Shown: positions 1 to 64,000 of the stretch, one piece after another
Layout: every line of letters starts with the position of its first letter
Numbering within the stretch: the first letter of the stretch is position 1
Source of the DNA: Burkholderia sp. SRS-46
GTDB lineage: Bacteria > Pseudomonadota > Gammaproteobacteria > Burkholderiales > Burkholderiaceae
DNA: 64,000 bases
NCBI RefSeq assembly: GCF_004343775.1
Contig: NZ_PTXL01000005.1
Coordinates: 496,001 to 560,000 of the forward strand
Direction of reading: 5' to 3'
Made by a program: the position numbers and the translations under genes
Notes under the pieces: generated by a model
What the model was told of the DNA's origin: nothing
Databases searched by the model: none
The model's input: only the letters and a program-made list of their open reading frames with translations

Positions 1-1
1 G

Positions 2-1015
2 CGGCCCCATCGCGACGTTCTCCACGCTCGGCGGCGCGACGACGAGCGCGCGCACGGCCGTCTCGAACGCGGCCATGAAGCCGCGATACAGGCTGTCGTG
101 CACCAGGATGCGTGCGGTGGCCGAGCACATCTGGCCCGCGTTCGTGAACGCGCCGGCCACCGCGAGCGCGACCGCGACGTCGAGATCGGCGTCGTCGCGC
201 ACGATCAGCGCGGACTTGCCGCCGAGCTCCAGCGTCACGCGCTTCATGTCGTCGGCTGCAGTGCGCATCACCTGCTTGCCGGCGGCGGTGCTGCCGGTAA
301 ACGAGATCTTGTCGATCAGCGGATGCGCGGCCAGCGCCGCGCCGACGTCGGCGCCGCCGTTCACGATGTTCATGACACCATCCGGCACGCCGGCCTCGGC
401 GACGATGTCGAACAGCGCGTGTTCCGCGGGCGACGTCAGCTCCGACGGCTTGAGCACCACCGCGCAGCCGGCGGCCAGCGCGGGCGCGAGCTTCCACGCG
501 GTCGTCACCATCGGGAAATTCCACGGCACGATCAGCGCGGCAACGCCCACCGCGTCGTGAAAGCGCTCGGCCGTCACGGTCTCGCTCGGCAGCGCGACAG
601 GCTCCGCCGCGAACGTCGCCGGGTCCGCGCACAGCGCCGCGTAGTACGCGAACGTCGCGGCGATGCCGCCGACGTCGGCGTCGGCCTCCAGCGGCGGCTT
701 GCCGCTGACCTGCATCTGCAGCGCCGCGAGGCGCGCGCGATCGGCCTCGACCAACTCGGCGATCTTCGCGAGGATCTTGCCGCGCGCGGCCGGCGGCGTG
801 TCGCGCCAGCCGGCGAACGCGTCGCGCGCGGCGCGCACCGCCTGATCGACGTGCGCGGCCGACGCGAATTCCTGCCAGCCGATCGTGTCGCCGGTCGCGG
901 CGTTGAAGAGCGGCGCGCCGGCATCGTCGGCGTGCGCGCGGAGATATTCGCCGGCGATGCGTGCGGCGGGCAGCACGAGCGTCGCGGCGGCGGGGGAAAG
1001 CGGTGCGGTGGACAT
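2..1015 (-). CDS. NAD(P)-dependent aldehyde dehydrogenase, C-terminus cut by window edge
   Basis: Oxidises an aldehyde to the acid. The first 338 residues are visible. Motifs fit the ALDH superfamily: VPWNFP with Asn166, FTGSTAAGK near 239-247 in the Rossmann fold, general-base Glu263 in LELGGK, and nucleophile Cys295 in GQMC. The family is usually about 480-500 residues, so roughly 150 are missing. ATG at 1015 follows AGGAG at a good distance. It lies 23 bp downstream of the agmatinase-family gene on the same strand, so the two are probably co-transcribed. A substrate such as 4-guanidinobutyraldehyde, 4-aminobutyraldehyde or succinic semialdehyde is inferred from that context only. Confidence 0.93.
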   Translation of the reverse strand, partial: MSTAPLSPAAATLVLPAARIAGEYLRAHADDAGAPLFNAATGDTIGWQEFASAAHVDQAVRAARDAFAGWRDTPPAARGKILAKIAELVEADRARLAALQMQVSGKPPLEADADVGGIAATFAYYAALCADPATFAAEPVALPSETVTAERFHDAVGVAALIVPWNFPMVTTAWKLAPALAAGCAVVLKPSELTSPAEHALFDIVAEAGVPDGVMNIVNGGADVGAALAAHPLIDKISFTGSTAAGKQVMRTAADDMKRVTLELGGKSALIVRDDADLDVAVALAVAGAFTNAGQMCSATARILVHDSLYRGFMAAFETAVRALVVAPPSVENVAMGP

Positions 1016-1038
1016 GGTGGCGCTCCTGTCGGTCGGGT

Positions 1039-1989
1039 TCAACGGTAGGCGACGCCCGGCATCACGCAGAGCATCTCGAACGCGAGGTTCGCGCCGACGA
1101 GTGCGGTCGTGCCGACCGGGTCATAGGGCGGCGACACTTCGACGAGATCGGCGCCGACGATATTGAGCCCCTTCATGCCGCGCACGATCTCGAGGCCCTG
1201 CTGCACGGTCAGGCCGCCGACTTCCGGCGTGCCGGTGCCCGGCGCGAACGACGGATCGAGGCCGTCGATGTCGAAGCTGAGGTAAACCGGCGTGTCGCCG
1301 ACGCGCTCGCGCACCTGCGCCATCAGCGGCGCGAGCGACTTGTTCCAGCATTCTTCCGCCTGCACGACGGTGAAGCCCTGCGCGCGACACCAGTCGAAAT
1401 CGTCGGCGTGGTAGCCGGTGCCGCGCAGGCCGATCTGGGTGACCTTGTCGCACTGCAGGAGGCCGTCCTCCACCGCGCGGCGGAATGGCGTGCCGTGCGC
1501 GATCTTCTCGCCGAACATCGTGTCGTTGACGTCCGCGTGCGCGTCGACGTGCACCACCGCGACCTCGCCGTACTTCCGGTGCAGCGTGCGCAGGATCGGC
1601 CACGCGATCGTGTGGTCGCCGCCGAGCGTGATCGGCCGGCAGCCGGTCGCGACGATCGCGTCGTAGGCTTCCTCGATGCGGCGCACCGAATCCTTCAGGT
1701 CGTACGGGTTGGTCGCGACGTCGCCGATGTCGGCCACCTGCAGCGAATCGAACGGGGCGGCGCGCGTGGCCATGTTGTACGGGCGCAGCAGCACGGATTC
1801 GCTGCGGATCTGGCGCGGCCCGAAGCGCGCGCCCGAGCGGTTGGAGGTGCCGAGATCGAGCGGCACGCCGACGAAGCACACGTCGAGCCCGTCGGTGGTG
1901 GCGGCCTGCGGCAGGCGCATCATCGTGGCGATGCCGCCGAAGCGCGGCATCTCGTTGCCGCCCATCGGCTGATTCAGTTCGCGGTGCAT
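1039..1989 (-). CDS. speB: Agmatinase / guanidinobutyrase family ureohydrolase
   Basis: Mn-dependent ureohydrolase removing urea from agmatine or 4-guanidinobutyrate. The 316 residues carry the binuclear-metal ligands His126 (GGDHT), Asp149/His151/Asp153 (DAHAD) and Asp240/Asp242 (SFDIDGLDP). The N-terminal stretch GGNEMPRFGGIATMMRLP resembles Pseudomonas guanidinobutyrase (GbuA) more than Escherichia coli agmatinase; this is judgement from memory, so the exact guanidino substrate is open. ATG at 1989 follows a GAGGAGA ribosome site; an upstream in-frame start lacks one. It heads a likely operon with the aldehyde dehydrogenase and lies downstream of a LuxR-type regulator on the same strand. 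Confidence 0.93.
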   Translation of the reverse strand: MHRELNQPMGGNEMPRFGGIATMMRLPQAATTDGLDVCFVGVPLDLGTSNRSGARFGPRQIRSESVLLRPYNMATRAAPFDSLQVADIGDVATNPYDLKDSVRRIEEAYDAIVATGCRPITLGGDHTIAWPILRTLHRKYGEVAVVHVDAHADVNDTMFGEKIAHGTPFRRAVEDGLLQCDKVTQIGLRGTGYHADDFDWCRAQGFTVVQAEECWNKSLAPLMAQVRERVGDTPVYLSFDIDGLDPSFAPGTGTPEVGGLTVQQGLEIVRGMKGLNIVGADLVEVSPPYDPVGTTALVGANLAFEMLCVMPGVAYR

Positions 1990-2110
1990 GGGGGCCGTCT
2001 CCTCTGTCTGGTGAAAAACGATCGGCCGATGGTAGAGGAGAACACCCGCGCGAAGATTTCGAAGTCGCAACGTTTACATCGACAGGCCTCGATGCAAGCG
2101 GAGATGCCGC

Positions 2111-2986
2111 TCAGCCCGCGAGCGGGGCGATCACGGCGGCCTCCGCCGCGACCGCTTCGGGCGCGGCGCCGCCCCACGCGGCCAGCTCGCGCTTGGTGCG
2201 CACGCCGAGCTTCGCGAACGCGCGCTTCACGTACGACTCCGCCGATGCCACGCGCACGCCGAGAATGTCGGCGGTTTCGGGCACCGTCTTGCCCGACAGC
2301 AGGTGCTTGCAGGTTTCGTATTCGCGCTTCGACAGGCGGATGCCGTCCGCCGCGAGTCGCGCGTCGAACAGCGCGAGCGGCGGGCGGTCGGGCGTCGGAT
2401 GCGCGACGCGCCGCGCGGCGGTCGTCGACGCATGCAGTTCGAGCAGCGGGAACAGGACATCGCTGACGCTGCGAAAGCGGTTCATTTCGGCGAGCGTGAA
2501 CGGCGGCTGGTCGCGCCCGCGTTCCAGCGCGATCGAATGCTGCGAAAAGCGGGTGCCGCGCGCGAGCACGCATTCGTGCCCGATGCGCACGTCGTCGAAC
2601 AGGCGCTGGCGGAATTCGCCGGGCGGGATCGCGGCGATGTCGCGCACCACGAGCAGCGTGCCCGTCTTGCCGCGCAGGCCCGCGAACAGCGGGTCGCTGT
2701 CGAGGAAGCGCTCGTAGTAGAGCGTCATCACGTCGGAGATTTCGGACGACGCCGTGCCGATGCCGCTGCTGCCGATCCACTCGCACCGGTAGCCGGTCGG
2801 CATCGTGCCGTCGACCCGCGAACGCTCGACGTGCGCGACGTCGAGCGGCACCACCTGGTTCAGCAACTGGGTCAGCCGAGGCACGAAATGCGGGGTGCCG
2901 ACGGTCTCGATGAGCTCGCCCAAGGTCTTGAACGACACGTTGCACGCATCGCCGTCGCGAGGGAAGGGGTTCACGTTGAGCAGCAT
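2111..2986 (-). CDS. LuxR-family (GerE-type HTH) transcriptional regulator
   Basis: DNA-binding regulator of 291 residues. The C-terminal third holds a GerE/LuxR helix-turn-helix (LSKREYETCKHLLSGKT through AESYVKRAFAKLGVRT). The N-terminal 200 residues are a sensor-like region with no acyl-homoserine-lactone-domain signature that I recognise. ATG at 2986 was chosen because the paralogue at 7443-8273 aligns from its own MRLL start. It is divergent from the cupin/FAD-oxidase operon and upstream of the ureohydrolase gene, so it probably controls this catabolic cluster. The effector is unknown. Confidence 0.88.
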   Translation of the reverse strand: MLLNVNPFPRDGDACNVSFKTLGELIETVGTPHFVPRLTQLLNQVVPLDVAHVERSRVDGTMPTGYRCEWIGSSGIGTASSEISDVMTLYYERFLDSDPLFAGLRGKTGTLLVVRDIAAIPPGEFRQRLFDDVRIGHECVLARGTRFSQHSIALERGRDQPPFTLAEMNRFRSVSDVLFPLLELHASTTAARRVAHPTPDRPPLALFDARLAADGIRLSKREYETCKHLLSGKTVPETADILGVRVASAESYVKRAFAKLGVRTKRELAAWGGAAPEAVAAEAAVIAPLAG

Positions 2987-3092
2987 GCGGGTTCCCCGGG
3001 GTGGAAAACCGGCGGATTGTAGCGCTCGCCAAGCGGAACGTCTGTAAGGGGAAGTACGGCCATGCGCCGCCGGGCCGGGAAAACGACGCTTG

Positions 3093-3110
3093 TCCCCCCC
3101 GAAGGGGGGC
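3093..3110 (-). other. Stable UUCG-type hairpin in the LuxR/cupin divergent region
   Basis: On the minus strand the sequence reads CCCCCC-TTCG-GGGGGG, a six-pair G/C stem closed by a UUCG tetraloop. It lies about 105 bp upstream of the LuxR start and about 65 bp upstream of the cupin start. It has no T-run, so a leader-RNA structure is as likely as a terminator. Confidence 0.5.
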
Positions 3111-3175
3111 ATACCGGGGCGGCGCAAGTGCGTAACGTTGGTCCTGCTCTTTCAATCACGAGAAAAACGATTCAG

Positions 3176-3520
3176 ATGACTAAATTGATCAAGGACATCC
3201 TGCCGCTCGGCGCCAACGTCGGTGAATTCACCAAGCTGGACTTCGGCATGGACGAAAGCGACTGGCGCGCGGCCGAAGGCAAGAGCGGCAACTACATCGT
3301 CGGCTGGTGGGAGGGCAAGGTCGGCGCGGTCGACTTCCCGGAAACCGCCGCCGACGAAGCCGTGTGGCTCGTCGAGGGCCGGATTGCGTTGACCGACGTC
3401 GAAGGCAACCGTCAGGAATTCGCGCCGGGCCAGGGCTACCTGCTGCCGGCCGGCTTCGCGGGCCGCTGGGAAACGCTCGAGGACGCGAAGAAGTTCTACG
3501 TGCTGCTCGACAAGGCGTGA
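3176..3520 (+). CDS. Cupin domain protein (DUF861/EutQ-like)
   Basis: Small single-domain cupin of 114 residues (MTKLIKDILPLG start). The beta-barrel strands are recognisable around GWWEGKVGAVDFPE, DEAVWLVEGRIALTD and APGQGYLLPAGFAGRWE. The usual metal-binding histidines are absent, as in the EutQ-like cupin_3 group. Such proteins often sit beside amine oxidase and transporter genes of polyamine catabolism; the biochemical role is not established. It is the first gene of a plus-strand run with the FAD oxidoreductase and MFS carrier. ATG at 3176 was chosen because the earlier in-frame region runs through the hairpin. Confidence 0.85.
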   Translation: MTKLIKDILPLGANVGEFTKLDFGMDESDWRAAEGKSGNYIVGWWEGKVGAVDFPETAADEAVWLVEGRIALTDVEGNRQEFAPGQGYLLPAGFAGRWETLEDAKKFYVLLDKA

Positions 3521-3634
3521 GGCCCGCGCCCGCCGTCGACGTGTCGTCCCGTCGTCCGGGTGACGCGCGCGGCGGCGGTGCGTGCGGTCGTCCGCCCAGC
3601 GAAGCGCGCCGCGTGCGTGCCGCGATGCAATGTC

Positions 3635-5107
3635 ATGGCTGAGATCAGGAATATGGAAGTCAAGGAAGCGAAACAGACCGCGCCGGCCCGCCCCCACGCA
3701 TTGCGTGGCGCGCCGGTCGCATTGAGCGTCGACGAGGCGCTCGCCGATACGAAGCTGTTCCCGTACTGGCTCGACAACCCGGCCGCGCCGGCGCCCGAGC
3801 CGGAGCTCGTCGGCGACGCGCGCGCCGATCTGCTGATCGTCGGCGGCGGCTTCACGGGGCTGTGGGCGGCCGTGCAGGCGAAGGAGCAGATGCCGCACCT
3901 GAACGTGGTGCTGATCGAGGCGGGCAAGGTCGCGCACGGCGCATCGGGCCGCGCGGGCGGGATCATCTCGACGTCGGTGATGCACGGGCTGCCGAACGCG
4001 GTGCGCGTGTTCCCGAACGACATCGCGCAGCTCGAGACCTTCGGCCACCACAACCTCGACGGTTTCGAGGAGACGCTGAAGCGCTACGACATCGACGCGG
4101 ACATCGAATGGAACGGCGAGATGACCGTCGCGGTCGACCCCGACCATCTCGCGCATTTGCGCGGCGACCATGACCTGCACCGTCAATACGGCCACGACGT
4201 GGTGCTGCTCGATCGCGACGAGACGCTCGCGCAGCTCGCGTCGCCGCTGTTCGCGGGCGCGCTGTGGTCGCGCAACCGCAGCGGCATCGTGCATCCGGCG
4301 AAACTCGCGTGGGGCCTGAAGCGCGCGGCGCTGTCGCTCGGCGTGAAGCTGTACGAGCACACGCCGCTCGTGACCGTGACCGACGAAGGCAGCACGGTCT
4401 ACGTGACGACGCCGAAGGGCAGCGTGCGCGCGCCGCGCGTGGTGTTCGGCAGCGGCACCGCGAAGGTCGGGATTCCCGACATCAACCGCCGCGTGGTGCA
4501 GGTGCGCGACCACGTACTCGCGACCGAGCCGCTGACCGACGAGCAGCTCGCGCGAATCGGCTGGAAGAATCGCCAGGGCGTGTACGACACGCGCACGCAG
4601 CTCAACTATTTCCGCCTGACGAAGCACAACAACATCATCTTCGGCGGCCTCGTCAGCTATCACTTCGACGGCGATCCGGAACCGCGCCAGGACGGCGAGC
4701 GCGAAACCTACCACCGGCTCGCGCAGGCGTTCTACCGCACCTTCCCGCAACTGTGCGACGTGCGCTTCTCGCATGCGTGGGGCGGCCCGATCGACTACTG
4801 CTCGCGCGGCTCGGTGTTCGCGAAGCGCTATCTCGGCGGCAAGGCGGTGTTCGTCGCGGGCTACACGGGCTTCGGCGTCGCGGCGAGCCGGTTCGGCGCG
4901 TTCATGGGGCTGAACATCCTGTTCGATCGCGACAGCCCGGAACGCAAGCTCGACATCGCGAACCAGAGCCCGAGCTACATCCCGCCGGAGCCGGTGCGCT
5001 GGATGGCCGCGAAGATCACGTTCCATGCGTTCGACGGCGCGGATGCCGAAGGCGGCTGGAAACGCGCGTGGATCAACGGCATCAAGGCGATGGGCTTCCC
5101 GATGTAA
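3635..5107 (+). CDS. FAD-dependent amine/glycine oxidase family oxidoreductase (PuuB/OrdL-like)
   Basis: Oxidative deamination of an amine or amino acid by a DAO-fold flavoenzyme, about 490 residues. The dinucleotide-binding motif LLIVGGGFTGLWAA follows a roughly 60-residue N-terminal arm, and the C-terminal FAD contact reads GYTGFGVAASRFGAF. Its size and the N-terminal arm resemble gamma-glutamylputrescine oxidase-like proteins. The start is uncertain: ATG at 3635 and ATG at 3653 are both possible and neither has a good ribosome site. It sits between a cupin and an MFS carrier and opposite the ureohydrolase/aldehyde dehydrogenase operon, which supports an amine or guanidino substrate. Confidence 0.9.
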   Translation: MAEIRNMEVKEAKQTAPARPHALRGAPVALSVDEALADTKLFPYWLDNPAAPAPEPELVGDARADLLIVGGGFTGLWAAVQAKEQMPHLNVVLIEAGKVAHGASGRAGGIISTSVMHGLPNAVRVFPNDIAQLETFGHHNLDGFEETLKRYDIDADIEWNGEMTVAVDPDHLAHLRGDHDLHRQYGHDVVLLDRDETLAQLASPLFAGALWSRNRSGIVHPAKLAWGLKRAALSLGVKLYEHTPLVTVTDEGSTVYVTTPKGSVRAPRVVFGSGTAKVGIPDINRRVVQVRDHVLATEPLTDEQLARIGWKNRQGVYDTRTQLNYFRLTKHNNIIFGGLVSYHFDGDPEPRQDGERETYHRLAQAFYRTFPQLCDVRFSHAWGGPIDYCSRGSVFAKRYLGGKAVFVAGYTGFGVAASRFGAFMGLNILFDRDSPERKLDIANQSPSYIPPEPVRWMAAKITFHAFDGADAEGGWKRAWINGIKAMGFPM

Positions 5108-5183
5108 CGATGCGCGGCGGCCTTCGACAGGTTGCCGCGTGCACGGAGGAGACGGTCCGCGGCGCGGACGGAGAGAGACAAGG

Positions 5184-6374
5184 ATGAACGCAGTGAATCC
5201 GCAACAAGAAGCGCGGCAGGAAAACGCGCTGTTCATCGTCGTGATGCTGTGGCTCGGCATGCTCGGGCCGACCGTGTTCCTCGGGCTGCCCGCGATCGTC
5301 GGGCAGGTCGAGCGCCACTGGGGCTTCGGCGAGGCGGCGCTCGGCTTCTCGACCTTCGTCGAGGTGCTCGGCGAATCGACCGGCACGCTGCTGGTCGCGT
5401 TCGTGCTCGGCCGCCAGCCGGTGCGGCTCGTGCTCGGCGGCGCGGTGCTGCTGGCCGCCGGCGCGAACTTCGGCACGCTCGCGACGCACGGGCTGGTCGC
5501 GTATTCGACGCTGCAGTTCATCGCGGGCGTCGGCTCGGGCGGCCTGAACGGCATCGCGCTGCGCTACCTGTCGTATTCGCGCGCGCCGGAACGCAACCTC
5601 GGCGTGATGCTGATGGGGCAGGTGCTGTGGAGCATGGTGCTGCTCGCGTACGTGTTCCCCGCGCTGAGCGGCGCGTGGGGCGCGCCGGGCGTGTTCGGCT
5701 TCGTCGCCGCCGTGCTCGGCGCGTTCGCGCTCGCGGTGCCGCTGTTCCGGCGCGGCGAGACGCTGGCCGCGCCGGCGCCGGACGGCGCGACGGGCCGCAT
5801 CGACAAGTCGGGCGCGATCCTGCTGCTGTGCGCGCAGCTCGCGCTGTACGGCGGCGTCGGCGTGGTGTGGACCTTCCTCGAAAAGATCGGTGCCGACGCG
5901 GGCCTCGGCACCGGTGCGGTGTCGCTGGTGCTCGGCATCGCGAACGTCGCGAGCCTCGCGATCTGCGCGGCGATGCCGAAGCTCGGCGCCGGCTCGGGGC
6001 TGCGCCGCTGGACGCTCGTGAATCTCGGCGGCTGCGCGGCGGCGGCGGCGCTGCTCGCGTTGCCCGCGTCGGTCGCGACGTTCTCGCTCGGCGCGATCGT
6101 GTTCATCGGCTGCTGGACCGGCGGCGCGCTGCTGATCTACGCGACGATCCCGCACTACGACCTCGTCGGCAAGTGCGCGGCGCTGTCGCCCGGTTGCGTG
6201 GCGCTCGGCTACGGCGTCGGCTCGGTCACCGGCGGCTCGCTGATCGAGCGCGCCGGCACGCAGTCGGCGTTGTGGGCCGCGATCGCGCTGTGCGCGCTCG
6301 CGTTCCTCTGCTACGTGCGGCTGCGGCCCGCGGCGTTCGCCGTGGCGCCGCCGCTCGCGGCGATACCGGAATGA
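5184..6374 (+). CDS. MFS transporter
   Basis: Inner-membrane carrier of 396 residues with about 12 hydrophobic segments, beginning at ENALFIVVMLWLGMLGP. It lacks the large central loop and classical sugar-porter motifs, and its substrate cannot be named from sequence. It starts at ATG 5184 after a GAGAGAGACAAGG purine run and follows the FAD oxidoreductase by 76 bp, so it probably imports the compound that enzyme degrades. A LysR gene follows on the same strand. Confidence 0.88.
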   Translation: MNAVNPQQEARQENALFIVVMLWLGMLGPTVFLGLPAIVGQVERHWGFGEAALGFSTFVEVLGESTGTLLVAFVLGRQPVRLVLGGAVLLAAGANFGTLATHGLVAYSTLQFIAGVGSGGLNGIALRYLSYSRAPERNLGVMLMGQVLWSMVLLAYVFPALSGAWGAPGVFGFVAAVLGAFALAVPLFRRGETLAAPAPDGATGRIDKSGAILLLCAQLALYGGVGVVWTFLEKIGADAGLGTGAVSLVLGIANVASLAICAAMPKLGAGSGLRRWTLVNLGGCAAAAALLALPASVATFSLGAIVFIGCWTGGALLIYATIPHYDLVGKCAALSPGCVALGYGVGSVTGGSLIERAGTQSALWAAIALCALAFLCYVRLRPAAFAVAPPLAAIPE

Positions 6375-6498
6375 AGGATGCGGCGCGCGCCGATGCCGAT
6401 GGCGGCGCGCGGCGGAACGAATTCATCGGCGATGGCGGCAGGCGGCGCACAGCGCGCGCCGGGCCGACGCAACGCGCGCACGCGCAGCGGCAGTCAGC

Positions 6499-7419
6499 AT
6501 GTTCTCGAATACCACCGATCTCGATCTCCGGCTCATCCGGGTGTTCCTGGCCGTCGTCGACGCGCGCGGCATCACCGCCGCCGAGGCGTCGCTCGGCGTG
6601 CGGCAGTCGACGATCAGCACGCAGCTCTCCGCGCTCGAGGCGCGCGTCGGCTTCAAGCTGTGCGACCGCGGCCGCGGCGGCTTTCGCCTGACGTCGAAGG
6701 GCGAGCGCTTCGCGGCGACCGCGCGCACGCTCGTCACCGCGACCTCCGAGTTCGTCGCACGGGTGCGCGACATCGACCGCAAGCTGGTCGGCACGCTGTC
6801 GATCGGCCTGATCGGCCAGGCGCCGCTCGTCGAGAACGCGCGTGTCGCGGAAGCGATCGGCGCGTTCCGCAAGCGCGACCAGGCCGTCACCTTCGCGATG
6901 AAGGTCGCGTCGCCGCAGGAGCTCGAGGAAAGCCTCGTCAACAACCAGCTCGATCTCGCGATCGGCTATTTCTGGCATCGCGTGCCGGGGCTGCGCTACA
7001 CGCCGCTGTTCGCCGAGCGGCAGGTGATCTACTGCGGGCGCGGGCATCCGCTGTTTCATGCGTCGCGGCCCGTGATGGCCCGCGACCTGCAGGCGCACGA
7101 CTGGGTGTGGCGCACCTATCCGGTGCCGGAGGAAACCTGCCCGCTGCCCGAGCGGCGCGTAACCGCGAGCGCGGACAGCATCGAGGCCGCGACGATCCTG
7201 ATCCTGTCGGGCGGGCATCTCGGCTACCTGCCCGCGCACCACGCGGAGCCGTTCGAGCAGCGCGGCCTCGTGCGGGCGATCGGCCGCGACCATTTCGGCT
7301 TCGACGTGCCGCTGCACCTCGCGATCAAGCGCAGCGCGGCCGACAAGCCGATCGTCGACGCGTTCTGCGAGGATCTGCTGCGCGCGTTCAACATCAAGGC
7401 GGTCGCGCAGGCCGCGTAA
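6499..7419 (+). CDS. LysR-family transcriptional regulator
   Basis: 306 residues. The N-terminal winged HTH is typical: DLRLIRVFLAVVDARGITAAEASLGVRQSTISTQ, residues about 8-41. A substrate-binding domain begins near LVGTLSIGLIG at about 95. It ends 23 bp before the convergent second LuxR gene. It is transcribed in the same direction as the amine-oxidase/MFS genes rather than divergently, which makes its target less obvious. Confidence 0.92.
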   Translation: MFSNTTDLDLRLIRVFLAVVDARGITAAEASLGVRQSTISTQLSALEARVGFKLCDRGRGGFRLTSKGERFAATARTLVTATSEFVARVRDIDRKLVGTLSIGLIGQAPLVENARVAEAIGAFRKRDQAVTFAMKVASPQELEESLVNNQLDLAIGYFWHRVPGLRYTPLFAERQVIYCGRGHPLFHASRPVMARDLQAHDWVWRTYPVPEETCPLPERRVTASADSIEAATILILSGGHLGYLPAHHAEPFEQRGLVRAIGRDHFGFDVPLHLAIKRSAADKPIVDAFCEDLLRAFNIKAVAQAA

Positions 7420-7442
7420 CGCGGATCGCAGCGCGTCGGCGC

Positions 7443-8273
7443 TCAGCCGTCGACCAGCACCCAGTCGAACAGCTCGCGGCGCGTGCGCACGCCGAGCTTC
7501 GCGAACGCGCGCTTCACGTAGGACTCCGCCGTCGACAGCTTCACGTCGAGCTGTTGCGCCGCCTCGGGCACCGAGCGCCCGCACAGCAGCAGCCGGCAGA
7601 TTTCATGTTCGCGGCGCGACAGCCGCACGTCCTGCCGTTCGAGGCGCGCATCGAAGCCCGCGGGCGACGCGGCCTGCGCCGACACCGACGCGATCCGGCG
7701 TGCGGCGCTCGTGCGCGCGTGCAGCTCGAACATCGGGAACAGCAGGTCGGCCATCTGCCGCAGGTGGAACAGCTCGTCGGTGCCGAACGCGGCCTGTCCG
7801 CCGGTGCGCGCGAGCCCGAGCGCATATTGCACGTGCGCGTTGCCGTGCACGAGCACGCATTCCTGCGCAATGCCCGGCTCGTCGAAGATCCGGCGGCGGA
7901 ACTCGCCTTCCGCGAGCCCGTCGATGTGGCGCTGCACGAGCAGCGTGCCGGCCTTGCCGCGCAGCGGCGCGAACAGCGGATCGGCGTGGCAGTAGTCCTG
8001 ATAGTAGAGATCCATCACCCGCAGCGTGTCCGCCGGATAGCGCGTGCTGCCGCTGCCGAGCCATTCGACGAGATAGCCCGACGCGCTGTCGGTGCTGGCG
8101 CGCCAGCGTTCGAGATGCACGGCGTCGGCGGCGACGCTGTCGTTGACGAACGCGGTGACCGCGCCGACGAACCCGGGCGTGCCGACCGCGTGGAGCGCGG
8201 CGCCGAGCGCGGCGGGGCGAATGCCGATCAGGTAGCGGCCGGAGCCGGCCGGGTCGGGATGAAGCAGGCGCAT
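7443..8273 (-). CDS. LuxR-family transcriptional regulator, paralogue of the one at 2111-2986
   Basis: 276 residues with the same architecture as the first LuxR gene: about 200 residues of sensor region, then a GerE HTH sharing the identical stretch AESYVKRAFAKLGVRT. Conserved N-terminal landmarks such as VGTP, VEWLGS/CEWIGS and RGKAGTLLV/RGKTGTLLV show that the two arose by duplication. ATG at 8273 matches the start chosen for the paralogue; ATG at 8324 is an alternative. It is divergent from the amidohydrolase and probably regulates it. Confidence 0.88.
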   Translation of the reverse strand: MRLLHPDPAGSGRYLIGIRPAALGAALHAVGTPGFVGAVTAFVNDSVAADAVHLERWRASTDSASGYLVEWLGSGSTRYPADTLRVMDLYYQDYCHADPLFAPLRGKAGTLLVQRHIDGLAEGEFRRRIFDEPGIAQECVLVHGNAHVQYALGLARTGGQAAFGTDELFHLRQMADLLFPMFELHARTSAARRIASVSAQAASPAGFDARLERQDVRLSRREHEICRLLLCGRSVPEAAQQLDVKLSTAESYVKRAFAKLGVRTRRELFDWVLVDG

Positions 8274-8491
8274 GGTCGGTTGCAGACGAACGAAACGAGG
8301 CACGACGTTACGCGAGTCCCGCATGCGCGTCTGCCGGGAATTTACCGGATACGGCGGCACGGCGCGGGGCCGCACCCTTGGCGCGGCGGGCACGAATTCG
8401 CGTACGCCCCGGTGCAGGGGGGGCAGACCTCGACGAGTCGTCTATCTATAGTGTAAGCACTTCGAAACCTCGACAACGGAAAGGACTGGCC

Positions 8492-10231
8492 ATGCAGACT
8501 CAACCGAACGACCACGCCGCGACGCCGGCGGATGTCGTCCTGACCCACGCGAAGATCTACACCGTCGACGCGCACCGGCCGTGGGCGCAGGCGCTGGCCG
8601 TGCGCGACGGGCGGATCGTGTACGTGGGCGACACGGCGGCCGTGCAGGCCTGCGTGGGCGCGGGCACGAAGGTGATCGACGCGGGCGGGCGGCTCGTGCT
8701 GCCGGGCTTCGTCGAATCGCACTGGCACTTCGAGACGACCGCGTTCGCGTTCCAGGCGTTCGTGAACTACCCGGAGCCGCAGAAGGTGCTCGACGCGCTG
8801 CGCGACTACGTCGACACGCACCCGGACGAGCCGGCGATCACCGGGATGGGCTGGATCCAGGCGACGATTCCGCCGGCGATGCTGCGCAAGGAGACGCTCG
8901 ACGCGATCTGCGCGGATCGCCCCGTGTGCCTGCTGTCCACCGATTTCCACTCGATGTGGGTGAACTCGAAGGCGCTGGAGATCGCGGGCATCGACGCGTC
9001 GACGCCGCCGGTGCAGGAAGGCGCGAGCTGGTTCGAGAAGGATCCCGTCACCGGCGAGCCGACCGGCCTGATCGTCGACGGCGCCGCGTATTCGCTGCTG
9101 ATGCAGCGGATCAGCGCGGCCGGGCTGCTGCCGACCGGCATCGACCTGTACCTGAAATCGATCCCGCCGTGGCAGAAGAAGCTGTGCGCGGCGGGCGTGA
9201 CCACCGTGTTCGACGCGGGTTTCTTCGATGCAAGCGGCGACCAGTCGCTGCTGTTCGAGACGCTGCAGACGATGGAGCGCGCGGGCGACCTGACGCTGCG
9301 CGTGGTGGGCAGCGTCGCGGTGGTCGGCGAGATCGACGATCCGGTCGGCACGCTGGTGAAGTATCGCGAGCGCTACGATTCGCCGCTCGTGAAGGCGCGC
9401 GCGCTGAAGCTGTTCCTCGACGGCACCGAGGCGAACCACACCGCGTACCTGCTCGAACCGTATGCGGATCGCCCCGACACCTGCGGCGCGCCGACGATGC
9501 CGGCCGACACCTTCAACCGCTATCTCGTCGACGCGGACCGCATCGGCGCGAACGTGATGGTGCATTGCGTCGGCGACGCGGCGGTGCGGATGGCGCTCGA
9601 CGGCTTCGAGCAGGTCAACCGCACGAACCCGCCGCGCGACCGCCGCCACGTGATCACGCACGCGTTCCTCACGCATCCGGACGACATCCCGCGCTTCCGC
9701 CGCGCGGGCGTGATGGCGAACACGCAGCTGCAGTGGGGCGTGGTCGACGCGTACACGGAGCAGCTGCGCGACCACTACGGCCACGCGCGCTGGAGCAACA
9801 TGTACAAGTTCCGCACGTTCCTCGACGAGGGCGTGACGGTGTCGATCGGCATGGACGGCCTCGCATGCCAGTGCCGCTGCCAGCACAAGCCGCTCGAGCA
9901 CATCGAGTCGGGCCACACGCGGCAGCTCGCGGGCGAGCCGCATGCGCCGGTGTTTCCGGACCTCGCGGAGCGGCTCAGCATTCCGCAGCTGATCGCCGCG
10001 TACACGATCCACGGCGCGTACCAGCTCGGGATGGAGCACGAGATCGGCTCGCTGACGGTCGGCAAGCGCGCCGATCTCGTCGTGCTCGAGAACGACCTGT
10101 TCGAGGTCGGCCAGTACGAGATCGGCGCGATCGACGTCGCGCTGACGATGATGGACGGCGGCGTCACGCACGTGGGCGAGGCGTTCTCCGCGCGCACCGG
10201 CGTCGTGGCGGCTGCGCGCGCCGCAGGTTGA
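8492..10231 (+). CDS. Amidohydrolase family protein (YtcJ-like)
   Basis: Metal-dependent hydrolase of 579 residues. The beta/alpha-barrel metal ligands include His77 and His79 in ESHWHFE, with later histidines in VMVHCVGDAA and HVITHAFL. The N-terminal composite domain (VVLTHAKIYTVDAHRP, then a GGRLVLPGF turn) and the C-terminal GKRADLVVLEND are standard for YtcJ/PF07969 proteins. ATG at 8492 follows GGAAAGG. It is divergent from a LuxR gene and upstream of a PotF-like binding protein, suggesting hydrolysis of an imported amide. The substrate is unknown. Confidence 0.9.
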   Translation: MQTQPNDHAATPADVVLTHAKIYTVDAHRPWAQALAVRDGRIVYVGDTAAVQACVGAGTKVIDAGGRLVLPGFVESHWHFETTAFAFQAFVNYPEPQKVLDALRDYVDTHPDEPAITGMGWIQATIPPAMLRKETLDAICADRPVCLLSTDFHSMWVNSKALEIAGIDASTPPVQEGASWFEKDPVTGEPTGLIVDGAAYSLLMQRISAAGLLPTGIDLYLKSIPPWQKKLCAAGVTTVFDAGFFDASGDQSLLFETLQTMERAGDLTLRVVGSVAVVGEIDDPVGTLVKYRERYDSPLVKARALKLFLDGTEANHTAYLLEPYADRPDTCGAPTMPADTFNRYLVDADRIGANVMVHCVGDAAVRMALDGFEQVNRTNPPRDRRHVITHAFLTHPDDIPRFRRAGVMANTQLQWGVVDAYTEQLRDHYGHARWSNMYKFRTFLDEGVTVSIGMDGLACQCRCQHKPLEHIESGHTRQLAGEPHAPVFPDLAERLSIPQLIAAYTIHGAYQLGMEHEIGSLTVGKRADLVVLENDLFEVGQYEIGAIDVALTMMDGGVTHVGEAFSARTGVVAAARAAG

Positions 10232-10432
10232 CGGCGCGATGACGGCCGCTTTCGGTCGCCTTCCCGTGTGCCGCATGGCGGCCGCGCGCGCCTGCGCGGG
10301 GCGCGCCGATTATGCGGCGTGTCCCCCTGTCGGCAGGGCAGACCGGCGCTTTTCCTCTGGCTACATTTTTCCGGACTGAAGGACGGAGCCGTTCGCGACG
10401 AACGGCACATGACATCGACGGAGGAAACCGGA

Positions 10433-11551
10433 ATGGCAGGGGACTGGACGCAGCATCTGAAGACGGCCTGCGCGGCGCTCGCGCTGGGCGGCGTGGCATG
10501 GGCCGGCGTGCCGGCCGCGCGGGCGGCCGAGCCGATCGTCAACGTGTACAACTGGGGCAACTCGATCGGCAAGGAGACGGTCGCGAACTTCGAGAAGGCG
10601 ACCGGCATCAAGGTCGTCTACCAGGAGTTCGATTCGAACGAGACGCTGCAGGCGAAGCTGCTGTCGGGCACGTCGGGCTACGACGTCGTCGTGCCGTCCG
10701 ACATCTTCTGGGCGCGCCAGCTGCAGGCCGGCATCTTCCGCAAGATCGACCGCGGCCAGCTGCCGAACGTCGGGCTGCTCGACCCGGAGATCATGAAGGC
10801 GCTCGCGAAGGACGACCCCGGCAACCAGTACGGCATTCCGTGGACGTGGGGCACCGACGGGCTCGGCATGAACGTCGAGAAGGTGAAGGCGGCGCTCGGC
10901 AACGATGCGCCGCTCGACAGCTGGTCGCTGCTGTTCGACCCGAAGTACGCGCAGAAGCTCAGGCGCTGCGGGGTCTCGGTGCTCGATTCGCCGGTGGACG
11001 CGTTCGGCATGGCGTTCGTCTACCTGAAGACGGATCCGAACACCACCAACCCGGCCGACTACCAGGCCGCGTATGAACTGCTGAAGACGGTGCGGCCGTA
11101 CATCACGCAGTTCAACTCGAGCAGCTACATCAACGACCTCGCGGGCGGCGACGTGTGCCTCGCGCTCGGCTGGTCGGGCGACGTGAACTCGGCGCGTATC
11201 GCCGCCGCCGGCGCGCACAAGCCGTATCACATCAAGTACGTGATTCCGGCCGAAGGCAGCGCGATGTGGTTCGACATGATGGCGATTCCGAAGGACGCGC
11301 CGCATCCGGACGCCGCGCTCAAGTTCATCAACTTCGTGCTGTCGGAGAAGGAGAGCGCGAACCTGACCAACGACACGTCGTATCCGTCCGCGGTGCCGTC
11401 GTCGCGGCGTCTCGTGCGGGCCGACGTGACGAGCGACCCGGCCGTGTTCCCGCCCGCCGACGTGATCCGCAAGCTGAGCCTCAGCAAGCCGATTCCGCCC
11501 GACCTGATGCGGCTCCAGAACCGTCTCTGGACCAAGCTGAAGAGCGAGTAA
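10433..11551 (+). CDS. Periplasmic polyamine-type binding protein (PotD/PotF family)
   Basis: 372-residue exported solute-binding protein of an ABC importer. A signal peptide ends near ARA-AEPIV, followed by the family opening VNVYNWGNSIGKETVANFEK and GTSGYDVVVPSD. PotF homologues bind putrescine; the exact ligand here is not determined. ATG at 10433 is preceded by GGAGGA at 7 bp. No permease or ATPase genes lie nearby, so it is an orphan binding protein or uses components encoded elsewhere. It fits the amine-catabolism theme of the first 15 kb. Confidence 0.92.
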   Translation: MAGDWTQHLKTACAALALGGVAWAGVPAARAAEPIVNVYNWGNSIGKETVANFEKATGIKVVYQEFDSNETLQAKLLSGTSGYDVVVPSDIFWARQLQAGIFRKIDRGQLPNVGLLDPEIMKALAKDDPGNQYGIPWTWGTDGLGMNVEKVKAALGNDAPLDSWSLLFDPKYAQKLRRCGVSVLDSPVDAFGMAFVYLKTDPNTTNPADYQAAYELLKTVRPYITQFNSSSYINDLAGGDVCLALGWSGDVNSARIAAAGAHKPYHIKYVIPAEGSAMWFDMMAIPKDAPHPDAALKFINFVLSEKESANLTNDTSYPSAVPSSRRLVRADVTSDPAVFPPADVIRKLSLSKPIPPDLMRLQNRLWTKLKSE

Positions 11552-11580
11552 GCCCGCCCCGTTCCCGGATTTCCATTCGC

Positions 11581-11614
11581 GCGCCCCGCCGCCCACGGCG
11601 GCGGGCGGGGGCGC
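11581..11614 (+). terminator. G/C-rich hairpin downstream of the PotF-like gene
   Basis: Imperfect inverted repeat: CGCCGCC pairs with GGCGGCG, extended by GCGCCCC against GGGGGCGC with a short bulge. It lies 30 bp after the stop codon and has no T-run, so it is a weak terminator or an mRNA-stability stem before the porin gene. Confidence 0.4.
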
Positions 11615-11639
11615 GCTCGTCTTGACGACTCCCCACGAC

Positions 11640-12581
11640 ATGAACCTCAAACACATGACGGCGCTGTGCGTGCTCGCGTTCGAAGCGGCCTCGGCAGGCG
11701 CACATACGCCGCCTCACGCGACCGACGCGAGCAGGATGAAGGTGCTGCAGGCGCAGGTCGCCGCGCTGCAGCAGCAGGTGAACGAACTGCGCGCGAGCAT
11801 CGTCGCGTCGCGGGCGACGGCGGCGACGGCGGCGACGGCGGCAACCGCGAGCGCCTCGGCACCCGGCGGCGCGAAGCTCGGCCCGGTCGACACTGTGGCC
11901 GCCGCCGCGCCGGCGTCCGACTCCGCGCCCGCGTTCACGAACGACGACCTGCAGCAGATGCGCGAGCAGATCGCGAACGCGTCGCTGAAGGTCGACACGC
12001 TGCAGGAAGCGGCGACGACGGGCCCGCTCGCGGGCCTGAGCATCACCGGCTACGTCGATCCGGTGTACCTGTTCAACCGCGCGCAGCGCACGTCCGGGTT
12101 CCAGTTCCTGAACCACGACCCGGGCGCGTACGACTACTGCAACAGCACGATCGGCGACGTCTACCTCGACATCAAGAAGACCTTCGGCGTCGGGCCGATG
12201 GCGCCGTCGGCCGAGATCGTGATCCAGCCGAACCGCGGCTTCGGCAACGTGTTCAGCAACGCGCGCGGCGGGATCGGCAACAACATCGTCACGCAGGCGC
12301 AGGTCAGCGTGCCGCTCGACACCACGCGCACGTTCGTGATCGGCATGATGCCGAGCCTCGCGGGCTACGAGGTGCAGCCGTCGAACCAGATGCTCACGCT
12401 CACGCACGGCCTGCTGTACGACTTCAGCGAGCCGGGCAACCTGATCGGCGTCGGGCTGAAGGGTTCCAACGCGGCGATGACGCGCTTCTGGCAGGTCGTG
12501 ATCGGCAACGAGGTGCTGCGCACGGCCGGCGCGATCGCGAATGCGGCGAACAACACGACCAAGACCAACTGGACGTTCTGA
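11640..12581 (+). CDS. Putative outer-membrane porin-like protein (possibly DUF3138-like)
   Basis: 313 residues. A short signal-like N-terminus (MNLKHMTALCVLAFEAASAGAH) is followed by a coiled-coil stretch MKVLQAQVAALQQQVNELRA, an Ala/Thr-rich linker, and a region of alternating amphipathic strands from ITGYVDPVYLF onward. It ends in Phe (TNWTF), as many outer-membrane barrels do. Resemblance to Burkholderia DUF3138 porins is from memory, and the barrel seems short for that family, so truncation is possible. It lies between a binding protein and an acyltransferase and is closed by a rho-independent terminator. Confidence 0.65.
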   Translation: MNLKHMTALCVLAFEAASAGAHTPPHATDASRMKVLQAQVAALQQQVNELRASIVASRATAATAATAATASASAPGGAKLGPVDTVAAAAPASDSAPAFTNDDLQQMREQIANASLKVDTLQEAATTGPLAGLSITGYVDPVYLFNRAQRTSGFQFLNHDPGAYDYCNSTIGDVYLDIKKTFGVGPMAPSAEIVIQPNRGFGNVFSNARGGIGNNIVTQAQVSVPLDTTRTFVIGMMPSLAGYEVQPSNQMLTLTHGLLYDFSEPGNLIGVGLKGSNAAMTRFWQVVIGNEVLRTAGAIANAANNTTKTNWTF

Positions 12582-12601
12582 GCGGGCGGTGCCCGCTTTT
12601 T
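12582..12601 (+). terminator. Rho-independent terminator after the porin-like gene
   Basis: Stem GCGGGC / loop GGT / GCCCGC followed by TTTTT, directly behind the stop codon at 12579-12581. A second strong hairpin (GGCCGGGC-CTG-GCCCGGCC, 12604-12622) follows immediately. Confidence 0.8.
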
Positions 12602-12647
12602 CCGGCCGGGCCTGGCCCGGCCTTCATCCGACACAGGAGCACCTGAC

Positions 12648-13724
12648 TTGAAGTTGCATACCTTCGCGACCGACCTCGTCGATCCCCACGCACGCGGCCG
12701 CCGGATCGGCGAGCGCTTTGCCGGCGAGATCCGGCAGACGGTCGCGCTCTACCTCGCGTTCTTCCCGAAGCTCGGCATCGCGCCGCAGCAGGTCCGCGCG
12801 ATCGGGGAGGCGAGCCTTGCATCGCTCGAAGCGTGGTGCCCTGATCTCGCCGATGAGGTGCACGGCATCGCGGACGGCGCCGGGCTGCCGCGCTGGCAGC
12901 TCGCGAGCCTCAACGCGCGCACCGAGATCCTCGCGACCGCGCCGGCCTCGGCCGAAGGCGAGTGCTCGACCACCGTGTATGCGCCGGCCGGCGCGAAAGC
13001 GCCGCGCACGCTGCAGACCTGGGACTGGCACGACAGCCTCGCGCCGCAGGGCCTGCTGCTGAAGGTCGCGACGCGGCGCGGCCACACCGTCAAGCTGTTC
13101 GCCGAATGCGGGATGCTCGCGAAGCTCGGCGTGAACGGCGCGGGGCTCGGGCTGCATTTCAACATCCTGCACCACGCGAGCGACGACGGCAGCGCGGGCG
13201 TGCCGGTGCATGCGATCGCGCGGCGTCTGCTGGAAGAGGCGACCACGGTGCGGGAGGCGATCGAACTCGCGCGCAGCGCGCGCGTGAGCGCGTCGACGGT
13301 GCTCACGGTGTTCTCGCGGCACGACGCGCAGCCGCGCGCGGCGAGCATCGAGCTGAGCCCGGCGGGCACGGCGATCGTCGTGCCGCGCCCGGACGGCTGG
13401 CTGCTGCACACGAACCACTTCCTCGATCGCGCGCTGGGCGAAGGCGATTGCATGCCGGACAGCTCGACCACGCGCGAGCGCTTCGCGCACCTGAACGACG
13501 TGGCGGAACGGATGACGGACGCCGACGCGCGCACGCGCGCGGCGGCGATGTGCGGCGCGGCCGGCGATCGGGCGGTGGTGTGTTTCCACCCGGACCCGTC
13601 GCTGCCCGATACCGAACGCTGGGGAACCTTGCTGACCGTCGGCATCGATACCGACGGTTGCGCGCTCGACTATGTGGCCGGTAATCCGCACGAGCTTGCG
13701 CGCGACGGCGGCCTGCGGTTCTGA
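12648..13724 (+). CDS. C45-family autoproteolytic acyltransferase/hydrolase (isopenicillin-N acyltransferase-like)
   Basis: 358 residues related to acyl-CoA:6-aminopenicillanate acyltransferase. This N-terminal-nucleophile family cuts itself before a cysteine; the expected nucleophile is Cys106 in EGECSTTVY. Supporting landmarks are LASLNARTEI and the QTWDWH strand just after the cysteine. Family members cleave or transfer N-acyl groups. It starts at a TTG (12648) 9 bp after AGGAG. It lies downstream of an amidohydrolase, a PotF-like protein and a porin-like protein, suggesting N-acylated amine processing. A terminator separates it from the porin, so its own promoter is likely. Confidence 0.85.
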   Translation: MKLHTFATDLVDPHARGRRIGERFAGEIRQTVALYLAFFPKLGIAPQQVRAIGEASLASLEAWCPDLADEVHGIADGAGLPRWQLASLNARTEILATAPASAEGECSTTVYAPAGAKAPRTLQTWDWHDSLAPQGLLLKVATRRGHTVKLFAECGMLAKLGVNGAGLGLHFNILHHASDDGSAGVPVHAIARRLLEEATTVREAIELARSARVSASTVLTVFSRHDAQPRAASIELSPAGTAIVVPRPDGWLLHTNHFLDRALGEGDCMPDSSTTRERFAHLNDVAERMTDADARTRAAAMCGAAGDRAVVCFHPDPSLPDTERWGTLLTVGIDTDGCALDYVAGNPHELARDGGLRF

Positions 13725-13748
13725 CGGGCCCCGGAGGCGAGGGCGCTA

Positions 13749-13770
13749 CGCCGGCCGCGCACGGCCGGCG
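13749..13770. terminator. Bidirectional hairpin between convergent genes
   Basis: CGCCGGCC and GGCCGGCG arms of 8 bp with a 6-nt loop lie between the acyltransferase (plus) and the MFS gene (minus). There is no T-run on either side. Confidence 0.45.
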
Positions 13771-13775
13771 CGTGC

Positions 13776-15140
13776 TCACGCGTCGATCCGCTCGACCTTG
13801 CCGACCAGCAGCACGTACGACAGGCTGCCGGCGAGCGCCATCGCGGCGATGTACGTGATCGCGCGCGAGAAGTCCGCGCCGTCGACGAGCAGCCCGATCA
13901 CGATCGGCGTGGCGATCGCGGCGAGGTTGCCGACCAGGTTGAACACGCCGCCCGTGAGGCCGAGCAGGCGCGCGGGCGCGAGCCCCGACACGAGCGACCA
14001 CGTGATCGACGCGAAGCCGTTGCCGAAGAACGCGAGCGTCATGAACGCGATCACCCAGCCGGTCGAGCTGACGTAGTTCGCGCCGATGATGCTCGTCGAG
14101 ATCAGCAGGCCCGAGATGATCGGCAGCTTGCGTGCGAAGCCCTGCGACGCGCCGCGGCGGATCAGCCAGTCCGACAGCACGCCCGAGCACAGCACGCCGA
14201 CGAACGCGGCGAGAAACGGCAGCGATGCGAGAAAGCCCGACTTGATGAAGTCCATCCCGCGATACTTGACCAGATAGGTCGGGAACCACGTCAAAAAGAA
14301 CCACAGCGTCGAGTTGAGCGCGAACTGGCCGAGATAGACGCCCCACAGCTTGCGCTGGCTCAGCACGAGGCCGAGGTCGCGCCACGTCGACGGCGCGCGT
14401 TCGCTGCGCGCGGACGTGCGGTCTTCGAGATCGACGAGGCCGCCGCCGTCGCGGATCAGGTCGATCTCCGCCGCGTTGACGCCGCGCAGCGCGCGCGGCT
14501 CGCGATACAGCGCATACCAGATCGCGGCCCACACGATGCCGGCGAGGCCGGTGGCGACGAACACCATGTGCCAGCCGAGATGCACCTGCAGCCACGCGAG
14601 GATCGGCGTCAGGAACGCGAGGCCGACGAACTGGCCGGACGTGTAGCAGCCGATCGCGGTCGCGCGTTCGCGGATCGGGAACCAGGTCGTCACGACCCGG
14701 TTGTTGATCGGATAGGCCGGTGCCTCGAGCGCGCCGACCGCGAGGCGCAGCACGATCAGGCCGACGAACGAGCCCGCGAAGCCGAGCAGCAGCGTGGCGG
14801 CCGACCAGAGCGCGAGCGCGGCCGCGTAGAGGATGCGGGGCGACACCTTGTCGACGAGCCAGCCGCCGGGAATCTGCATCAGCGCGTAGGTCCAGCCGAA
14901 TGCCGAGAAGACGAGGCCCGCATGCACGGCGTCGATGTTCAGTTCGCGGAACAACTCGGGCGCGGCGATCGACAGGTTGCTGCGGTCGAGATAGTTGATC
15001 ACGACCGTGATGAACAGCAGTGCGAGGATCAGCACGCGCTTGCGGGTCGGGCGCGCGGCTGTGGGGTCGAGGGATGCGGCGGCGTGCGCGGGCCGGTCGT
15101 CCGGCGGCGCGACGCGTGCGCGTGATGCGAGATTGGCCAC
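13776..15140 (-). CDS. MFS transporter, anion:cation symporter type
   Basis: 454-residue inner-membrane carrier. After about 35 polar residues the first helix reads VLILALLFITVVINYLDRSNLS, the signature of the ACS group (glucarate, galactonate and hexuronate carriers). About 12 helices are visible, with a polar loop (GGGLVDLEDRTSARSERAPS) in the middle. GTG at 15140 was chosen because it follows GGAGA at 7 bp; the 48 residues upstream look non-coding. It is convergent with the acyltransferase gene. An organic-anion substrate is likely but cannot be named. Confidence 0.9.
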   Translation of the reverse strand: MANLASRARVAPPDDRPAHAAASLDPTAARPTRKRVLILALLFITVVINYLDRSNLSIAAPELFRELNIDAVHAGLVFSAFGWTYALMQIPGGWLVDKVSPRILYAAALALWSAATLLLGFAGSFVGLIVLRLAVGALEAPAYPINNRVVTTWFPIRERATAIGCYTSGQFVGLAFLTPILAWLQVHLGWHMVFVATGLAGIVWAAIWYALYREPRALRGVNAAEIDLIRDGGGLVDLEDRTSARSERAPSTWRDLGLVLSQRKLWGVYLGQFALNSTLWFFLTWFPTYLVKYRGMDFIKSGFLASLPFLAAFVGVLCSGVLSDWLIRRGASQGFARKLPIISGLLISTSIIGANYVSSTGWVIAFMTLAFFGNGFASITWSLVSGLAPARLLGLTGGVFNLVGNLAAIATPIVIGLLVDGADFSRAITYIAAMALAGSLSYVLLVGKVERIDA

Positions 15141-15251
15141 GTGTCGTCTCCGATGCCCTGCCGGGAACCGGATGGCGATCGGTTCCGGCAATGTGTGATG
15201 TCGTGGGGCGAACGTTAGAGCCGTGGAGAGACGAGCGTCAACATTTGAATA

Positions 15252-15274
15252 GGCATCCCTATAAATGGGATGCC
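15252..15274. promoter_or_regulatory. Candidate operator upstream of the MFS gene
   Basis: Perfect 8-bp inverted repeat GGCATCCC-N7-GGGATGCC, with an A/T spacer (TATAAAT) in otherwise GC-rich DNA, about 112 bp upstream of the MFS start. It lies in the region separating the MFS gene from the downstream end of the XAC2610-like gene. No adjacent regulator is an obvious partner. Confidence 0.5.
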
Positions 15275-15317
15275 GTCCGTTCAATATGTGGGAATGGCGG
15301 GGCAGGGCGCCCGGGCG

Positions 15318-16184
15318 TCAGCCCTTCGTCGCCTCCTGCACGCTGATCCAGCCCGACACCGCGCCCACCCGTGGATTGCGGTACAGCACCTTCAGCCATC
15401 GAAAGTCGGCGCTCGCGTCGAGCAGCTCCAGCGTGTCGCCTGCGACGACGTAGCGCTTCGTCGGTGCATCCGTCATCGCATCGTGCAGCGGCAGCCGCTC
15501 GACTCCCACCTTGAGCGTGAGCTTGCCGCCGCCGTAGGCCTCCGGACGGCGCGAGATCCGCCGGCCATGCACGTCGTAGGTCAGCAGCATCGACGGGGGC
15601 CCGTCGCCGACCGTGACGTCGAGCAGCATCGATACGTCGCCCGGAATCGCCTCGGTCGATTGATGGAGGTACAGCCGGCCGCTGCCGTCGTAGCGATACG
15701 CGTCGGTGTACCAGATCGGCCCGCCACGGCATGCGCTGTACAGCGTGCGCTCCTTCGGCTTGACCGCCACGTTGATCAGCCAGTCGCAGTTGCCGTGCGG
15801 CGCGTTGTCCGTCTGCATGCGCAGCGGCTCGAAGCGTTGCCGCGCCGCGTCGTACAGGTAGATCTGGTAGCTGCGGTTGACCTGGCCGAGCGTCGCGCCG
15901 AGCGCGAGATCCTGGTGACCGTCGAAGTTGTAGTCGGCGGTTTCGAAGCCGTAATGGCCTTCTTCGTCGCTGACGCCGACGTCGAGCGTTTGCGTCTTGC
16001 CGCTCGGCAGGAAGCGGACGGTGAAATGCGCGCCGTCGGCGCGTTCGACGCGGGCGGTCAGATCGTTGTCGACCTTGAACGACAGCAGCGGTTTGGCGGC
16101 ATGCGCGGCGAGCGGCAGCGCGCAACAGGCAAGGCAGGCTGCGGCCATCCGCAGCAACGGCCGGGCACGGAGGTCACGCGTCAT
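15318..16184 (-). CDS. Exported XAC2610-like protein with VCBS-type repeat and SH3-like C-terminus
   Basis: 288 residues with a signal peptide (LLRMAAACLACCALPLAAHA-A). The middle holds an FG-GAP/VCBS-like calcium-loop strand ADYNFDGHQDLALG. The C-terminal 60 residues (RYVVAGDTLELLDASADFRWLKVLY and GWISVQ) look like a bacterial SH3 fold, often used to bind cell wall. The overall pattern resembles XAC2610-type hypothetical proteins; function is unknown. Its start overlaps the end of the upstream HxlR gene by 11 bp, so the two are probably one transcript. Confidence 0.7.
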   Translation of the reverse strand: MTRDLRARPLLRMAAACLACCALPLAAHAAKPLLSFKVDNDLTARVERADGAHFTVRFLPSGKTQTLDVGVSDEEGHYGFETADYNFDGHQDLALGATLGQVNRSYQIYLYDAARQRFEPLRMQTDNAPHGNCDWLINVAVKPKERTLYSACRGGPIWYTDAYRYDGSGRLYLHQSTEAIPGDVSMLLDVTVGDGPPSMLLTYDVHGRRISRRPEAYGGGKLTLKVGVERLPLHDAMTDAPTKRYVVAGDTLELLDASADFRWLKVLYRNPRVGAVSGWISVQEATKG

Positions 16185-16545
16185 GGGTTTCCTCGATCGG
16201 GGATGGGGCGGGCACGCACGCGGTTTGCGCGTCGCGCGCCTTCAGCCACAGACCGAAGTCGCGCATCACGTCGACGACCGGCCGCAGCCGCTCGCCGTCC
16301 TCGGTCAGGTCGTACTCGACCCTGACCGGCACTTCCGGATAGACGGTGCGCCGCACGAGCCCCGCTTCCTCGAGCGCGCGCAAGTCGAGCGTCAGCATCC
16401 GCTGCGAGATGCCAGGCACGTCGCGGCGCAGGTCGCTGAAGCGTTTCGGCCCGTCGAGCAGGTACGACACCAGCAGCAGCCGCCAGCGGCCGCCGAGCAG
16501 GCGCATGGCTTCTTCAACGGAACATCCTGTCGCACTCGTTTTCAT
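16174..16545 (-). CDS. HxlR-family winged-helix regulator
   Basis: 123 residues, standard for the family. The opening CSVEEAMRLLGGRWRLLLVSYLLDGPKRFSDLRR contains the conserved N-terminal cysteine (Cys8) that senses oxidants or electrophiles in relatives, and GISQRMLTLDLRALEEAGLV is the recognition helix and wing. It is divergent from a glutathione S-transferase gene across 137 bp, the usual arrangement for HxlR control of a detoxification enzyme. Its 3' end overlaps the following exported-protein gene. Confidence 0.92.
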   Translation of the reverse strand: MKTSATGCSVEEAMRLLGGRWRLLLVSYLLDGPKRFSDLRRDVPGISQRMLTLDLRALEEAGLVRRTVYPEVPVRVEYDLTEDGERLRPVVDVMRDFGLWLKARDAQTACVPAPSPIEETHDA

Positions 16546-16569
16546 CCTGCGGGCCCGGTAGGTAAAGTT

Positions 16570-16588
16570 TTTGTGACCACGGCACAAA
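16570..16588. promoter_or_regulatory. Candidate HxlR operator
   Basis: Inverted repeat TTTGTG-N7-CACAAA lies in the 137-bp region between the divergent HxlR and glutathione S-transferase genes. HxlR proteins bind inverted repeats of this size as dimers; assignment to this regulator is inference from position. Confidence 0.5.
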
Positions 16589-16682
16589 CAACTGCCGTCT
16601 TCTCTTCGATGCGTCGATGCGAGATATTAGCGCTCGCGTCGCGGCGAATCGAAAAATCGGCATCGGACCATCAAGGACATAC

Positions 16683-17315
16683 ATGAAGCTCTATCACGCT
16701 CCCGGCAGTTGTTCGCAGGCCATCTGTATCGTGCTGCACGAACTCGACCTCGATGCACGCGTCGTCAAGGTCGACGCGCGCAAGCATCTCGTCGAGGACG
16801 GCAGCAGCTACTACGACGTGACCGAACTCGGCTACGTACCGCTGCTCGCGCTCGACGACGGCACGACACTGCGCGAAGGCCCCGCCATCGCGCAATATCT
16901 CGCCGACCAGCGCCCGGAAGCGGGGCTCGCGCCCGCCTTCGGCACGCTCGCCCGCTACCGGTTGATCGAATGGCTCAACTTCCTGTCGGCCGAGATCCAC
17001 AAGGGCTTCATCCCGCTGCTGTATGCGGTGCAGGCGGGGAAGTACGTCGACCCGGCGCGGCAGAAGCTTGCCAGCCGCTTCGCATGGATCGACCGCCAGC
17101 TCGACGGCCGGACGTTCCTGACGGGCGACGCGTTCACCGTCGCGGATGCCTATCTGTTCGCGCTGACGGGCTGGGGCAAGGCGGCATGGCTGCAGTCGGT
17201 GTACAACGCGGACATCGACCTCGGGCTGTATGCGCATCTGGCCGCCTGGTACGCGCGCGTGCGGAGCCGGCCGTCGGTGCAGCAGGTGCTCGCGGCGGAC
17301 GGGCTGTTGCGCTAG
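16683..17315 (+). CDS. gst: Glutathione S-transferase family protein
   Basis: 210 residues, cytosolic GST fold. The thioredoxin-like N-terminal domain begins MKLYHAPGSCSQAICIVLHEL, with a beta-class-type cysteine in SCSQ; the cis-Pro/Ser-Arg region reads GYVPLLALDDGTTLREGPAIAQYL. An all-helical C-terminal domain contains FTVADAYLFALTGW. It conjugates glutathione to electrophiles or acts as a glutathione-dependent reductase. It is divergent from, and probably regulated by, the HxlR gene. Confidence 0.93.
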   Translation: MKLYHAPGSCSQAICIVLHELDLDARVVKVDARKHLVEDGSSYYDVTELGYVPLLALDDGTTLREGPAIAQYLADQRPEAGLAPAFGTLARYRLIEWLNFLSAEIHKGFIPLLYAVQAGKYVDPARQKLASRFAWIDRQLDGRTFLTGDAFTVADAYLFALTGWGKAAWLQSVYNADIDLGLYAHLAAWYARVRSRPSVQQVLAADGLLR

Positions 17316-17401
17316 GTAGCGCTTGACTCGCGCCGATCTTCGTCTATACAGGAGTTCTTCACGTGTACAAGGCCCGCGTTTACGTTTGAGGAGATACGAG
17401 C

Positions 17402-17806
17402 ATGGCGAAAGACGAATCGCAGAACGAAAACGGCCTGTCTGCCGCGCAGCTGATCGACGCGAGAATCGAGGAACTCGGCGACTGGCGCGGCGAGATGCTC
17501 GGCCGGCTCCGTGCGCTGGTCAAGGACGCCGACCCCGACGTCGTCGAGGAGTGGAAATGGCGCGGGGTGCCGGTGTGGGCGCACGACGGCATCCTCTGCA
17601 CCGGCGAGACCTACAAGAGCGTCGTGAAGATGACCTTCGCGAAAGGGGCGGCGCTGAAGGATCCGGCGGGCCTGTTCAATGCCAGTCTCGAAGGGAACAC
17701 GCGGCGCGCCATCGATTTCCGCGAAGGCGAGAAGATCGACGAGACCGCATTGAAGGCGCTCGTACGGGCGGCGGTGGCGTTGAACCAGTCGAAGGGGAAA
17801 CGCTGA
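17402..17806 (+). CDS. DUF1801 domain protein
   Basis: 134 residues. Family landmarks are WRGEMLGRLRALVKDADPDVVEEWKW near 27-52, GVPVWAHDGILCTGETYK, and a C-terminal Lys/Arg-rich tail. DUF1801 proteins are small cytoplasmic proteins with a YdhG/frataxin-like fold and no settled function. ATG at 17402 follows GAGGAGATACGAGC. It lies downstream of the GST gene on the same strand with an 86-bp gap. Confidence 0.85.
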   Translation: MAKDESQNENGLSAAQLIDARIEELGDWRGEMLGRLRALVKDADPDVVEEWKWRGVPVWAHDGILCTGETYKSVVKMTFAKGAALKDPAGLFNASLEGNTRRAIDFREGEKIDETALKALVRAAVALNQSKGKR

Positions 17807-18474
17807 TGGTGCCGAGCCCGGGATGAGAAAGGCGGCCCTCGCCGAGATGTTCGTCGTCGAAGGCCGCAAACCCGCCTGCAATATCCGAGACAACCCAGGA
17901 AGCACTGCAACTGCAAGGTCAGGCGGGACATGAACGGTCGATGCGATGTGCCGGGCAACGCATGACGCGCGCGTTGCGAGGCAAGTTCCAGTGGCGCGGG
18001 ATCATCCTTTGCGCATCGCCCACATTTCCTACTTTTGCGTGTTTCCTTGCGGCAGTCAATAGGCATGGCTTGCCAATAATACGGAGTCCACGATAAGGAC
18101 CCGATCGGCTTCATGGGCTCCAATGTCCATGATCATTGCGCCTCGATGGAATTCGCAATGACCGGCGCGACGGAGTCGGCGCGCAATCCAATCGTGGCGA
18201 TTCAAACGCCCGTTTTGCTGCACACCGTGTCGATCGCGCCGGGTTTGCCTGCACAAGCGCGCGCAGCGTTGCCGAACGCGAAACAGGCGCGTCACGACCG
18301 AGCGCGTCGATGATTGCCTGAAGAACCCGTCGATTCCGCCGTGCGACATCGAGACATGCCGCCGGACGGTTGCGCGCATCCCGGAAAAATTACATATTCC
18401 TGTCTCTCGGTTACCAAAAACTGTCATTTGGCGTCGCTAAGCTTTCGCCACCCTCACAACCCGGGTCCTCCGTC
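17807..18474. other. Intergenic region without a recognisable gene
   Basis: 668 bp of somewhat less GC-rich DNA. Short open frames exist on both strands (for example 18113-18313 plus and 18056-18427 minus), but none has a familiar motif or a good ribosome site. A hairpin GCAACGC-N9-GCGTTGC lies at 17955-17977. The last 100 bp, before the nuclease gene, are A/T-richer and probably contain its promoter. Confidence 0.5.
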
Positions 18475-20286
18475 ATGCGTCCTCCGATTTCCTCGTTTGC
18501 CGCCCTGTTGCTCCTGCCCGCGCTCGCTGCCGCACCGGCGTTCGCGGCCACCGCCGCGCCCGTCAGCTCGACCTGCGGCGGCAGCGCGACGCCGATCGCC
18601 GAGATTCAAGGCCTGCGCGCGCCGTCGCTGCTTGCCGGCCAGGCCGTGTCGATCGAAGCCGTCGTCACCGCCGATTTCGGCGGCGCCGACGGCTTCGGCG
18701 GCTTCTTCGTCCAGCAGGCCGACCCGCAACGTCGCAACCAGCCGGGCGTCTCCGAGGGGCTGTTCGTCTATGCACCGAAAGCGCGCGCGAAGGCTGGCGA
18801 TCTCGTCCACGTGACGGGCAAGGTCGAAGAGAAATACGGGCAGACGCAGCTCACGCTGTCGGGCGCGATCGCGGTGTGCGCGAACGGCCAGTCGGTCACG
18901 CCCGCGACGCTCGCGCTGCCGGTCGACAGCCCCGATGCGTTCGCCGCGTATGAAGGCATGCTCGTGCGGCTGCCGCAGAAGCTGAACGTCACCGACGTCT
19001 ACGAACTCGGCCGCTACGGCAGCATGCTGCTCAGCAACGGCCGCCTGCGCACGCCGACGAGCGTCGTGCCGCCGGCGCAAGCGCAGAGGCAAATCGACGC
19101 GAACGCGCGCAACCGGCTGATCCTCGACGACGGCTCGAACAAGCAGAACCCCGCGAGCGTGCCGTATCCGCCGCCTGAGCTGTCCGCCGCGAACACGCTG
19201 CGTGCGGGCTACACGGTCAGCAACGTCGAAGGCGTGATGGAGATGCGTTACGGTGCGTGGCGCCTGCAGCCGGTGCCGGGCGCGAATGCGCCGGCGTTCG
19301 ATGCACGCACGAATCCGCGTACCACGGCGCCCGCGCGCGCTCCGCACGCGAACCTGCGCGTCGCTTCGTTCAATGTCCTCAATTATTTCAACGGCGACGG
19401 CCTCGGCGGCGGCTTCGACGATCCGGCCAACCGCGGCGCGAAGAACTATCGGGAGTTCGTCCGTCAGGACGCCAAGATCGTCAGCGCGCTGAAGGCGCTC
19501 GACGCCGACGTGATCGGCCTGATGGAAATCCAGAACAACGGCTACGGCGAACTGAGCGCGGTGCGTCAGCTCGCGGCGAAGCTCGGCGACAGCTGGCGCG
19601 TGGTCGACCCGGGCACGTCGCGGCTCGGCGGCGACGCGATCGCGGTCGCGCTGATCTACGACAGCCGCAAGGTCGAACCCGTCGGCCGCGCGGCCACGCT
19701 CGCGATCGACGACAAGAACCGCCAGCCGCTCGCGCAGACGTTCCGGCGCGTCGGCGGCAAGCATGCGCTGACGGTTGCGGTGAACCATCTGAAATCGAAG
19801 AACTGCCCGGACGCGGCGAACGACGATCTCGACCAGGGCGATGGTCAGGGCTGCTGGAACCCGACGCGCACGCGCGCGGCGGCGAAGCTCGCCGACTGGC
19901 TCGCGGGCACGCCGACCGGCGCGTCGAGCCAGGGCGTGCTGCTGATCGGCGATTTCAACAGCTACACCCATGAGGACCCGATCCGCCTGCTCGAGACGCG
20001 CGGCTATCGGAACCTCGTGTCGCGCTGGGTGGGCGACAAGGCCTACAGCTACGTGTACAACGGCGAAGCGGGCTATCTCGATCACGCACTCGCGACGCTG
20101 CCGCTCGCCGCGCACGTGAAGGCCGTGCACGAATGGCACATCAATGCGGACGAGCCGGTCGCGCTGCAGTACTCGCTCGCGTACAAGACGGCCGAACAGC
20201 AACGGACGTATTACGCGCCGGATGCATATCGCTCGTCGGATCATGATCCCGTGCTGGTCGATATTGCGTTGCCGGGTGGGCGTTGA
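18475..20286 (+). CDS. Extracellular endonuclease/exonuclease/phosphatase-family nuclease (ExeM/NucH-like)
   Basis: 603 residues, secreted. A signal peptide (FAALLLLPALAAAPAFA) is followed by an OB-fold-like domain near 45-150 (GQAVSIEAVVTADFGG, GDLVHVTGKVEEKYG). The EEP catalytic domain begins at about 290: RVASFNVLNYFNGDG, DADVIGLMEIQNNG with the metal-binding Glu, VNHLKSKNCP, LIGDFNSYTHEDP and terminal SSDHDPVLVDI. Relatives degrade extracellular DNA and affect biofilm. ATG at 18475 starts the signal peptide; nothing upstream looks coding. It stands alone with no operon partner. Confidence 0.92.
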   Translation: MRPPISSFAALLLLPALAAAPAFAATAAPVSSTCGGSATPIAEIQGLRAPSLLAGQAVSIEAVVTADFGGADGFGGFFVQQADPQRRNQPGVSEGLFVYAPKARAKAGDLVHVTGKVEEKYGQTQLTLSGAIAVCANGQSVTPATLALPVDSPDAFAAYEGMLVRLPQKLNVTDVYELGRYGSMLLSNGRLRTPTSVVPPAQAQRQIDANARNRLILDDGSNKQNPASVPYPPPELSAANTLRAGYTVSNVEGVMEMRYGAWRLQPVPGANAPAFDARTNPRTTAPARAPHANLRVASFNVLNYFNGDGLGGGFDDPANRGAKNYREFVRQDAKIVSALKALDADVIGLMEIQNNGYGELSAVRQLAAKLGDSWRVVDPGTSRLGGDAIAVALIYDSRKVEPVGRAATLAIDDKNRQPLAQTFRRVGGKHALTVAVNHLKSKNCPDAANDDLDQGDGQGCWNPTRTRAAAKLADWLAGTPTGASSQGVLLIGDFNSYTHEDPIRLLETRGYRNLVSRWVGDKAYSYVYNGEAGYLDHALATLPLAAHVKAVHEWHINADEPVALQYSLAYKTAEQQRTYYAPDAYRSSDHDPVLVDIALPGGR

Positions 20287-20462
20287 TTGACCGGCAAGCG
20301 TGTGTGAAAGGGCGGCGCGCGCGTCAGGCGCATGCCGCCAGACGCGTTGCGCCGGCGCTTGCGCGCTTTTGCGCGAGCATCTATTTTTCAACGGTACATC
20401 TGTTATGCACCCTATGGCGCTCGAGCCTGTTACGACCACACCGTTGAATAATGGAGCGACTC

Positions 20463-20792
20463 ATGCAGAAAAAGGAAACGCTTGACATCGGCCAGGAAAA
20501 CAGCGATCTGTCGATATCCATCCATTCCCATGGCGAGACGATCACCGTGTACGAAGCGAAACAGGCGACGTTCAACGATCGCGCGGCAGTCCGCGATCTT
20601 GCCGGCGCCATTGCGTCGCGGTTAGGGCTCGAGAAATACGAGGACGGCACGCAGCTTGGCGGCTCCGAGAGCGTGCTTGTCGGCGCGTTCGACAGCTATC
20701 CGGAGCGGGCGCGAATCGTCGCGGAGAAAGTCTATCTGGATCGGAAGCTGGCGCCTGCAAGGGGCATCAAGGTCAAGGTGAACAAGATCTAG
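20463..20792 (+). CDS. Hypothetical protein, 109 residues
   Basis: Small acidic/basic soluble protein of a family I do not recognise. Visible features: QENSDLSISIHSHGETITVYEAKQ near the N-terminus, VRDLAGAIASRLGLEKYEDG in the middle, and a Lys-rich end KVKVNKI. No signal peptide or membrane segment. ATG at 20463 is chosen because GGAG lies 6 bp upstream; ATG at 20451 would place that element inside the gene. It lies between the nuclease and the convergent D-threonine aldolase-like gene. Confidence 0.65.
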   Translation: MQKKETLDIGQENSDLSISIHSHGETITVYEAKQATFNDRAAVRDLAGAIASRLGLEKYEDGTQLGGSESVLVGAFDSYPERARIVAEKVYLDRKLAPARGIKVKVNKI

Positions 20793-20846
20793 GCGCGAAC
20801 GGGATCGCGTGCGCGCCGGGGCATTCGTTCCGATTCGGGGCGTCGC

Positions 20847-21977
20847 TTACCACCCGTAGAATCGCGGCCACGTCTGCACGGCGCCGTCTTCGTCGACAGC
20901 GTGATACTCGGGATGTTGCGCGCCGGTGGCGCACGCGTGGTTCGGCAGAATGCGCAGGCGGGTTCCGAGCGGAAACTGCTTCGCGATGTCTGCGTCGGGC
21001 GTGACGAGCCGCGACACGATGCCGTGCTCCTGGTTGGCCGCGCTCACGACGTAGTCGCCGAGCACCTCGCCGGCTTCGGTGCACACCAGTCCGTATCCAA
21101 AATCCTGGTTCTGACGCTGCGTTCCACGATCGCGGCTCATGGCCATCCAGCCCGCGTCGATGATCGCCCAACCTTTCTCTTGCTGATGCCCGATGACGGT
21201 CGTCAGCACCGAGAGCGCGATATCGGACAGCGCGCACACGCCCACGTTGTGCATGACGAGATCGAACATCACATAAACGCCGGCCCGGACTTCCGTGACG
21301 CCTCCGAGGTTTTCGGCCGAGAGCGCGGTGGGCGTCGACCCGATGCTCACGACCGGGCAGGGCAGGCGGGCGGCCCGAAGACGCTCCGCGGCACGCACGG
21401 TGCGGCGGCGTTCCTGCTCGGCAATCTTCACCAACGCTTCCCGGGTGTTGTATTCGTAGCTGGAGCCGGCGTGCGCCAGCACACCGCCAAGATGCATTCC
21501 GCCCTCGACGAGGGCACGCCCCACGTCGATCAACAGGTCGTCGTCGGGCTGGATACCTGAGCGGTGGCCGTCGACATCGATTTCGATCCACACCTCGAAG
21601 CGTTCGCCGTGCTCGCGCCCGAAGTCGACGATTGCCGTCGCAGCCTGCAGGCTGTCGGCGACGATCTTCAGGTCGCAGCCTTGCCGACGAAGCGCGAGCG
21701 CCTGCCGAAGTTTCGCGGGAACCATGCCGACCGCGTAGACGATGTCCCGGACGCCGCCCGCGAAGAACTGCTCGGCTTCCTTGAGCGTCGACACCGTGAT
21801 GCCTTGCGCGCCCGCCGCGATCTGCGCGTCGACCACGTGCCGGCATTTGGTCGTCTTCACGTGCGGCCGGAACTTGACCCCGAGCTTGTCCAGATGCGCC
21901 TGCATGCGGTCGATGTTGTGACGCATGCGGCCGACATCGATCAATGCGGCCGGCGTGTCGAGCGTTTGAATGCGCAT
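20847..21977 (-). CDS. DSD1/D-threonine aldolase-family PLP enzyme
   Basis: Fold-III PLP enzyme of 376 residues (alanine-racemase-like barrel plus a D-serine dehydratase-like C-terminal domain). The Schiff-base lysine is Lys41 in RPHVKTTK. The zinc pair is His347 and Cys349 in NHACATG, as in eukaryotic-type D-serine dehydratase and D-threo-3-hydroxyaspartate dehydratase. Likely reactions are dehydration or retro-aldol cleavage of a D-beta-hydroxy amino acid. It lies downstream of a LysR gene on the same strand, and the 126-bp gap carries a motif repeated in the LysR promoter. Confidence 0.9.
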   Translation of the reverse strand: MRIQTLDTPAALIDVGRMRHNIDRMQAHLDKLGVKFRPHVKTTKCRHVVDAQIAAGAQGITVSTLKEAEQFFAGGVRDIVYAVGMVPAKLRQALALRRQGCDLKIVADSLQAATAIVDFGREHGERFEVWIEIDVDGHRSGIQPDDDLLIDVGRALVEGGMHLGGVLAHAGSSYEYNTREALVKIAEQERRRTVRAAERLRAARLPCPVVSIGSTPTALSAENLGGVTEVRAGVYVMFDLVMHNVGVCALSDIALSVLTTVIGHQQEKGWAIIDAGWMAMSRDRGTQRQNQDFGYGLVCTEAGEVLGDYVVSAANQEHGIVSRLVTPDADIAKQFPLGTRLRILPNHACATGAQHPEYHAVDEDGAVQTWPRFYGW

Positions 21978-22037
21978 GATGCGTTGCCTCGATGTGTTGC
22001 CGATGCGAACACTGTAGGCTCGACGATCCGCGCTGTG

Positions 22038-22077
22038 TTTAATGCGTGCCTAATCCGTCATTAAATTCGACTTAATG
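22038..22077. promoter_or_regulatory. LysR-type operator upstream of the DSD1-family gene
   Basis: TTTAATG at 22038-22044 and CATTAAA at 22059-22065 form a perfect 7-bp inverted repeat with a 14-bp spacer; a third half-site TTAATG lies at 22072-22077. The same TTAATG-N14-CATTAA layout occurs at 23041-23066 before the LysR gene, implying one shared regulator. Confidence 0.7.
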
Positions 22078-22103
22078 CGGAACGACCGGCGACGAAGCGC
22101 GAC

Positions 22104-23030
22104 TCACGCCTTGGCGCGCCACGGTGGCGGGCTGAGAAATTGCTTGGCCGCTTCGAGAAAGATCCGTTGCCGCACGGACCTGCCGGTTCGGGACGGCAAG
22201 AGCGCGGTAACCGGGGCGGACGGCAAATGCCAGTCGGGCAGCAACCTGACGAGCTTGCCGTTCGCGAGCAGATGCGCGACGTCCCACTCGGAGCGTTCCA
22301 CGATGCCGAGCCCGGCCAGCGCCCATTCCGTGATGACGGTGCCGTCGTTGGAGGAGAGCGCACCGGCGACGCGAATGACGGCGGCGCGTCGCGGGTCGCC
22401 TTCGCCGTCGCCCGATTGCGAGAAGCGCCATCGCGGGACGTCCTCGTCGTTCTCCCGCAGGCACAGGCAGTTGTATCGCGCGAGGTCGGACGGATGATTC
22501 AGATCCTTGATGCGACGCGCGTACCTTGGGCTGGCGCACAGGAACCGTTCGTTCGGCGCGAGCGGATAGCCGACCCAGGATGAGGACTTGAGGTTGCCGA
22601 CGTGCACGACTACGTCGGCCCCCGGCGCGCTGGTTAGCGGGCTCTCGGACAGATGCAGCGATATTTCGAGCTTCGGATGAGCGCGTTGCACGTCGCGCAC
22701 GATTTGGGCGACGTACTTCCGCCCGAAGCCGAAGGGCGCGACGACGCGAAGCGTGCCTTGCACTTCGCCGTGGTCCCCCGAGATATGGACCGGTAGCGCC
22801 TCCACGCGCTCGAGAATGTCGAGGGCTTCCTGGTACAGGCGCTGGCCCTCGTCGGTCAGGGAAATGCCCTTCGATTGGCGCACCGCGAGCCTGACGCTCA
22901 GCCGCTCCTCCATTCTCTGCAGGCGAATGGTGACGGCAGGGGGCGTGAGATCGAGCAGGCGCGCGGCGGATGCCAAGGAACGCGACGCGCCGATGGCGCG
23001 AATGACGCGAAGGTCTTCCAGGTCGAGCAT
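22104..23030 (-). CDS. LysR-family transcriptional regulator of the DSD1-family gene
   Basis: 308 residues. The winged HTH spans LEDLRVIRAIGASRSLASAARLLDLTPPAVTIRLQRME; the effector domain starts near VQGTLRVVAPFGFGRKYV. ATG at 23030 is preferred because AAGG lies 8 bp upstream. ATG at 23063 lacks a ribosome site and sits inside the right arm of the putative operator. It is transcribed toward the D-threonine aldolase/D-serine dehydratase-like gene, which it probably activates. Confidence 0.92.
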   Translation of the reverse strand: MLDLEDLRVIRAIGASRSLASAARLLDLTPPAVTIRLQRMEERLSVRLAVRQSKGISLTDEGQRLYQEALDILERVEALPVHISGDHGEVQGTLRVVAPFGFGRKYVAQIVRDVQRAHPKLEISLHLSESPLTSAPGADVVVHVGNLKSSSWVGYPLAPNERFLCASPRYARRIKDLNHPSDLARYNCLCLRENDEDVPRWRFSQSGDGEGDPRRAAVIRVAGALSSNDGTVITEWALAGLGIVERSEWDVAHLLANGKLVRLLPDWHLPSAPVTALLPSRTGRSVRQRIFLEAAKQFLSPPPWRAKA

Positions 23031-23040
23031 TTTGCGTACC

Positions 23041-23066
23041 TTAATGCTGGGGTTGCCAGACATTAA
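23041..23066. promoter_or_regulatory. LysR-type operator in the regulator's own promoter
   Basis: TTAATG-N14-CATTAA, perfect 6-bp arms, begins 11 bp upstream of the preferred LysR start. It has the same half-sites and spacing as the site before the downstream enzyme gene, consistent with autoregulation. Confidence 0.65.
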
Positions 23067-23137
23067 ACGTCACATCATGCGGTGACGCAATGGCAGCGGC
23101 TGGAAGTGCGCCGTGTGAATGGTACGTATTCGCGGCG

Positions 23138-23599
23138 TCATGACTTGACGCCGATATGAATCTGAACTTCCTCCGGGCCGCAGCAGGATTCGAAATCGGT
23201 GAGGAAGCTGCGCTGTACCTGTGGATGCTGATCGAAGTATGACCAGATGGCCGCCCAGGTTTGAATGACGGCAGCAGGCATGGGGCCGCGCGCTTCGAAG
23301 ACGAGGTACTTGCCTTCCTGGATCTCGACGTTTTTAAAGTCCCGATCCGGCTGGCTGACGGCGACGCCGGCCGTCAAATCGTAGAAACCGGTCGCGTCTG
23401 ACTCGTAGGCTGAATACACGCCATAAACGGGCGTGTCGGGTAGCCGGTGCGGGATGTTGTCCGCCAGTCCGCTCGAGAAAAACTGCCCCCACAAGCTTGG
23501 GATTTTTGCGGTTTCCTGATTGGACTCGTCGCGGTTTTTCGTTCGCACCGTCGAGCCGGATACGGTGAAATGCGAAATACGTACAACCTTTGGTTCCAT
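23138..23599 (-). CDS. GyrI-like / AraC effector-binding domain protein
   Basis: 153 residues, stand-alone small-molecule-binding domain. Landmarks of the AraC E-bind/GyrI (Cass2) fold are RISHFTVSGSTVRTKN at the start, the IPSLWGQFF segment, VYGVYSAYESDATGFYDLTAG, and the late KYLVFEARGPMPAAVIQTWAAIWSYF. Relatives bind cationic drugs or modulate gyrase; the function here is unproven. ATG at 23599 follows GGAG. It is divergent from a small cupin. Its codon usage is less GC-biased than flanking housekeeping genes. Confidence 0.82.
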   Translation of the reverse strand: MEPKVVRISHFTVSGSTVRTKNRDESNQETAKIPSLWGQFFSSGLADNIPHRLPDTPVYGVYSAYESDATGFYDLTAGVAVSQPDRDFKNVEIQEGKYLVFEARGPMPAAVIQTWAAIWSYFDQHPQVQRSFLTDFESCCGPEEVQIHIGVKS

Positions 23600-23769
23600 G
23601 CTGAAGCTCCCGTATTGAGACTGCCGAGTCAAATCATACTTGGGGCAATGTGCATTTTGGTGCGCTGAAAATATGTCCACTGCGATCGTCGCTCCCGGAC
23701 TACAGTGAACATTTTCCCGGCACGTTTGAGCTAACCGCCTTCACGCGAAGGTCGACATGAGGTCGAGCC

Positions 23770-24102
23770 ATGCAACTTCAAACCGGTAACCTGTTCGGCT
23801 TCGAGGAGAAGCGAGGTGGCGACGAGCGGATCGACATGCTCGTCACGGGGAAACGCCTGAACGTGGAGCGGATCGTGTCGATGGGGCATGCGAGTCCCGA
23901 GGGGTTCTGGTATGACGACTCGCGCGCCGAATGGGTTGTGCTGCTGTCGGGCGCGGCTGCGCTGGAATTCGAGGAGGACGCGACGCTGCTCGACATGCGT
24001 CCCGGCGACTACGTGCTGATCGAGCCGCATTGCCGGCATCGTGTCGCGTGGACGCATGCGGAGGAGCCGACTGTGTGGCTTGCGATCTATTACGAGCGGT
24101 GA
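23770..24102 (+). CDS. Cupin domain protein
   Basis: 110 residues, single cupin barrel. The metal-type motif is partly kept: EWVVLLSGAAALEFEEDATLLDMRPGDYVLIEPHCRHRVAW, residues about 57-97. The first cupin motif lacks its usual double His, while motif 2 keeps PHCRHRV. It resembles small cupins often described as phosphomannose-isomerase-like; the ligand is unknown. It is a single-gene unit divergent from the GyrI-like gene. Confidence 0.85.
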   Translation: MQLQTGNLFGFEEKRGGDERIDMLVTGKRLNVERIVSMGHASPEGFWYDDSRAEWVVLLSGAAALEFEEDATLLDMRPGDYVLIEPHCRHRVAWTHAEEPTVWLAIYYER

Positions 24103-24276
24103 GTCGGGTGCTGATTCATAGGCAATCCTTCTATATCGAGTAGTCGATCGAAACTTTGCTCGACGTTGTGGCTGGCGGCGGTCGACCCTGCTGCCGTGTC
24201 CGCGTTGCCAATGGCGGCCGATGGATCGGTTTCCCTACACCTCTCCACCGGCAGAGACCCGACGATGTTTCGCGTG

Positions 24277-25863
24277 CTACTTCTGCGATGCGACGCTCGG
24301 TGGCGGCTGGGAGCCAGGGTTGGAGTATTTGCCTCCGGTTCGATGGATGTAGTCTTGCAGCCGCCCCAGGCACGCGCCGTTCAAGACATCTGCCGTGCTC
24401 GTGCATTCCACGCCCTGTGGTGCCGCGTTACCCAGATTTTGGAAACTGGCGACATAGGTCATCGGATCGCTCGCACCTTCGAGCGCACTCCAAAGGGTGC
24501 CGTTCGGTTTGTCGTTGAAGTAGCACGGCACGCCGGTTCTGACGCCAGGTAGTGGCGTGTAGGCGCCATAGTAGCTGGCGCTCGCACCCTTGAGGCGGAT
24601 CAGGATATTGGCACTTGTGAGGTCTCCGGCTTTACCATTGCGCAGCAGCGCCCACCCTTGCGCCCGAGCGTAGGTAAAGAGTTCCTCGCGCTCCGTATTG
24701 GGTAAGTCGCGTGGCCAGACGACAATGGTCGAGCCGCCGGTCGCATCCGGCTTCAACTCGCTATCGGCCAAGGCAGTGGTAATCGGCTCACCGGGCGCGT
24801 AGGTGCCGACGGATGCACCGTACATCACAAGCGAGTAGTACGCGCCCTGCGTGTCAGGAAAAACGGTTTGCCCGTTCAGTGTCAGCGTGTCGAACACGGT
24901 CGGCACCTGTGGAATCCGGAGGATCGCGATTTTGTTCGGATTCAAGCCGGCCCCCAGATAGCCCGCACACTGGTCCGGCGGCGGAATGGACGACACGTCG
25001 GCACCGGGCAGGAGCGGAGGCCGGGTGAAAGTCACCAATGTCGGGTCGATCACCGGAGCGTATTGCCATTTCGACGGGATTGGCGATTGCGTCTGCGGCT
25101 TCGCTGCGGCATGCGCCGAGTGGTCGGCCGATTTCCGCGCGTTGGGAGGCGGGTTTGTTCCGTACAGGTTGTCGACTGGCGGGGTGTCGGTTGGCAAGTG
25201 GCCGACCGAGGCCGGAATCGCGTTGTATGCCGAACAGGAGAGCTTTTCGCCGGTCTTGTAGTTGACGGCGTAAACCGCGGGAAAAGGTGTGCGCGTCTCT
25301 CCACCCGAGCCGCCCAGGTTATAGCCCGGGAAGGCCTGATACACGCGATAGGCCAGGATCGACGTCGCAACGTCCGTCGGTATCGTCAATTTATTGGGTA
25401 TGTCCGCGAGCGACGAGCCAGCAGTTGCGCCATTCGGCAGCAGCAGCATGCGGTAATGACGCTTGGGCTCCATGACCCGGTTGCCGATGACGAATGGGTT
25501 GACGCTCCCCGGGGCCGGAACGGTGGCTTTGTCACTCATGACGGAAACCGCCTGGGCTTGTGCGTCATACATTGTCCAGGAAAACCAGGTCGAATAAGGA
25601 TAGTCACCCTCCACCAAAAAGCCCACCGGGGTGCCGTCGGTTGGCAACTTGGGCGCGATGTAGGAGTACGCCGCATGGGGGTCGGGCTGTAACGGAAAGC
25701 GAACCTTGTGCAGCCATTCAAAGCCGTACAGGCATGGATCGGGTTGATCGTTGGTTTGGGCGCAAGCCGTAGCGGGCCCGATCGCGACAACCAGCATGGC
25801 GATTCGCGAAATGCGCTTCGCGCGCGCCAGACGTAAACCGAGAGTTTTATGTAGGGATCTCAT
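24277..25863 (-). CDS. Unrecognised exported protein, 528 residues
   Basis: I do not recognise this family. A cleavable signal peptide is visible (ISRIAMLVVAIGPATACA-QT). The mature protein begins DQPDPCLYGFEWLHKVRFPL and has several cysteines, Tyr/Trp-rich beta-type segments (YPYSTWFSWTMYDAQA; YYSLVMYGASVGTYAPGE) and a Pro-rich hinge (NPPPNARKSADHSAHAAAKPQTQ). The YSTWFSWTMYDA segment recalls DUF1254/DUF1214-type proteins only weakly. ATG at 25863 is chosen because it opens the signal peptide; the ribosome site is poor. The base composition is clearly less GC-rich than the neighbouring genes, which suggests acquired DNA. Confidence 0.75.
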   Translation of the reverse strand: MRSLHKTLGLRLARAKRISRIAMLVVAIGPATACAQTNDQPDPCLYGFEWLHKVRFPLQPDPHAAYSYIAPKLPTDGTPVGFLVEGDYPYSTWFSWTMYDAQAQAVSVMSDKATVPAPGSVNPFVIGNRVMEPKRHYRMLLLPNGATAGSSLADIPNKLTIPTDVATSILAYRVYQAFPGYNLGGSGGETRTPFPAVYAVNYKTGEKLSCSAYNAIPASVGHLPTDTPPVDNLYGTNPPPNARKSADHSAHAAAKPQTQSPIPSKWQYAPVIDPTLVTFTRPPLLPGADVSSIPPPDQCAGYLGAGLNPNKIAILRIPQVPTVFDTLTLNGQTVFPDTQGAYYSLVMYGASVGTYAPGEPITTALADSELKPDATGGSTIVVWPRDLPNTEREELFTYARAQGWALLRNGKAGDLTSANILIRLKGASASYYGAYTPLPGVRTGVPCYFNDKPNGTLWSALEGASDPMTYVASFQNLGNAAPQGVECTSTADVLNGACLGRLQDYIHRTGGKYSNPGSQPPPSVASQK

Positions 25864-26353
25864 GGTCAAATCCGAGAGACAGAGATGTGCATCTTTCGTT
25901 ATGGAGGGTTGCAAGTTATGGTCACTCACGTTCAATGACTCATTTTGCATGACTGAATATATGGCCGGATTGAATGATGCGAAGAGCAGAGCGTCAAACC
26001 GCGCATAATCGTCGTCATTGATATCAAGCTTGCCGTGAAATCTGCCGCTACTGCACACCCAGCCTATCTATGTGTCGGATCGGGAGGAACTACGACTTTT
26101 GGTAGGTGGCAAACGCTTCGTCGAATCGATTTTTTTATCGAATTGACTCGAGGATGAGCCGGGATGGCGCCGGCGGGAAAACCGGGAACGGCCACGGCGT
26201 CCCGCTCTATATTTGCCTTTTGCCACCGTTGCGAGCAGCCCTCGGTTCCCGGTCGTTATCTCGTCGGCGGCGAAAGCCGGCTCTGGAAGGAGGCGTATAT
26301 CGATATGCGCTTCTAATTTGCCTTCGCACAATCTTCGCGCCTGAATTCCCTCC
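25864..26353. other. A/T-richer intergenic region without a recognisable gene
   Basis: 490 bp between the unrecognised exported gene and the end of glmS. The base composition is lower in GC, with a T-run (TCGATTTTTTTATCGA) at about 26126-26141 flanked by 5-bp complementary arms. An open frame on the minus strand (26068-26331) has no motif or ribosome site. It probably carries the promoter of the exported gene. Confidence 0.5.
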
Positions 26354-28183
26354 TCACTCCACCGTCACCGACTTCGCCAGATTCCTAGGCTTATCAATAT
26401 CCGTCCCTCTCGCCAACGCCGCGTGATACGCAAGCAACTGCATCGGCACCGTATGCAGAATCGGCGACAACGGCCCGTAATACTCATTCAACCGAATCAC
26501 CTCGACCCCTTCCCCCGGCGACAACCCGCAATCCACATCCGCGAACACGAACAGCCTGCCATTGCGTGCACTGACCTCATGCATGTTCGACCTGAGCTTC
26601 TCCAGCAGCACATCATTCGGCGCCACCGCAATCACCGGCATCTCATGACTGACCAGCGCGAGCGGCCCATGCTTCAGCTCCCCGGCCGGATAAGCCTCCG
26701 CGTGGATATACGAAATCTCCTTCATCTTCAGCGCACCTTCCATCGCGATCGGATAATGCATCCCGCGCCCGAGAAACAGCATGTTTTCCCTGCGCGCGAG
26801 CAACTCCGCCCACCCGATGATCTGCGGCTCGAGCGCAAGCACCTTCGACATCGCATCCGGCAGGTGCCTGAGCGCGCGCAGATGCTGTTTCTCCTCGTCA
26901 TCGCTTAACCGCCCACGCACTTGCGCCAACGACAACGCAAGCAGAAACAACGCAACGAGCTGCGTAGTAAACGCCTTCGTCGACGCGACGCCGATCTCGA
27001 TCCCCGCACGCGTCACGAACTGCAACGCACACTCGCGCATCAACGCACTGGTTGCCACATTGCAGATCGCAAGCGTATGCAGCATCCCCATCTGCTTCGC
27101 CGCATGCACCGCGCCGAGCACGTCGGCCGTCTCGCCGCTTTGCGACACCGTGACGACGAGCGTGCGCGGGTTCGGCACGCTGTCGCGGTAGCGGAACTCG
27201 CTGGCGATCTCGACACTCGCCGGCACCTTCGCAACACTTTCGATCCAGTACTTCGCGGTCAGCGCCGCGTGATAGCTGCCGCCGCACGCGAGCAACAGCA
27301 CCGAATCGACGTCGTTGAACACGCGCCACGCACCATCGCCGAACAGCTCCGGCATGATCGACGTGACGTCGAGCAGCGTATCGGCCACCGCCTGCGGCTG
27401 CTCGAAGATTTCCTTCTGCATGTAGTAGCGGTAGGCCCCCAGATCCGCCGCGCCGCTATGCGCGGCGACGCGCTGCACGGCGCGCTCCACGCGCTGCCCG
27501 TCGGCATCGACGATCCAGTAGCGATGCAGCTGCACGTCGGCGACGTCGCCGTTCTCCAGGTACGCGATCCGGTCGGTGATGCCCGACAGCGCGATCGCGT
27601 CGGACGCCAGAAAGTTCTCGCCGTCGCCCGCACCGACCACGAGCGGCATGCCGTTGCGCGCACCGACGATCCGGTGCGGCTCGTCGCGGCACATCACGGC
27701 GATCGCGTAGCTGCCGCGCAGCCGCGTGACCGCGCGCCGCACCGCGTCGAACAGGTCGCCGTCATACAGGTGGTCGATCAGGTGGGCGATCGCCTCGCTG
27801 TCGGTCTGGCTCGCGAACACGTAGCCGTGCGCCTCGAGTTCCGCGCGCAGCGCGTCGCAGTTCTCGATGATGCCGTTGTGCGACAGCGCGATGCGCGCGT
27901 CGTCGTCGCCCGGCGAGAAGTGCGGATGCGCGTTCAGCGTGACCGGCGCGCCGTGCGTCGCCCAGCGCGTATGCGCGATGCCGGTGTAGCCGGACAGCCC
28001 CTGCGCGGCGATCGCGCGCTGCAGGTTCGCGACGCGGTCGACGCTGCGCGCCCGCGCCAGCGCCCGGTCGCGGTACACGACGACGCCGCACGAATCGTAG
28101 CCGCGGTATTCGAGCCGCTTCAGGCCATCGACGAGGTTCGGCAGGATGTCCCGCTGGGCAACTGCCCCGACAATTCCACACAT
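26354..28183 (-). CDS. glmS: Glutamine--fructose-6-phosphate aminotransferase (isomerizing)
   Basis: Makes glucosamine-6-phosphate from fructose-6-phosphate and glutamine, the first step toward UDP-GlcNAc. The 609 residues are full length. The N-terminal nucleophile is Cys2 in [12 protein letters not shown], followed by the class-II glutaminase domain ([17 protein letters not shown]). A linker leads to two SIS sugar-isomerase domains, with SQSGETADV and [12 protein letters not shown]; it ends [13 protein letters not shown]. Being next to an Lrp regulator rather than glmU suggests an additional, specifically regulated copy. That is inference, since the rest of the genome is not visible. Confidence 0.97.
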
Positions 28184-28241
28184 ATCGCGCTCCGCAGAAG
28201 GTGCTGTTTCGATCAGTGAGAGCGATGGTAGAGGCGTCGGA

Positions 28242-28258
28242 ATGGAATTAAATTTCAA
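28242..28258. promoter_or_regulatory. Lrp/AsnC-type operator, distal copy
   Basis: ATGGAATTAAATTTCAA matches the perfect palindrome at 28301-28317 in 15 of 17 positions. It lies about 59 bp upstream of glmS. The two copies are 59 bp apart, and Lrp-type oligomers commonly bind such spaced A/T-rich sites. Confidence 0.65.
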
Positions 28259-28300
28259 AAATCAGGCAATACTGAAACGAGTCGACCATCGCGTATCATG

Positions 28301-28317
28301 TTGAAATTAAATTTCAA
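28301..28317. promoter_or_regulatory. Lrp/AsnC-type operator, perfect 17-bp palindrome
   Basis: TTGAAATTAAATTTCAA is symmetric about its central A. It lies in the glmS/lrp divergent region, 23 bp upstream of the TTG start preferred for the regulator. It is strikingly A/T-rich against its surroundings. Confidence 0.75.
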
Positions 28318-28339
28318 TCCGATCAGGCAGGAGGCTTCG

Positions 28340-28831
28340 TTGACCAGCGTGACCCTCGACGATCTCGATCTCCGCATCCTCGCGATCCTGCAGGCCGACG
28401 CATCGGTGTCGAACCTGGAATTGGCCGAGCGCGCGCTGTCGTCGCCGCCGACCTGCCTGCGCCGCGTGCGCCGGCTGCGGGAAGTGGGCGTGATCCAGCG
28501 GCAGGTCGCGATCCTCGACCAGCAGATGATCGGCTCGGCCGTCACCGCGATCATCGAGATCAGCCTCGACCGGCAGACCGCCGAAGACTACGACGCGTTC
28601 GAGCGATACGTATGCGCGGAACCGGCCGTCACGCAGTGCTATCGCGTGTCGCCGGGGCCGGATTTCGTCGTGATCGCCGATCTCGCGGACGTCGCCGACT
28701 ACGACGCGTTCGCGCGGCGGCTTTTCACCGGCGCGTCGAACGTCCGGAACGTGCGGACGTTCTTCTCGACGCACCGCGCGAAGTTCGAGGCGAACGCGCC
28801 GGTCGCGCATGCGTTGCGCCGGCCGGCGTGA
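28340..28831 (+). CDS. Lrp/AsnC-family transcriptional regulator
   Basis: 163 residues. The HTH domain (LDDLDLRILAILQADASVSNLELAERALSSPPTCLRRVRRL) is followed by a RAM/AsnC ligand-binding domain (VTAIIEISLDRQTAEDYDAFE, VSPGPDFVVIADLADVADYDAF). I chose the TTG at 28340 because AGGAGG lies exactly 5 bp upstream; ATG at 28298 would put the 17-bp palindrome inside the coding region. It is divergent from glmS, with two matching palindromes between, so it probably controls both itself and glmS. Confidence 0.9.
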   Translation: MTSVTLDDLDLRILAILQADASVSNLELAERALSSPPTCLRRVRRLREVGVIQRQVAILDQQMIGSAVTAIIEISLDRQTAEDYDAFERYVCAEPAVTQCYRVSPGPDFVVIADLADVADYDAFARRLFTGASNVRNVRTFFSTHRAKFEANAPVAHALRRPA

Positions 28832-28837
28832 TCCGGA

Positions 28838-29704
28838 TCACGCCGCGCGCGCGGCCTGCCTCGCATCCGCCGATACCTGCAGCGGCTTGCCGACCGCGAA
28901 GCAGTGCTGCATCTCGGGAAACGCGTTGCTGCGAACGTCTTGCGCATAGTGAGCGATCGCTTCGCGCATCACCGCGTTGACGTCGGCATAGCGCTTCACG
29001 AAGCGGGGCGTATACGCGTCGAAGCCGCCGATCATGTCCTCGGTCACGAGCACCTGTCCGTCGCACGCGGGCGACGCGCCGATGCCGATCGTCGGAATCG
29101 CGAGCGTGGCCGTGATGTGGCGCGCGAGCGCTTCGGCGGTGCCCTCGACGACCACGCTGAACGCGCCGGCCTGCTCGACCGCGCAGGCCGCGTCGACGAT
29201 GCGCTCGGCGGCGCGCGGGTCCATCCCCTGCGCCTTGAAGCCGCCGGTCGCGTTCACCTGCTGCGGCATCAGCCCGATGTGCGCCATCACCGGCACGCCG
29301 CGCTCGGTAAGGAAGCGGATCGTGTCGGCCATTTCCGCGCCGCCTTCGAGCTTCACGCCCTGCGCGCCGGTCTCGGCGAGCAGGCGCGCGGCGGAACGGA
29401 ACGCCTGCGCGGGCGATTCCTGATACGTCGCGAACGGCAGGTCGACCACGACGCAGGCCTGCCGCGCGCCGCGCACGACGGCCGCGCCGTGCGCGATCAT
29501 CATGTCCAGCGTGACGCCGAGCGTGCTGGGCATCCCGTACAGCACCATGCCGACGGAGTCGCCGACGATGATCACGTCCGCAACGTCGTCGACGAGCCGC
29601 GCCATCGGCGTGGAATACGCGGTCAGCGACACGAGGCTGCCGGCGCCCTTGGTGGCGCGGATCGCGGTAACGGTTTTTCGATTGGTGGTAGTGTGCGCGC
29701 TCAT
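28838..29704 (-). CDS. panB: 3-methyl-2-oxobutanoate hydroxymethyltransferase
   Basis: First step of pantothenate synthesis: transfers a hydroxymethyl group from methylene-tetrahydrofolate to 2-oxoisovalerate, giving ketopantoate. The 288 residues match family length. Visible motifs: [27 protein letters not shown] with metal-binding Asp, VKLEGG with catalytic-site Glu, [20 protein letters not shown] and VVVEGT. It ends convergently 6 bp from the lrp gene and starts 79 bp from the divergent AraC gene. No panC or panD lies nearby, and panB is often duplicated in Burkholderia (known in general, not shown here). Confidence 0.97.
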
Positions 29705-29783
29705 GAACCCATGCCCTGTGCGGATGAAGGAGCGTCAAGGTAGCACCGCGCCCGCCCGCGCAATGGCATCCGGAGGACGTCTT

Positions 29784-30602
29784 ATGCTGCTCGCAGGACA
29801 ATCGGAACACGCCTATGCGGTGCCGGCCATGGCCAGGCTGCCGAGGCCGCTGTATGTGCGCGCGTTCGAGATCCCGGGGCGCGTCAGCATCGACGCGCAC
29901 AGCCATCCGTGGGCGCAGCTGATGTATGCGACGGACGGCGTGTTCGAGGTCGACACGCCGTTCGGGCGGCACCTGCTGCCGCCGCACTATGCGATGTGGA
30001 TTCCGCCGCACGTGCCGCACGCGGTGGCCACGCGCGATTGCGTCGCGTTCCACAGCCTGTACCTGGACGATGCGAGCGCGGGCGACGGTTTCGGCGACAC
30101 GTGCCGGATTCTGCGCATGACGCCGCTGCTGCGGGAGCTGGTGGTCGCCACGGCCGAGCTGCCGGTGAACTACGACGAGGCGGGCCCGGACGGCGCGCTC
30201 GTGAGCGTGATCGTGGATCGCATCAAGCGCCTGCAGCCGGCGCCGCTGACCGTGCCGCTGCCGCGCGATCCGCGCCTGCTGAAAATCGCCCGCGCGCTGC
30301 ATGCCGACCCCGGCGACACGCGCAGCCTCGAAGCGTGGGGCGATCAGGTCGGCGCGACGCGCCGCACGCTGTCGCGCCTGTTCCGGCACGACACGGGGCT
30401 GTCGTTCACCGAGTGGCGGCAGGCCGTTCGGCTGCTGGCGGCGTTGCCGCTGCTGGAGGCCGGCGAGGCGGTGGGCGCGGTGGCGGCGCGGCTCGGCTAC
30501 GACTCGACGTCGTCGTTCATCGGGCTGTTCCAGGAGAAATTCCAGCTGACGCCCGGCGCGTTCGCGAAACAGGCGTCGCGGCGGATCGCGCTCGCGGGCT
30601 GA
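29784..30602 (+). CDS. AraC-family transcriptional regulator
   Basis: 272 residues. An N-terminal cupin-like sensor (SIDAHSHPWAQLMYATDGVFEV, LLPPHYAMWIPPHVPHAV) precedes a C-terminal double HTH (SLEAWGDQVGATRRTLSRLFRHDTGLSFTEWRQAVRL and VGAVAARLGYDSTSSFIGLFQEKFQLTPGAF). ATG at 29784 has GGAGGA 6 bp upstream. It is divergent from panB and convergent with ogt; neither is a typical target, so its regulon is unknown. Confidence 0.93.
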   Translation: MLLAGQSEHAYAVPAMARLPRPLYVRAFEIPGRVSIDAHSHPWAQLMYATDGVFEVDTPFGRHLLPPHYAMWIPPHVPHAVATRDCVAFHSLYLDDASAGDGFGDTCRILRMTPLLRELVVATAELPVNYDEAGPDGALVSVIVDRIKRLQPAPLTVPLPRDPRLLKIARALHADPGDTRSLEAWGDQVGATRRTLSRLFRHDTGLSFTEWRQAVRLLAALPLLEAGEAVGAVAARLGYDSTSSFIGLFQEKFQLTPGAFAKQASRRIALAG

Positions 30603-30618
30603 CGGCGCACGCCGCGCG

Positions 30619-31143
30619 TCACAGCGCGAGCGCGAACTGTGCCGGGTGCGCCTGCCCGGACAGGCGGCCCGCGCCTTCGAGCGACAGCAGCGCGCGCTTG
30701 CGGTCGATGCCGCCCGCATACCCGGTGAGGCTCCCGTTCGCGCCGACGATGCGATGGCACGGCACGATGATCGACACCGGATTGCGGCCGACCGCGCCGC
30801 CCACCGCGCGCGCGGAACCGGCGGGCAGCCCGACGCGCTGCGTCAGCTCGCCGTAGGACACCAGCACGCCGAACGGAATCGCCAGCAATTCCTGCCACAC
30901 GCGCTGCTGGAACCCGGTGCCGCGCAACCGCATCGGCACCGAGAACGTCGTGCGCGCGCCGGCGAAGTATTCCTCGATCTCTTCCCTGGCCTGCCGCGCG
31001 ACCGGCGGCATCGGCTCGTCCATCGCGATCGCCAGCGACGGGAAGTACTTCTGTCCGACGAAGAACAGGCCGGTCAGGCAGCCGTCTTCCACGCGCACGG
31101 CGATGTCGCCCAACGGGCTCGAAATCAGGTGGCCGGGGGGCAT
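30619..31143 (-). CDS. ogt: Methylated-DNA--protein-cysteine methyltransferase
   Basis: Repairs O6-alkylguanine by irreversible transfer of the alkyl group to its own cysteine. 174 residues with the active-site motif IIVPCHRIVG (Cys129), the helix-turn-helix GTGFQQRVWQELLAIPFG and the arginine-finger region AVGGAVGRNP. An N-terminal Ada/Ogt ribonuclease-like domain (LISSPLGDIAVRVEDG) is intact. ATG at 31143 follows GGAG at 8 bp. It stands as a single-gene unit. Confidence 0.95.
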   Translation of the reverse strand: MPPGHLISSPLGDIAVRVEDGCLTGLFFVGQKYFPSLAIAMDEPMPPVARQAREEIEEYFAGARTTFSVPMRLRGTGFQQRVWQELLAIPFGVLVSYGELTQRVGLPAGSARAVGGAVGRNPVSIIVPCHRIVGANGSLTGYAGGIDRKRALLSLEGAGRLSGQAHPAQFALAL

Positions 31144-31491
31144 TCGAAAGTCTCCATGAAGGCGGCGCGGCAGGTGTCCGGATCGAGGTTCGTGTCGCGA
31201 CTGTAAACCAGACCCCGGCCCGATGCGGGACGCGCAGTATCGGATAGAAAACGATTAACTAGCTCCGCCGCCGTGTCATCTCTTTTGCCTGGCTTGTTTA
31301 GAGATGACTCATAGAAATCCCGAACTGGTCGTACGACCTCAAAGTCCTTATTCTTTGAAAAACGTTTTCCAAACCGATTGGCGCGGTCTGGCGCGGCGGG
31401 CGAGATCCCGTGGCGCGGCCCGCCCCGGCGCTCGTCGCCGGCAACGAACAGTGCGCGGCGCGACGAGCGATGCCGCGCATCGGAGACTTTC
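31144..31491. other. Promoter region of the uronate carrier gene
   Basis: 348 bp between divergent ogt and the MFS gene. Apart from the LacI-type operator at 31354-31373 I see no gene. The DNA around 31240-31375 is A/T-richer than average, as expected for a promoter. Confidence 0.6.
31354..31373. promoter_or_regulatory. LacI-type operator upstream of the uronate carrier
   Basis: TTTGAAAAACGTTTTCCAAA is symmetric about its central CG with a single mismatched pair. It shares the AAAACGTTTTCC core with the operator at 33957-33974 before udh. The MFS start lies about 120 bp downstream. Confidence 0.8.
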
Positions 31492-32781
31492 ATGCAATCT
31501 GCTGTCATCGGCGTCGCCCGCGCCGCCAGCCGCTACCGCTGGGCGGTCTGCGGGCTCCTGTTCTTCGCGACCGTGATCAACTACATGGACCGGCAGATCC
31601 TCGGCCTGCTGGCGCCGATGCTTCAGCACGACATCGGCTGGACCCAGGTGCAATACGGCCGCATCGTGATGACGTTTTCCGCGTTCTATGCGATCGGCCT
31701 GCTGTGCTTCGGCCGCCTCGTCGACTGGCTCGGCACGCGCGTGTCGTATGCGGTCGCGATGCTGCTGTGGAGCATCGCCGCGATGCTGCACGCGGTGGTC
31801 GGCTCGGTGACGGGCTTCGCGTTCGTACGCGCGCTGCTCGGCATCGGCGAGGGCGGCAACTTCCCGGCCGCCATCAAGACCACGGCCGAATGGTTCCCGC
31901 GCCGCGAGCGCGCGCTCGCCACCGGCATCTTCAACTCGGGCTCGAACATCGGCGCGGTGTTCGCCCCCGCGATCGTCCCGGCGATCGCGGTCGCGTACGG
32001 CTGGCGCGCGGCGTTCGTGATCATCGGCGCGATCGGCATCCTGTGGCTGGCCGTGTGGCTCGTGTTCTACCGCAGCGCCGATCCGCGCGCGCTGAGCCAG
32101 GAATTCGACGAGCCGCGCGACGAGGTCGAGGCGCTCGACGCCGCCCACGCGAACGCGGGCTCGCCCGGCTGGGGCGTGCTGATCCGCAAGCGCGAAACCT
32201 GGGCGTTCCTGATCGGCAAGTTCCTGACCGACCCCGTCTGGTGGTTCTACCTGTTCTGGCTGCCGAAGTGGCTCAACGAATCGCGCGGGATGGACATGCA
32301 GCACATCGGCCTGCCGCTGGTCGCCATCTACGCGCTGACGACGGTCGGCAGCATCGGCGGCGGCTGGCTGTCGTCGACGATGCTGCGCTCCGGCTGGAGC
32401 GTGAACGCCGCCCGCAAGACCGCGATGCTGATCTGCGCATGCTGCGTGCTGCCGATCGCGTTCGTGTCGCAGGTGCAGAACCTGTGGGGCGCGGTGCTGA
32501 TCGTCGGCCTCGCGGCCGCCGCGCACCAGGGCTGGTCGGCCAACCTGTTCACGACCGCGTCGGACCTGTTCCCGCGCCGCGCGGTGGCGTCGGTGGTCGG
32601 CATCGGCGGCATGGCCGGCTCGATCGGCGGCGTGCTGTTCTCGGAGGTGATCGGCCAGGTGCTGCAGCGCACGGGCCACTACTGGGTGCTGTTCGCGATC
32701 GGCGCGCTCGCCTACCTGCTGGCGCTCGCGATCATGCATGCGATCACGCCGCGCATGGCGCCCGTGAAGCTCGATGCGTAA
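31492..32781 (+). CDS. MFS transporter, probable hexuronate carrier (ExuT-like)
   Basis: 429-residue inner-membrane carrier of the anion:cation symporter group. The first helix is followed by ATVINYMDRQILGLLAPML, and FVRALLGIGEGGNFPAAIKTTAEWFP is the signature seen in ExuT/glucarate carriers. ATG at 31492 follows GGAG at 7 bp. It is convergent with a LacI gene and shares that regulator's operator with uronate dehydrogenase, so galacturonate/glucuronate uptake is the likely role. Confidence 0.92.
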   Translation: MQSAVIGVARAASRYRWAVCGLLFFATVINYMDRQILGLLAPMLQHDIGWTQVQYGRIVMTFSAFYAIGLLCFGRLVDWLGTRVSYAVAMLLWSIAAMLHAVVGSVTGFAFVRALLGIGEGGNFPAAIKTTAEWFPRRERALATGIFNSGSNIGAVFAPAIVPAIAVAYGWRAAFVIIGAIGILWLAVWLVFYRSADPRALSQEFDEPRDEVEALDAAHANAGSPGWGVLIRKRETWAFLIGKFLTDPVWWFYLFWLPKWLNESRGMDMQHIGLPLVAIYALTTVGSIGGGWLSSTMLRSGWSVNAARKTAMLICACCVLPIAFVSQVQNLWGAVLIVGLAAAAHQGWSANLFTTASDLFPRRAVASVVGIGGMAGSIGGVLFSEVIGQVLQRTGHYWVLFAIGALAYLLALAIMHAITPRMAPVKLDA

Positions 32782-32792
32782 CGTTGCAACCC

Positions 32793-32811
32793 GCGCCGCC
32801 GCCGGCGGCGC
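32793..32811. terminator. Hairpin between convergent MFS and LacI genes
   Basis: GCGCCGCC-GCC-GGCGGCGC, 8-bp arms, lies 11 bp past the MFS stop and just before the LacI stop. There is no T-run; it may act in both directions. Confidence 0.45.
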
Positions 32812-32821
32812 ACGGCTCGGC

Positions 32822-33814
32822 TCATTGGGCCTCGGCCGTCGACGCGCGCACGATCAGCCGCGGCTCGAACGTCGAGTAGCCGGCATCCGCGTGGCCCGCG
32901 AGCGCGTCGATCAGCTTCTGCATCGCGAGCTCGCCCATCTTCTCGCTCTGGATGTCGACGGTGGTCAGCGCGGGCGCCGCGTATTCGCCGTACGGCACGT
33001 TGTCGATGCCCGCGACGGAGACGTCCTGCGGCAGCTTGAAGCCGAGCGAGGCCGCCTCCTTCATGAAGCCGAGCGCGATCAGGTCGTTGTAGCAGATCAC
33101 GGCCTGCGGGCGCTGCGGCCCGAGCATCACGCGCGAGCATGCGCGCTCGCCGGCTGCCGCGGTGGGCGCGTGCGCATCGTGCACGTCGAGCGTGAGGCCC
33201 GCTTCCGCGAGGCAGTCGCGCGCACCCTGGATGCGTTCGTCGTTGATGCGGGCCTGCCCGAAGCCGAGATAGGCGATGCGCCGGTGGCCGAGGTTCAGCA
33301 GGTGGCGCGCGAGCATGTAGGTCGACAGCCGGCTGTCGATGCCGACGCCCGGGAGCGGCAGGTCCGGGCTGCGCCGCAGCAGCACGAGCGGCTTGTGCAG
33401 TTCGAGCATCCACTGCAGTTCGGCGTCGGGCAGCCGGGAGCTGACGATCAGCCCGTCGACGCGTGGCGCAAGCGCCTCGATCAGCGCGCGCTCGCGCGCC
33501 TGGTTCTCTTCGGTGTCGACGAGCAGCAGCGTGTAGTCGTGCTGCAGCGCGACCCGGTTCGCGCCTTTCACGACGTTCGTGAAGTGCGGATTGCTGATGT
33601 CGAGGATCACGAGGCCGATGGTGCGCGTGCGCCCCGTGATCATCGAGCGCGCGAGCGGGTTCGAGCGATAGCCAAGCGCGTCGATCGCGGCCTTGAGCCG
33701 CGCCTCGACCGGCGGCGAGAAGCGCTGCGCGCCGTTCACGTACTTCGACACCGTCGCGACCGACACGCCGGCTTCCGCGGCCACGTCGCGAATCGTCGGG
33801 GAAACTTTTTTCAT
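32822..33814 (-). CDS. LacI-family transcriptional repressor of uronate genes
   Basis: 330 residues. The N-terminal HTH and hinge read TIRDVAAEAGVSVATVSKYVNGAQRFSPPVEARLKAAIDALGYRSNPLARSM; the periplasmic-binding-protein-like core follows (TIGLVILDISNPHFTNVVKGA). The HTH and hinge fit the CG-centred A/T operators found before the MFS gene, udh and (as a half-site) itself. It probably senses a uronate or derived aldarate. It is divergent from udh and convergent with the carrier. Confidence 0.93.
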   Translation of the reverse strand: MKKVSPTIRDVAAEAGVSVATVSKYVNGAQRFSPPVEARLKAAIDALGYRSNPLARSMITGRTRTIGLVILDISNPHFTNVVKGANRVALQHDYTLLLVDTEENQARERALIEALAPRVDGLIVSSRLPDAELQWMLELHKPLVLLRRSPDLPLPGVGIDSRLSTYMLARHLLNLGHRRIAYLGFGQARINDERIQGARDCLAEAGLTLDVHDAHAPTAAAGERACSRVMLGPQRPQAVICYNDLIALGFMKEAASLGFKLPQDVSVAGIDNVPYGEYAAPALTTVDIQSEKMGELAMQKLIDALAGHADAGYSTFEPRLIVRASTAEAQ

Positions 33815-33820
33815 ACCGGG

Positions 33821-33834
33821 GGTAACGTTTTCTT
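33821..33834. promoter_or_regulatory. Degenerate LacI-type half-operator before the repressor gene
   Basis: GGTAACGTTTTCTT keeps one good half (AACGTTTTC) of the AAAACGTTTTCC core and lies 7 bp upstream of the LacI start. It could mediate weak autoregulation. Confidence 0.4.
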
Positions 33835-33956
33835 CACCTGGTGCCGGATTGTGGCAGAAAAAGCCGGCCAGCGGTCGCGCGTCCAGCCCGCAAGCGTGTA
33901 CTGATCATGGTGCAGGGCGGACCATGATTGACGCTGTGTCGACGCCGGATTTATAG

Positions 33957-33974
33957 TGGGAAAACGTTTTCCAA
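33957..33974. promoter_or_regulatory. LacI-type operator upstream of udh
   Basis: The core GGAAAACGTTTTCC (33959-33972) is a perfect 14-bp palindrome. It lies 37 bp upstream of the udh start, a position expected to block RNA polymerase. Confidence 0.85.
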
Positions 33975-34010
33975 CTCAAGCCTGATTCAAGCCTGTATCA
34001 AGGAGACACG

Positions 34011-34844
34011 ATGAACGCCTCATCCACGGGAACGGCCAAGCCGTTCCGGCGCCTGCTGCTGACGGGCGCAGCCGGCAATCTCGGCTGCCAGCTGCGCGGC
34101 GCGCTCGCCGACTGGGCCGACGTCGTGCGCGTCAGCGACATCGCGCCGGTGGGCGATGCCGCCGCGCACGAGGAAATCCGGGCGGCCGACCTGGCGGACC
34201 GGCAGGCCGTGATGCAACTGGTCGACGGCGTCGACGCGATCGTGCATTTCGGCGGCATCTCGGTCGACGCGCCGTTCGACGACCTGCTCGACGCCAACAT
34301 CCGCGGCACCTACAACCTGTACGAAGCGGCGCGCCGGCACGGCGTGAAGCGGATCGTGTTCGCGAGCTCGAACCATGCGATCGGTTTTCATCCGGTGACG
34401 GACGTGCTCGACGCCGATTCGCCGCAGCGCCCGGACAGCCTGTACGGCGTGACGAAATGCTTCGGCGAGGCGCTGTCGCGCTACTACTTCGACCGCTTCG
34501 GCATCGAGACGGTGTGCGTGCGGATCGGCTCGTCGTTCGAGGCGCCGAAGAATCCGCGCATGCTCGTCACCTATCTCAGCTATCGCGATCTCATCGAGCT
34601 CGTGCGCTGCTCGCTGCTGACCAACCGCGTCGGCCACGTGGTGGTCTACGGCGTGTCGGACAACCCGGTGAAGTGGTGGGACAACACCAAGGCGGGCTTT
34701 CTCGGCTTCCGCCCGCGCGACAGCTCCGAGCCGTTCGCCGGGCGCTTTCCGCTCACCGCGCCCACCGCGGAATACGACGATCCGGCGCAGCGCTACCAGG
34801 GCGGGGGATTCGTGCTCGGCGAGCCGATGGAGCGGCGGGACTAG
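34011..34844 (+). CDS. udh: Uronate dehydrogenase
   Basis: NAD-dependent oxidation of galacturonate or glucuronate to the aldaro-lactone, first step of oxidative uronate catabolism. The 277-residue extended SDR shows the cofactor loop LLLTGAAGNLG (15-25), ASSNHAIGF near 118-126 and catalytic Tyr145/Lys149 in YGVTK. Segments GVDAIVHFGGISV, EAARRHGVKRIVFASSN and VYGVSDN closely recall the characterised Pseudomonas enzyme (comparison from memory). It is preceded by a perfect LacI operator and divergent from the repressor gene. Later aldarate-pathway genes are not in the window. Confidence 0.95.
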   Translation: MNASSTGTAKPFRRLLLTGAAGNLGCQLRGALADWADVVRVSDIAPVGDAAAHEEIRAADLADRQAVMQLVDGVDAIVHFGGISVDAPFDDLLDANIRGTYNLYEAARRHGVKRIVFASSNHAIGFHPVTDVLDADSPQRPDSLYGVTKCFGEALSRYYFDRFGIETVCVRIGSSFEAPKNPRMLVTYLSYRDLIELVRCSLLTNRVGHVVVYGVSDNPVKWWDNTKAGFLGFRPRDSSEPFAGRFPLTAPTAEYDDPAQRYQGGGFVLGEPMERRD

Positions 34845-34874
34845 ACACCCGGGCGAAGCAGGGCGCGATGCGCG

Positions 34875-35786
34875 TCACGCGCCCGCCGGGTGAAACCCCG
34901 GCAGCGCCGGAATGTGCTCGGCCATGAACGCGAGGAACGCGCGCGCCCGCAGCGGCTGGTAGCGGCGCGACGGCGAAATCAGGTGCAGCGAATGCGGCGG
35001 GATCGTCCATTTGGGCAGCAGCCGCACCAGCCGGCCCGCGTCGATCAGGTCCTGCACGAGCCACGCCGGCGCGCTGCCGAGGCTCGTGCCTTCGAGATAG
35101 CATTCGCGCAACGCCGGCGAGCTGCTGACGCGATAGCGCCCCCGGGTCGGCACGACGAGGGTCTCGGTGCCGTTGGACATCTCGAGCCGGGCGCCGACGC
35201 TCGCGCGCGCATACCCGACGAACGGGTGGTCGAGCAGGTCTTCCGGCCGGCGGATCTTCGGCGCGCGCTTCACATAGCCGGGCGTTGCGACCAGCACGCG
35301 CGGCGACCACGCGATCGTGCGGGCCACCGCGTCCGGCGGCAGCGTGTTGCCGAGGCGGATCGCGACGTCGATGCCGTCCTCGACCAGGTCGACGATGCGA
35401 TCGGTCAGGTTCAGCTCGACCTCGATCTCCGGGTATTGCTTCAGGAACGCGAGCACGAGGCGGTTGAGATGCAGCTCGCCGAGCCCGAGCGGCGCGCTGA
35501 CGCTCAGCAGGCCGACCGGCCGCTGCGCCTGGCCGCGCACGTCGGCCACCGCTTCGGCATGCGCTTCGAGCAGCTGCTTGCAGCGCTCGTAGAAGCGCCG
35601 GCCTTCGTCGGTCGGCGTCACGCTCGTCGTGGTGCGCTGAAGCAGCCGCACGCCGAGCTGTTTCTCCATCGCGGAGATGACCTTGCTCACCGTCGGCTGG
35701 CCGATCTCCGCTTCACGGGCCACCGCCGAAAAGCCGCCCAGCTCGACGGCGCGCACATACAACCACATCGATCGAAGCGAATCCAA
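34875..35786 (-). CDS. LysR-family transcriptional regulator (CrgA-like)
   Basis: 303 residues. The HTH reads SLRSMWLYVRAVELGGFSAVAREAEIGQPTVSKVISAMEKQLGVRLLQRTT; an effector domain with RPVGLLSVSAPLGLG follows. The preferred start is a TTG at 35786, preceded by AGGGG at 7 bp, which places the HTH at the usual distance from the N-terminus. ATGs at 35828 and 35846 are alternatives without a good ribosome site. It is divergent from the SDR gene at 35890 and probably represses or activates it. Confidence 0.9.
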   Translation of the reverse strand: MDSLRSMWLYVRAVELGGFSAVAREAEIGQPTVSKVISAMEKQLGVRLLQRTTTSVTPTDEGRRFYERCKQLLEAHAEAVADVRGQAQRPVGLLSVSAPLGLGELHLNRLVLAFLKQYPEIEVELNLTDRIVDLVEDGIDVAIRLGNTLPPDAVARTIAWSPRVLVATPGYVKRAPKIRRPEDLLDHPFVGYARASVGARLEMSNGTETLVVPTRGRYRVSSSPALRECYLEGTSLGSAPAWLVQDLIDAGRLVRLLPKWTIPPHSLHLISPSRRYQPLRARAFLAFMAEHIPALPGFHPAGA

Positions 35787-35889
35787 GTCATTCCCCTGTG
35801 GAATAGGCCGTATGCGATTCTCGCGCATTCCGCCGGTGTTGGGCATGACGTAACGTTCACGCACCTTCACTTTGATCGACGGGGAAACC

Positions 35890-36624
35890 ATGGAATTCGC
35901 CACGCATTCATCGCTCCGGGGCGCGCATGTCGTCGTGTTCGGCGGGAGCTCGGGGATCGGTCTTGCGACCGCCGCGGCCGCCAAGGCGCGCGGCGCGGAC
36001 GTCACGCTCGTCGGGCGTTCGCCCGCGAAACTCGAGGCCGCCGCGCAAGCGCTCGGCGGCGCGCGCACGGCGGTTGCCGACATCGTCGACCGCCAGGCGG
36101 TGGGCGCGGTGTTCGCGGCGATGTCCCGCGTCGATCACCTCGTGATCACCGCGGGCAGCTTCATCGCCGGCAAGCTGGCCGATACCGACGCCGACCTGTT
36201 GCTGGCCGCGCTGCACGAGCGCATCGCCGGGCCGATCCATGCGATCAAGGCCGCGCTGCCGCTGATGCCGCCCACGGCGTCGATCGTGCTGACGAGCGGG
36301 CAGCTCGCCGATCGTCCGTCGGGGCACGGCACGTCGGTCATCGCGGCCGCGGTGCGCGGCGTCGAGGCATTCGCGCGCTCGCTCGCGCTCGAACTCAGGC
36401 CGATCCGCGTCAACGTCGTGTCGCCGGGGTTCGTCGACACGCCGCTGTTCGACGCGTTCGGCGCGGACAATCGCGCGGCGATCTTCGCCGACGCGGCGGC
36501 CACGCTGCCGGGCGGCCGCGTCGGGCACGCGGACGAAGTCGGCGAGGCGATCGCGTTCCTGCTCGGCAACCGCTATACGAATGCCGAGATCCTGCACGTC
36601 GACGGGGGCGGGCGCTTCGTCTGA
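35890..36624 (+). CDS. SDR-family protein lacking the Tyr-Lys catalytic pair
   Basis: 244-residue short-chain dehydrogenase fold. The nucleotide loop FGGSSGIGLA is intact, and the C-terminal NVVSPGFVDTPLF and HVDGGGRFV are typical. Where classical SDRs have Tyr-x-x-x-Lys, this protein reads GTSVIAAAVRGVEAF, so Tyr is Ile and Lys is Val, although the preceding Ser region (LTSGQ) is kept. It may therefore be a non-classical reductase or a binding protein. It is divergent from a LysR gene. Atypical SDRs of this kind exist in Burkholderia (from memory). Confidence 0.88.
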   Translation: MEFATHSSLRGAHVVVFGGSSGIGLATAAAAKARGADVTLVGRSPAKLEAAAQALGGARTAVADIVDRQAVGAVFAAMSRVDHLVITAGSFIAGKLADTDADLLLAALHERIAGPIHAIKAALPLMPPTASIVLTSGQLADRPSGHGTSVIAAAVRGVEAFARSLALELRPIRVNVVSPGFVDTPLFDAFGADNRAAIFADAAATLPGGRVGHADEVGEAIAFLLGNRYTNAEILHVDGGGRFV

Positions 36625-36658
36625 CGCGGACGGGGCGCGCGGCGTGGCGCGGCGGAGG

Positions 36659-37361
36659 TCATTGCGTCGCTGCTGCGGCCTCAGCGCGAGCGTGCCACTG
36701 CCGCACGTAGTCGGGCGTGCCGGCCGGCGCGGCGTCCGCGATCGGCGCCTGCGCTTGCAGCGCCAGCGGCAGCACGCCGGCCCATACCGGCAGCGACAGG
36801 TCGGATTCGGCGTCGTCCGGGCCGCCGGTGCGGACCTTGCACGCGGCTTCCGCGAGCGCGATGCGCAGCACGGTGGTGGCCGCGAGTTCGTTGGCGCTGC
36901 CCGGGCGTACTTCGCGCGAGCGCCCCGGCGCGAGGCGTTCCATGAACGTGTCGAGCGCCGCGGCCTTGGCGGGGCCCTCTACCGCTTCGAAGGTGCCGTA
37001 GATCACCGCCGATCGATAGTTCATCGAATGCTCGAACGCCGAGCGCGCGAGCACGAGCCCGTCGAGGTGCGTGATCGCGACGCAGACCGGCGCGCCGGTG
37101 GCCGCCAGCTTCAGCATGCGGCTGCCGTTGGAGCCGTGGATGTACAGGTGATCGCCTTCGCGCCAGCACGCGGTGGGGATGCAGTGCGCGCCGTGCGCGT
37201 CGGCGAATGCGACGTGCGAGATAGGCCGCGTCGACGATCGAATCGAGCGTCGCGCGGTCGTAGTGGCCGAGGTGCGCGACGCGACGGATGCGGGTGCGCG
37301 GGAGGGCGGGGCGTGTCGACGGGGTCACGGCGGGGTCCGTTGCGTGTTCGTGAAGCGGCAC
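36659..37361 (-). pseudogene. Frameshifted pyridoxamine-5'-phosphate-oxidase-family (FMN-binding) gene
   Basis: Two frames together encode one PNPOx-like protein. The upstream frame gives TRIRRVAHLGHYDRATLDSI then VDAAYLA; the downstream frame continues HVAFADAHGAHCIPTACWREG, then GDHLYIHGSNGSRMLKLAATG and the rest of the split barrel to the stop at 36659. The break is at about 37215-37220 (minus strand CTCGCACGTC). Restoring a two-base GC (CTCGCGCAC) rejoins the frames, so a 2-nt loss in a GC repeat is the simplest cause. The start is uncertain (GTG at 37361 proposed). It may be a real lesion or a sequencing error. Confidence 0.75.
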
Positions 37362-37888
37362 ACGATAGGTAGTCGTGGCACTATTTGTAGACCCAGGAAT
37401 GATCGGAGATTGGAGCCACGGTGGGGCGCGGCGCGTGCATGCGCGATCGCGAATTGCCTGAAGCGCTTCAGACACGTCGTGCGAATTTTGCTGTAACCGG
37501 CTTGTAAATCGGCACGCCGCCACCTAGGATAAAGCGCACAAAATCCGCAAAAACGCGCCGCCGCCGCTTATCCCGGCCCGCTCGCGCATCGTCGCTCGAC
37601 GGTCACGACATGACCTTGCGCGCGACGATCGATACCGACTTCAAGCACACATTCCTGATGTGCGATCCGTCGCCGGGCCAGTGCGACGGACCTTTCATGC
37701 CGCGTCGTCACGCACCGGGCCGTGCCCGCCCGGTGCGCATTGCGCGCGGCAGTGTGGTACGGACGATCCCCGGGGGGCGTCACCAACGATCCTGGTAGGG
37801 ATACGTGTGGGCCCCCGGTCTGAATCGGCAGCACCGGGCTTCCATGCGTGTCCGCGTTGAATCTCTCGCATAGAAACAGGTGGACCCC
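37362..37888. other. Intergenic region without a recognisable gene
   Basis: 527 bp between the frameshifted PNPOx-like gene and the GH114-like gene. Short open frames are present, but none has a motif. An A/T-richer patch at about 37480-37560 may hold a promoter. AGGTGG at 37878-37883 is the ribosome site of the downstream gene. Confidence 0.5.
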
Positions 37889-38767
37889 ATGAACAGGAAA
37901 CTGGCAACGGTGAAGGCCTATTCCGCGGCAACGCTGGTCGGCGCATGCATGGCCGTGGCGTCTTACTCGGCATTGGGCGCCGATTGGCCGCCCACGCTCG
38001 ATCCGAATCCGGCGGTACAGCCGCCGAAATGGGACTGGCAGCTTGCGGTGCCCATCGTCGTGAATCCCGATACGACGATCCGGATCTACGACATCGACAT
38101 GTTCGGCAACGAGCACAGCGGCGCGGTGCAGACGCTGCACGGCAAGGGGTACAGGGTGATCTGCTACGTCGACGTCGGTTCCTGGGAGAGCTATCGCGAC
38201 GATGCCGCGCAGTTCCCCACCAGCATCCTCGGCAAAACCTACTCGGGCTTTCACGATGAGAGGTGGCTCGACATCCGCGACGTCAATCCGGCGAAATCGA
38301 CGACCGGCACGGCGCTCGCGACGATCCTCGGCGCCCGTTTCGACCGGGCGAAGAACATGGGATGCGACGCGATCGAGCCCGACAACATCGACGGCTACGA
38401 CACGACCGCGCACGGCTCGACCGGCTTCCCGCTCACGTACGCGGACCAGATCTACTTCAACCTGTGGGTGGCGACGCAGGCGCACAACCGCGCGATGCTG
38501 GTCGGGCTGAAGAACGACATCAACCAGGCACAGGACGCGCAGCTCTACACCGCATTCGATTTCGTGGTCAGCGAGCAGTGCATCCAGTACAACGAATGCG
38601 GCTTCTTCTCGAAATTCCTGGCGCTGAACAAGCCGGTGTTCGAAGCGGAATACAAGCTCGCGCTCGACAAGATGTGCGCCGTCGCGAAGGCCAACCGACT
38701 CAGTTCGATCAAGAAGCGTCCGGCGCTCAATTCGAGCCGGGAGGATTGCAGCGCGTACTACCCGTGA
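37889..38767 (+). CDS. Exported GH114-like endo-alpha-1,4-polygalactosaminidase
   Basis: 292 residues with a signal peptide (VKAYSAATLVGACMAVASYSALGA). The TIM-barrel GH114 signature is clear: IRIYDIDMFG, VICYVDVGSWESYR with Asp95, LDIRDVNP and MGCDAIEPDNIDGYD with candidate acid Glu163. GH114 enzymes cleave alpha-1,4-linked galactosamine polymers such as the fungal and bacterial exopolysaccharides Pel and GAG; that activity is known for the family, not shown for this protein. ATG at 37889 follows AGGTGG at 5 bp. It is a single-gene unit convergent with the GapN gene. Confidence 0.85.
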   Translation: MNRKLATVKAYSAATLVGACMAVASYSALGADWPPTLDPNPAVQPPKWDWQLAVPIVVNPDTTIRIYDIDMFGNEHSGAVQTLHGKGYRVICYVDVGSWESYRDDAAQFPTSILGKTYSGFHDERWLDIRDVNPAKSTTGTALATILGARFDRAKNMGCDAIEPDNIDGYDTTAHGSTGFPLTYADQIYFNLWVATQAHNRAMLVGLKNDINQAQDAQLYTAFDFVVSEQCIQYNECGFFSKFLALNKPVFEAEYKLALDKMCAVAKANRLSSIKKRPALNSSREDCSAYYP

Positions 38768-38825
38768 CGCGCATGCGGGCGATGTCGTGTCAAGGAGGCG
38801 GCGCGCCCGCCGCCCCCGTCCGGCT

Positions 38826-40454
38826 TCAGAAAATGAAGCCGGTGTTCACGAACTTCGAATGGTGATCCGACACGATCGCATCGAGCAGCTGCTTGCTGCC
38901 GTCGGTCTGCTTCGCGGCGACCATCGAGCGGATCGAGAACGCGCGCAGCGCATCGCTCACCGACAGCGTGCCTTCCGCCGAATCCTTGCGGCCGGCGAAC
39001 GGGAACACGTCGGGCCCGCGCTGGCACTGGCAGTTGATGTTCACGCGGCACACCTGGTTCACGAGCGGATCGACGAGCGCGCCGATCTGCGCCGGGTCCG
39101 AACCGAAGATGCTGACCTGCTGGCCGTGGTCCGACGTCGTCACGTAGTCGAGCGCGGTGTCGACGTCGTCGAACGGCGCGACCGGAATGATCGGCCCGAA
39201 CTGCTCCTCGCGGTACAGCTTCATCCCCTCCGACACCGGATACACGACGGCCGGATAGAACAGCGTCTTGCTGAACACGCCGCCCGATTCGTTCACGACC
39301 TGCGCGCCCCTGGCCTTCGCGTCGTCGATCGCTTCGGTCATGTACGCGGTGCGGTGCATGCCCGGCAGCGGCGTGATGCCGACGCCTTTTTCCCACGGCA
39401 TGCCGATCTTCATCTGCGCGAGCGCGGCCGTGAAGCGCTTCAGGAATTCGTCGACGATCGAGCGATGCACGAGCAGCATCTTCAGCGCGGTGCAGCGCTG
39501 CCCGTTGAACGACAGCGCGCCGAGCAGGCATTCCTTGACGGTCAGGTCGAGATCCGCGTCGGGCAGCACGATCGCCGCGTTCTTCGCGTCGAGCCCGAGG
39601 ATCGCGCGCAGCCGGTGCGACTTCGGGTGCTGCTTCTTCAGGTGGTCGGCGACCTTGCTCGACCCGATCAGCGCGAGCACGTTGATCTTGCCCGACGCGA
39701 GCATGTGCGGCACGACCACCGCGCCCGGCGCGTAGATCGTGTTGATCACGCCCTTCGGGAACGCGTCGCGGAACGCCTCGAGCAGCGGCTCGAACAGCAG
39801 CGTGCCGTACTGGGGCGGCTTGAACACGACGGTGTTGCCCATCAGCAGCGCGGGGATCAGCGTCGCGAAGGTCTCGTTCAGCGGATAGTTGTACGGCCCC
39901 ATGCACAGCACGACGCCGAGCGGCGTGCGGCGGATCTGCCCGATCGTGCCCTCGGCGATCACGAAGCGCGAGTTCGCGTTGTCGAGCTCCTTCAGCGCAT
40001 CGATCGTCTGCAGCATGTAGGTGACGGTGCGGTCGAACTCCTTCTGCGAATCGGCGAGGCTCTTGCCGATCTCCCACATGATCAGGTTCACCACCAGCTC
40101 GCGTTGCGCGACCATCCGCCGGATGAAATCCTGCATGCACGCGATGCGCTGCTCGACCTTCATCGTCGGCCACTCGCCGCGGCCGGCGTCGTACGCGCGC
40201 ACGGCGGCGTCGAGCGCCGCGTCGCTCTCCGGCTCGCCCATCACCGGGTAGCTGCCGATCTCGAGCTGCTCGACGCTGCCGTCGGGCCGGCGCACGCACA
40301 CCGGCGACAACACGGTCTTGCTCGCGCCGTCCCACGGTTTCAGTTCGCCGTCCACGAGCGACACGCGCTGGTGGATCGGGGCTTTCAGCCGGACGTCGGC
40401 GGGGATCTCTTCGAGGGCGGGAAACAGCTGCTGCAGGGAGGCGGAATCGGGCAT
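38826..40454 (-). CDS. gapN: NADP-dependent glyceraldehyde-3-phosphate dehydrogenase-type aldehyde dehydrogenase
   Basis: 542-residue ALDH-superfamily enzyme of the non-phosphorylating GAPN type. Motifs: MGPYNYPLNE with the catalytic-site Asn, GLDAKNAAIV, and nucleophile Cys in SFNGQRCTALK; the C-terminal CQCQRGPDVFPFAGRKDSAEGTLS is characteristic of GapN proteins. It would oxidise glyceraldehyde-3-phosphate to 3-phosphoglycerate with NADP reduction, bypassing ATP formation. The first 60 residues form an extra arm. A 16-bp palindrome lies about 130 bp upstream, and a GcvA-type LysR gene lies further upstream on the same strand. Confidence 0.9.
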   Translation of the reverse strand: MPDSASLQQLFPALEEIPADVRLKAPIHQRVSLVDGELKPWDGASKTVLSPVCVRRPDGSVEQLEIGSYPVMGEPESDAALDAAVRAYDAGRGEWPTMKVEQRIACMQDFIRRMVAQRELVVNLIMWEIGKSLADSQKEFDRTVTYMLQTIDALKELDNANSRFVIAEGTIGQIRRTPLGVVLCMGPYNYPLNETFATLIPALLMGNTVVFKPPQYGTLLFEPLLEAFRDAFPKGVINTIYAPGAVVVPHMLASGKINVLALIGSSKVADHLKKQHPKSHRLRAILGLDAKNAAIVLPDADLDLTVKECLLGALSFNGQRCTALKMLLVHRSIVDEFLKRFTAALAQMKIGMPWEKGVGITPLPGMHRTAYMTEAIDDAKARGAQVVNESGGVFSKTLFYPAVVYPVSEGMKLYREEQFGPIIPVAPFDDVDTALDYVTTSDHGQQVSIFGSDPAQIGALVDPLVNQVCRVNINCQCQRGPDVFPFAGRKDSAEGTLSVSDALRAFSIRSMVAAKQTDGSKQLLDAIVSDHHSKFVNTGFIF

Positions 40455-40586
40455 GACGGTCTCGCTTGACGGGGTGTCCGTGATGGACGGGTGATGCGCA
40501 ATCCTGGGCGGGGCGATCCTCGATCCTGAATCGCCATCATGACGCGCGCGCGACGGGGCGTCACGCGCAGCACCGGCGAAACCGGA

Positions 40587-40602
40587 ATGGAACCAGTTCC
40601 AT
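40587..40602. promoter_or_regulatory. Candidate operator upstream of gapN
   Basis: ATGGAAC-CA-GTTCCAT, perfect 7-bp arms, lies 133 bp upstream of the gapN start and is flanked by CCGGA copies. The regulator is unknown. Confidence 0.5.
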
Positions 40603-40750
40603 TAAACCGGAACGCGGGTCCGAATGCAATCGCCGGAACGGGGGGGGCGCGAAGGCCGCCGGCACCCGGCTCGGGGCGGTCTTGATGAAGGGGTCGCATG
40701 ACGTGGCGGAATCGGACCGGGTCGGGTGCGCCGATACGGGTCGCAAACGT

Positions 40751-40778
40751 TTTACTTTGCCCGGAACAGGCAGATAAT
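40751..40778 (+). promoter_or_regulatory. Sigma70-like promoter in the gapN/LysR gap
   Basis: TTTACT and GATAAT are separated by 16 bp on the plus strand, away from gapN and into a gene-free stretch ending at a strong hairpin. It could drive a non-coding transcript. Confidence 0.35.
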
Positions 40779-40907
40779 GAGCGCACGCGACAGCGTACAG
40801 AATAACGACGCGGACCTGAGAGCTTACGAGGATCAACTATAAGAACAACCGCCACGACGCCCGTACCGGGTCTGGCGGGCCGGTGCGCCGGGCCGGGGTG
40901 ATCCGGT

Positions 40908-40932
40908 CCGGCGCGTGCCGGACACGCGCCGG
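40908..40932. terminator. Ten-bp hairpin downstream of the GcvA-type LysR gene
   Basis: CCGGCGCGTG and CACGCGCCGG arms with a 5-nt loop, 16 bp beyond the LysR stop. There is no T-run. It could end the LysR transcript or a plus-strand RNA from the promoter at 40751. Confidence 0.5.
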
Positions 40933-40947
40933 CGGCCCGCCCGGCCG

Positions 40948-41901
40948 TCATTCGACGTCTTCGTCGTCCAGGTAGCCGTTCCCTTCTTCCATCCCGTCAC
41001 GCCCCGGCGCCGCATACGCGCTCGCCTGCTCGAGCAGCCACGCCCTGAACAGCTCCAGCGGCTTGCTGTGGCTGAATTCCGTCGGATACACGAGGTAGTA
41101 CGCGGAATCCTCGATCGTCGCCGCGTCGAACGGCACGACCAGGCCGAGCTGCTGCAACTGCCCCTCGACGAAGAACTTCGGCACGAGCGCGATCCCGAGC
41201 CCGGCCGTGGCCGCGCTGATCAGCATCGTATGCAGCTCGTAGCGCACGCCCTGCATCGTGCGGGTGTCCTCGACGCCGAGCGCCTCGAACCATTGCGCCC
41301 ACGCGCCCGGGCGCGTCGTCGAGTGCAGCAGCGGATACGCGAGCAGGTCCTGCACCTGCTTCACCGGCCCGTCGAGCAGCGCCGGCGAGCAGATCGGCAC
41401 GACTTCCTCGCCGAACAGGTAATCGGACGACGTGCCGGGCCAGGTCGGCTTGCCGTAGTGGATCGCCGCCTCGAAGTGGGTGTCCTCGAACGAGAACAGG
41501 TCGGTGCGGCTGCCCATGTTGACGCGCACGTCGGGCGTGCGGTCGTAGAAGCTCTTGATGCGCGGGATCAGCCAGTGCGACGCGAAGGTCGGCAGCACCG
41601 CGAGCTCCAGGTAACCGCCGCCGCTGCCGTGCGCGATGATCGACAGCGTGTCGCGGTCGAGCGTTTCGAGCGCGCGCCGCACCTGCGTGCCGTACAGCTT
41701 GCCGGCGCGCGTCAGCACCACGCGCTGCTTCACGCGCGCGAACAGCCGCACGCCGAGGCTCGCTTCGAGCGTCGCGATCTGCCGCGACACCGCGCTTTCG
41801 GTCAGGAACAGCTCCTTGGCCGCGTGCGTGAAGCTCTCGTGGCGCGCGGCGGCTTCGAAGGCCACCAGCGCGCCCATGTTCGGGATCTTGAATTTGCGCA
41901 T
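40948..41901 (-). CDS. LysR-family transcriptional regulator (GcvA-type)
   Basis: 317 residues. The HTH reads NMGALVAFEAAARHESFTHAAKELFLTESAVSRQIATLEASLGVRLFAR, which is GcvA-like; the effector domain contains TFASHWLIPRIKSFYDRTPDVRVN. An unusual acidic tail (GMEEGNGYLDDEDVE) closes the protein. It is divergent from the hglS/D-2-hydroxyglutarate dehydrogenase operon across about 220 bp, so control of that pathway is the likely role. Confidence 0.92.
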   Translation of the reverse strand: MRKFKIPNMGALVAFEAAARHESFTHAAKELFLTESAVSRQIATLEASLGVRLFARVKQRVVLTRAGKLYGTQVRRALETLDRDTLSIIAHGSGGGYLELAVLPTFASHWLIPRIKSFYDRTPDVRVNMGSRTDLFSFEDTHFEAAIHYGKPTWPGTSSDYLFGEEVVPICSPALLDGPVKQVQDLLAYPLLHSTTRPGAWAQWFEALGVEDTRTMQGVRYELHTMLISAATAGLGIALVPKFFVEGQLQQLGLVVPFDAATIEDSAYYLVYPTEFSHSKPLELFRAWLLEQASAYAAPGRDGMEEGNGYLDDEDVE

Positions 41902-42123
41902 AAGGGTCGATTCGTCTGATGAACGGGCCGGCGCCGCACGGGGCGGAGCGCCGCGTATATCACCGTCGATAGTTCCAAAAACTCATTACGTGTCAATTTA
42001 ATCTCGCTTTACGCCGGTCTGCAACCCTTTGAATAATGCATCCCACGCAAGGCTAGGCGTCCTTCGGGCGGCTGGCCGACGAGTTGCCGGCACCGTTGCC
42101 GGCCGGTCCCCCGACGAGAATCC

Positions 42124-43155
42124 ATGATGCGCAATCCGAATATCGAGAGCTTGCTGACGAAGCTGCTGGGACAGGCGAAAACCGACGCCCTGTTCGCGAC
42201 CCTGAACATGCCGGCCATTCTCGACGAGTGGGAAGACGGCGTCGTGACCCGCGCGGAAATCGCGCAGGCGATGAACATGGCGCTGTTCGAGGGGCTGCTC
42301 GAACGCTCGGCGAACGGCCGCGCGTATACGGCCGACGCGATCCGCGACGGCGGCTCGGTGTATTTCGACCACGGCGCGCTGCGCACGGTGCGCTGGGCGC
42401 ACAGCGGCGCGCTGCCGCCCGGCGAAGCGGCGTTCACGCGCATCCTGCGCCCGCTCGGCTTCCGCCTGAACGGCCGCTATCCGCTCGACAAGCTCGGCAT
42501 GACGGGCCGCGCGTATGCGCACGAGGACGCGCCCGACGAGATCGCGCAGTTCTTCGTCAGCGAGCTGCATCCGGAGCGCTTCTCGAAGGAATTCCAGCAG
42601 GCGGTGACGAACGTGATCGGCACGTCGCGCGACCCGCTGACGCCGGCCGCCGTCGCGCTGCTGTGGGAAGTCGAGCGCGAAGGCTGGCTGTCGCTCGACG
42701 CCGCGCATGAGCTGCTGCCGGTGATCGTCGGCGCGTTCGCGCGCCAGCACGACGTGCCGAGCGAACTGGACTACGAGACGCTGCTGCTCGAATCCGCCGA
42801 GATGGCGTGGATCTCGACCGAAGGCAATGCGTTCAACCACGCGACCGATCGTGTCGAGGACGTGTTCAAGCTGTCCGACGACGAGAAGGCGAAGGGCCGG
42901 CCGATGAAGCCGGACGTCGAGCGCTCGCGCTCGGGCCGCGTGTTCCAGACCGCGTACCGCGCGGACGTGGTCGCGCGCGAGTTCCGCACGCGCGACGGTG
43001 GCCTCGTGAAGCGCAACGTGCCGGGCTCGTTCTACGAGTTCATCACGCGCAAGCGCACGTTCGACCAGGCGCAGCGCCGCTGGGTGACCGACCTGCGCTT
43101 CGATGCCGGCAACGCGCAGGGCATCTTCAAGATGACCGCGAACGCCGCGAAGTAA
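42124..43155 (+). CDS. hglS: 2-oxoadipate dioxygenase/decarboxylase (DUF1338, HglS-type)
   Basis: Fe(II)-dependent enzyme converting 2-oxoadipate to D-2-hydroxyglutarate plus CO2, a step of D-lysine/2-aminoadipate catabolism. 343 residues. Candidate metal ligands are His83 (YFDHGALR), His239 (AFNHATDRV) and Glu305 (SFYEFITR); their order and spacing fit the family. It resembles shorter DUF1338 members rather than the roughly 460-residue Pseudomonas HglS. The next gene, 2 bp downstream, oxidises D-2-hydroxyglutarate, which strongly supports this assignment. ATG at 42124 has a weak GACGAGA site; ATG at 42127 is possible. Confidence 0.88.
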   Translation: MMRNPNIESLLTKLLGQAKTDALFATLNMPAILDEWEDGVVTRAEIAQAMNMALFEGLLERSANGRAYTADAIRDGGSVYFDHGALRTVRWAHSGALPPGEAAFTRILRPLGFRLNGRYPLDKLGMTGRAYAHEDAPDEIAQFFVSELHPERFSKEFQQAVTNVIGTSRDPLTPAAVALLWEVEREGWLSLDAAHELLPVIVGAFARQHDVPSELDYETLLLESAEMAWISTEGNAFNHATDRVEDVFKLSDDEKAKGRPMKPDVERSRSGRVFQTAYRADVVAREFRTRDGGLVKRNVPGSFYEFITRKRTFDQAQRRWVTDLRFDAGNAQGIFKMTANAAK

Positions 43156-43157
43156 TC

Positions 43158-46076
43158 GTGAAGCGCGCGACTCCGATCGAAGTCGGGCAGGAACTGCTCG
43201 ACACGCTGGCGGCCGACCTGCGCACCGCGGTGCGCGGCGAGGTGCGTTTCGATGCCGGCTCGAAGGCGCTCTATGCGTCCGACGCGTCGAACTACCGGCA
43301 GGTGCCGCTCGGCGTCGTCGTGCCGGCCGACGCGGACGATCTCGTTGCGGCGCTCGGCGTGTGCCGGCGCTTCGACGTGCCGTTCCTCACGCGCGGCGGC
43401 GGCACGTCGCAGAACGGGCAGTGCGTGAACGTCGCGGTGGTCGCCGATACGAGCAAGTATTTCAATCGCGTCGTGTCGGTCGATCCGGTGGCGAAGGCGG
43501 CGGTGGTCGAGCCGGGCGTCGTGTGCGACACGCTGCGCGACGCGGCCGAAGCGCACGGCCTGACGTTCGCGCCGGACCCGGCCACGCACAGCCGCTGCAC
43601 GCTCGGCGGGATGATCGCGAACAACTCGTGCGGCGCGCATTCGGTGATGGCCGGCAAGACGGTCGAGAACGTCGAGGCGCTCGAAATCCTCACCTACGAC
43701 GGCGCGCGCTTCTGGGTCGGCCCGACGCCGGAGCCCGAGCTCGACGCGATCATCGCGGCGGGCGGCCGGCGCGGCGAGATCTATCGCCGGCTGCGCGATC
43801 TGCGCGACCGCTACGCGGAGCGCATCCGCCGCGAGTTTCCGCAGATCAAGCGGCGCGTGTCGGGCTTCAACCTCGACCAGCTGCTGCCGGAGAACGGCTT
43901 CAACGTCGCGCGCGCGCTGGTCGGCACCGAAGGCACCTGCGCGGTCACGCTGCAGGCGAAAGTGCGGCTCGTGCACAGCCCGTCGTGCCGCGTGCTGCTC
44001 GTGCTCGGCTTCACCGACATCTTCACCGCGGCGGACGCGGTGCCGCACTACAACCGCTTCGCGCCGATCGCGATCGAGGGCCTCGACCGCGCGATCATCC
44101 GCGGGCTGCAGGCGCGCGGCCTGAAGGCCGACGAGATCGCACTGCTGCCGCCGGGCGACGCATGGGTCGTGCTGGAGTTCGGCGCGGACAGCGTCGACGC
44201 GGCGCTCGCGCAGGCGCGCGAAGCGGAAGCGCATTTCAAGGGCGGCGGCGCGGGGCCGGATGTCAGCGGCTTCGTCGTCACGGAGAAGGCGAAGCAGCAG
44301 AAGATCTGGTCGATCCGCGAAACCGGCGCATCGGCGGTCGCGCTGTCGGTCGATCCGTCGAAGCCCGACCCGATCGCCGGCTGGGAGGATGCGGCCGTCG
44401 ATCCGCTGCGGCTCGGCGATTACCTGCGCGCGTTCCAGGCGCTCGTCGACCGCTACGGCTACGAAACCTGCCTGTACGGCCATTTCGGCGACGGCTGCGT
44501 GCATGCGCGGATCACGTTCGACCTGCGCAGTGCGCAAGGCGTGCAGGTGTGGCGCGGCTTCCTGCGCGAAGCGGCGCAGCTCGTGGTCGACTTCGGCGGC
44601 TCGCTGTCCGGCGAGCACGGCGACGGCCAGGCGAAGGCCGAGTTCCTGCCGATCATGTACGGCCCGGAGCTGATGCAGGCGATGGCCGAGTTCAAGGCGA
44701 TCTGGGATCCCGCGAACCGGCTGAACCCCGGCAAGGTGATCAACGCGTACCGCGCCGACGAGAACCTGCGGCTCGGCCCGGCCTACAAGCCGGTGACGCT
44801 GCAGACGAAGCTGACGTTCGCGAGCCCCGAGGGCGACGGGATGCAGCGCGCGATCGAGCGCTGCATCGGCATGGGCAAGTGCCGCTCGCTCGACGGCGGC
44901 ACGATGTGCCCGAGCTATCGCGCGACGCGCGAGGAGAAGTTCTCGACGCGCGGCCGTGCGCACCTGTTCTGGGAAATGCTGCAGGGCGACGTGATCAAGG
45001 ACGGCTGGAACAGCCCCGAGGTGAAGGAAGCGCTCGACGCGTGCCTGTCGTGCAAGGGCTGCAAGTCCGATTGTCCGACGCATACCGACATGGCGTCGTA
45101 CAAGGCGGAATTCATGTCGCACTACTACGAGACCCATCGCCGGCCGCGGCAGGCGATGTTCATGGGGAGGATCGGACAATGGGCGCCGCTGGCGAGTCGT
45201 TTTCCTCGGCTTATGAATTTTATGACCTCGACCCCGCCCTTGGCGCGTATCGGCAAGTGGATCGCCGGCGTCGCGCCGCAGCGGGCGATCCCGGCGTTCG
45301 CGCCGCGCCCGTTCCGCGCGAGCGCGAAACGGCTGGGGATCGGACAGCGCACGGGCGCGACGCCGGCCCGCAACAAGGTCATTCTGTGGGTTGATACGTT
45401 CAACGAGCATTTCCTGCCGGACATCGCCACGGCGGCGGCCGACGTGCTGACGCGGCTCGGCTTCGACGTCACGTTGCCGAAAAAGCGCCTGTGCTGCGGC
45501 CGGCCGCTGTACGACTACGGGCTGCTCGACGAGGCGCGCGCGCTGCTGCGCACCGCGGTCGACGAGCTCGCCGACGAGATCGGCGCGGGCGTGCCGGTCG
45601 TCGGGCTCGAACCCGGCTGCCTGTCGGTGTTCAAGGACGAACTGCTGAAGCAATTGCCCGACGAGCCGCTCGCGAAACGCCTCGCCGCGCAGACGTTCCT
45701 GTTCTCCGATTTCGTCGCGCAGGCGGATTTCAAGTGGCCGCAGCTCGACGCGGACGTGATCGTCCACGGGCACTGTCACCAGAAATCGGTGTTCGGGATG
45801 AAGGGCGAGACGGCGCTGCTCGACAAGCTCGGCGTGCGCTGGACGCTGCTCGACACCGGATGCTGCGGGATGGCCGGCACGTTCGGCTTCAACGAAGCGC
45901 ATTACGACCTGTCGATGAAGATCGGCGAAGGCAAGCTGCTGCCGCTCGTGCGGCAGGCGAGCGAGCACGCGATCGTCGTGACCAACGGCTTCAGCTGCCG
46001 CAAGCAGATCGAGCAGGGCGCGGGGCGCACGCCGCTGCATATCGCGCAGCTCGCGCAGCGGGCGCTCGGGGGGTGA
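43158..46076 (+). CDS. FAD-linked oxidase/Fe-S fusion, probable D-2-hydroxyglutarate dehydrogenase (YdiJ-like)
   Basis: 972 residues, oxidising D-2-hydroxyglutarate to 2-oxoglutarate and passing electrons through Fe-S clusters. The FAD_binding_4 domain lies at about 30-220 (GVVVPADADDLVAAL, TRGGGTSQNGQCVN), then the FAD-oxidase C-terminal domain (CLYGHFGDGCVHARI). Two 4Fe-4S motifs follow near 569 (CIGMGKC) and 629 (CLSCKGCKSDCPTHTD), then CCG-type repeats (HGHCHQKSVFG, DTGCCGMAGTFGF). It starts at GTG 43158, 2 bp after the hglS stop, so translation is probably coupled. Escherichia coli YdiJ is the model; a glycolate/lactate substrate is less likely given the neighbour. Confidence 0.93.
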   Translation: MKRATPIEVGQELLDTLAADLRTAVRGEVRFDAGSKALYASDASNYRQVPLGVVVPADADDLVAALGVCRRFDVPFLTRGGGTSQNGQCVNVAVVADTSKYFNRVVSVDPVAKAAVVEPGVVCDTLRDAAEAHGLTFAPDPATHSRCTLGGMIANNSCGAHSVMAGKTVENVEALEILTYDGARFWVGPTPEPELDAIIAAGGRRGEIYRRLRDLRDRYAERIRREFPQIKRRVSGFNLDQLLPENGFNVARALVGTEGTCAVTLQAKVRLVHSPSCRVLLVLGFTDIFTAADAVPHYNRFAPIAIEGLDRAIIRGLQARGLKADEIALLPPGDAWVVLEFGADSVDAALAQAREAEAHFKGGGAGPDVSGFVVTEKAKQQKIWSIRETGASAVALSVDPSKPDPIAGWEDAAVDPLRLGDYLRAFQALVDRYGYETCLYGHFGDGCVHARITFDLRSAQGVQVWRGFLREAAQLVVDFGGSLSGEHGDGQAKAEFLPIMYGPELMQAMAEFKAIWDPANRLNPGKVINAYRADENLRLGPAYKPVTLQTKLTFASPEGDGMQRAIERCIGMGKCRSLDGGTMCPSYRATREEKFSTRGRAHLFWEMLQGDVIKDGWNSPEVKEALDACLSCKGCKSDCPTHTDMASYKAEFMSHYYETHRRPRQAMFMGRIGQWAPLASRFPRLMNFMTSTPPLARIGKWIAGVAPQRAIPAFAPRPFRASAKRLGIGQRTGATPARNKVILWVDTFNEHFLPDIATAAADVLTRLGFDVTLPKKRLCCGRPLYDYGLLDEARALLRTAVDELADEIGAGVPVVGLEPGCLSVFKDELLKQLPDEPLAKRLAAQTFLFSDFVAQADFKWPQLDADVIVHGHCHQKSVFGMKGETALLDKLGVRWTLLDTGCCGMAGTFGFNEAHYDLSMKIGEGKLLPLVRQASEHAIVVTNGFSCRKQIEQGAGRTPLHIAQLAQRALGG

Positions 46077-46098
46077 CGCGGGCGTCGACGCCCGCGCG

Positions 46099-47226
46099 TC
46101 AGTACGGCAACGCGTCGGTAGCGAAGGCCGACTGCTGACGTTTCAGCGCCTTCAGCCAACGCTTCAGGCTCCCGACGTCGTCGAACAGTGGCATCTCTTC
46201 CTTCAGATGGCGAATGTCCTGCTCGCGCCCGACGATTTCACGCGCGAGATCGAGCAACACCGTGTCGGGAGACACGTCGGCGTACGGAGAAAATCCGTAG
46301 GTGAACCTGAGGTGGGATTCCACGTGCAGGATTTCCTGGTCGAGTTCGGCGACTTGCTCCTTGAGTATCTTGTTGTAGTGCTTCAGGCGATCTTCGCTGA
46401 TCTGGTTGATCGCGTGCTGGTCGATGTGCTCGAGTTCGAGCTGCAGTTCCAGCAGTTTCAGCAGATCGTGCTTGTCGTAAGCCTGGTTGACGCGCTGCAT
46501 CAGCGCAGTCTTGCGCTCGCGCTCCAGCGGATCGGGCTCCCGATCGGGATGCAGCGCGCTGGCGAGCTTGCGATAGAGGACACGGATCGACTGGCTCAGC
46601 TCGACCTGTTCAGCTTGCTGCTGCGACTCCTTGGCAAGCTGCTTCGCCGATTTTTGCCGTTCGGCTCGCCGCGCTTCCCGCGCCCGCTTGCTGGCCGCCT
46701 CCCGCGCCTGCTGTTGTTCCAGCTTCGCCCGAACGTGTTGCAGGACTTCGTCATGCGCGCTCAGGTCGAGATCGTCGTCGAGCTCGACGCCGAGCATCGC
46801 TTCCAGCTCGGCCTTCATCGTCGCGAATTCGGCGGTGATTTCGACGTCGTGGTCGGTTCCGGCATGCCGGTTGTAGATGGCCTTTAGCCGCGCGTCGGCG
46901 TTTGCGTCGAGCAGGTCGCCGGCGATGCTGGCGATCAGCGTCGAGATCGTGCGTTGCTCGCCCTTGGTCAAGCCTTTCCGGCCGCTTGCCTCGTCGAGCC
47001 GGACAGCCATCGTGGTGCGCAGATCCGTCCACGCGCGCTCGAGCGGCAACAGCTCGTCCACATATCGCTTCTGGAACGCCGGCATGACCTGCTCCCAGGC
47101 CGACAGGCGCTTGCGGCGCTTTTCGATTTGCTTGATCAGTGCGTTGAATGCCTTCTGCCCCTTGGACAGGACGGTCTTGCCGGAGCCCGGCGCGATGCCG
47201 ACTGACCGGATGTTCGTGCGGGGCAT
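46099..47226 (-). CDS. J-domain protein with central J domain
   Basis: 375 residues, probable DnaK co-chaperone. Unlike classical DnaJ, the J-like segment is internal: VLYRKLASALHPDREPDPLERERKTALMQRVNQAYDKHD with the HPD triad at 226-228. It is preceded by a long charged coiled coil (AKLEQQQAREAASKRAREARRAERQKSAKQ) and followed by another helix (EQVAELDQEILHVESH). There are no Gly/Phe or zinc-finger regions. ATG at 47226 has GGAGG at 7 bp. It is convergent with the D-2-hydroxyglutarate dehydrogenase gene; the client is unknown. Confidence 0.82.
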   Translation of the reverse strand: MPRTNIRSVGIAPGSGKTVLSKGQKAFNALIKQIEKRRKRLSAWEQVMPAFQKRYVDELLPLERAWTDLRTTMAVRLDEASGRKGLTKGEQRTISTLIASIAGDLLDANADARLKAIYNRHAGTDHDVEITAEFATMKAELEAMLGVELDDDLDLSAHDEVLQHVRAKLEQQQAREAASKRAREARRAERQKSAKQLAKESQQQAEQVELSQSIRVLYRKLASALHPDREPDPLERERKTALMQRVNQAYDKHDLLKLLELQLELEHIDQHAINQISEDRLKHYNKILKEQVAELDQEILHVESHLRFTYGFSPYADVSPDTVLLDLAREIVGREQDIRHLKEEMPLFDDVGSLKRWLKALKRQQSAFATDALPY

Positions 47227-47557
47227 GGCGGTTCCTCCCGGCGGCTGCGGTGCATGAAACAAGCGGCTATTCTAGCGCCCGCGCGGCTGACGCTTGTCGC
47301 CTGCCGGATCGCGCATGCGCCGCGACTTGATGACTATTGCTCACAACATAGTTCCGATATTTCGTTTGCTGCGGGGGTATTGGCTACCCACAATCGGTTC
47401 ACCTCCTTGTGCGATACCAGGTTCTTCGGAGACGGAACCCCGGCCGCCGCGCTCGCTACGATGCTTCGGGCGGCGCGTGCAGAGACCGGCGCAACGGAGG
47501 TCGCCGGCGCGCGGTGCGCGCGCCGCATCCCGACCCACAGAACGAAGGAATGCCCCG
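47227..47557. other. Intergenic region before the LivJ-type gene
   Basis: 331 bp between the divergent J-domain and binding-protein genes. An A/T-rich patch (about 47325-47370) probably holds one or both promoters. No gene or clear operator is seen. Confidence 0.5.
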
Positions 47558-48709
47558 ATGAAGTTCCGAATTCGCTCCCTGTCCGGCGTGGCGCTTGCCG
47601 CGGCGATTCTCGCGCTCCCCGCGGGCGTGGCCCTGGCGCAGGAGACGGTGGTCAAGGTCGGCGTGGCCGGCCCGCTGACCGGTGGCGGCGCCGCGTACGG
47701 CAAGGACATCGAGAACGGCGTGCGCATGGCGGTCGACGAAGCGAATGCCGCGCACACGACCATCGGCGGCAAGCCGGTGAAGTTCGTCGTCGCGTCGCAG
47801 GACGACCAGAGCGATCCGCGCGCCGGCGTGCAGGCCGCGCAGCAGCTGGCCGATGCGCAGGTCGCGGTCGTGATCGGCCACTTCAACTCGGGCACGACGC
47901 TGCCGGCCTCGAAGATCTACGCGAAGGCGGGCATTCCGATGATCACGCCGTCCGCGACCAATCCGGAGATCACGCGCGCGGGCCTCGGCACCGTGTATCG
48001 CGTGATCGCCACCGACACGCAGAACGCCGGCAACGCGGGCACGTACGCGGCGACGGTCACGAAGGCGAAGCGGATCGCGATCATCGACGATCGCACCGCG
48101 TTCGGCCAGGGCGAAGCCGACGAATTCGAGAAGGCGGTGAAGGCGAACGGCGGGGCGATCGTCGCGCGCGAGTTCACCAACGACAAGGCGGTGGACTTCA
48201 GTGCGCAGCTCACGAAGATCAAGAGCGTCAACGCGGATCTCGTGTTCTTCGGCGGCCTCGACGCGCAGGCGGCGATGCTCGTGAAGCGGATGCGCCAGCT
48301 CGGCATCAAGGCGCAGTTCCTCGCGGGCGGTGGCGTGATGAACGCGAACTTCATCCGGCTCGCCGGCGGCGCGGCGGAAGGCGCGTCGGTGTGGGAGTAC
48401 GGGCAGCCGCTGTCGCGCCTCGACAAGGGCCGGCAGTTCGAGACGAAGTTCAAGCAGAAATACGGCATCGACATGCTCGCGTATGCGCCGTTCGCGTACG
48501 ACGCGACGTGGATCGCGATCAAGGCGATGCAGAAGTCCAGTTCGGCGAAGCCCGCGGATTTCAACGGCGCGCTGAAGGGCACGAGTTACGACGGCATTAC
48601 CGGCACGATCGCGTTCACGGAGACGGGCGACCTGAAGAACCCGAGCTCGACGCTGTACGAGGTGAAGAACGCCGCGTGGCAGCCGGTCACGACGAAGTCG
48701 GCGAATTGA
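47558..48709 (+). CDS. Branched-chain amino acid-type ABC substrate-binding protein (LivJ/LivK family)
   Basis: 383-residue periplasmic binding protein with a signal peptide (LSGVALAAAILALPAGVALA-QE). The family opening VVKVGVAGPLTGGGAAYGKDIENGVRMA and the second-lobe strand RIAIIDDRTAFGQGEADEFEKA are clear. It binds branched-chain or related amino acids or amides; the exact ligand is unknown. ATG at 47558 follows AAGGAA. There is no adjacent permease or ATPase. It lies upstream of an FAD-dependent oxidase on the same strand. Confidence 0.93.
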   Translation: MKFRIRSLSGVALAAAILALPAGVALAQETVVKVGVAGPLTGGGAAYGKDIENGVRMAVDEANAAHTTIGGKPVKFVVASQDDQSDPRAGVQAAQQLADAQVAVVIGHFNSGTTLPASKIYAKAGIPMITPSATNPEITRAGLGTVYRVIATDTQNAGNAGTYAATVTKAKRIAIIDDRTAFGQGEADEFEKAVKANGGAIVAREFTNDKAVDFSAQLTKIKSVNADLVFFGGLDAQAAMLVKRMRQLGIKAQFLAGGGVMNANFIRLAGGAAEGASVWEYGQPLSRLDKGRQFETKFKQKYGIDMLAYAPFAYDATWIAIKAMQKSSSAKPADFNGALKGTSYDGITGTIAFTETGDLKNPSSTLYEVKNAAWQPVTTKSAN

Positions 48710-48839
48710 GCCCGGCAAGCGGGGCCGGCGGGGCTTTCGCGCCGGTTCCGTCCGTGCTGAAATACCTCGACCGGTCCGGCGTGACCGGCACGCGCCGCGC
48801 GGTCGCGCCGCCCCATTCATCTGCACTCTGGAGTCAGTC

Positions 48840-50012
48840 GTGAGTTCTCAAGTCGTAATCGTCGGCGGCGGTGTCATCGGCAGTTCGATCGCCTACTTCC
48901 TGCGTGCGTCCGACCCGACGGTCGGCGTGACCGTGATCGAGCGCGATCCGACCTATGCGCGCTCGTCGTCGGCGCTGTCGGCCGCGTCGATCCGCCAGCA
49001 ATTCTCGACGCCGCTGTCGATCGAGATGTCGCTGTTCGGTATTGAATTCCTGCGCACGCTCGGCGAGCGGCTCGAAGTCGACGGCAACCGGCCGTCGATC
49101 GACCTGCACGAAGGTGGCTATCTGTTCCTCGCGACGCCGGCCGGCGAAGCGACGCTGCGCGAGAACCACGCGCTGCAGACCCGCCTCGGCGCGGACATCC
49201 GCTTGATGGATCGCGATGCGTTGAAGGCGCAGTTTCCGTGGCTGAACGTGGACGATCTCGTATCGGGCGCGTACGGCGCGAGCGGCGAAGGCTGGTTCGA
49301 CGGCTACGGGCTCGTGCAGGCGCTGCGCAAGAAGGCGCAGGCGCTCGGCGCGCGCTACGTGGCGGCGGACGTGACCGGCGTCGTGCGCGACGGCCGCAAG
49401 GTCACGCAGGTCGTCGCGAGCAACGGCGAGCGCTATGCGTGCGACACGCTGGTCAACGCGGCCGGTGCATGGGCGCGCCCGCTGTCGGCGATGATGGGCA
49501 TCGACATCCCCGTGTATGCACGGCGGCGCAGCATCTTCAACGTGTCGTCGCCGGCGCGGCTCACGCATTGCCCGCTGCTGATCGATCCGACCGGCGTGTA
49601 TTTCCGGCCGGAGGGCAACACCTATATTTGCGGCACGTCGCCGAGCCCGGACCGCGACCCGGACGACCTGCCGCTCGACGAAGTCGATCACGACCTGTTC
49701 GACGAGGTGATCTGGCCGACGCTCGCGCATCGCGTGCCGGAATTCGAGGCGCTGCGGGTGGAGAACTGCTGGTCCGGGTATTACGAGTACAACGTGTTCG
49801 ATCACAACGCGATCATCGGGCATCACCCGGAGCTTGATAACGTCGTGTTCGCGAATGGGTACAGCGGGCACGGGCTGCAGCAGGGGCCGGCGACCGGGCG
49901 CGGGGTCAGTGAACTCATTCTGGGCGGGCGTTATGAAACGCTCGACCTGTCGTCGCTCGGCTGGGAGCGGGTGCTGGAAAACCGGCCGATCGTCGAAAAG
50001 AACGTCGTGTAG
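48840..50012 (+). CDS. FAD-dependent oxidoreductase (DAO family)
   Basis: 390-residue amino-acid/amine oxidase-type flavoprotein. The N-terminal VVIVGGGVIGSSIAYFLRA binds FAD; the C-terminal NVVFANGYSGHGLQQGPATGRGVSELI closes the DAO fold and resembles FOXRED1-like and sarcosine/D-amino-acid oxidase relatives. It starts at GTG 48840, 8 bp after GGAG. It follows the LivJ-type gene by 130 bp and precedes an aminotransferase, so it probably oxidises an imported amino acid. The terminator at 50071 ends the unit. Confidence 0.9.
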   Translation: MSSQVVIVGGGVIGSSIAYFLRASDPTVGVTVIERDPTYARSSSALSAASIRQQFSTPLSIEMSLFGIEFLRTLGERLEVDGNRPSIDLHEGGYLFLATPAGEATLRENHALQTRLGADIRLMDRDALKAQFPWLNVDDLVSGAYGASGEGWFDGYGLVQALRKKAQALGARYVAADVTGVVRDGRKVTQVVASNGERYACDTLVNAAGAWARPLSAMMGIDIPVYARRRSIFNVSSPARLTHCPLLIDPTGVYFRPEGNTYICGTSPSPDRDPDDLPLDEVDHDLFDEVIWPTLAHRVPEFEALRVENCWSGYYEYNVFDHNAIIGHHPELDNVVFANGYSGHGLQQGPATGRGVSELILGGRYETLDLSSLGWERVLENRPIVEKNVV

Positions 50013-50372
50013 TGCGAGCGGCGTGGCCGTCCCGTGTGGTGGATGGTTCTCTCCTTGTGTCTCACTGATTGGCCCGACGATGTCGGGCCTTTTTTTCGAC
50101 ATGTTCGGCGCAGCCTGTGCTGGCATGGATTGCCGGAAAGGCGTGCGGTTTGCTGCGAGTCACCGGACTGATGTCGCGCTGCGGTTGTATGTTCGAAAGC
50201 GTCCGCCAGGTAATGACCAAACCGCAAGACCTAGTGCATAGATATCGTTTGCCGCGGCCTTAATGACTATCGACAATCGTGGCTCGAACTCGCCGCCGTC
50301 GCGCCAGAAGCGCTCCGGCGGCCGGCAACCGGCGGCTATCCCGGCCGTCCCCGCCATCCAGCCCACGACGAC
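50013..50372. other. Intergenic region with terminator
   Basis: 360 bp. The strong terminator is at 50071-50096. The remainder up to the aminotransferase contains no recognisable gene; an A/T-richer patch at about 50205-50280 is the likely promoter. Confidence 0.55.
50071..50096 (+). terminator. Rho-independent terminator after the FAD oxidoreductase
   Basis: GGCCCGAC-GAT-GTCGGGCC followed by seven T residues. It is one of the cleanest terminators in the window. Confidence 0.92.
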
Positions 50373-51587
50373 ATGTACGCGTTCACGCCCTCATTCCAAA
50401 ACCCCGCCGGCTCGCCGATCCGCGAACTGTTCAAGTACCTCGCCGAGCCCGGCATGATCTCCTTCGCGGGCGGCTATCCCGCCAGCGACCTGTTCGACGT
50501 CGACGGCCTGAACGCGGCAGCCGCGCGCGCCTATGCGCAGCCGACTCGCTGCCTGCAATACGGCCCGACCGACGGCCTCGCGGAGCTGAAGCACGAACTG
50601 CTCGCGCTGATGGCGCGCCGTGGCGTGGCCTGCACGCCCGCCGAACTGCTCGTGACGACCGGCTCGCAGCAGGGCCTCGACCTGCTGGTGCGCGTGATGG
50701 TCGCGCCGGGCGACGTCGTGCTCACCGAGCAGCCCGCCTATCCGGCCACGCTGCAGGCGATGCGCCTGCAGCAGGCCCGCATCGTCACGATCCCGGTCGA
50801 CGGCGACGGCCTCGATGTCGACCGCCTCGACGCGCTGCTCGCGTCGGGCACGATCGCGCAGCCGAAGCTGCTGTACACGGTGCCGACCTTCGCGAACCCG
50901 ACCGGCGCGACGCTCACGCGCGAGCGCCGCCTGAAGCTGCTGCGCCTCGCGGTGCGCCACCGCTTCCTGATCGTCGAGGACGACCCGTACGGCGACCTGC
51001 GCTTCACCGGCGACGCGGTGCCGTCGATGCTCGCGCTCGCCAGCGAAGTCGATGGCGCACGCGACTGGATCGTGCATTTCGCGAGCCTGTCGAAGATCGT
51101 CGCGCCGGGCCTGCGGGTCGGCTGGACGATCGCGCCCGCCGAGATCGCACGCCGTTGCGTGATCGCGAAACAAACCGTCGATCTGTGCAGCGCCCCGTGG
51201 ACGCAGGCGACCGCCGCCGAGTATCTTGCCGACGGCGCGCTCGAGCGTCACCTGCCGCGCATCACCGACGCGTACCGGCGCAAATGCGACGCGATGTGCG
51301 ATGCGCTGCGCGACGGGCTCGGCAGCGCGATCGAATTCCATCGTCCGCACGGCGGCATGTTCGTGTGGGCGCGGATCGGCGCGGTGTCGTCGGCGCAACT
51401 GCTGCAGCACGCTATCGCGAACAAGATCGTGTTCGTCCCCGGCAAGGCGTTCTTCGCGGACAACGTCGACGACGCGTCTCTGCGCCTGTCGTTCGCCGCG
51501 CCGGACGTCGACGCGATCCGGGAAGGTGTCGCGCGACTCGTGCGCGCATATGGCGCGGCGCTGGCCGCCGAGGAGACCCACGCATGA
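50373..51587 (+). CDS. PLP-dependent aminotransferase, 2-aminoadipate/MocR-type fold I
   Basis: 404 residues. The Schiff-base lysine is Lys241 in FASLSKIVAPGLRVGW; PLP contacts include Tyr/Asp in IVEDDPYGDLRF, and TGSQQGLDLL and FANPTGATLT are conserved. The closest named group I recall is the LysN/2-aminoadipate aminotransferase type. That would produce 2-oxoadipate, the substrate of HglS encoded about 8 kb upstream. Assignment is by family plus context. It overlaps the following 64-codon ORF by ATGA. Confidence 0.9.
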   Translation: MYAFTPSFQNPAGSPIRELFKYLAEPGMISFAGGYPASDLFDVDGLNAAAARAYAQPTRCLQYGPTDGLAELKHELLALMARRGVACTPAELLVTTGSQQGLDLLVRVMVAPGDVVLTEQPAYPATLQAMRLQQARIVTIPVDGDGLDVDRLDALLASGTIAQPKLLYTVPTFANPTGATLTRERRLKLLRLAVRHRFLIVEDDPYGDLRFTGDAVPSMLALASEVDGARDWIVHFASLSKIVAPGLRVGWTIAPAEIARRCVIAKQTVDLCSAPWTQATAAEYLADGALERHLPRITDAYRRKCDAMCDALRDGLGSAIEFHRPHGGMFVWARIGAVSSAQLLQHAIANKIVFVPGKAFFADNVDDASLRLSFAAPDVDAIREGVARLVRAYGAALAAEETHA

Positions 51588-51778
51588 ACCTGAACGTCAT
51601 CGATTTCGCATGGATGGATGAAGCGCCCGGTATAGCCGACATCCGGCCGGTCGCGCACCTGTCGTCGCAGATCAGCGCCGGCCCCGAATATGTCGCCGAA
51701 GTGCTCGGAAGGTTCGGCGCCGATCGGGCCGATGGCGACGACGGCGATTCCGCGCCGGCCGTGCTCGGCTACAACTGA
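51584..51778 (+). CDS. Small hypothetical protein translationally coupled to the aminotransferase
   Basis: 64 residues starting MNLNVIDFAWMDEAPGIADI. The ATG overlaps the aminotransferase stop (ATGA), and GAGGAG lies 8 bp upstream inside that gene, so it is very likely translated. It is acidic (GADRADGDDGDSAP) with no signal peptide, membrane helix or cysteine. I do not recognise a family. It may be a small partner or modulator of the aminotransferase. Confidence 0.65.
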   Translation: MNLNVIDFAWMDEAPGIADIRPVAHLSSQISAGPEYVAEVLGRFGADRADGDDGDSAPAVLGYN

Positions 51779-51886
51779 GCCGTTGGCCCGGCACGGCGCG
51801 CACGCCAGCACGGCGGCCGCAGCGCCGAAGCCGGACCGGTTAAGCTAACGCGATCGACACCACGCATTGCGCCGCCGCGCCCGATC

Positions 51887-52483
51887 ATGTCCGACCCCGG
51901 CTTCGATTCGCTTCAATCCACCTACGACCGCCTCTGGACGCAGCTCGAATCGGGCGTCAGCGTGCAGCGCTCGCCGTTCACGATGCTGCAGGCCGCGACG
52001 CTCGGCCTCGACGGCGCGCCGAAAGTGCGCACCGTCGTGCTGCGTCAGGTGCGCCGCGCGGCACGCCTGCTGTCGTTCCACACCGACATGCGATCGGAGA
52101 AGGTCGCGGAGCTGCGCCGCGATCCGCGCATCGCGCTCGTCGGCGTCGATCTCGACGGCCTCGTACAGATTCGCATCGAAGGCATCGCATCGATCTGCAC
52201 GGATGACGCCGAACGGCGCGCGATCTGGCAATCGAGCCGCCCGCACACGCTGCTGCTGTATCGCGCGCCGCTGCCGCCCGGCACGCCGGTCGAGTCGCCG
52301 CATGACGCGCATCCGTCTGGCGACGCAAGCGCGCCGGCCACCGACGACGGATACGCGAATTTCTGCCTGCTCCACGTGACGGCTGCGCGCATCGACTTCC
52401 TCGATCTCGCGGCGTCCGGGCATCGCCGCGCCGTGTTCGAACTGCGCGCGGACGGTTACGACGGCCGCTGGGTCGCGCCCTGA
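51887..52483 (+). CDS. Pyridoxamine-5'-phosphate-oxidase-family FMN-binding protein
   Basis: 198-residue split-barrel flavin protein (Alr4036-type). Landmarks: SPFTMLQAATLGLDGAPKVRTVVLRQV, LLSFHTDMRSEKVAELRRDPRIALVG, and the C-terminal LLHVTAARIDFLDL. It may bind FMN or heme; it lacks clear hallmarks of true PNP oxidase, so vitamin B6 synthesis is not assumed. It lies just downstream of the aminotransferase unit with a 108-bp gap. Confidence 0.87.
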   Translation: MSDPGFDSLQSTYDRLWTQLESGVSVQRSPFTMLQAATLGLDGAPKVRTVVLRQVRRAARLLSFHTDMRSEKVAELRRDPRIALVGVDLDGLVQIRIEGIASICTDDAERRAIWQSSRPHTLLLYRAPLPPGTPVESPHDAHPSGDASAPATDDGYANFCLLHVTAARIDFLDLAASGHRRAVFELRADGYDGRWVAP

Positions 52484-52496
52484 CGCAGTTGCGGCC

Positions 52497-52517
52497 ACGC
52501 GCCGTGCCGCGGCGCGT
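52497..52517. terminator. Hairpin between convergent FMN-protein and LysR genes
   Basis: ACGCGCCG-TGCCG-CGGCGCGT, 8-bp arms, in the 39-bp convergent gap. There is no T-run. Confidence 0.45.
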
Positions 52518-52522
52518 GCGCG

Positions 52523-53419
52523 TCAAGGCTGCCCGTCTTGCGCGGCCTGTTCGATCAGCCAGTCGCGCATCACCGCAAGATCGTCGTCGTCGCGGCGCTC
52601 GCCCGGATACACGAGATAGAACCCCACCGACAACGGAAACGCGAAGTCGAACGGCTTGCTCAGCCGCCCGGCGGCGATGTCGCGCTCGACGAGCGGATCG
52701 GTCGCGAGCGCGATGCCCTGGCCGGCCACCGCCGCGTCGATCGCAAGCGACGTCTGGTTGAAGCGCAGCCCCTTGTGCGGATCGAGGTCGACGCGCTCGG
52801 GCAGCGCGGCGAGAAAATCCGGCCACAGATCGTGCGCATCGTGCAGCAACACATGGCCCGCGAGTGCGCGCGGCGCGGCCGGCGCGGCCAGCAACGCGGG
52901 GCTGCACACCGCGTAGACGTCGAGCGGAAACAGCTGGTGCGCGGCGAGCCCCTTGCCGAACGGCGGCTTGCCGAAGCGGATCGCGAGATCGACGCCGTCG
53001 TGCCGGAACGTCGCGAGCTGCTGGTCGGCGATCACGCGTACGTCGATCTCCGGATATGCGTCGGTGAAGCGCGCAAGGCGCGGGATCAGCCATTTCGACG
53101 CGAACGACGGCGTGGTGCTGATCGTCAGCGTCGCGCGGCGCTTGACGAGCTTGTCGGTGGCATCGGCGATCGCGTTCAGCGCACGCTGCACGTCGGAGAA
53201 GTACGCGGCGCCGTCGTGCGTCAGCGCGAGGCCGCGCGGCAGCCGCTCGAACAGCCGCAGGCCCAGCACGTCCTCCAGATGCCGCACCTGCTGCGCGACC
53301 GCGCCCTGCGTGACGCCGATTTCATCCGCCGCGGCGCGGAAGTTCAGGTGGCGCGCGGACACCTCGAACGCGCGTAGCGCATTGAGCGGCGGCAGGCGGG
53401 ACAGGCGGCGTGGCGGCAT
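52523..53419 (-). CDS. LysR-family transcriptional regulator (GcvA-type)
   Basis: 298 residues. The HTH reads LPPLNALRAFEVSARHLNFRAAADEIGVTQGAVAQQVRHLEDVLGLRLFERL; the effector domain starts near ATLTISTTPSFASKWLIPRL. It is divergent from an SDR gene; TAGA-AAA-TCTA at 53430-53440 lies just upstream of its start and is a plausible LysR half-site pair. It ends convergently with the FMN-binding protein gene. Confidence 0.93.
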   Translation of the reverse strand: MPPRRLSRLPPLNALRAFEVSARHLNFRAAADEIGVTQGAVAQQVRHLEDVLGLRLFERLPRGLALTHDGAAYFSDVQRALNAIADATDKLVKRRATLTISTTPSFASKWLIPRLARFTDAYPEIDVRVIADQQLATFRHDGVDLAIRFGKPPFGKGLAAHQLFPLDVYAVCSPALLAAPAAPRALAGHVLLHDAHDLWPDFLAALPERVDLDPHKGLRFNQTSLAIDAAVAGQGIALATDPLVERDIAAGRLSKPFDFAFPLSVGFYLVYPGERRDDDDLAVMRDWLIEQAAQDGQP

Positions 53420-53429
53420 CGTCAGGCTG

Positions 53430-53440
53430 TAGAAAATCTA
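53430..53440. promoter_or_regulatory. Candidate LysR binding palindrome
   Basis: TAGAAAATCTA, 4-bp arms around AAA, lies 11 bp upstream of the LysR start in the LysR/SDR divergent region. It is short, so the call is tentative. Confidence 0.35.
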
Positions 53441-53552
53441 TCGTCTCGGGGCAGAAATACTGGTTCGACAGCGGCGGTCGATGCGCCTACATTACACCGG
53501 TGCGCGCCCGTGCAGTGGCGCGCGGTCGCTGGAACCGAACGAGGAGCATATC

Positions 53553-54257
53553 GTGACTGTAGAAAAAGTGGCGCTGATCACGGCAGCGGGCAAGGGCATG
53601 GGCGCGGCGATCGCGCGCGAGCTGGCGGCGACGGGCTACCGCGTCGCGCTGATGTCGCCGTCCGGCAGCGCGGTCGCGCTGGGCGAGGAGCTGGGCGGCT
53701 TCGGCATCCAGGGCTCCGTGACCGAGGACGCCGACATCGAGCGCCTCGTGCGCGAGACGATGGCGCGCTACGGCCGCATCGACGCGGTCGTCAACAACAC
53801 GGGCCACCCGCCGAAGGGCGACCTGCTGTCGATCACCGACGATAGCTGGCACGCGGGCCTCGACCTGATCCTGCTGAACGTCGTGCGCGTGATGCGGCGC
53901 GTGACGCCGATTTTCCAGGCGCAGGGCGGCGGCGCGGCGGTGAACATCTCGAGCTTCGCGGCGGATGCGCCCGAGCAGCCGATGCCCGTATCGTCGACGC
54001 TGCGCGCGGCGCTGAGCGCGTGGACGCATCTCTATGCGGAGCGCTACGCGGCCGAGAACATCCGGATGAACGCGGTGCTGCCGGGCTTCGTCGACAGCTG
54101 GCCGGAAACGCCGGAGATCGTCGCGCGCATTCCGGCGGGCCGGTTCGGCAAGACCGCGGAAATCGCGAAGACGGTCGCGTTCCTGCTGTCCGACGGCGCG
54201 GGGTACATCACCGGGCAGAACATTCGCGTCGACGGCGCGATCGTGAAGGCGCTCTGA
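53553..54257 (+). CDS. SDR-family oxidoreductase with altered active site
   Basis: 234 residues. The nucleotide loop LITAAGKGMGAAIA and the later VNNTGHPPKG and NAVLPGFVDSWPETP are normal for SDRs, and the end ITGQNIRVDGAIVKAL is typical. At the catalytic site the sequence is PVSSTLRAALSAW, so the expected Tyr is Ser and the Lys is Arg, while the preceding Ser (NISSFAA) is kept. A non-classical mechanism or substrate is likely. It starts at GTG 53553, 6 bp after GAGGAG. It is divergent from its probable LysR regulator. Confidence 0.88.
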   Translation: MTVEKVALITAAGKGMGAAIARELAATGYRVALMSPSGSAVALGEELGGFGIQGSVTEDADIERLVRETMARYGRIDAVVNNTGHPPKGDLLSITDDSWHAGLDLILLNVVRVMRRVTPIFQAQGGGAAVNISSFAADAPEQPMPVSSTLRAALSAWTHLYAERYAAENIRMNAVLPGFVDSWPETPEIVARIPAGRFGKTAEIAKTVAFLLSDGAGYITGQNIRVDGAIVKAL

Positions 54258-54439
54258 GCGCCAATCCGAGGGCGGCCGCACGGGCCGCCTGCTACAAACC
54301 GGTACAAATCAGACAAATCGCGGATACATCAGACCTTTCAAATCGGCTACGCCGCCGTCATCGCATCGCGCCGGAGTGAACCCCACGGCGCGTGAGCGGG
54401 CGTGCGGCTTGTCCATTTTCGAAAGGAGGATGTCAAGCG

Positions 54440-55717
54440 ATGGCTTCAACACCGTTTTCCCCGATGCGGCGTCACCTGCTGGCCACGTCCGTGGCCGCGG
54501 GCGTCTCCGCGATGCTTCCCACCGCACTCCATGCCGCGACGGGCGGCGGCAGCATCCGCCCGTTCACCGCGCACATTCCCGACGACGCGCTCGCCGACCT
54601 GCGCCGCCGCATCGCCGCGACGCGCTGGCCGGGCACCGAAACCGTGGCCGACGAATCGCAGGGCGTGCGGCTCGCGCGCATGCAGGCGCTGCTTCGCTAC
54701 TGGGGCACCGACTACGATTGGCGCAAGGGCGAGGCGCGCCTGAACGGCTTCCCGATGTTCATCACCGAAATCGGCGGCCTCGACATTCATTTCATCCACG
54801 TGCGCTCGCGCCACGCGAATGCGATGCCGATGATCATGACGCACGGCTGGCCCGGCTCGATCTTCGAATTGCTGAAGGCGATCGGCCCGCTGACCGACCC
54901 GACCGCGCATGGCGCGAGCGCCGACGATGCGTTTCACGTCGTCGTGCCGTCGCTGCCGGGCTTCGGCTTCTCGGGCCGGCCGACGAAGACGGGCTGGGGC
55001 TCGGACCACATCGCGCGCGCATGGGGCGAGCTGATGGCGCGGCTCGGCTACACGCGCTTCGTGTCGCAGGGCGGCGACTGCGGCTCGGTGATCTCGCACC
55101 GGATGGCCATGCAGCGCGTGCAAGGGCTGGCCGGGATTCACGTCAACATGCCGGCCACGGTGCCGCCCGACATCGCGACGCTGCTCGCGACCGACGCACC
55201 CGCGCCGGCCGGGCTGTCGCCGAAGGAGAAGGCCGCGTACGAGAAGCTCGCGACCTTCTATCGCGACAACTGCGGCTACTCGGCGATGATGGTGACGCGC
55301 CCGCAGACGGTCGGCTACGCGCTCGCCGATTCGCCGGCAGGGCAGGCCGCGTGGATGTACGACAAGATCTCGCAGTGGACTTACAGCGGCGGCATTCCCG
55401 AGCGCTCGATTCCGCGCGACGAGATTCTCGACGACATCTCGCTGTACTGGCTGACGAACACCGCGACGTCCGCCGCGCAGATCTACTGGGAGGATCACTC
55501 GAACAACTTCAACGCGGTGGACATCAAGCTGCCGGCGGCGATCACCGTGTTTCCCGGCGAGATCTACCAGGCGCCGCGCAGCTGGGCCGAGCGTTGCTAT
55601 CACAACCTGATCTACTTCAACGAAGTCGGCAAGGGAGGGCATTTCGCGGCATGGGAGGAGCCCGAGCTGTTCGCGCAGGAGGTACGTGCCGGGTTCCGGT
55701 CGCTGCGCCGCGCGTAG
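54440..55717 (+). CDS. Exported epoxide hydrolase-family protein
   Basis: 425 residues. A twin-arginine-type leader (SPMRRHLLATSVAAGVSAMLP) precedes the EHN N-terminal domain (SIRPFTAHIPDDALADLRRRIAATRWP). The alpha/beta-hydrolase core has the oxyanion HGWPGS, nucleophile Asp213 in SQGGDCGSVISH and His401 in GKGGHFAAWEEP. It hydrolyses epoxides to diols in the family; the substrate is unknown. ATG at 54440 follows AGGAGG with a somewhat long spacer. It lies upstream of a second exported hydrolase and a cytochrome P460. Confidence 0.92.
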   Translation: MASTPFSPMRRHLLATSVAAGVSAMLPTALHAATGGGSIRPFTAHIPDDALADLRRRIAATRWPGTETVADESQGVRLARMQALLRYWGTDYDWRKGEARLNGFPMFITEIGGLDIHFIHVRSRHANAMPMIMTHGWPGSIFELLKAIGPLTDPTAHGASADDAFHVVVPSLPGFGFSGRPTKTGWGSDHIARAWGELMARLGYTRFVSQGGDCGSVISHRMAMQRVQGLAGIHVNMPATVPPDIATLLATDAPAPAGLSPKEKAAYEKLATFYRDNCGYSAMMVTRPQTVGYALADSPAGQAAWMYDKISQWTYSGGIPERSIPRDEILDDISLYWLTNTATSAAQIYWEDHSNNFNAVDIKLPAAITVFPGEIYQAPRSWAERCYHNLIYFNEVGKGGHFAAWEEPELFAQEVRAGFRSLRRA

Positions 55718-55946
55718 GCGTGGTTTGAAGGACGAACGGACGCGAGCTTGCGGAAACGCGGCTCGCGTTCGTCTTCGGGCGTTGTTTTCCGCAGGATTTT
55801 GAATCGCTGTGTGTCGTGTTCGAACGCAGATACGTTGAGATACAAAGCGTCCGCCGGCTTCGGATATAAATCCGGTGAAGCAAGCCCAGCGTGCCCGCCC
55901 AGTGCCGCGGGGCCATTCCTCAGCGATCGATAATGGAGAACGAGTC

Positions 55947-56984
55947 ATGCCTGAAACCGTGAACACCCGCCGCCGCCTGATCCTCGGCACGACGCTCGCG
56001 AGCCTCGCCGACCTGGGGCTCGGCACGCTCGCGCACGCGCAATCGGCGCCCGATGCGTCGCCGAAGCCGAGCGCGGCAGGCGGCGCGTCGTTCGACACGA
56101 TCCACCAGATCGACGCGGGCGTGCTCAACGTCGGGTATGCGGACGTGGGGCCCCGGAACGGCCCCGTCGTGTTCCTGCTGCACGGCTGGCCGTACGACAT
56201 TCACAGTTATGCGGAGGTCGCGCCGCTGCTCACGGCGGCGGGCTATCGCGTGATCGTGCCGTACCTGCGCGGCTACGGCTCGACGACGTTCCGCTCGGCC
56301 GACACGGTGCGCAACGGCCAGCAGGCCGTGACGGCCGTCGACATCATCGCGCTGATGGACGCGCTGAAGATCGATCGCGCGGTGTTCGGCGGCTACGACT
56401 GGGGCGCGCGCACCGCCGACATCATCGCGGCGCTGTGGCCGCAGCGCGTGAAGGCGCTGGTGTCGGTGAGCGGCTACCTGATCGGCAGCCAGGAGGCGAA
56501 CCGCAAGCCGCTGCCGCCGCAGGCGGAATTGCAGTGGTGGTATCAGTTCTACTTCACGACCGAGCGCGGCGCGCTCGGCTACGCGGCGAACCGCGATGCG
56601 TTCAACAAGCTGATCTGGCAGCTCGCGTCGCCGAAATGGCAGTTCTCCGACGAGATCTATGGGCGCTCGGCCGCGTCGTTCAAGAACCCCGATCACGTGG
56701 CTGTCGTGATCCACAACTATCGCTGGCGTCTCGGGCTCGCGAAGGGTGAAGCGCAATACGACGACATCGAGCGGCGCCTTGCCGCCGGCCCGGCGATTGC
56801 GGTGCCGACGATCACGATGGAAGGCGACGCGAACGGCGCGCCGCATCCGGAGCCGGCCGCGTACGCGAAGAAGTTCACCGGCAAATACCAGCACCGCACG
56901 ATCAGCGGCGGCATCGGGCACAACCTGCCGCAGGAGGCGCCGCAGGCGTTCGCCGAGGCGATCCTGCAAGTGGAGCGTCTGTGA
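55947..56984 (+). CDS. Exported alpha/beta hydrolase, epoxide hydrolase/haloalkane dehalogenase-like
   Basis: 345 residues with a twin-arginine-like leader (VNTRRRLILGTTLASLADLGLG). The core shows VFLLHGWPYD, nucleophile Asp151 in GGYDWGARTADI, and His325 in SGGIGHNLPQEAP. An Asp nucleophile indicates epoxide hydrolase or dehalogenase chemistry rather than an esterase. It starts at ATG 55947 after GGAGAACGAG and overlaps the cytochrome P460 start by one base (TGATG), so the two are translationally coupled. Confidence 0.9.
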   Translation: MPETVNTRRRLILGTTLASLADLGLGTLAHAQSAPDASPKPSAAGGASFDTIHQIDAGVLNVGYADVGPRNGPVVFLLHGWPYDIHSYAEVAPLLTAAGYRVIVPYLRGYGSTTFRSADTVRNGQQAVTAVDIIALMDALKIDRAVFGGYDWGARTADIIAALWPQRVKALVSVSGYLIGSQEANRKPLPPQAELQWWYQFYFTTERGALGYAANRDAFNKLIWQLASPKWQFSDEIYGRSAASFKNPDHVAVVIHNYRWRLGLAKGEAQYDDIERRLAAGPAIAVPTITMEGDANGAPHPEPAAYAKKFTGKYQHRTISGGIGHNLPQEAPQAFAEAILQVERL

Positions 56985-57520
56985 TGCGGGCGGGAATCTG
57001 TATCCTGCGTCGCGGCGCGAGCCGTGCGCTCGTTGCGGGCGCGCTGCTGGCCGGCGCACTTGCGGCGAGCGGCTCCGCCGCGATCGCGGAAGAGTCGAAG
57101 CCGGCTGCGTCGCCGATCTACGGCGTGACGATCCCGCCCGGCTACCGGAAGTGGGAAATGGTCGCGCCGGCCGAGGAAGCCGCGCCGCTCGACGAGTTGC
57201 GCGTGGTGCTCGGCAATCCGGTTGCGATTCGCGCGCTGGAGCAGGCGACGCTGCCGTTTCCGGACGGCACGATCCTCGTGAAGCTCGCGTACAAGCGCAA
57301 GCAATCCGACGAGTTCGCGCCGGCGACGGTGCCAGGGCAGGCGACGACCGTGCAGGTGATGGTGAAGGATTCGCGGCGCTATGCGGCGACGGGCGGGTGG
57401 GGTTTCGGGCGCTTTATCAACGGCGTGCCGGCTGATATCGGCCAGCATCAGACGTGCTTTGCGTGTCACCAGGCGCGGGTGAAGAACCACGATTTCGTGT
57501 TTACGCGGCTTGTGCCGTGA
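56984..57520 (+). CDS. Cytochrome P460-family protein
   Basis: 178-residue periplasmic c-type heme protein. A signal peptide (LVAGALLAGALAASGSAAIA) is followed by a P460 domain with VTIPPGYRKWEMVAP and WGFGRFINGVP. The heme attachment motif is CFACH (Cys158, Cys161, His162). Family members oxidise hydroxylamine or act as related heme enzymes. The start ATG shares its A with the upstream hydrolase stop. Coupling to exported hydrolases is unusual and suggests periplasmic oxidation linked to epoxide or halide chemistry. A terminator follows. Confidence 0.92.
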   Translation: MRAGICILRRGASRALVAGALLAGALAASGSAAIAEESKPAASPIYGVTIPPGYRKWEMVAPAEEAAPLDELRVVLGNPVAIRALEQATLPFPDGTILVKLAYKRKQSDEFAPATVPGQATTVQVMVKDSRRYAATGGWGFGRFINGVPADIGQHQTCFACHQARVKNHDFVFTRLVP

Positions 57521-57550
57521 TACCGACGTGACACGAAGGGCGAGCGAAAG

Positions 57551-57575
57551 GCGTGCCGCGTGCGGCACGCTTTTT
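57551..57575 (+). terminator. Rho-independent terminator after the cytochrome P460 gene
   Basis: GCGTGCCG-CGTG-CGGCACGC followed by TTTTT. It abuts the stop codon of the convergent SRPBCC gene and may serve both directions. Confidence 0.88.
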
Positions 57576-58087
57576 CAGGGTTCTTCGTGGATTTCCACGG
57601 ATGTCGCCTGCCGACCCCGAGCGGCCCATCGTATCAATCGCGCATGGCGATGACGAAACAAAAATTTCACCACCTGCATCGTGGCCTGCCGCCACCCAGG
57701 GATCCATGCTCCCGGCCGACGCAATTCGAACGTCAGTCGGTCATGCACTTCGCTTCCTCCGCTTACGTCGCGAATCGTCCGTTCGTGCACCCACGTACGC
57801 ATTCCAAGCATGCGCGACGTTTCCTTGAATCTGAAGCCCGGCCCCACTTCGGCCAGTGTCATGTCGTCGAAGTCCACCGGGAAGGCGCCGAGTGCGAGGA
57901 GCCAGCTTCGGCCGAGGTAATGCCCGGTCGGTAATTGATCGATCGTCTTGCCCCGCAATTCAGGCGGAATCGTCATCCGCAACCAGGGAAACAACTCGTC
58001 GTTGATCCCTTCCGGTGTCGTCACGCGATGCCACAACTCGGCGGCGCTTACCGGAAGCGTGGACTTTTGCTCAAAGGTCGATTTCAT
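57575..58087 (-). CDS. SRPBCC/START-like ligand-binding protein
   Basis: 170 residues with the opening STLPVSAAELWHRVTTPEGINDEL, typical of SRPBCC helix-grip folds (first strand and the AELWxxVT loop). Further strands are WLLALGAFPVDFDDMTLAEVGPGFRFKETS and SEVHDRLTFELRRPG. It has no signal peptide. Members bind hydrophobic ligands or act as cyclases or hydratases; no function is assigned. It converges on the cytochrome P460 gene. Confidence 0.8.
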   Translation of the reverse strand: MKSTFEQKSTLPVSAAELWHRVTTPEGINDELFPWLRMTIPPELRGKTIDQLPTGHYLGRSWLLALGAFPVDFDDMTLAEVGPGFRFKETSRMLGMRTWVHERTIRDVSGGSEVHDRLTFELRRPGAWIPGWRQATMQVVKFLFRHRHARLIRWAARGRQATSVEIHEEP

Positions 58088-58397
58088 GCGGATGTCGGTG
58101 CTCTCTGGATCCGTCGTGGTTCAAGATTCTCGCCCATTTTCAACGATTCACATGGCAATGCCCTGGGCCCGCATGGGGCCGAACCTCGACGGTCTGCCCC
58201 GCTTCAGCCCCACACGAGTTTGTATCCCACTGTATCTACACCCCTCCTGGAAAAACTGGCATGCGCCCGGCCCCTGTTCCGGAAACATGCGCGATACGTG
58301 GGCGGGTTCTACTGTCGACATGCAGAAAGCATTCGATAAACGACGTTGAATCGGATACCGAATGACCGACTGCTCACTTTCCTTCAGGAGAACGCTC
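58088..58397. other. Intergenic region without a recognisable gene
   Basis: 310 bp between divergent SRPBCC and DUF4148 genes. Short frames are present without motifs. CAGGAG at about 58385-58390 is the ribosome site of the downstream gene. Confidence 0.5.
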
Positions 58398-58733
58398 ATG
58401 AAAACCGCTCGAATCCTCGCCGTTGCCGTGCTCGCCGCCATCCCCGCCTTGTCCTTCGCCGATACCGGCCACGGCCTGACCCGCGCCGACGTGCGCGCCG
58501 AACTCGTCCGGCTGGAGCAGGCCGGCTACAACCCGGCGCGCAGCGAACCGCATTACCCGGACGACGTCGCCGCCGCGCTGCAGGTCGCGCGCTCCGACCA
58601 GAACGGCCCGTCGAAGTCCGAAGGCGACAACGTGGCCGACACGCCCGCGCCGGCCCAGCATCGCGACATGGTGCAGGCGCGCGCCGCCCACCACGACACG
58701 ATTCCGTCCGACGACCTCTATGCGCATTCGTGA
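58398..58733 (+). CDS. DUF4148 domain exported protein
   Basis: 111 residues. A signal peptide (RILAVAVLAAIPALSFA) is followed by the DUF4148 signature GLTRADVRAELVRLEQAGYNPAR. The rest is a low-complexity acidic/His tail. These small periplasmic proteins are abundant in Burkholderia and often stress-induced; the molecular function is unknown. ATG at 58398 follows CAGGAG. It precedes an exported hydrolase on the same strand by 90 bp. Confidence 0.9.
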   Translation: MKTARILAVAVLAAIPALSFADTGHGLTRADVRAELVRLEQAGYNPARSEPHYPDDVAAALQVARSDQNGPSKSEGDNVADTPAPAQHRDMVQARAAHHDTIPSDDLYAHS

Positions 58734-58823
58734 TTCGTTGCCGCCCGCGCTGCCCAACGGCGGCGCGGCGGCCATCGCGGCACTTCATGTGAACAACACG
58801 ACAGAACAGACAGGAGCATGACA

Positions 58824-59612
58824 ATGGTTCGTTCGATGCAACGGGTACTGATCTCCGCCGCCGTGGTCGGCGGCATGTTCGGTGCGGCGGCGGCCCACGC
58901 CGCCCCCAACGAAGACCTGAAAGGCACCAACGTCGTGCTCGTGCACGGCGCGTTCGCCGACGGGTCGAGCTGGAACCGCGTGATTCCGCTGCTCGAGGCG
59001 CGCGGCCTGCACGTCGTGTCCGTGCAGAACCCGCTGAGCTCGCTCGCCGACGACGCGGCCGCCACGAAGCGCGCGATCGACCAGCAGCAAGGGCCTGTCG
59101 TGCTGGTCGGCCACTCGTGGGCCGGCGTCGTGATCAGCGAGGCCGGCAACGACGACAAGGTGAAGTCGCTCGTCTACGTCGCGGCGTTCGCACCGGACAA
59201 CGGCCAGTCGATTGCCGACGTCACGCAGGGGCTGCCGCCGCCGGCGTGGGCGGGCGAACTGCGCAAGGACGCGGGCGGTTTCACGCGGCTGTCGGACCAG
59301 GCCATCGCGCAGGATTTCGCGCCCGACCTGCCGGCCGCGCAGCAGCGCATCGTCGCGGCGACGCAGGGGCCGTGGTATGGCGGGTGCATTTCGGAGAAGG
59401 TCACACAGGCCGCATGGCACGCGAAGCCGTCGACCTTCGTCGTCGCGACGCAGGACAAGATGATCGATCCGGCGCTGCAGGAGTCGATGGCGAAGCGGAT
59501 CGGCGCGACGCTCACGCGCGTGAACGGCAGCCATGTCGCGATGCTGAGCCAGCCGAAGGCCGTGGCCGACGCGATCATCGCGGCTGCAGCCCGCGCGAAG
59601 CAGGCGCAGTGA
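58824..59612 (+). CDS. Exported alpha/beta-hydrolase (esterase-like)
   Basis: 262 residues with a signal peptide (VLISAAVVGGMFGAAAAHA-AP). The alpha/beta fold shows VVLVHGAFADGSSWNRVIP (oxyanion loop), nucleophile Ser98 in VGHSWAGVVISE and a late His in VNGSHVAMLSQPK. It resembles HNL/MES-like or salicylate-ester esterases of the AB_hydrolase_6 group. ATG at 58824 is preferred because AGGAG lies 7 bp upstream; ATG at 58818 would be only 1 bp from it. The substrate is unknown. Confidence 0.9.
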   Translation: MVRSMQRVLISAAVVGGMFGAAAAHAAPNEDLKGTNVVLVHGAFADGSSWNRVIPLLEARGLHVVSVQNPLSSLADDAAATKRAIDQQQGPVVLVGHSWAGVVISEAGNDDKVKSLVYVAAFAPDNGQSIADVTQGLPPPAWAGELRKDAGGFTRLSDQAIAQDFAPDLPAAQQRIVAATQGPWYGGCISEKVTQAAWHAKPSTFVVATQDKMIDPALQESMAKRIGATLTRVNGSHVAMLSQPKAVADAIIAAAARAKQAQ

Positions 59613-60035
59613 TCGACGGTGGCGCTGCGGTGTGCCCGATCGGGCATGCGGCGGCGCTGCATGCATCACCGGAGTCGAGCCATGCGCTCGGCTTCCATCC
59701 CGAATCACGACGCGCCGACGTTCTTTCCTCTGCTCCCGCAGCCGGCCCCGATTCCACGGTACCTGACCGCCGCGCGACTCGTTGCATCCGCAACCCTTCC
59801 CGACTTCCGTGCAATCGTTTCCACGCCGCGCCGTCGTGCGACGGACTGCACCAATCCGTCCGATAGCGAACAAGCGCGATAGCAATTCATCCGGCGCTGA
59901 TTAGGAAATGAGTTTTTATTGGTTCTGCATCCCGACTCGCGCTCGCATAGTGGCGCTGACGGCTATAGACAGCATGCAAGCTGCAGCGGCCGCATTCCCG
60001 GTATTGATGATCGGATGAACCGACAAGGAAGCGTC
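59613..60035. other. Region upstream of the encapsulin-linked operon
   Basis: 423 bp with no convincing gene. It contains a perfect 14-bp palindrome TGCCCGATCGGGCA (59633-59646). The A/T-rich stretch at 59901-59930 (TTAGGAAATGAGTTTTTATT) is the likely promoter region for the rhodanese/cysE genes. The sequence CGGCTATAG at 59960-59968 recurs before the encapsulin gene. Confidence 0.55.
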
Positions 60036-60506
60036 ATGACGTTTGCATTGGAAGAACGAGCCGCCGCGCAGCAGGCGCTCGAAGCGGCCCGCGTGGCCGC
60101 GGCCGCGGACGGCACGCCGTACGCGGGCGGGGTGGCCCCCGCGATCGCGTGGGCGCTGTTCGCGTCCGGCGACGCGCGCTTGGTCGACGTGCGCACCGCG
60201 GAGGAGCGCAAGTTCGTCGGCCACGTGCCCGACACGCTGCATGTGCCGTGGGCGACCGGCACGAGCCTCACGCGCAACCCGCGCTTCGTGCGCGAGCTGG
60301 AAGCGAAGACCGGCAAGGATGCGCTGATCCTGCTGTTGTGCCGCAGCGGCAACCGCTCGGCACAGGCCGCCGAAGCGGCGACCAAGGCGGGCTTCACGCA
60401 AGTGTTCAACGTACTCGAAGGCTTCGAGGGCGACCTGGACGAACAGCAGCGCCGCGGCGGCCGCAACGGCTGGCGCTTCCACGGCTTGCCGTGGGCGCAG
60501 GACTGA
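60036..60506 (+). CDS. Rhodanese-family sulfurtransferase
   Basis: 156 residues, single rhodanese domain after a roughly 30-residue Ala-rich helix. The active-site loop is LLCRSGNRSAQAA with Cys102, which carries a persulfide during sulfur transfer; DVRTAEERKFVGHVPDTLHVPW is the conserved first half. ATG at 60036 follows AAGGA. It opens the operon with serine O-acetyltransferase, XRE regulator, family 2A encapsulin and cysteine desulfurase, where it probably accepts or delivers sulfane sulfur. Confidence 0.93.
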   Translation: MTFALEERAAAQQALEAARVAAAADGTPYAGGVAPAIAWALFASGDARLVDVRTAEERKFVGHVPDTLHVPWATGTSLTRNPRFVRELEAKTGKDALILLLCRSGNRSAQAAEAATKAGFTQVFNVLEGFEGDLDEQQRRGGRNGWRFHGLPWAQD

Positions 60507-60534
60507 AACACGGCCGATACGGGGAGAAGCGACA

Positions 60535-61494
60535 GTGGCCGCATTCGACATCGACGACATCGTTCAATCGCTGCACGCCGAGCGCCGTGCGTGGCGGGAA
60601 AAGCAGCGGCGCTCGCTGGAGCCCGGCGGCCGCGACCTGCCGGCGCGCGAGGCGCTCGCGCAGATCGTCGGCGCGCTGAAGGGCGTGCTGTTTCCGATGC
60701 GGCTCGGCCCGCCGGACTTGCGGCAGGAAAGCGAGAACTTCTACGTGGCCCACGCGCTCGACGCGGCGCTGAACGCACTGCTCGCGCAGGTGACGTTGGA
60801 GCTGCGCTACGCGGCGCGCCAGCGCAGCGCGGCGGCGCCGGCCGACGAGCCGGCATCGGCGGCCGTGCAGGCGTTCGCCGCGCGGCTGCCGGAGATCCGC
60901 CGGCTGCTCGACAGCGACGTGCTCGCGGCGTTCCACGGCGACCCGGCGGCCGGCAGCGTCGACGAGGTGCTGCTGTGCTACCCGGGCATCCTCGCGATGA
61001 TCCATCACCGGCTCGCGCACGAGCTGTACCGGCTCGGCCTGCCGCTGCTGGCGCGGATCATCGCCGAGCAGGCGCATGCGGAAACCGGCATCGACATCCA
61101 TCCGGGCGCGCGCATCGGCGGCGGCTTCTTCATCGATCACGGCACGGGCGTCGTGATCGGCGAGACCGCGATCATCGGCGAGCGCGTGCGCGTCTATCAG
61201 GCGGTGACGCTCGGCGCGAAGCGCTTCCCGCGCGACGCGGCCGGCCATCTGGAGAAAGGCCTCGCGCGCCATCCGATCGTCGAGGACGACGTCGTGATCT
61301 ACGCGGGCGCGACGATCCTCGGCCGCGTGACGATCGGGCGCGGCGCGGTGATCGGCGGCAACGTGTGGCTCACGCAGGACGTGCCGCCCGGCGCGAACGT
61401 CACGCAGGCCGTGCTGCGCAGCGAGGCGCTGCACGCCTCGAATGCGCCGCGCGCGCCGGCCGAGCGGGTTCCCGTTGAACAGGCGGCATCATGA
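60535..61494 (+). CDS. cysE: Serine O-acetyltransferase
   Basis: Makes O-acetylserine, the carbon skeleton for cysteine. 319 residues: an N-terminal all-helical region, then a left-handed beta-helix of hexapeptide repeats (IDIHPGARIGGGFFIDHGTGVVIGETAIIGERVRVYQAVTLGAK). Catalytic-type histidines lie in IHPGARIG and IDHGTGVV. It starts at GTG 60535 after GGGGAGAAGC, 28 bp from the rhodanese stop, and overlaps the XRE start by ATGA. Its place beside a desulfurase-loaded encapsulin suggests local cysteine supply. Confidence 0.94.
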   Translation: MAAFDIDDIVQSLHAERRAWREKQRRSLEPGGRDLPAREALAQIVGALKGVLFPMRLGPPDLRQESENFYVAHALDAALNALLAQVTLELRYAARQRSAAAPADEPASAAVQAFAARLPEIRRLLDSDVLAAFHGDPAAGSVDEVLLCYPGILAMIHHRLAHELYRLGLPLLARIIAEQAHAETGIDIHPGARIGGGFFIDHGTGVVIGETAIIGERVRVYQAVTLGAKRFPRDAAGHLEKGLARHPIVEDDVVIYAGATILGRVTIGRGAVIGGNVWLTQDVPPGANVTQAVLRSEALHASNAPRAPAERVPVEQAAS

Positions 61495-61721
61495 GCGACC
61501 TGATCCATCACTTCGGCGCGACCGTGCGCCGGATGCGCGAGGCCCGCACGTGGTCGCAGGAGCAGCTCGCGGAGCATGCGGGGCTGAACCGTTCGTACGT
61601 CGGCGAGATCGAGCGCGGCGAGGCGATCGCGTCGATCGTCACCGCCGACAAGATCGCGCGGGCCTTCGACGTGTCGATCGCGACTTTGCTCCCCGGCGCG
61701 GCCGACGCGTTCGCCGCCTGA
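61491..61721 (+). CDS. Small XRE-family HTH regulator
   Basis: 76 residues, almost entirely one Cro/C1-type HTH: FGATVRRMREARTWSQEQLAEHAGLNRSYVGEIERGEAI, with the recognition helix around RSYVGEIE. It has no separate ligand domain. It overlaps cysE by ATGA and lies 139 bp before the encapsulin gene, with an 8-bp inverted repeat overlapping the putative encapsulin promoter. It probably represses the shell and desulfurase genes and perhaps its own operon. Confidence 0.92.
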   Translation: MSDLIHHFGATVRRMREARTWSQEQLAEHAGLNRSYVGEIERGEAIASIVTADKIARAFDVSIATLLPGAADAFAA

Positions 61722-61761
61722 CGCGGCACGCGGGCCCGCTTCCCGAATCGATTGCGCGGCA

Positions 61762-61788
61762 TGCCGGCTATAGCATGTTGAGCCGGCA
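61762..61788. promoter_or_regulatory. Inverted repeat overlapping the encapsulin promoter
   Basis: TGCCGGCT (61762-61769), 11-bp spacer, AGCCGGCA (61781-61788): perfect arms. The right arm covers the putative -35 element. Candidate operator for the XRE protein encoded 40 bp upstream; a transcript hairpin is the alternative. Confidence 0.6.
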
Positions 61789-61807
61789 GGTGCGTGCTTC
61801 CGATAAT
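61778..61807 (+). promoter_or_regulatory. Sigma70-like promoter of the encapsulin gene
   Basis: TTGAGC (61778-61783) and GATAAT (61802-61807), 18-bp spacer, about 53 bp upstream of the encapsulin ATG. It would allow shell and cargo to be expressed separately from the rhodanese/cysE genes. Confidence 0.5.
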
Positions 61808-61860
61808 CCCCCAGCGTCATAAGCAATCCCGTTTTTCATCTTTAGAACCCGGAGCCACAC

Positions 61861-62793
61861 ATGTCGACCGTAGTAAGCGGCTCGGCTGCGCTGAGCGATC
61901 ACGCCGCCCGCCAACTCGCGAACGCCACCAAGACCGTTCCCCAGCTGTCCACGATCACGCCGCGCTGGCTGACCCACCTGCTGCAATGGGTGCCGGTCGA
62001 GGCCGGCATCTACCGCCTGAACCAGGTGAAGAACCCGGAGGCGGTGCGCGCCGCGTGCACGCAGCTGGAGGACGAGCGCATCCTGCCGCGCACCTTCGTG
62101 CCGTACGAGGAGCAGCCGCGCGAGTATTTCCTGAACGCGGTGAGCACCGTGCTCGACGTGCATACGCGGATCTCCGATCTCTACAGCAGCCCGCACGACC
62201 AGATCAAGGAACAGCTGCGCCTGACGATCGAGACGATCAAGGAGCTGCAGGAAAGCCAGCTGATCAACAACCCGGACTACGGCCTGCTCGCGAACGTGAC
62301 CGACGAGCAGCGCGTGTTCCCGCTGACGGGCGCGCCGACGCCGGACGATCTCGACGAGCTGCTGACCAAGGTGTGGAAGGAGCCGGCGTTCTTCCTCACG
62401 CACCCGCTCGCGATCGCCGCGTTCGGCCGCGAATGCACGCGGCGCGGCGTGCCGCCGCCGACGGTCAGCCTGTTCGGCTCGCAGTTCCTCACGTGGCGCG
62501 GCATTCCGCTGATCCCGTCGGACAAGGTGCCGGTCGCGGACGGCAAGACCAAGATCCTGCTGCTGCGCGTCGGCGACAAGCGGCAGGGCGTGGTCGGCCT
62601 CTACCAGCCGGGCGTCGCGGGCGAGCAGGGGCCGGGGCTGTCGGTGCGTTTCATGGGGATCAACAACCAGGCGATCGCGTCGTACCTGATCTCGCTGTAC
62701 TGCTCGCTCGCGGTCCACTCGCCGGATGCGCTGGCTGTCCTCGAAGACGTCGAAATCGGCAAGTACCATGACTATCCCGACACCTACCGTTAA
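61861..62793 (+). CDS. srpI: Family 2A encapsulin shell protein (SrpI-like)
   Basis: Self-assembling nanocompartment shell subunit with the HK97 capsid fold. The 310 residues match family 2A. The N-terminal stretch ARQLANATKTVPQLSTITPRWLTHLLQWVPVEAG is the hallmark of SrpI-type shells; FLTHPLAIAAFGRECTRRG lies in the P-domain and RFMGINNQAIASYLISLYCSLAVHS near the A-domain. Relatives package a cysteine desulfurase through its disordered N-terminus, and here that gene follows with a 26-bp overlap. ATG at 61861 lies after a CGGAGCC site. Confidence 0.93.
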   Translation: MSTVVSGSAALSDHAARQLANATKTVPQLSTITPRWLTHLLQWVPVEAGIYRLNQVKNPEAVRAACTQLEDERILPRTFVPYEEQPREYFLNAVSTVLDVHTRISDLYSSPHDQIKEQLRLTIETIKELQESQLINNPDYGLLANVTDEQRVFPLTGAPTPDDLDELLTKVWKEPAFFLTHPLAIAAFGRECTRRGVPPPTVSLFGSQFLTWRGIPLIPSDKVPVADGKTKILLLRVGDKRQGVVGLYQPGVAGEQGPGLSVRFMGINNQAIASYLISLYCSLAVHSPDALAVLEDVEIGKYHDYPDTYR

Positions 62794-64000
62794 TCCCGGC
62801 CGGCCGGCGGGCGAGCTGCCCGGCGCCGGCACGCTGCCGCATGCGCCGCTGCCGGCGGGCCTGCCCGACCCGGCGACGCTTGCGCGGCTCGCGTCCGAGT
62901 TCTTCTCGACGCCGCCGGGGCAGGCCACTGCGCCCGGCGTGTCGGCGGGCAGCGGCGCGGTGGGGGGCGTGCCGTCGGCATTGCCGGCGGCCGCGCCGAT
63001 CCTCGCGTCGGTGAGCAACCCCGCGCCGGCCGGCTCGCCGCTCGCGGGGCCGGGCGGCACCGGCACCGGCGTGCCGGGCCTCGCGCCGCCGCAGGGCAAG
63101 GTGGCGGGCGCGAACCTCGCGCCGTCCGCGCCGACTCATGTGCTGTCGCTCGGCAACCGCGCACCGGCCCTCGCGCCGCATGCGGTCGCGCAGAACGGCC
63201 TGCCCGACAGCGTCGTGTCGATCGCGCCGGCGTTCGAGCCGCGCGTCGGTGGCGCGGCGCTCGGCGTGCCGCAGGCGGGGGCCGCGGTGAACGACGCGGC
63301 ACCCGTTCAGCCTGCCGCCGCCGCTTCGCCGTATTACTTCACCGACGGCGCATTGCAAGGCTGGCAGGCGACGCCGCAGGATATCGTCGTGCCGACGCAC
63401 GGCGTGGCGTCGCCTGAGGCATTCGGGCTGCCCGGCAACGACGTGCTGCGCGAACTGCTCGCGCTGAACCGCCATGCGCCGGCGCAGTCCGCATCGCGCG
63501 ACGCGACGCCGCGCTATTTCGTCGACGATGCGCGGGCCGCCGAGCCGCATGCGCTCGCGGGCGGCGCGCATCCGCCGTTCGACGTGAACGCGATCCGCCG
63601 CGACTTCCCGATCCTGCAGGAGCGCGTGAACGGCAAGCAACTGATCTGGTTCGACAACGCGGCGACGACGCACAAGCCGCAGGCGGTGATCGACCGGCTC
63701 GCGTATTTCTACGCGCACGAGAACTCGAACATCCACCGCGCCGCGCATGCGCTCGCGGGCCGCGCGACCGATGCGTACGAGCATGCGCGCGACACGGTGC
63801 GGCGCTTTATCGGCGCCGCGTCGCCGGACGAGATCGTGTTCGTGCGCGGCACGACCGAGGCGATCAACCTGATCGCGAAGACGTGGGGCGTGCAGCACGT
63901 CGGCGAGGGTGACGAGATCGTCGTGTCGCATCTCGAGCATCACGCGAACATCGTGCCGTGGCAGCAGCTTGCCGCACAGAAGGGCGCGACGCTGCGCGTG
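62768..64000 (+). CDS. Encapsulin-cargo cysteine desulfurase (SufS-like), C-terminus beyond the window
   Basis: PLP enzyme releasing sulfur from cysteine as an enzyme persulfide; 411 residues are visible. Residues 1-270 are a Pro/Ala/Gly-rich, probably disordered extension with short conserved islands: LPDPATLARLASEFFS (32-47), YYFTDG (189-194) and RYFVDD (249-254). The SufS/CsdA-like catalytic domain starts at about 271 (FDVNAIRRDFPILQERVNG) and includes WFDNAATTHKP, NSNIHRAAHALA, FVRGTTEAINL and HLEHHANIVPWQ. The PLP lysine and catalytic cysteine lie outside the window. ATG at 62768 overlaps the shell gene, which couples shell and cargo synthesis. Confidence 0.93.
   Translation, partial: MTIPTPTVNPGRPAGELPGAGTLPHAPLPAGLPDPATLARLASEFFSTPPGQATAPGVSAGSGAVGGVPSALPAAAPILASVSNPAPAGSPLAGPGGTGTGVPGLAPPQGKVAGANLAPSAPTHVLSLGNRAPALAPHAVAQNGLPDSVVSIAPAFEPRVGGAALGVPQAGAAVNDAAPVQPAAAASPYYFTDGALQGWQATPQDIVVPTHGVASPEAFGLPGNDVLRELLALNRHAPAQSASRDATPRYFVDDARAAEPHALAGGAHPPFDVNAIRRDFPILQERVNGKQLIWFDNAATTHKPQAVIDRLAYFYAHENSNIHRAAHALAGRATDAYEHARDTVRRFIGAASPDEIVFVRGTTEAINLIAKTWGVQHVGEGDEIVVSHLEHHANIVPWQQLAAQKGATLRV

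Follow-up and report, generated by a model that had tools for sequence, protein, structure and literature searches.

The analysed window, a 64,000-nt stretch of the Burkholderia sp. SRS-46 genome, ends in a run of five genes that encode the parts of an encapsulin compartment and a small regulator. All positions given here are coordinates in that window, and all five genes lie on the + strand:

60036..60506, + strand: rhodanese gene (156 aa; PF00581 at 52 bits, cut-off 22.2)
60535..61494, + strand: serine O-acetyltransferase (SAT) gene (319 aa, GTG start)
61491..61721, + strand: gene of an XRE, controller-like regulator (76 aa; HTH_3)
61861..62793, + strand: family 2A encapsulin shell gene (310 aa; NF041162, PF19307, PDB 8t6r and 6x8m)
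62768..64000, + strand: 5′ part of the cargo cysteine desulfurase gene (NF041166; N-terminal extension of roughly 265 aa, then a SufS-like domain)

The cargo gene is cut by the window end; completed from the contig, it runs to 64795 and encodes 675 aa. A sequence-only reading had placed a rhodanese, a SAT, an XRE regulator, a shell and a SufS-like cargo at these coordinates, and we confirm all five, as well as the tight spacing it described, which is exact: 28 bp between rhodanese and SAT, an ATGA overlap between SAT and XRE, and a 26-bp overlap between shell and cargo. Absent from that reading is the 139-bp gap between XRE and shell (61722–61860), which is the most informative stretch of the locus. 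The SAT scores 161.5 bits against the EpsC-type model NF041874, over its cut-off of 150, and 170.5 bits against TIGR01172, under its cut-off of 210.65; elsewhere in the genome, one relative of the SAT is stronger (242.9 bits) and another near-equal (171.4 versus 172.1). No Rfam model matched at the gathering threshold in positions 300–6500 of contig region L006, which holds the operon. The nearest named shell, that of Burkholderia stagnalis LMG 28156, is an identical protein; aligned with that record over 4972 bases, the operon shows 94.8% DNA identity, which makes B. stagnalis or a close relative the source of the window. The shell model was matched in 73 of 299 genomes of the family and in 32 of 41 within the same genus, own genome counted; thus, the gene arrangement is conserved and not due to chance.

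The shell scores 525.4 bits against the curated family 2A model NF041162 (cut-off 380). It also passes the 2B model, with a lower score (410.8 bits against a cut-off of 400); its only Pfam match is the SrpI-like PF19307 (334.2 bits, residues 60–300), and by Pfam the cyclic-nucleotide-binding domain, a 2B trait, is missing from the 310-aa protein. The best match in the PDB is 8t6r (Major membrane protein I; E = 2e-167, 303 residues aligned), and SrpI (6x8m) aligns over 297 residues (E = 2.4e-144). As a structure prediction from 15 close relatives gave no usable fold (pLDDT 32), the fold is assigned from sequence homology with shells of known structure. This homology to SrpI-type shells extends over nearly the whole length, and an HK97 fold is very likely.

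The cargo protein scores 957.3 bits against the family 2A cargo model NF041166 (cut-off 800), and solved SufS-like relatives align to it from residue 267 on. It contains SGHKIYGP and GHHCAQP, which we take to be the surroundings of the SufS PLP lysine and catalytic cysteine, respectively. The cargo matches five places in the genome, and its N-terminal part is covered only by the cargo gene itself. This gene also carries two motifs, both described for the SrpI cargo in the text of PMC8049743:

62879..62908, + strand: cargo loading motif 1, LARLASEFFS (published form LARLANEFFS)
63323..63349, + strand: cargo loading motif 2, ASPYYFTDG (published form AASPYYFLDG)

Among 135 relatives (140 less five that were too short), regular expressions matched motif 1 in 76 sequences and motif 2 in 85; either the motifs vary, therefore, or the search patterns are too strict. 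The identification, already made in the sequence-only reading, of a family 2A encapsulin predicted to package a SufS-like desulfurase is supported by the curated-model matches, the solved relatives and both loading motifs. By analogy with the published family, a role in sulfur storage or cysteine supply is plausible. The compartment adds one more case to an established type, because the operon type, its accessories and its occurrence in Burkholderia have all been published: in its text, a survey of 1281 family 2A desulfurase operons identifies SAT and rhodanese, the same gene kinds as here, as the accessories with the strongest enrichment, and B. cepacia and B. pseudomallei are among the carriers it mentions (PMC8346489).

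What looks new is the regulator, that is, the XRE protein together with short boxes at two promoters. The relevant features, all on the + strand, are as follows:

59904..59925, + strand: A/T-rich conserved block upstream of the first promoter, a putative activator site
59946..59951, + strand: inferred −10 (CATAGT) of the rhodanese–SAT–XRE promoter, weak, kept at a fixed spacing from the A/T block
59957..59968, + strand: box 1, TGACGGCTATAG, probable XRE site (repression), with its TATA centre at about +8 relative to the predicted start near 59958
61762..61773, + strand: box 2, TGCCGGCTATAG, probable XRE site, with its TATA centre at about −43.5 relative to the predicted start near 61814
61778..61807, + strand: internal shell–cargo promoter (−35 TTGAGC, 18 nt, −10 GATAAT)

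Box 2 sits in the 139-bp gap just before the −35 element, and a near-identical box, box 1, precedes the rhodanese gene and overlaps the inferred start of the upstream promoter. The pattern TGNYGGCTATAG occurs three times in the 8,587,419-base genome, two of these being box 1 and box 2, against nine occurrences of the reversed control. A consensus promoter scan of 59650–62000 returned the internal promoter as its sole promoter-like site (shuffles gave a mean of 0.2) and missed the upstream −10 CATAGT, at the corresponding position of which XRE-lacking lineages have TAGAGT. The A/T block is nearly unchanged across most of 21 regions from the same genus, with divergence in two (L050 and L057), and can be recognised in other lineages both with and without XRE; its 21-mer occurs once in the genome at up to three mismatches. 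We rejected the block as a general sulfur-regulon site, given this single occurrence of the 21-mer and only three of TTTTATTSGTT, and a CysB-type role for it is only a guess.

The arrangement of box 2 and the internal promoter recurs. At 50 of the 51 XRE-containing loci of the family, the ATAGC end of the box is followed, three bases on, by TTGA or TCGA, and each of these 50 loci has, at a distance of 17 or 18 nt, a −10 matching at five of six positions (null 0.01). Among named XRE-containing loci outside Burkholderia-like genera, 34 of 35 have the box, with a −10 matching at three or more positions in 33 and at four or more in nine (null 0.15 and 0.07, respectively). The box–promoter form that we sought is lacking at one family locus (L075) and one named locus (L260).

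The XRE protein matches HTH families only and has no separate sensor domain. It is small, all-helical and closest to the controller proteins of restriction-modification systems, resembling C.AhdI, C.BclI and C.Esp1396I. Unlike those controllers, it has no restriction or methyltransferase gene alongside, and the boxes linked to it mark two different promoters within an encapsulin cluster. In the XRE-containing regions of the family, the shell gene is beside it in 51 of 51 and the SAT gene before it in 50 (it is missing in L087). Searching 399 Burkholderiales genomes with an XRE profile gave 14 matches of at least 100 bits, all beside a shell; the next match (76.7 bits) is away from any shell, and a weaker one (71.1 bits, genome G527), a degraded-looking XRE at locus L123, again adjoins a shell. 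Because every match of at least 100 bits is beside a shell, the subfamily appears to be dedicated to encapsulins, at least within this Burkholderiales sample.

We compared the presence of XRE with that of the boxes in three sets. The family set covers 58 of the 73 shell-positive genomes as 60 regions (three of them from genome G112). The order/phylum set comprises 41 loci (L108–L155 minus L143–L145, whose genomes were already covered, and L152–L155, which are secondary fragments), and the named set comprises 80; some species may occur in both the named and the order set, and the named set shares species with the family set. Three of these 121 loci (L110, L225 and L257), with less than 600 nt upstream, were left out of the tree and counted as lacking XRE in the matrix test. 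In the family set, 49 of 51 regions with XRE carry the shell-side box, versus one of nine without; the upstream 4.4 kb of this one exception (L094) shows no rhodanese, SAT or XRE. A matrix for this box was trained on the family and then applied outside it. In the order/phylum set, all 12 loci with XRE score at least 9.6 (11 of them at least 19.6) and the 29 without score at most −3.7; the one at 9.6, L132, falls short of the 10.5 that the best shuffle reached across all loci. In the named set, 50 of 51 loci with XRE score at least 22, the exception being L260, where the XRE frame lacks an ATG or GTG start and can be aligned only from residue 20 on. The 29 named loci without XRE reach at most 9.9, in Rubrivivax benzoatilyticus (L259), where no SAT or rhodanese was found, and otherwise at most −2.7. 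The exact core of the box is present in seven of the 12 XRE-containing order/phylum loci; the other five carry CGATAG or CCATAG, variants that were first spotted by eye and scored with the matrix afterwards. On a tree of 127 shells, built by a quick method, XRE and the box each change 22 times and agree in 125 of the shells; in each of 11 supported independent pairs, both shift in the same direction (sign test, median p = 0.00098).

These data bear on whether the XRE gene is an incidental passenger in an ordinary published family 2A operon driven from one upstream promoter. Such an account would fit the published descriptions of the operon type, its accessories and its Burkholderia carriers, and also the lack of XRE at 29 of the 80 named loci (two of which have less than 250 nt of upstream sequence). 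We consider it very unlikely, however, since the 14 strongest XRE-profile matches are all beside shells, the box and the XRE gene change together in 11 supported contrasts, and the internal promoter is conserved.

Linkage could add to the coupling, because box 2 adjoins the XRE gene, whereas box 1 lies about 1.7 kb away. Box 2 directly follows the XRE gene and in several genera overlaps its end, so it might be the mere downstream end of an XRE cassette that is gained or lost whole, and not an XRE target. This reading has a very slim chance, as the same box before the rhodanese gene also follows XRE, being present in 47 of 50 family regions with XRE versus none of six without. Outside the family, the family-trained box 1 matrix transfers poorly: 20 of 50 XRE-containing named loci score at least 10, 17 of them above the highest shuffle (14.7), and 25 without XRE score at most 1.4. 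Many XRE-containing named loci have no clear box 1.

Outside Burkholderia-like genera, box 1 is sometimes a fuller dyad, TGRYGGC-NATN-GCCRYCA. Scored with a model of this dyad, drawn after the box 1 matrix results had been seen, 22 of 50 named loci with XRE versus one of 25 without reach at least 13 of 16, among the 75 with a usable rhodanese (chance 0.009 per region). The one high-scoring locus without XRE belongs to Rhizobacter (L213); another locus of the same genus (L254) has XRE. Allowing two mismatches made the dyad pattern unspecific (183 places versus 46 for the control), and we discarded this variant.

The TATAG-like core of the box and its position near promoters would also suit a core element of promoters read by an alternative sigma factor. 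We regard this as extremely improbable, as the placement of the box differs between the two promoters (about +8 versus about −43) and box 2 is followed by a good promoter of the sigma-70 type.

XRE very probably binds box 1 and box 2, as judged from their coupling across lineages. The protein would recognise boxes with a TATA core between TGAYGGC-like halves. C.Esp1396I offers a precedent in the text of PMC4041747: this protein forms dimers centred on TATA, with sigma recruited by its OL site. TATA-centred boxes at both a protein's own and its target promoters are a controller trait, and here such predicted boxes are coupled to the XRE gene. As box 1 overlaps the start of the upstream promoter, bound XRE should repress the rhodanese–SAT–XRE promoter, a negative feedback that we consider likely.

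Controller proteins and lambda CI activate from a position of about −43. Box 2 abuts the −35 element with its TATA centre at about −43, so XRE most likely activates the shell and cargo, or would at least gate their promoter; on balance, we somewhat favour activation over repression at this box. In the contrasting case, XRE would repress both promoters until some signal relieves the repression and turns on the whole cluster, and the overlap of box 1 with a start and the contact of box 2 with the −35 element, where bound protein could block polymerase, are compatible with it. A TATA centre at about −43 suits activation, though, and a 76-aa XRE without a separate sensor domain fits poorly with signal relief; we therefore hold double repression to be rather unlikely.

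Taken as a whole, the best explanation, which we think is probably correct, is a family 2A operon with built-in XRE control of both promoters. The shell would package the SufS-like desulfurase by way of the cargo N-terminal domain, the SAT would feed cysteine synthesis and the rhodanese, to go by the published family, probably takes up the released sulfur. Shell and cargo would be switched on after the enzymes and XRE have been made. More tentatively, and with a chance we put slightly below even, the protein may be a recruited restriction-modification-type controller acting as a timing switch that turns the rhodanese–SAT–XRE promoter off and the shell–cargo promoter on, the enzymes coming first and the compartment second. 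The sequence-only reading had called the operon regulated, and the two XRE-linked boxes and the internal promoter carry that suggestion further than it did.

The S. elongatus encapsulin is induced by sulfur starvation, and one family 2A compartment reportedly stores elemental sulfur. SrpI-CyD of Synechococcus elongatus PCC 7942 (PMC8049743; PDB 6x8m) resembles the present system in its homologous shell, its N-extended SufS-like cargo and both loading motifs; its knockouts, as described there, have no growth phenotype. The Burkholderia cluster includes the rhodanese, the SAT, the XRE and a second promoter with a box. Term searches found no occurrence of rhodanese, transcriptional regulator or helix-turn-helix in the main text of PMC8049743, or of XRE, HTH or promoter in that of PMC8346489. 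In the open-access literature we found no description of an XRE with an encapsulin–desulfurase operon; one may exist elsewhere.

The trigger and purpose of family 2A encapsulins are only partly understood. A dedicated regulator with two short sites offers a direct handle on them, making the shell promoter and its trigger approachable without guessing the growth condition. If true, the proposed control would be a controller-like switch outside restriction-modification.

Upstream of the cluster, window positions 54392-59612 hold a series of hydrolase-like genes, in which the following features were named by eye:

54392-55717, hydrolase-like gene
55875-56984, hydrolase-like gene
56981-57520, short protein with a CFACHQ motif
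58818-59612, hydrolase-like gene

On the other side, 3′ of the cargo gene and beyond the window, the contig (L006:6424-15414, + strand; about window 65423-74413) encodes a 2996-aa protein that, judged by eye from its sequence, looks like a secreted protein of the filamentous-haemagglutinin/CdiA type.

A conserved A/T-rich block (window 59904-59925) lies roughly 20 bp 5′ of the inferred -10 element of the rhodanese–SAT–XRE promoter, and is discernible also in lineages lacking XRE. This block is perhaps a candidate activator site.

One genome (G112) carries three family 2A shell loci (L073, L074 and L075), all with XRE and the shell-side box, the putative XRE site between the XRE and shell genes; no rhodanese was detected at L075. 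In several genera (L203, L205, L206, L208 and others), the XRE reading frame enters this box, giving the protein a C-terminal tail ending in AIAC. The XRE genes of L123 and L260 look degraded, and at L260 the box was undetected. L094 and L259 retain the box without XRE, weakly in L259; these boxes are perhaps relics left once the upstream genes were lost.
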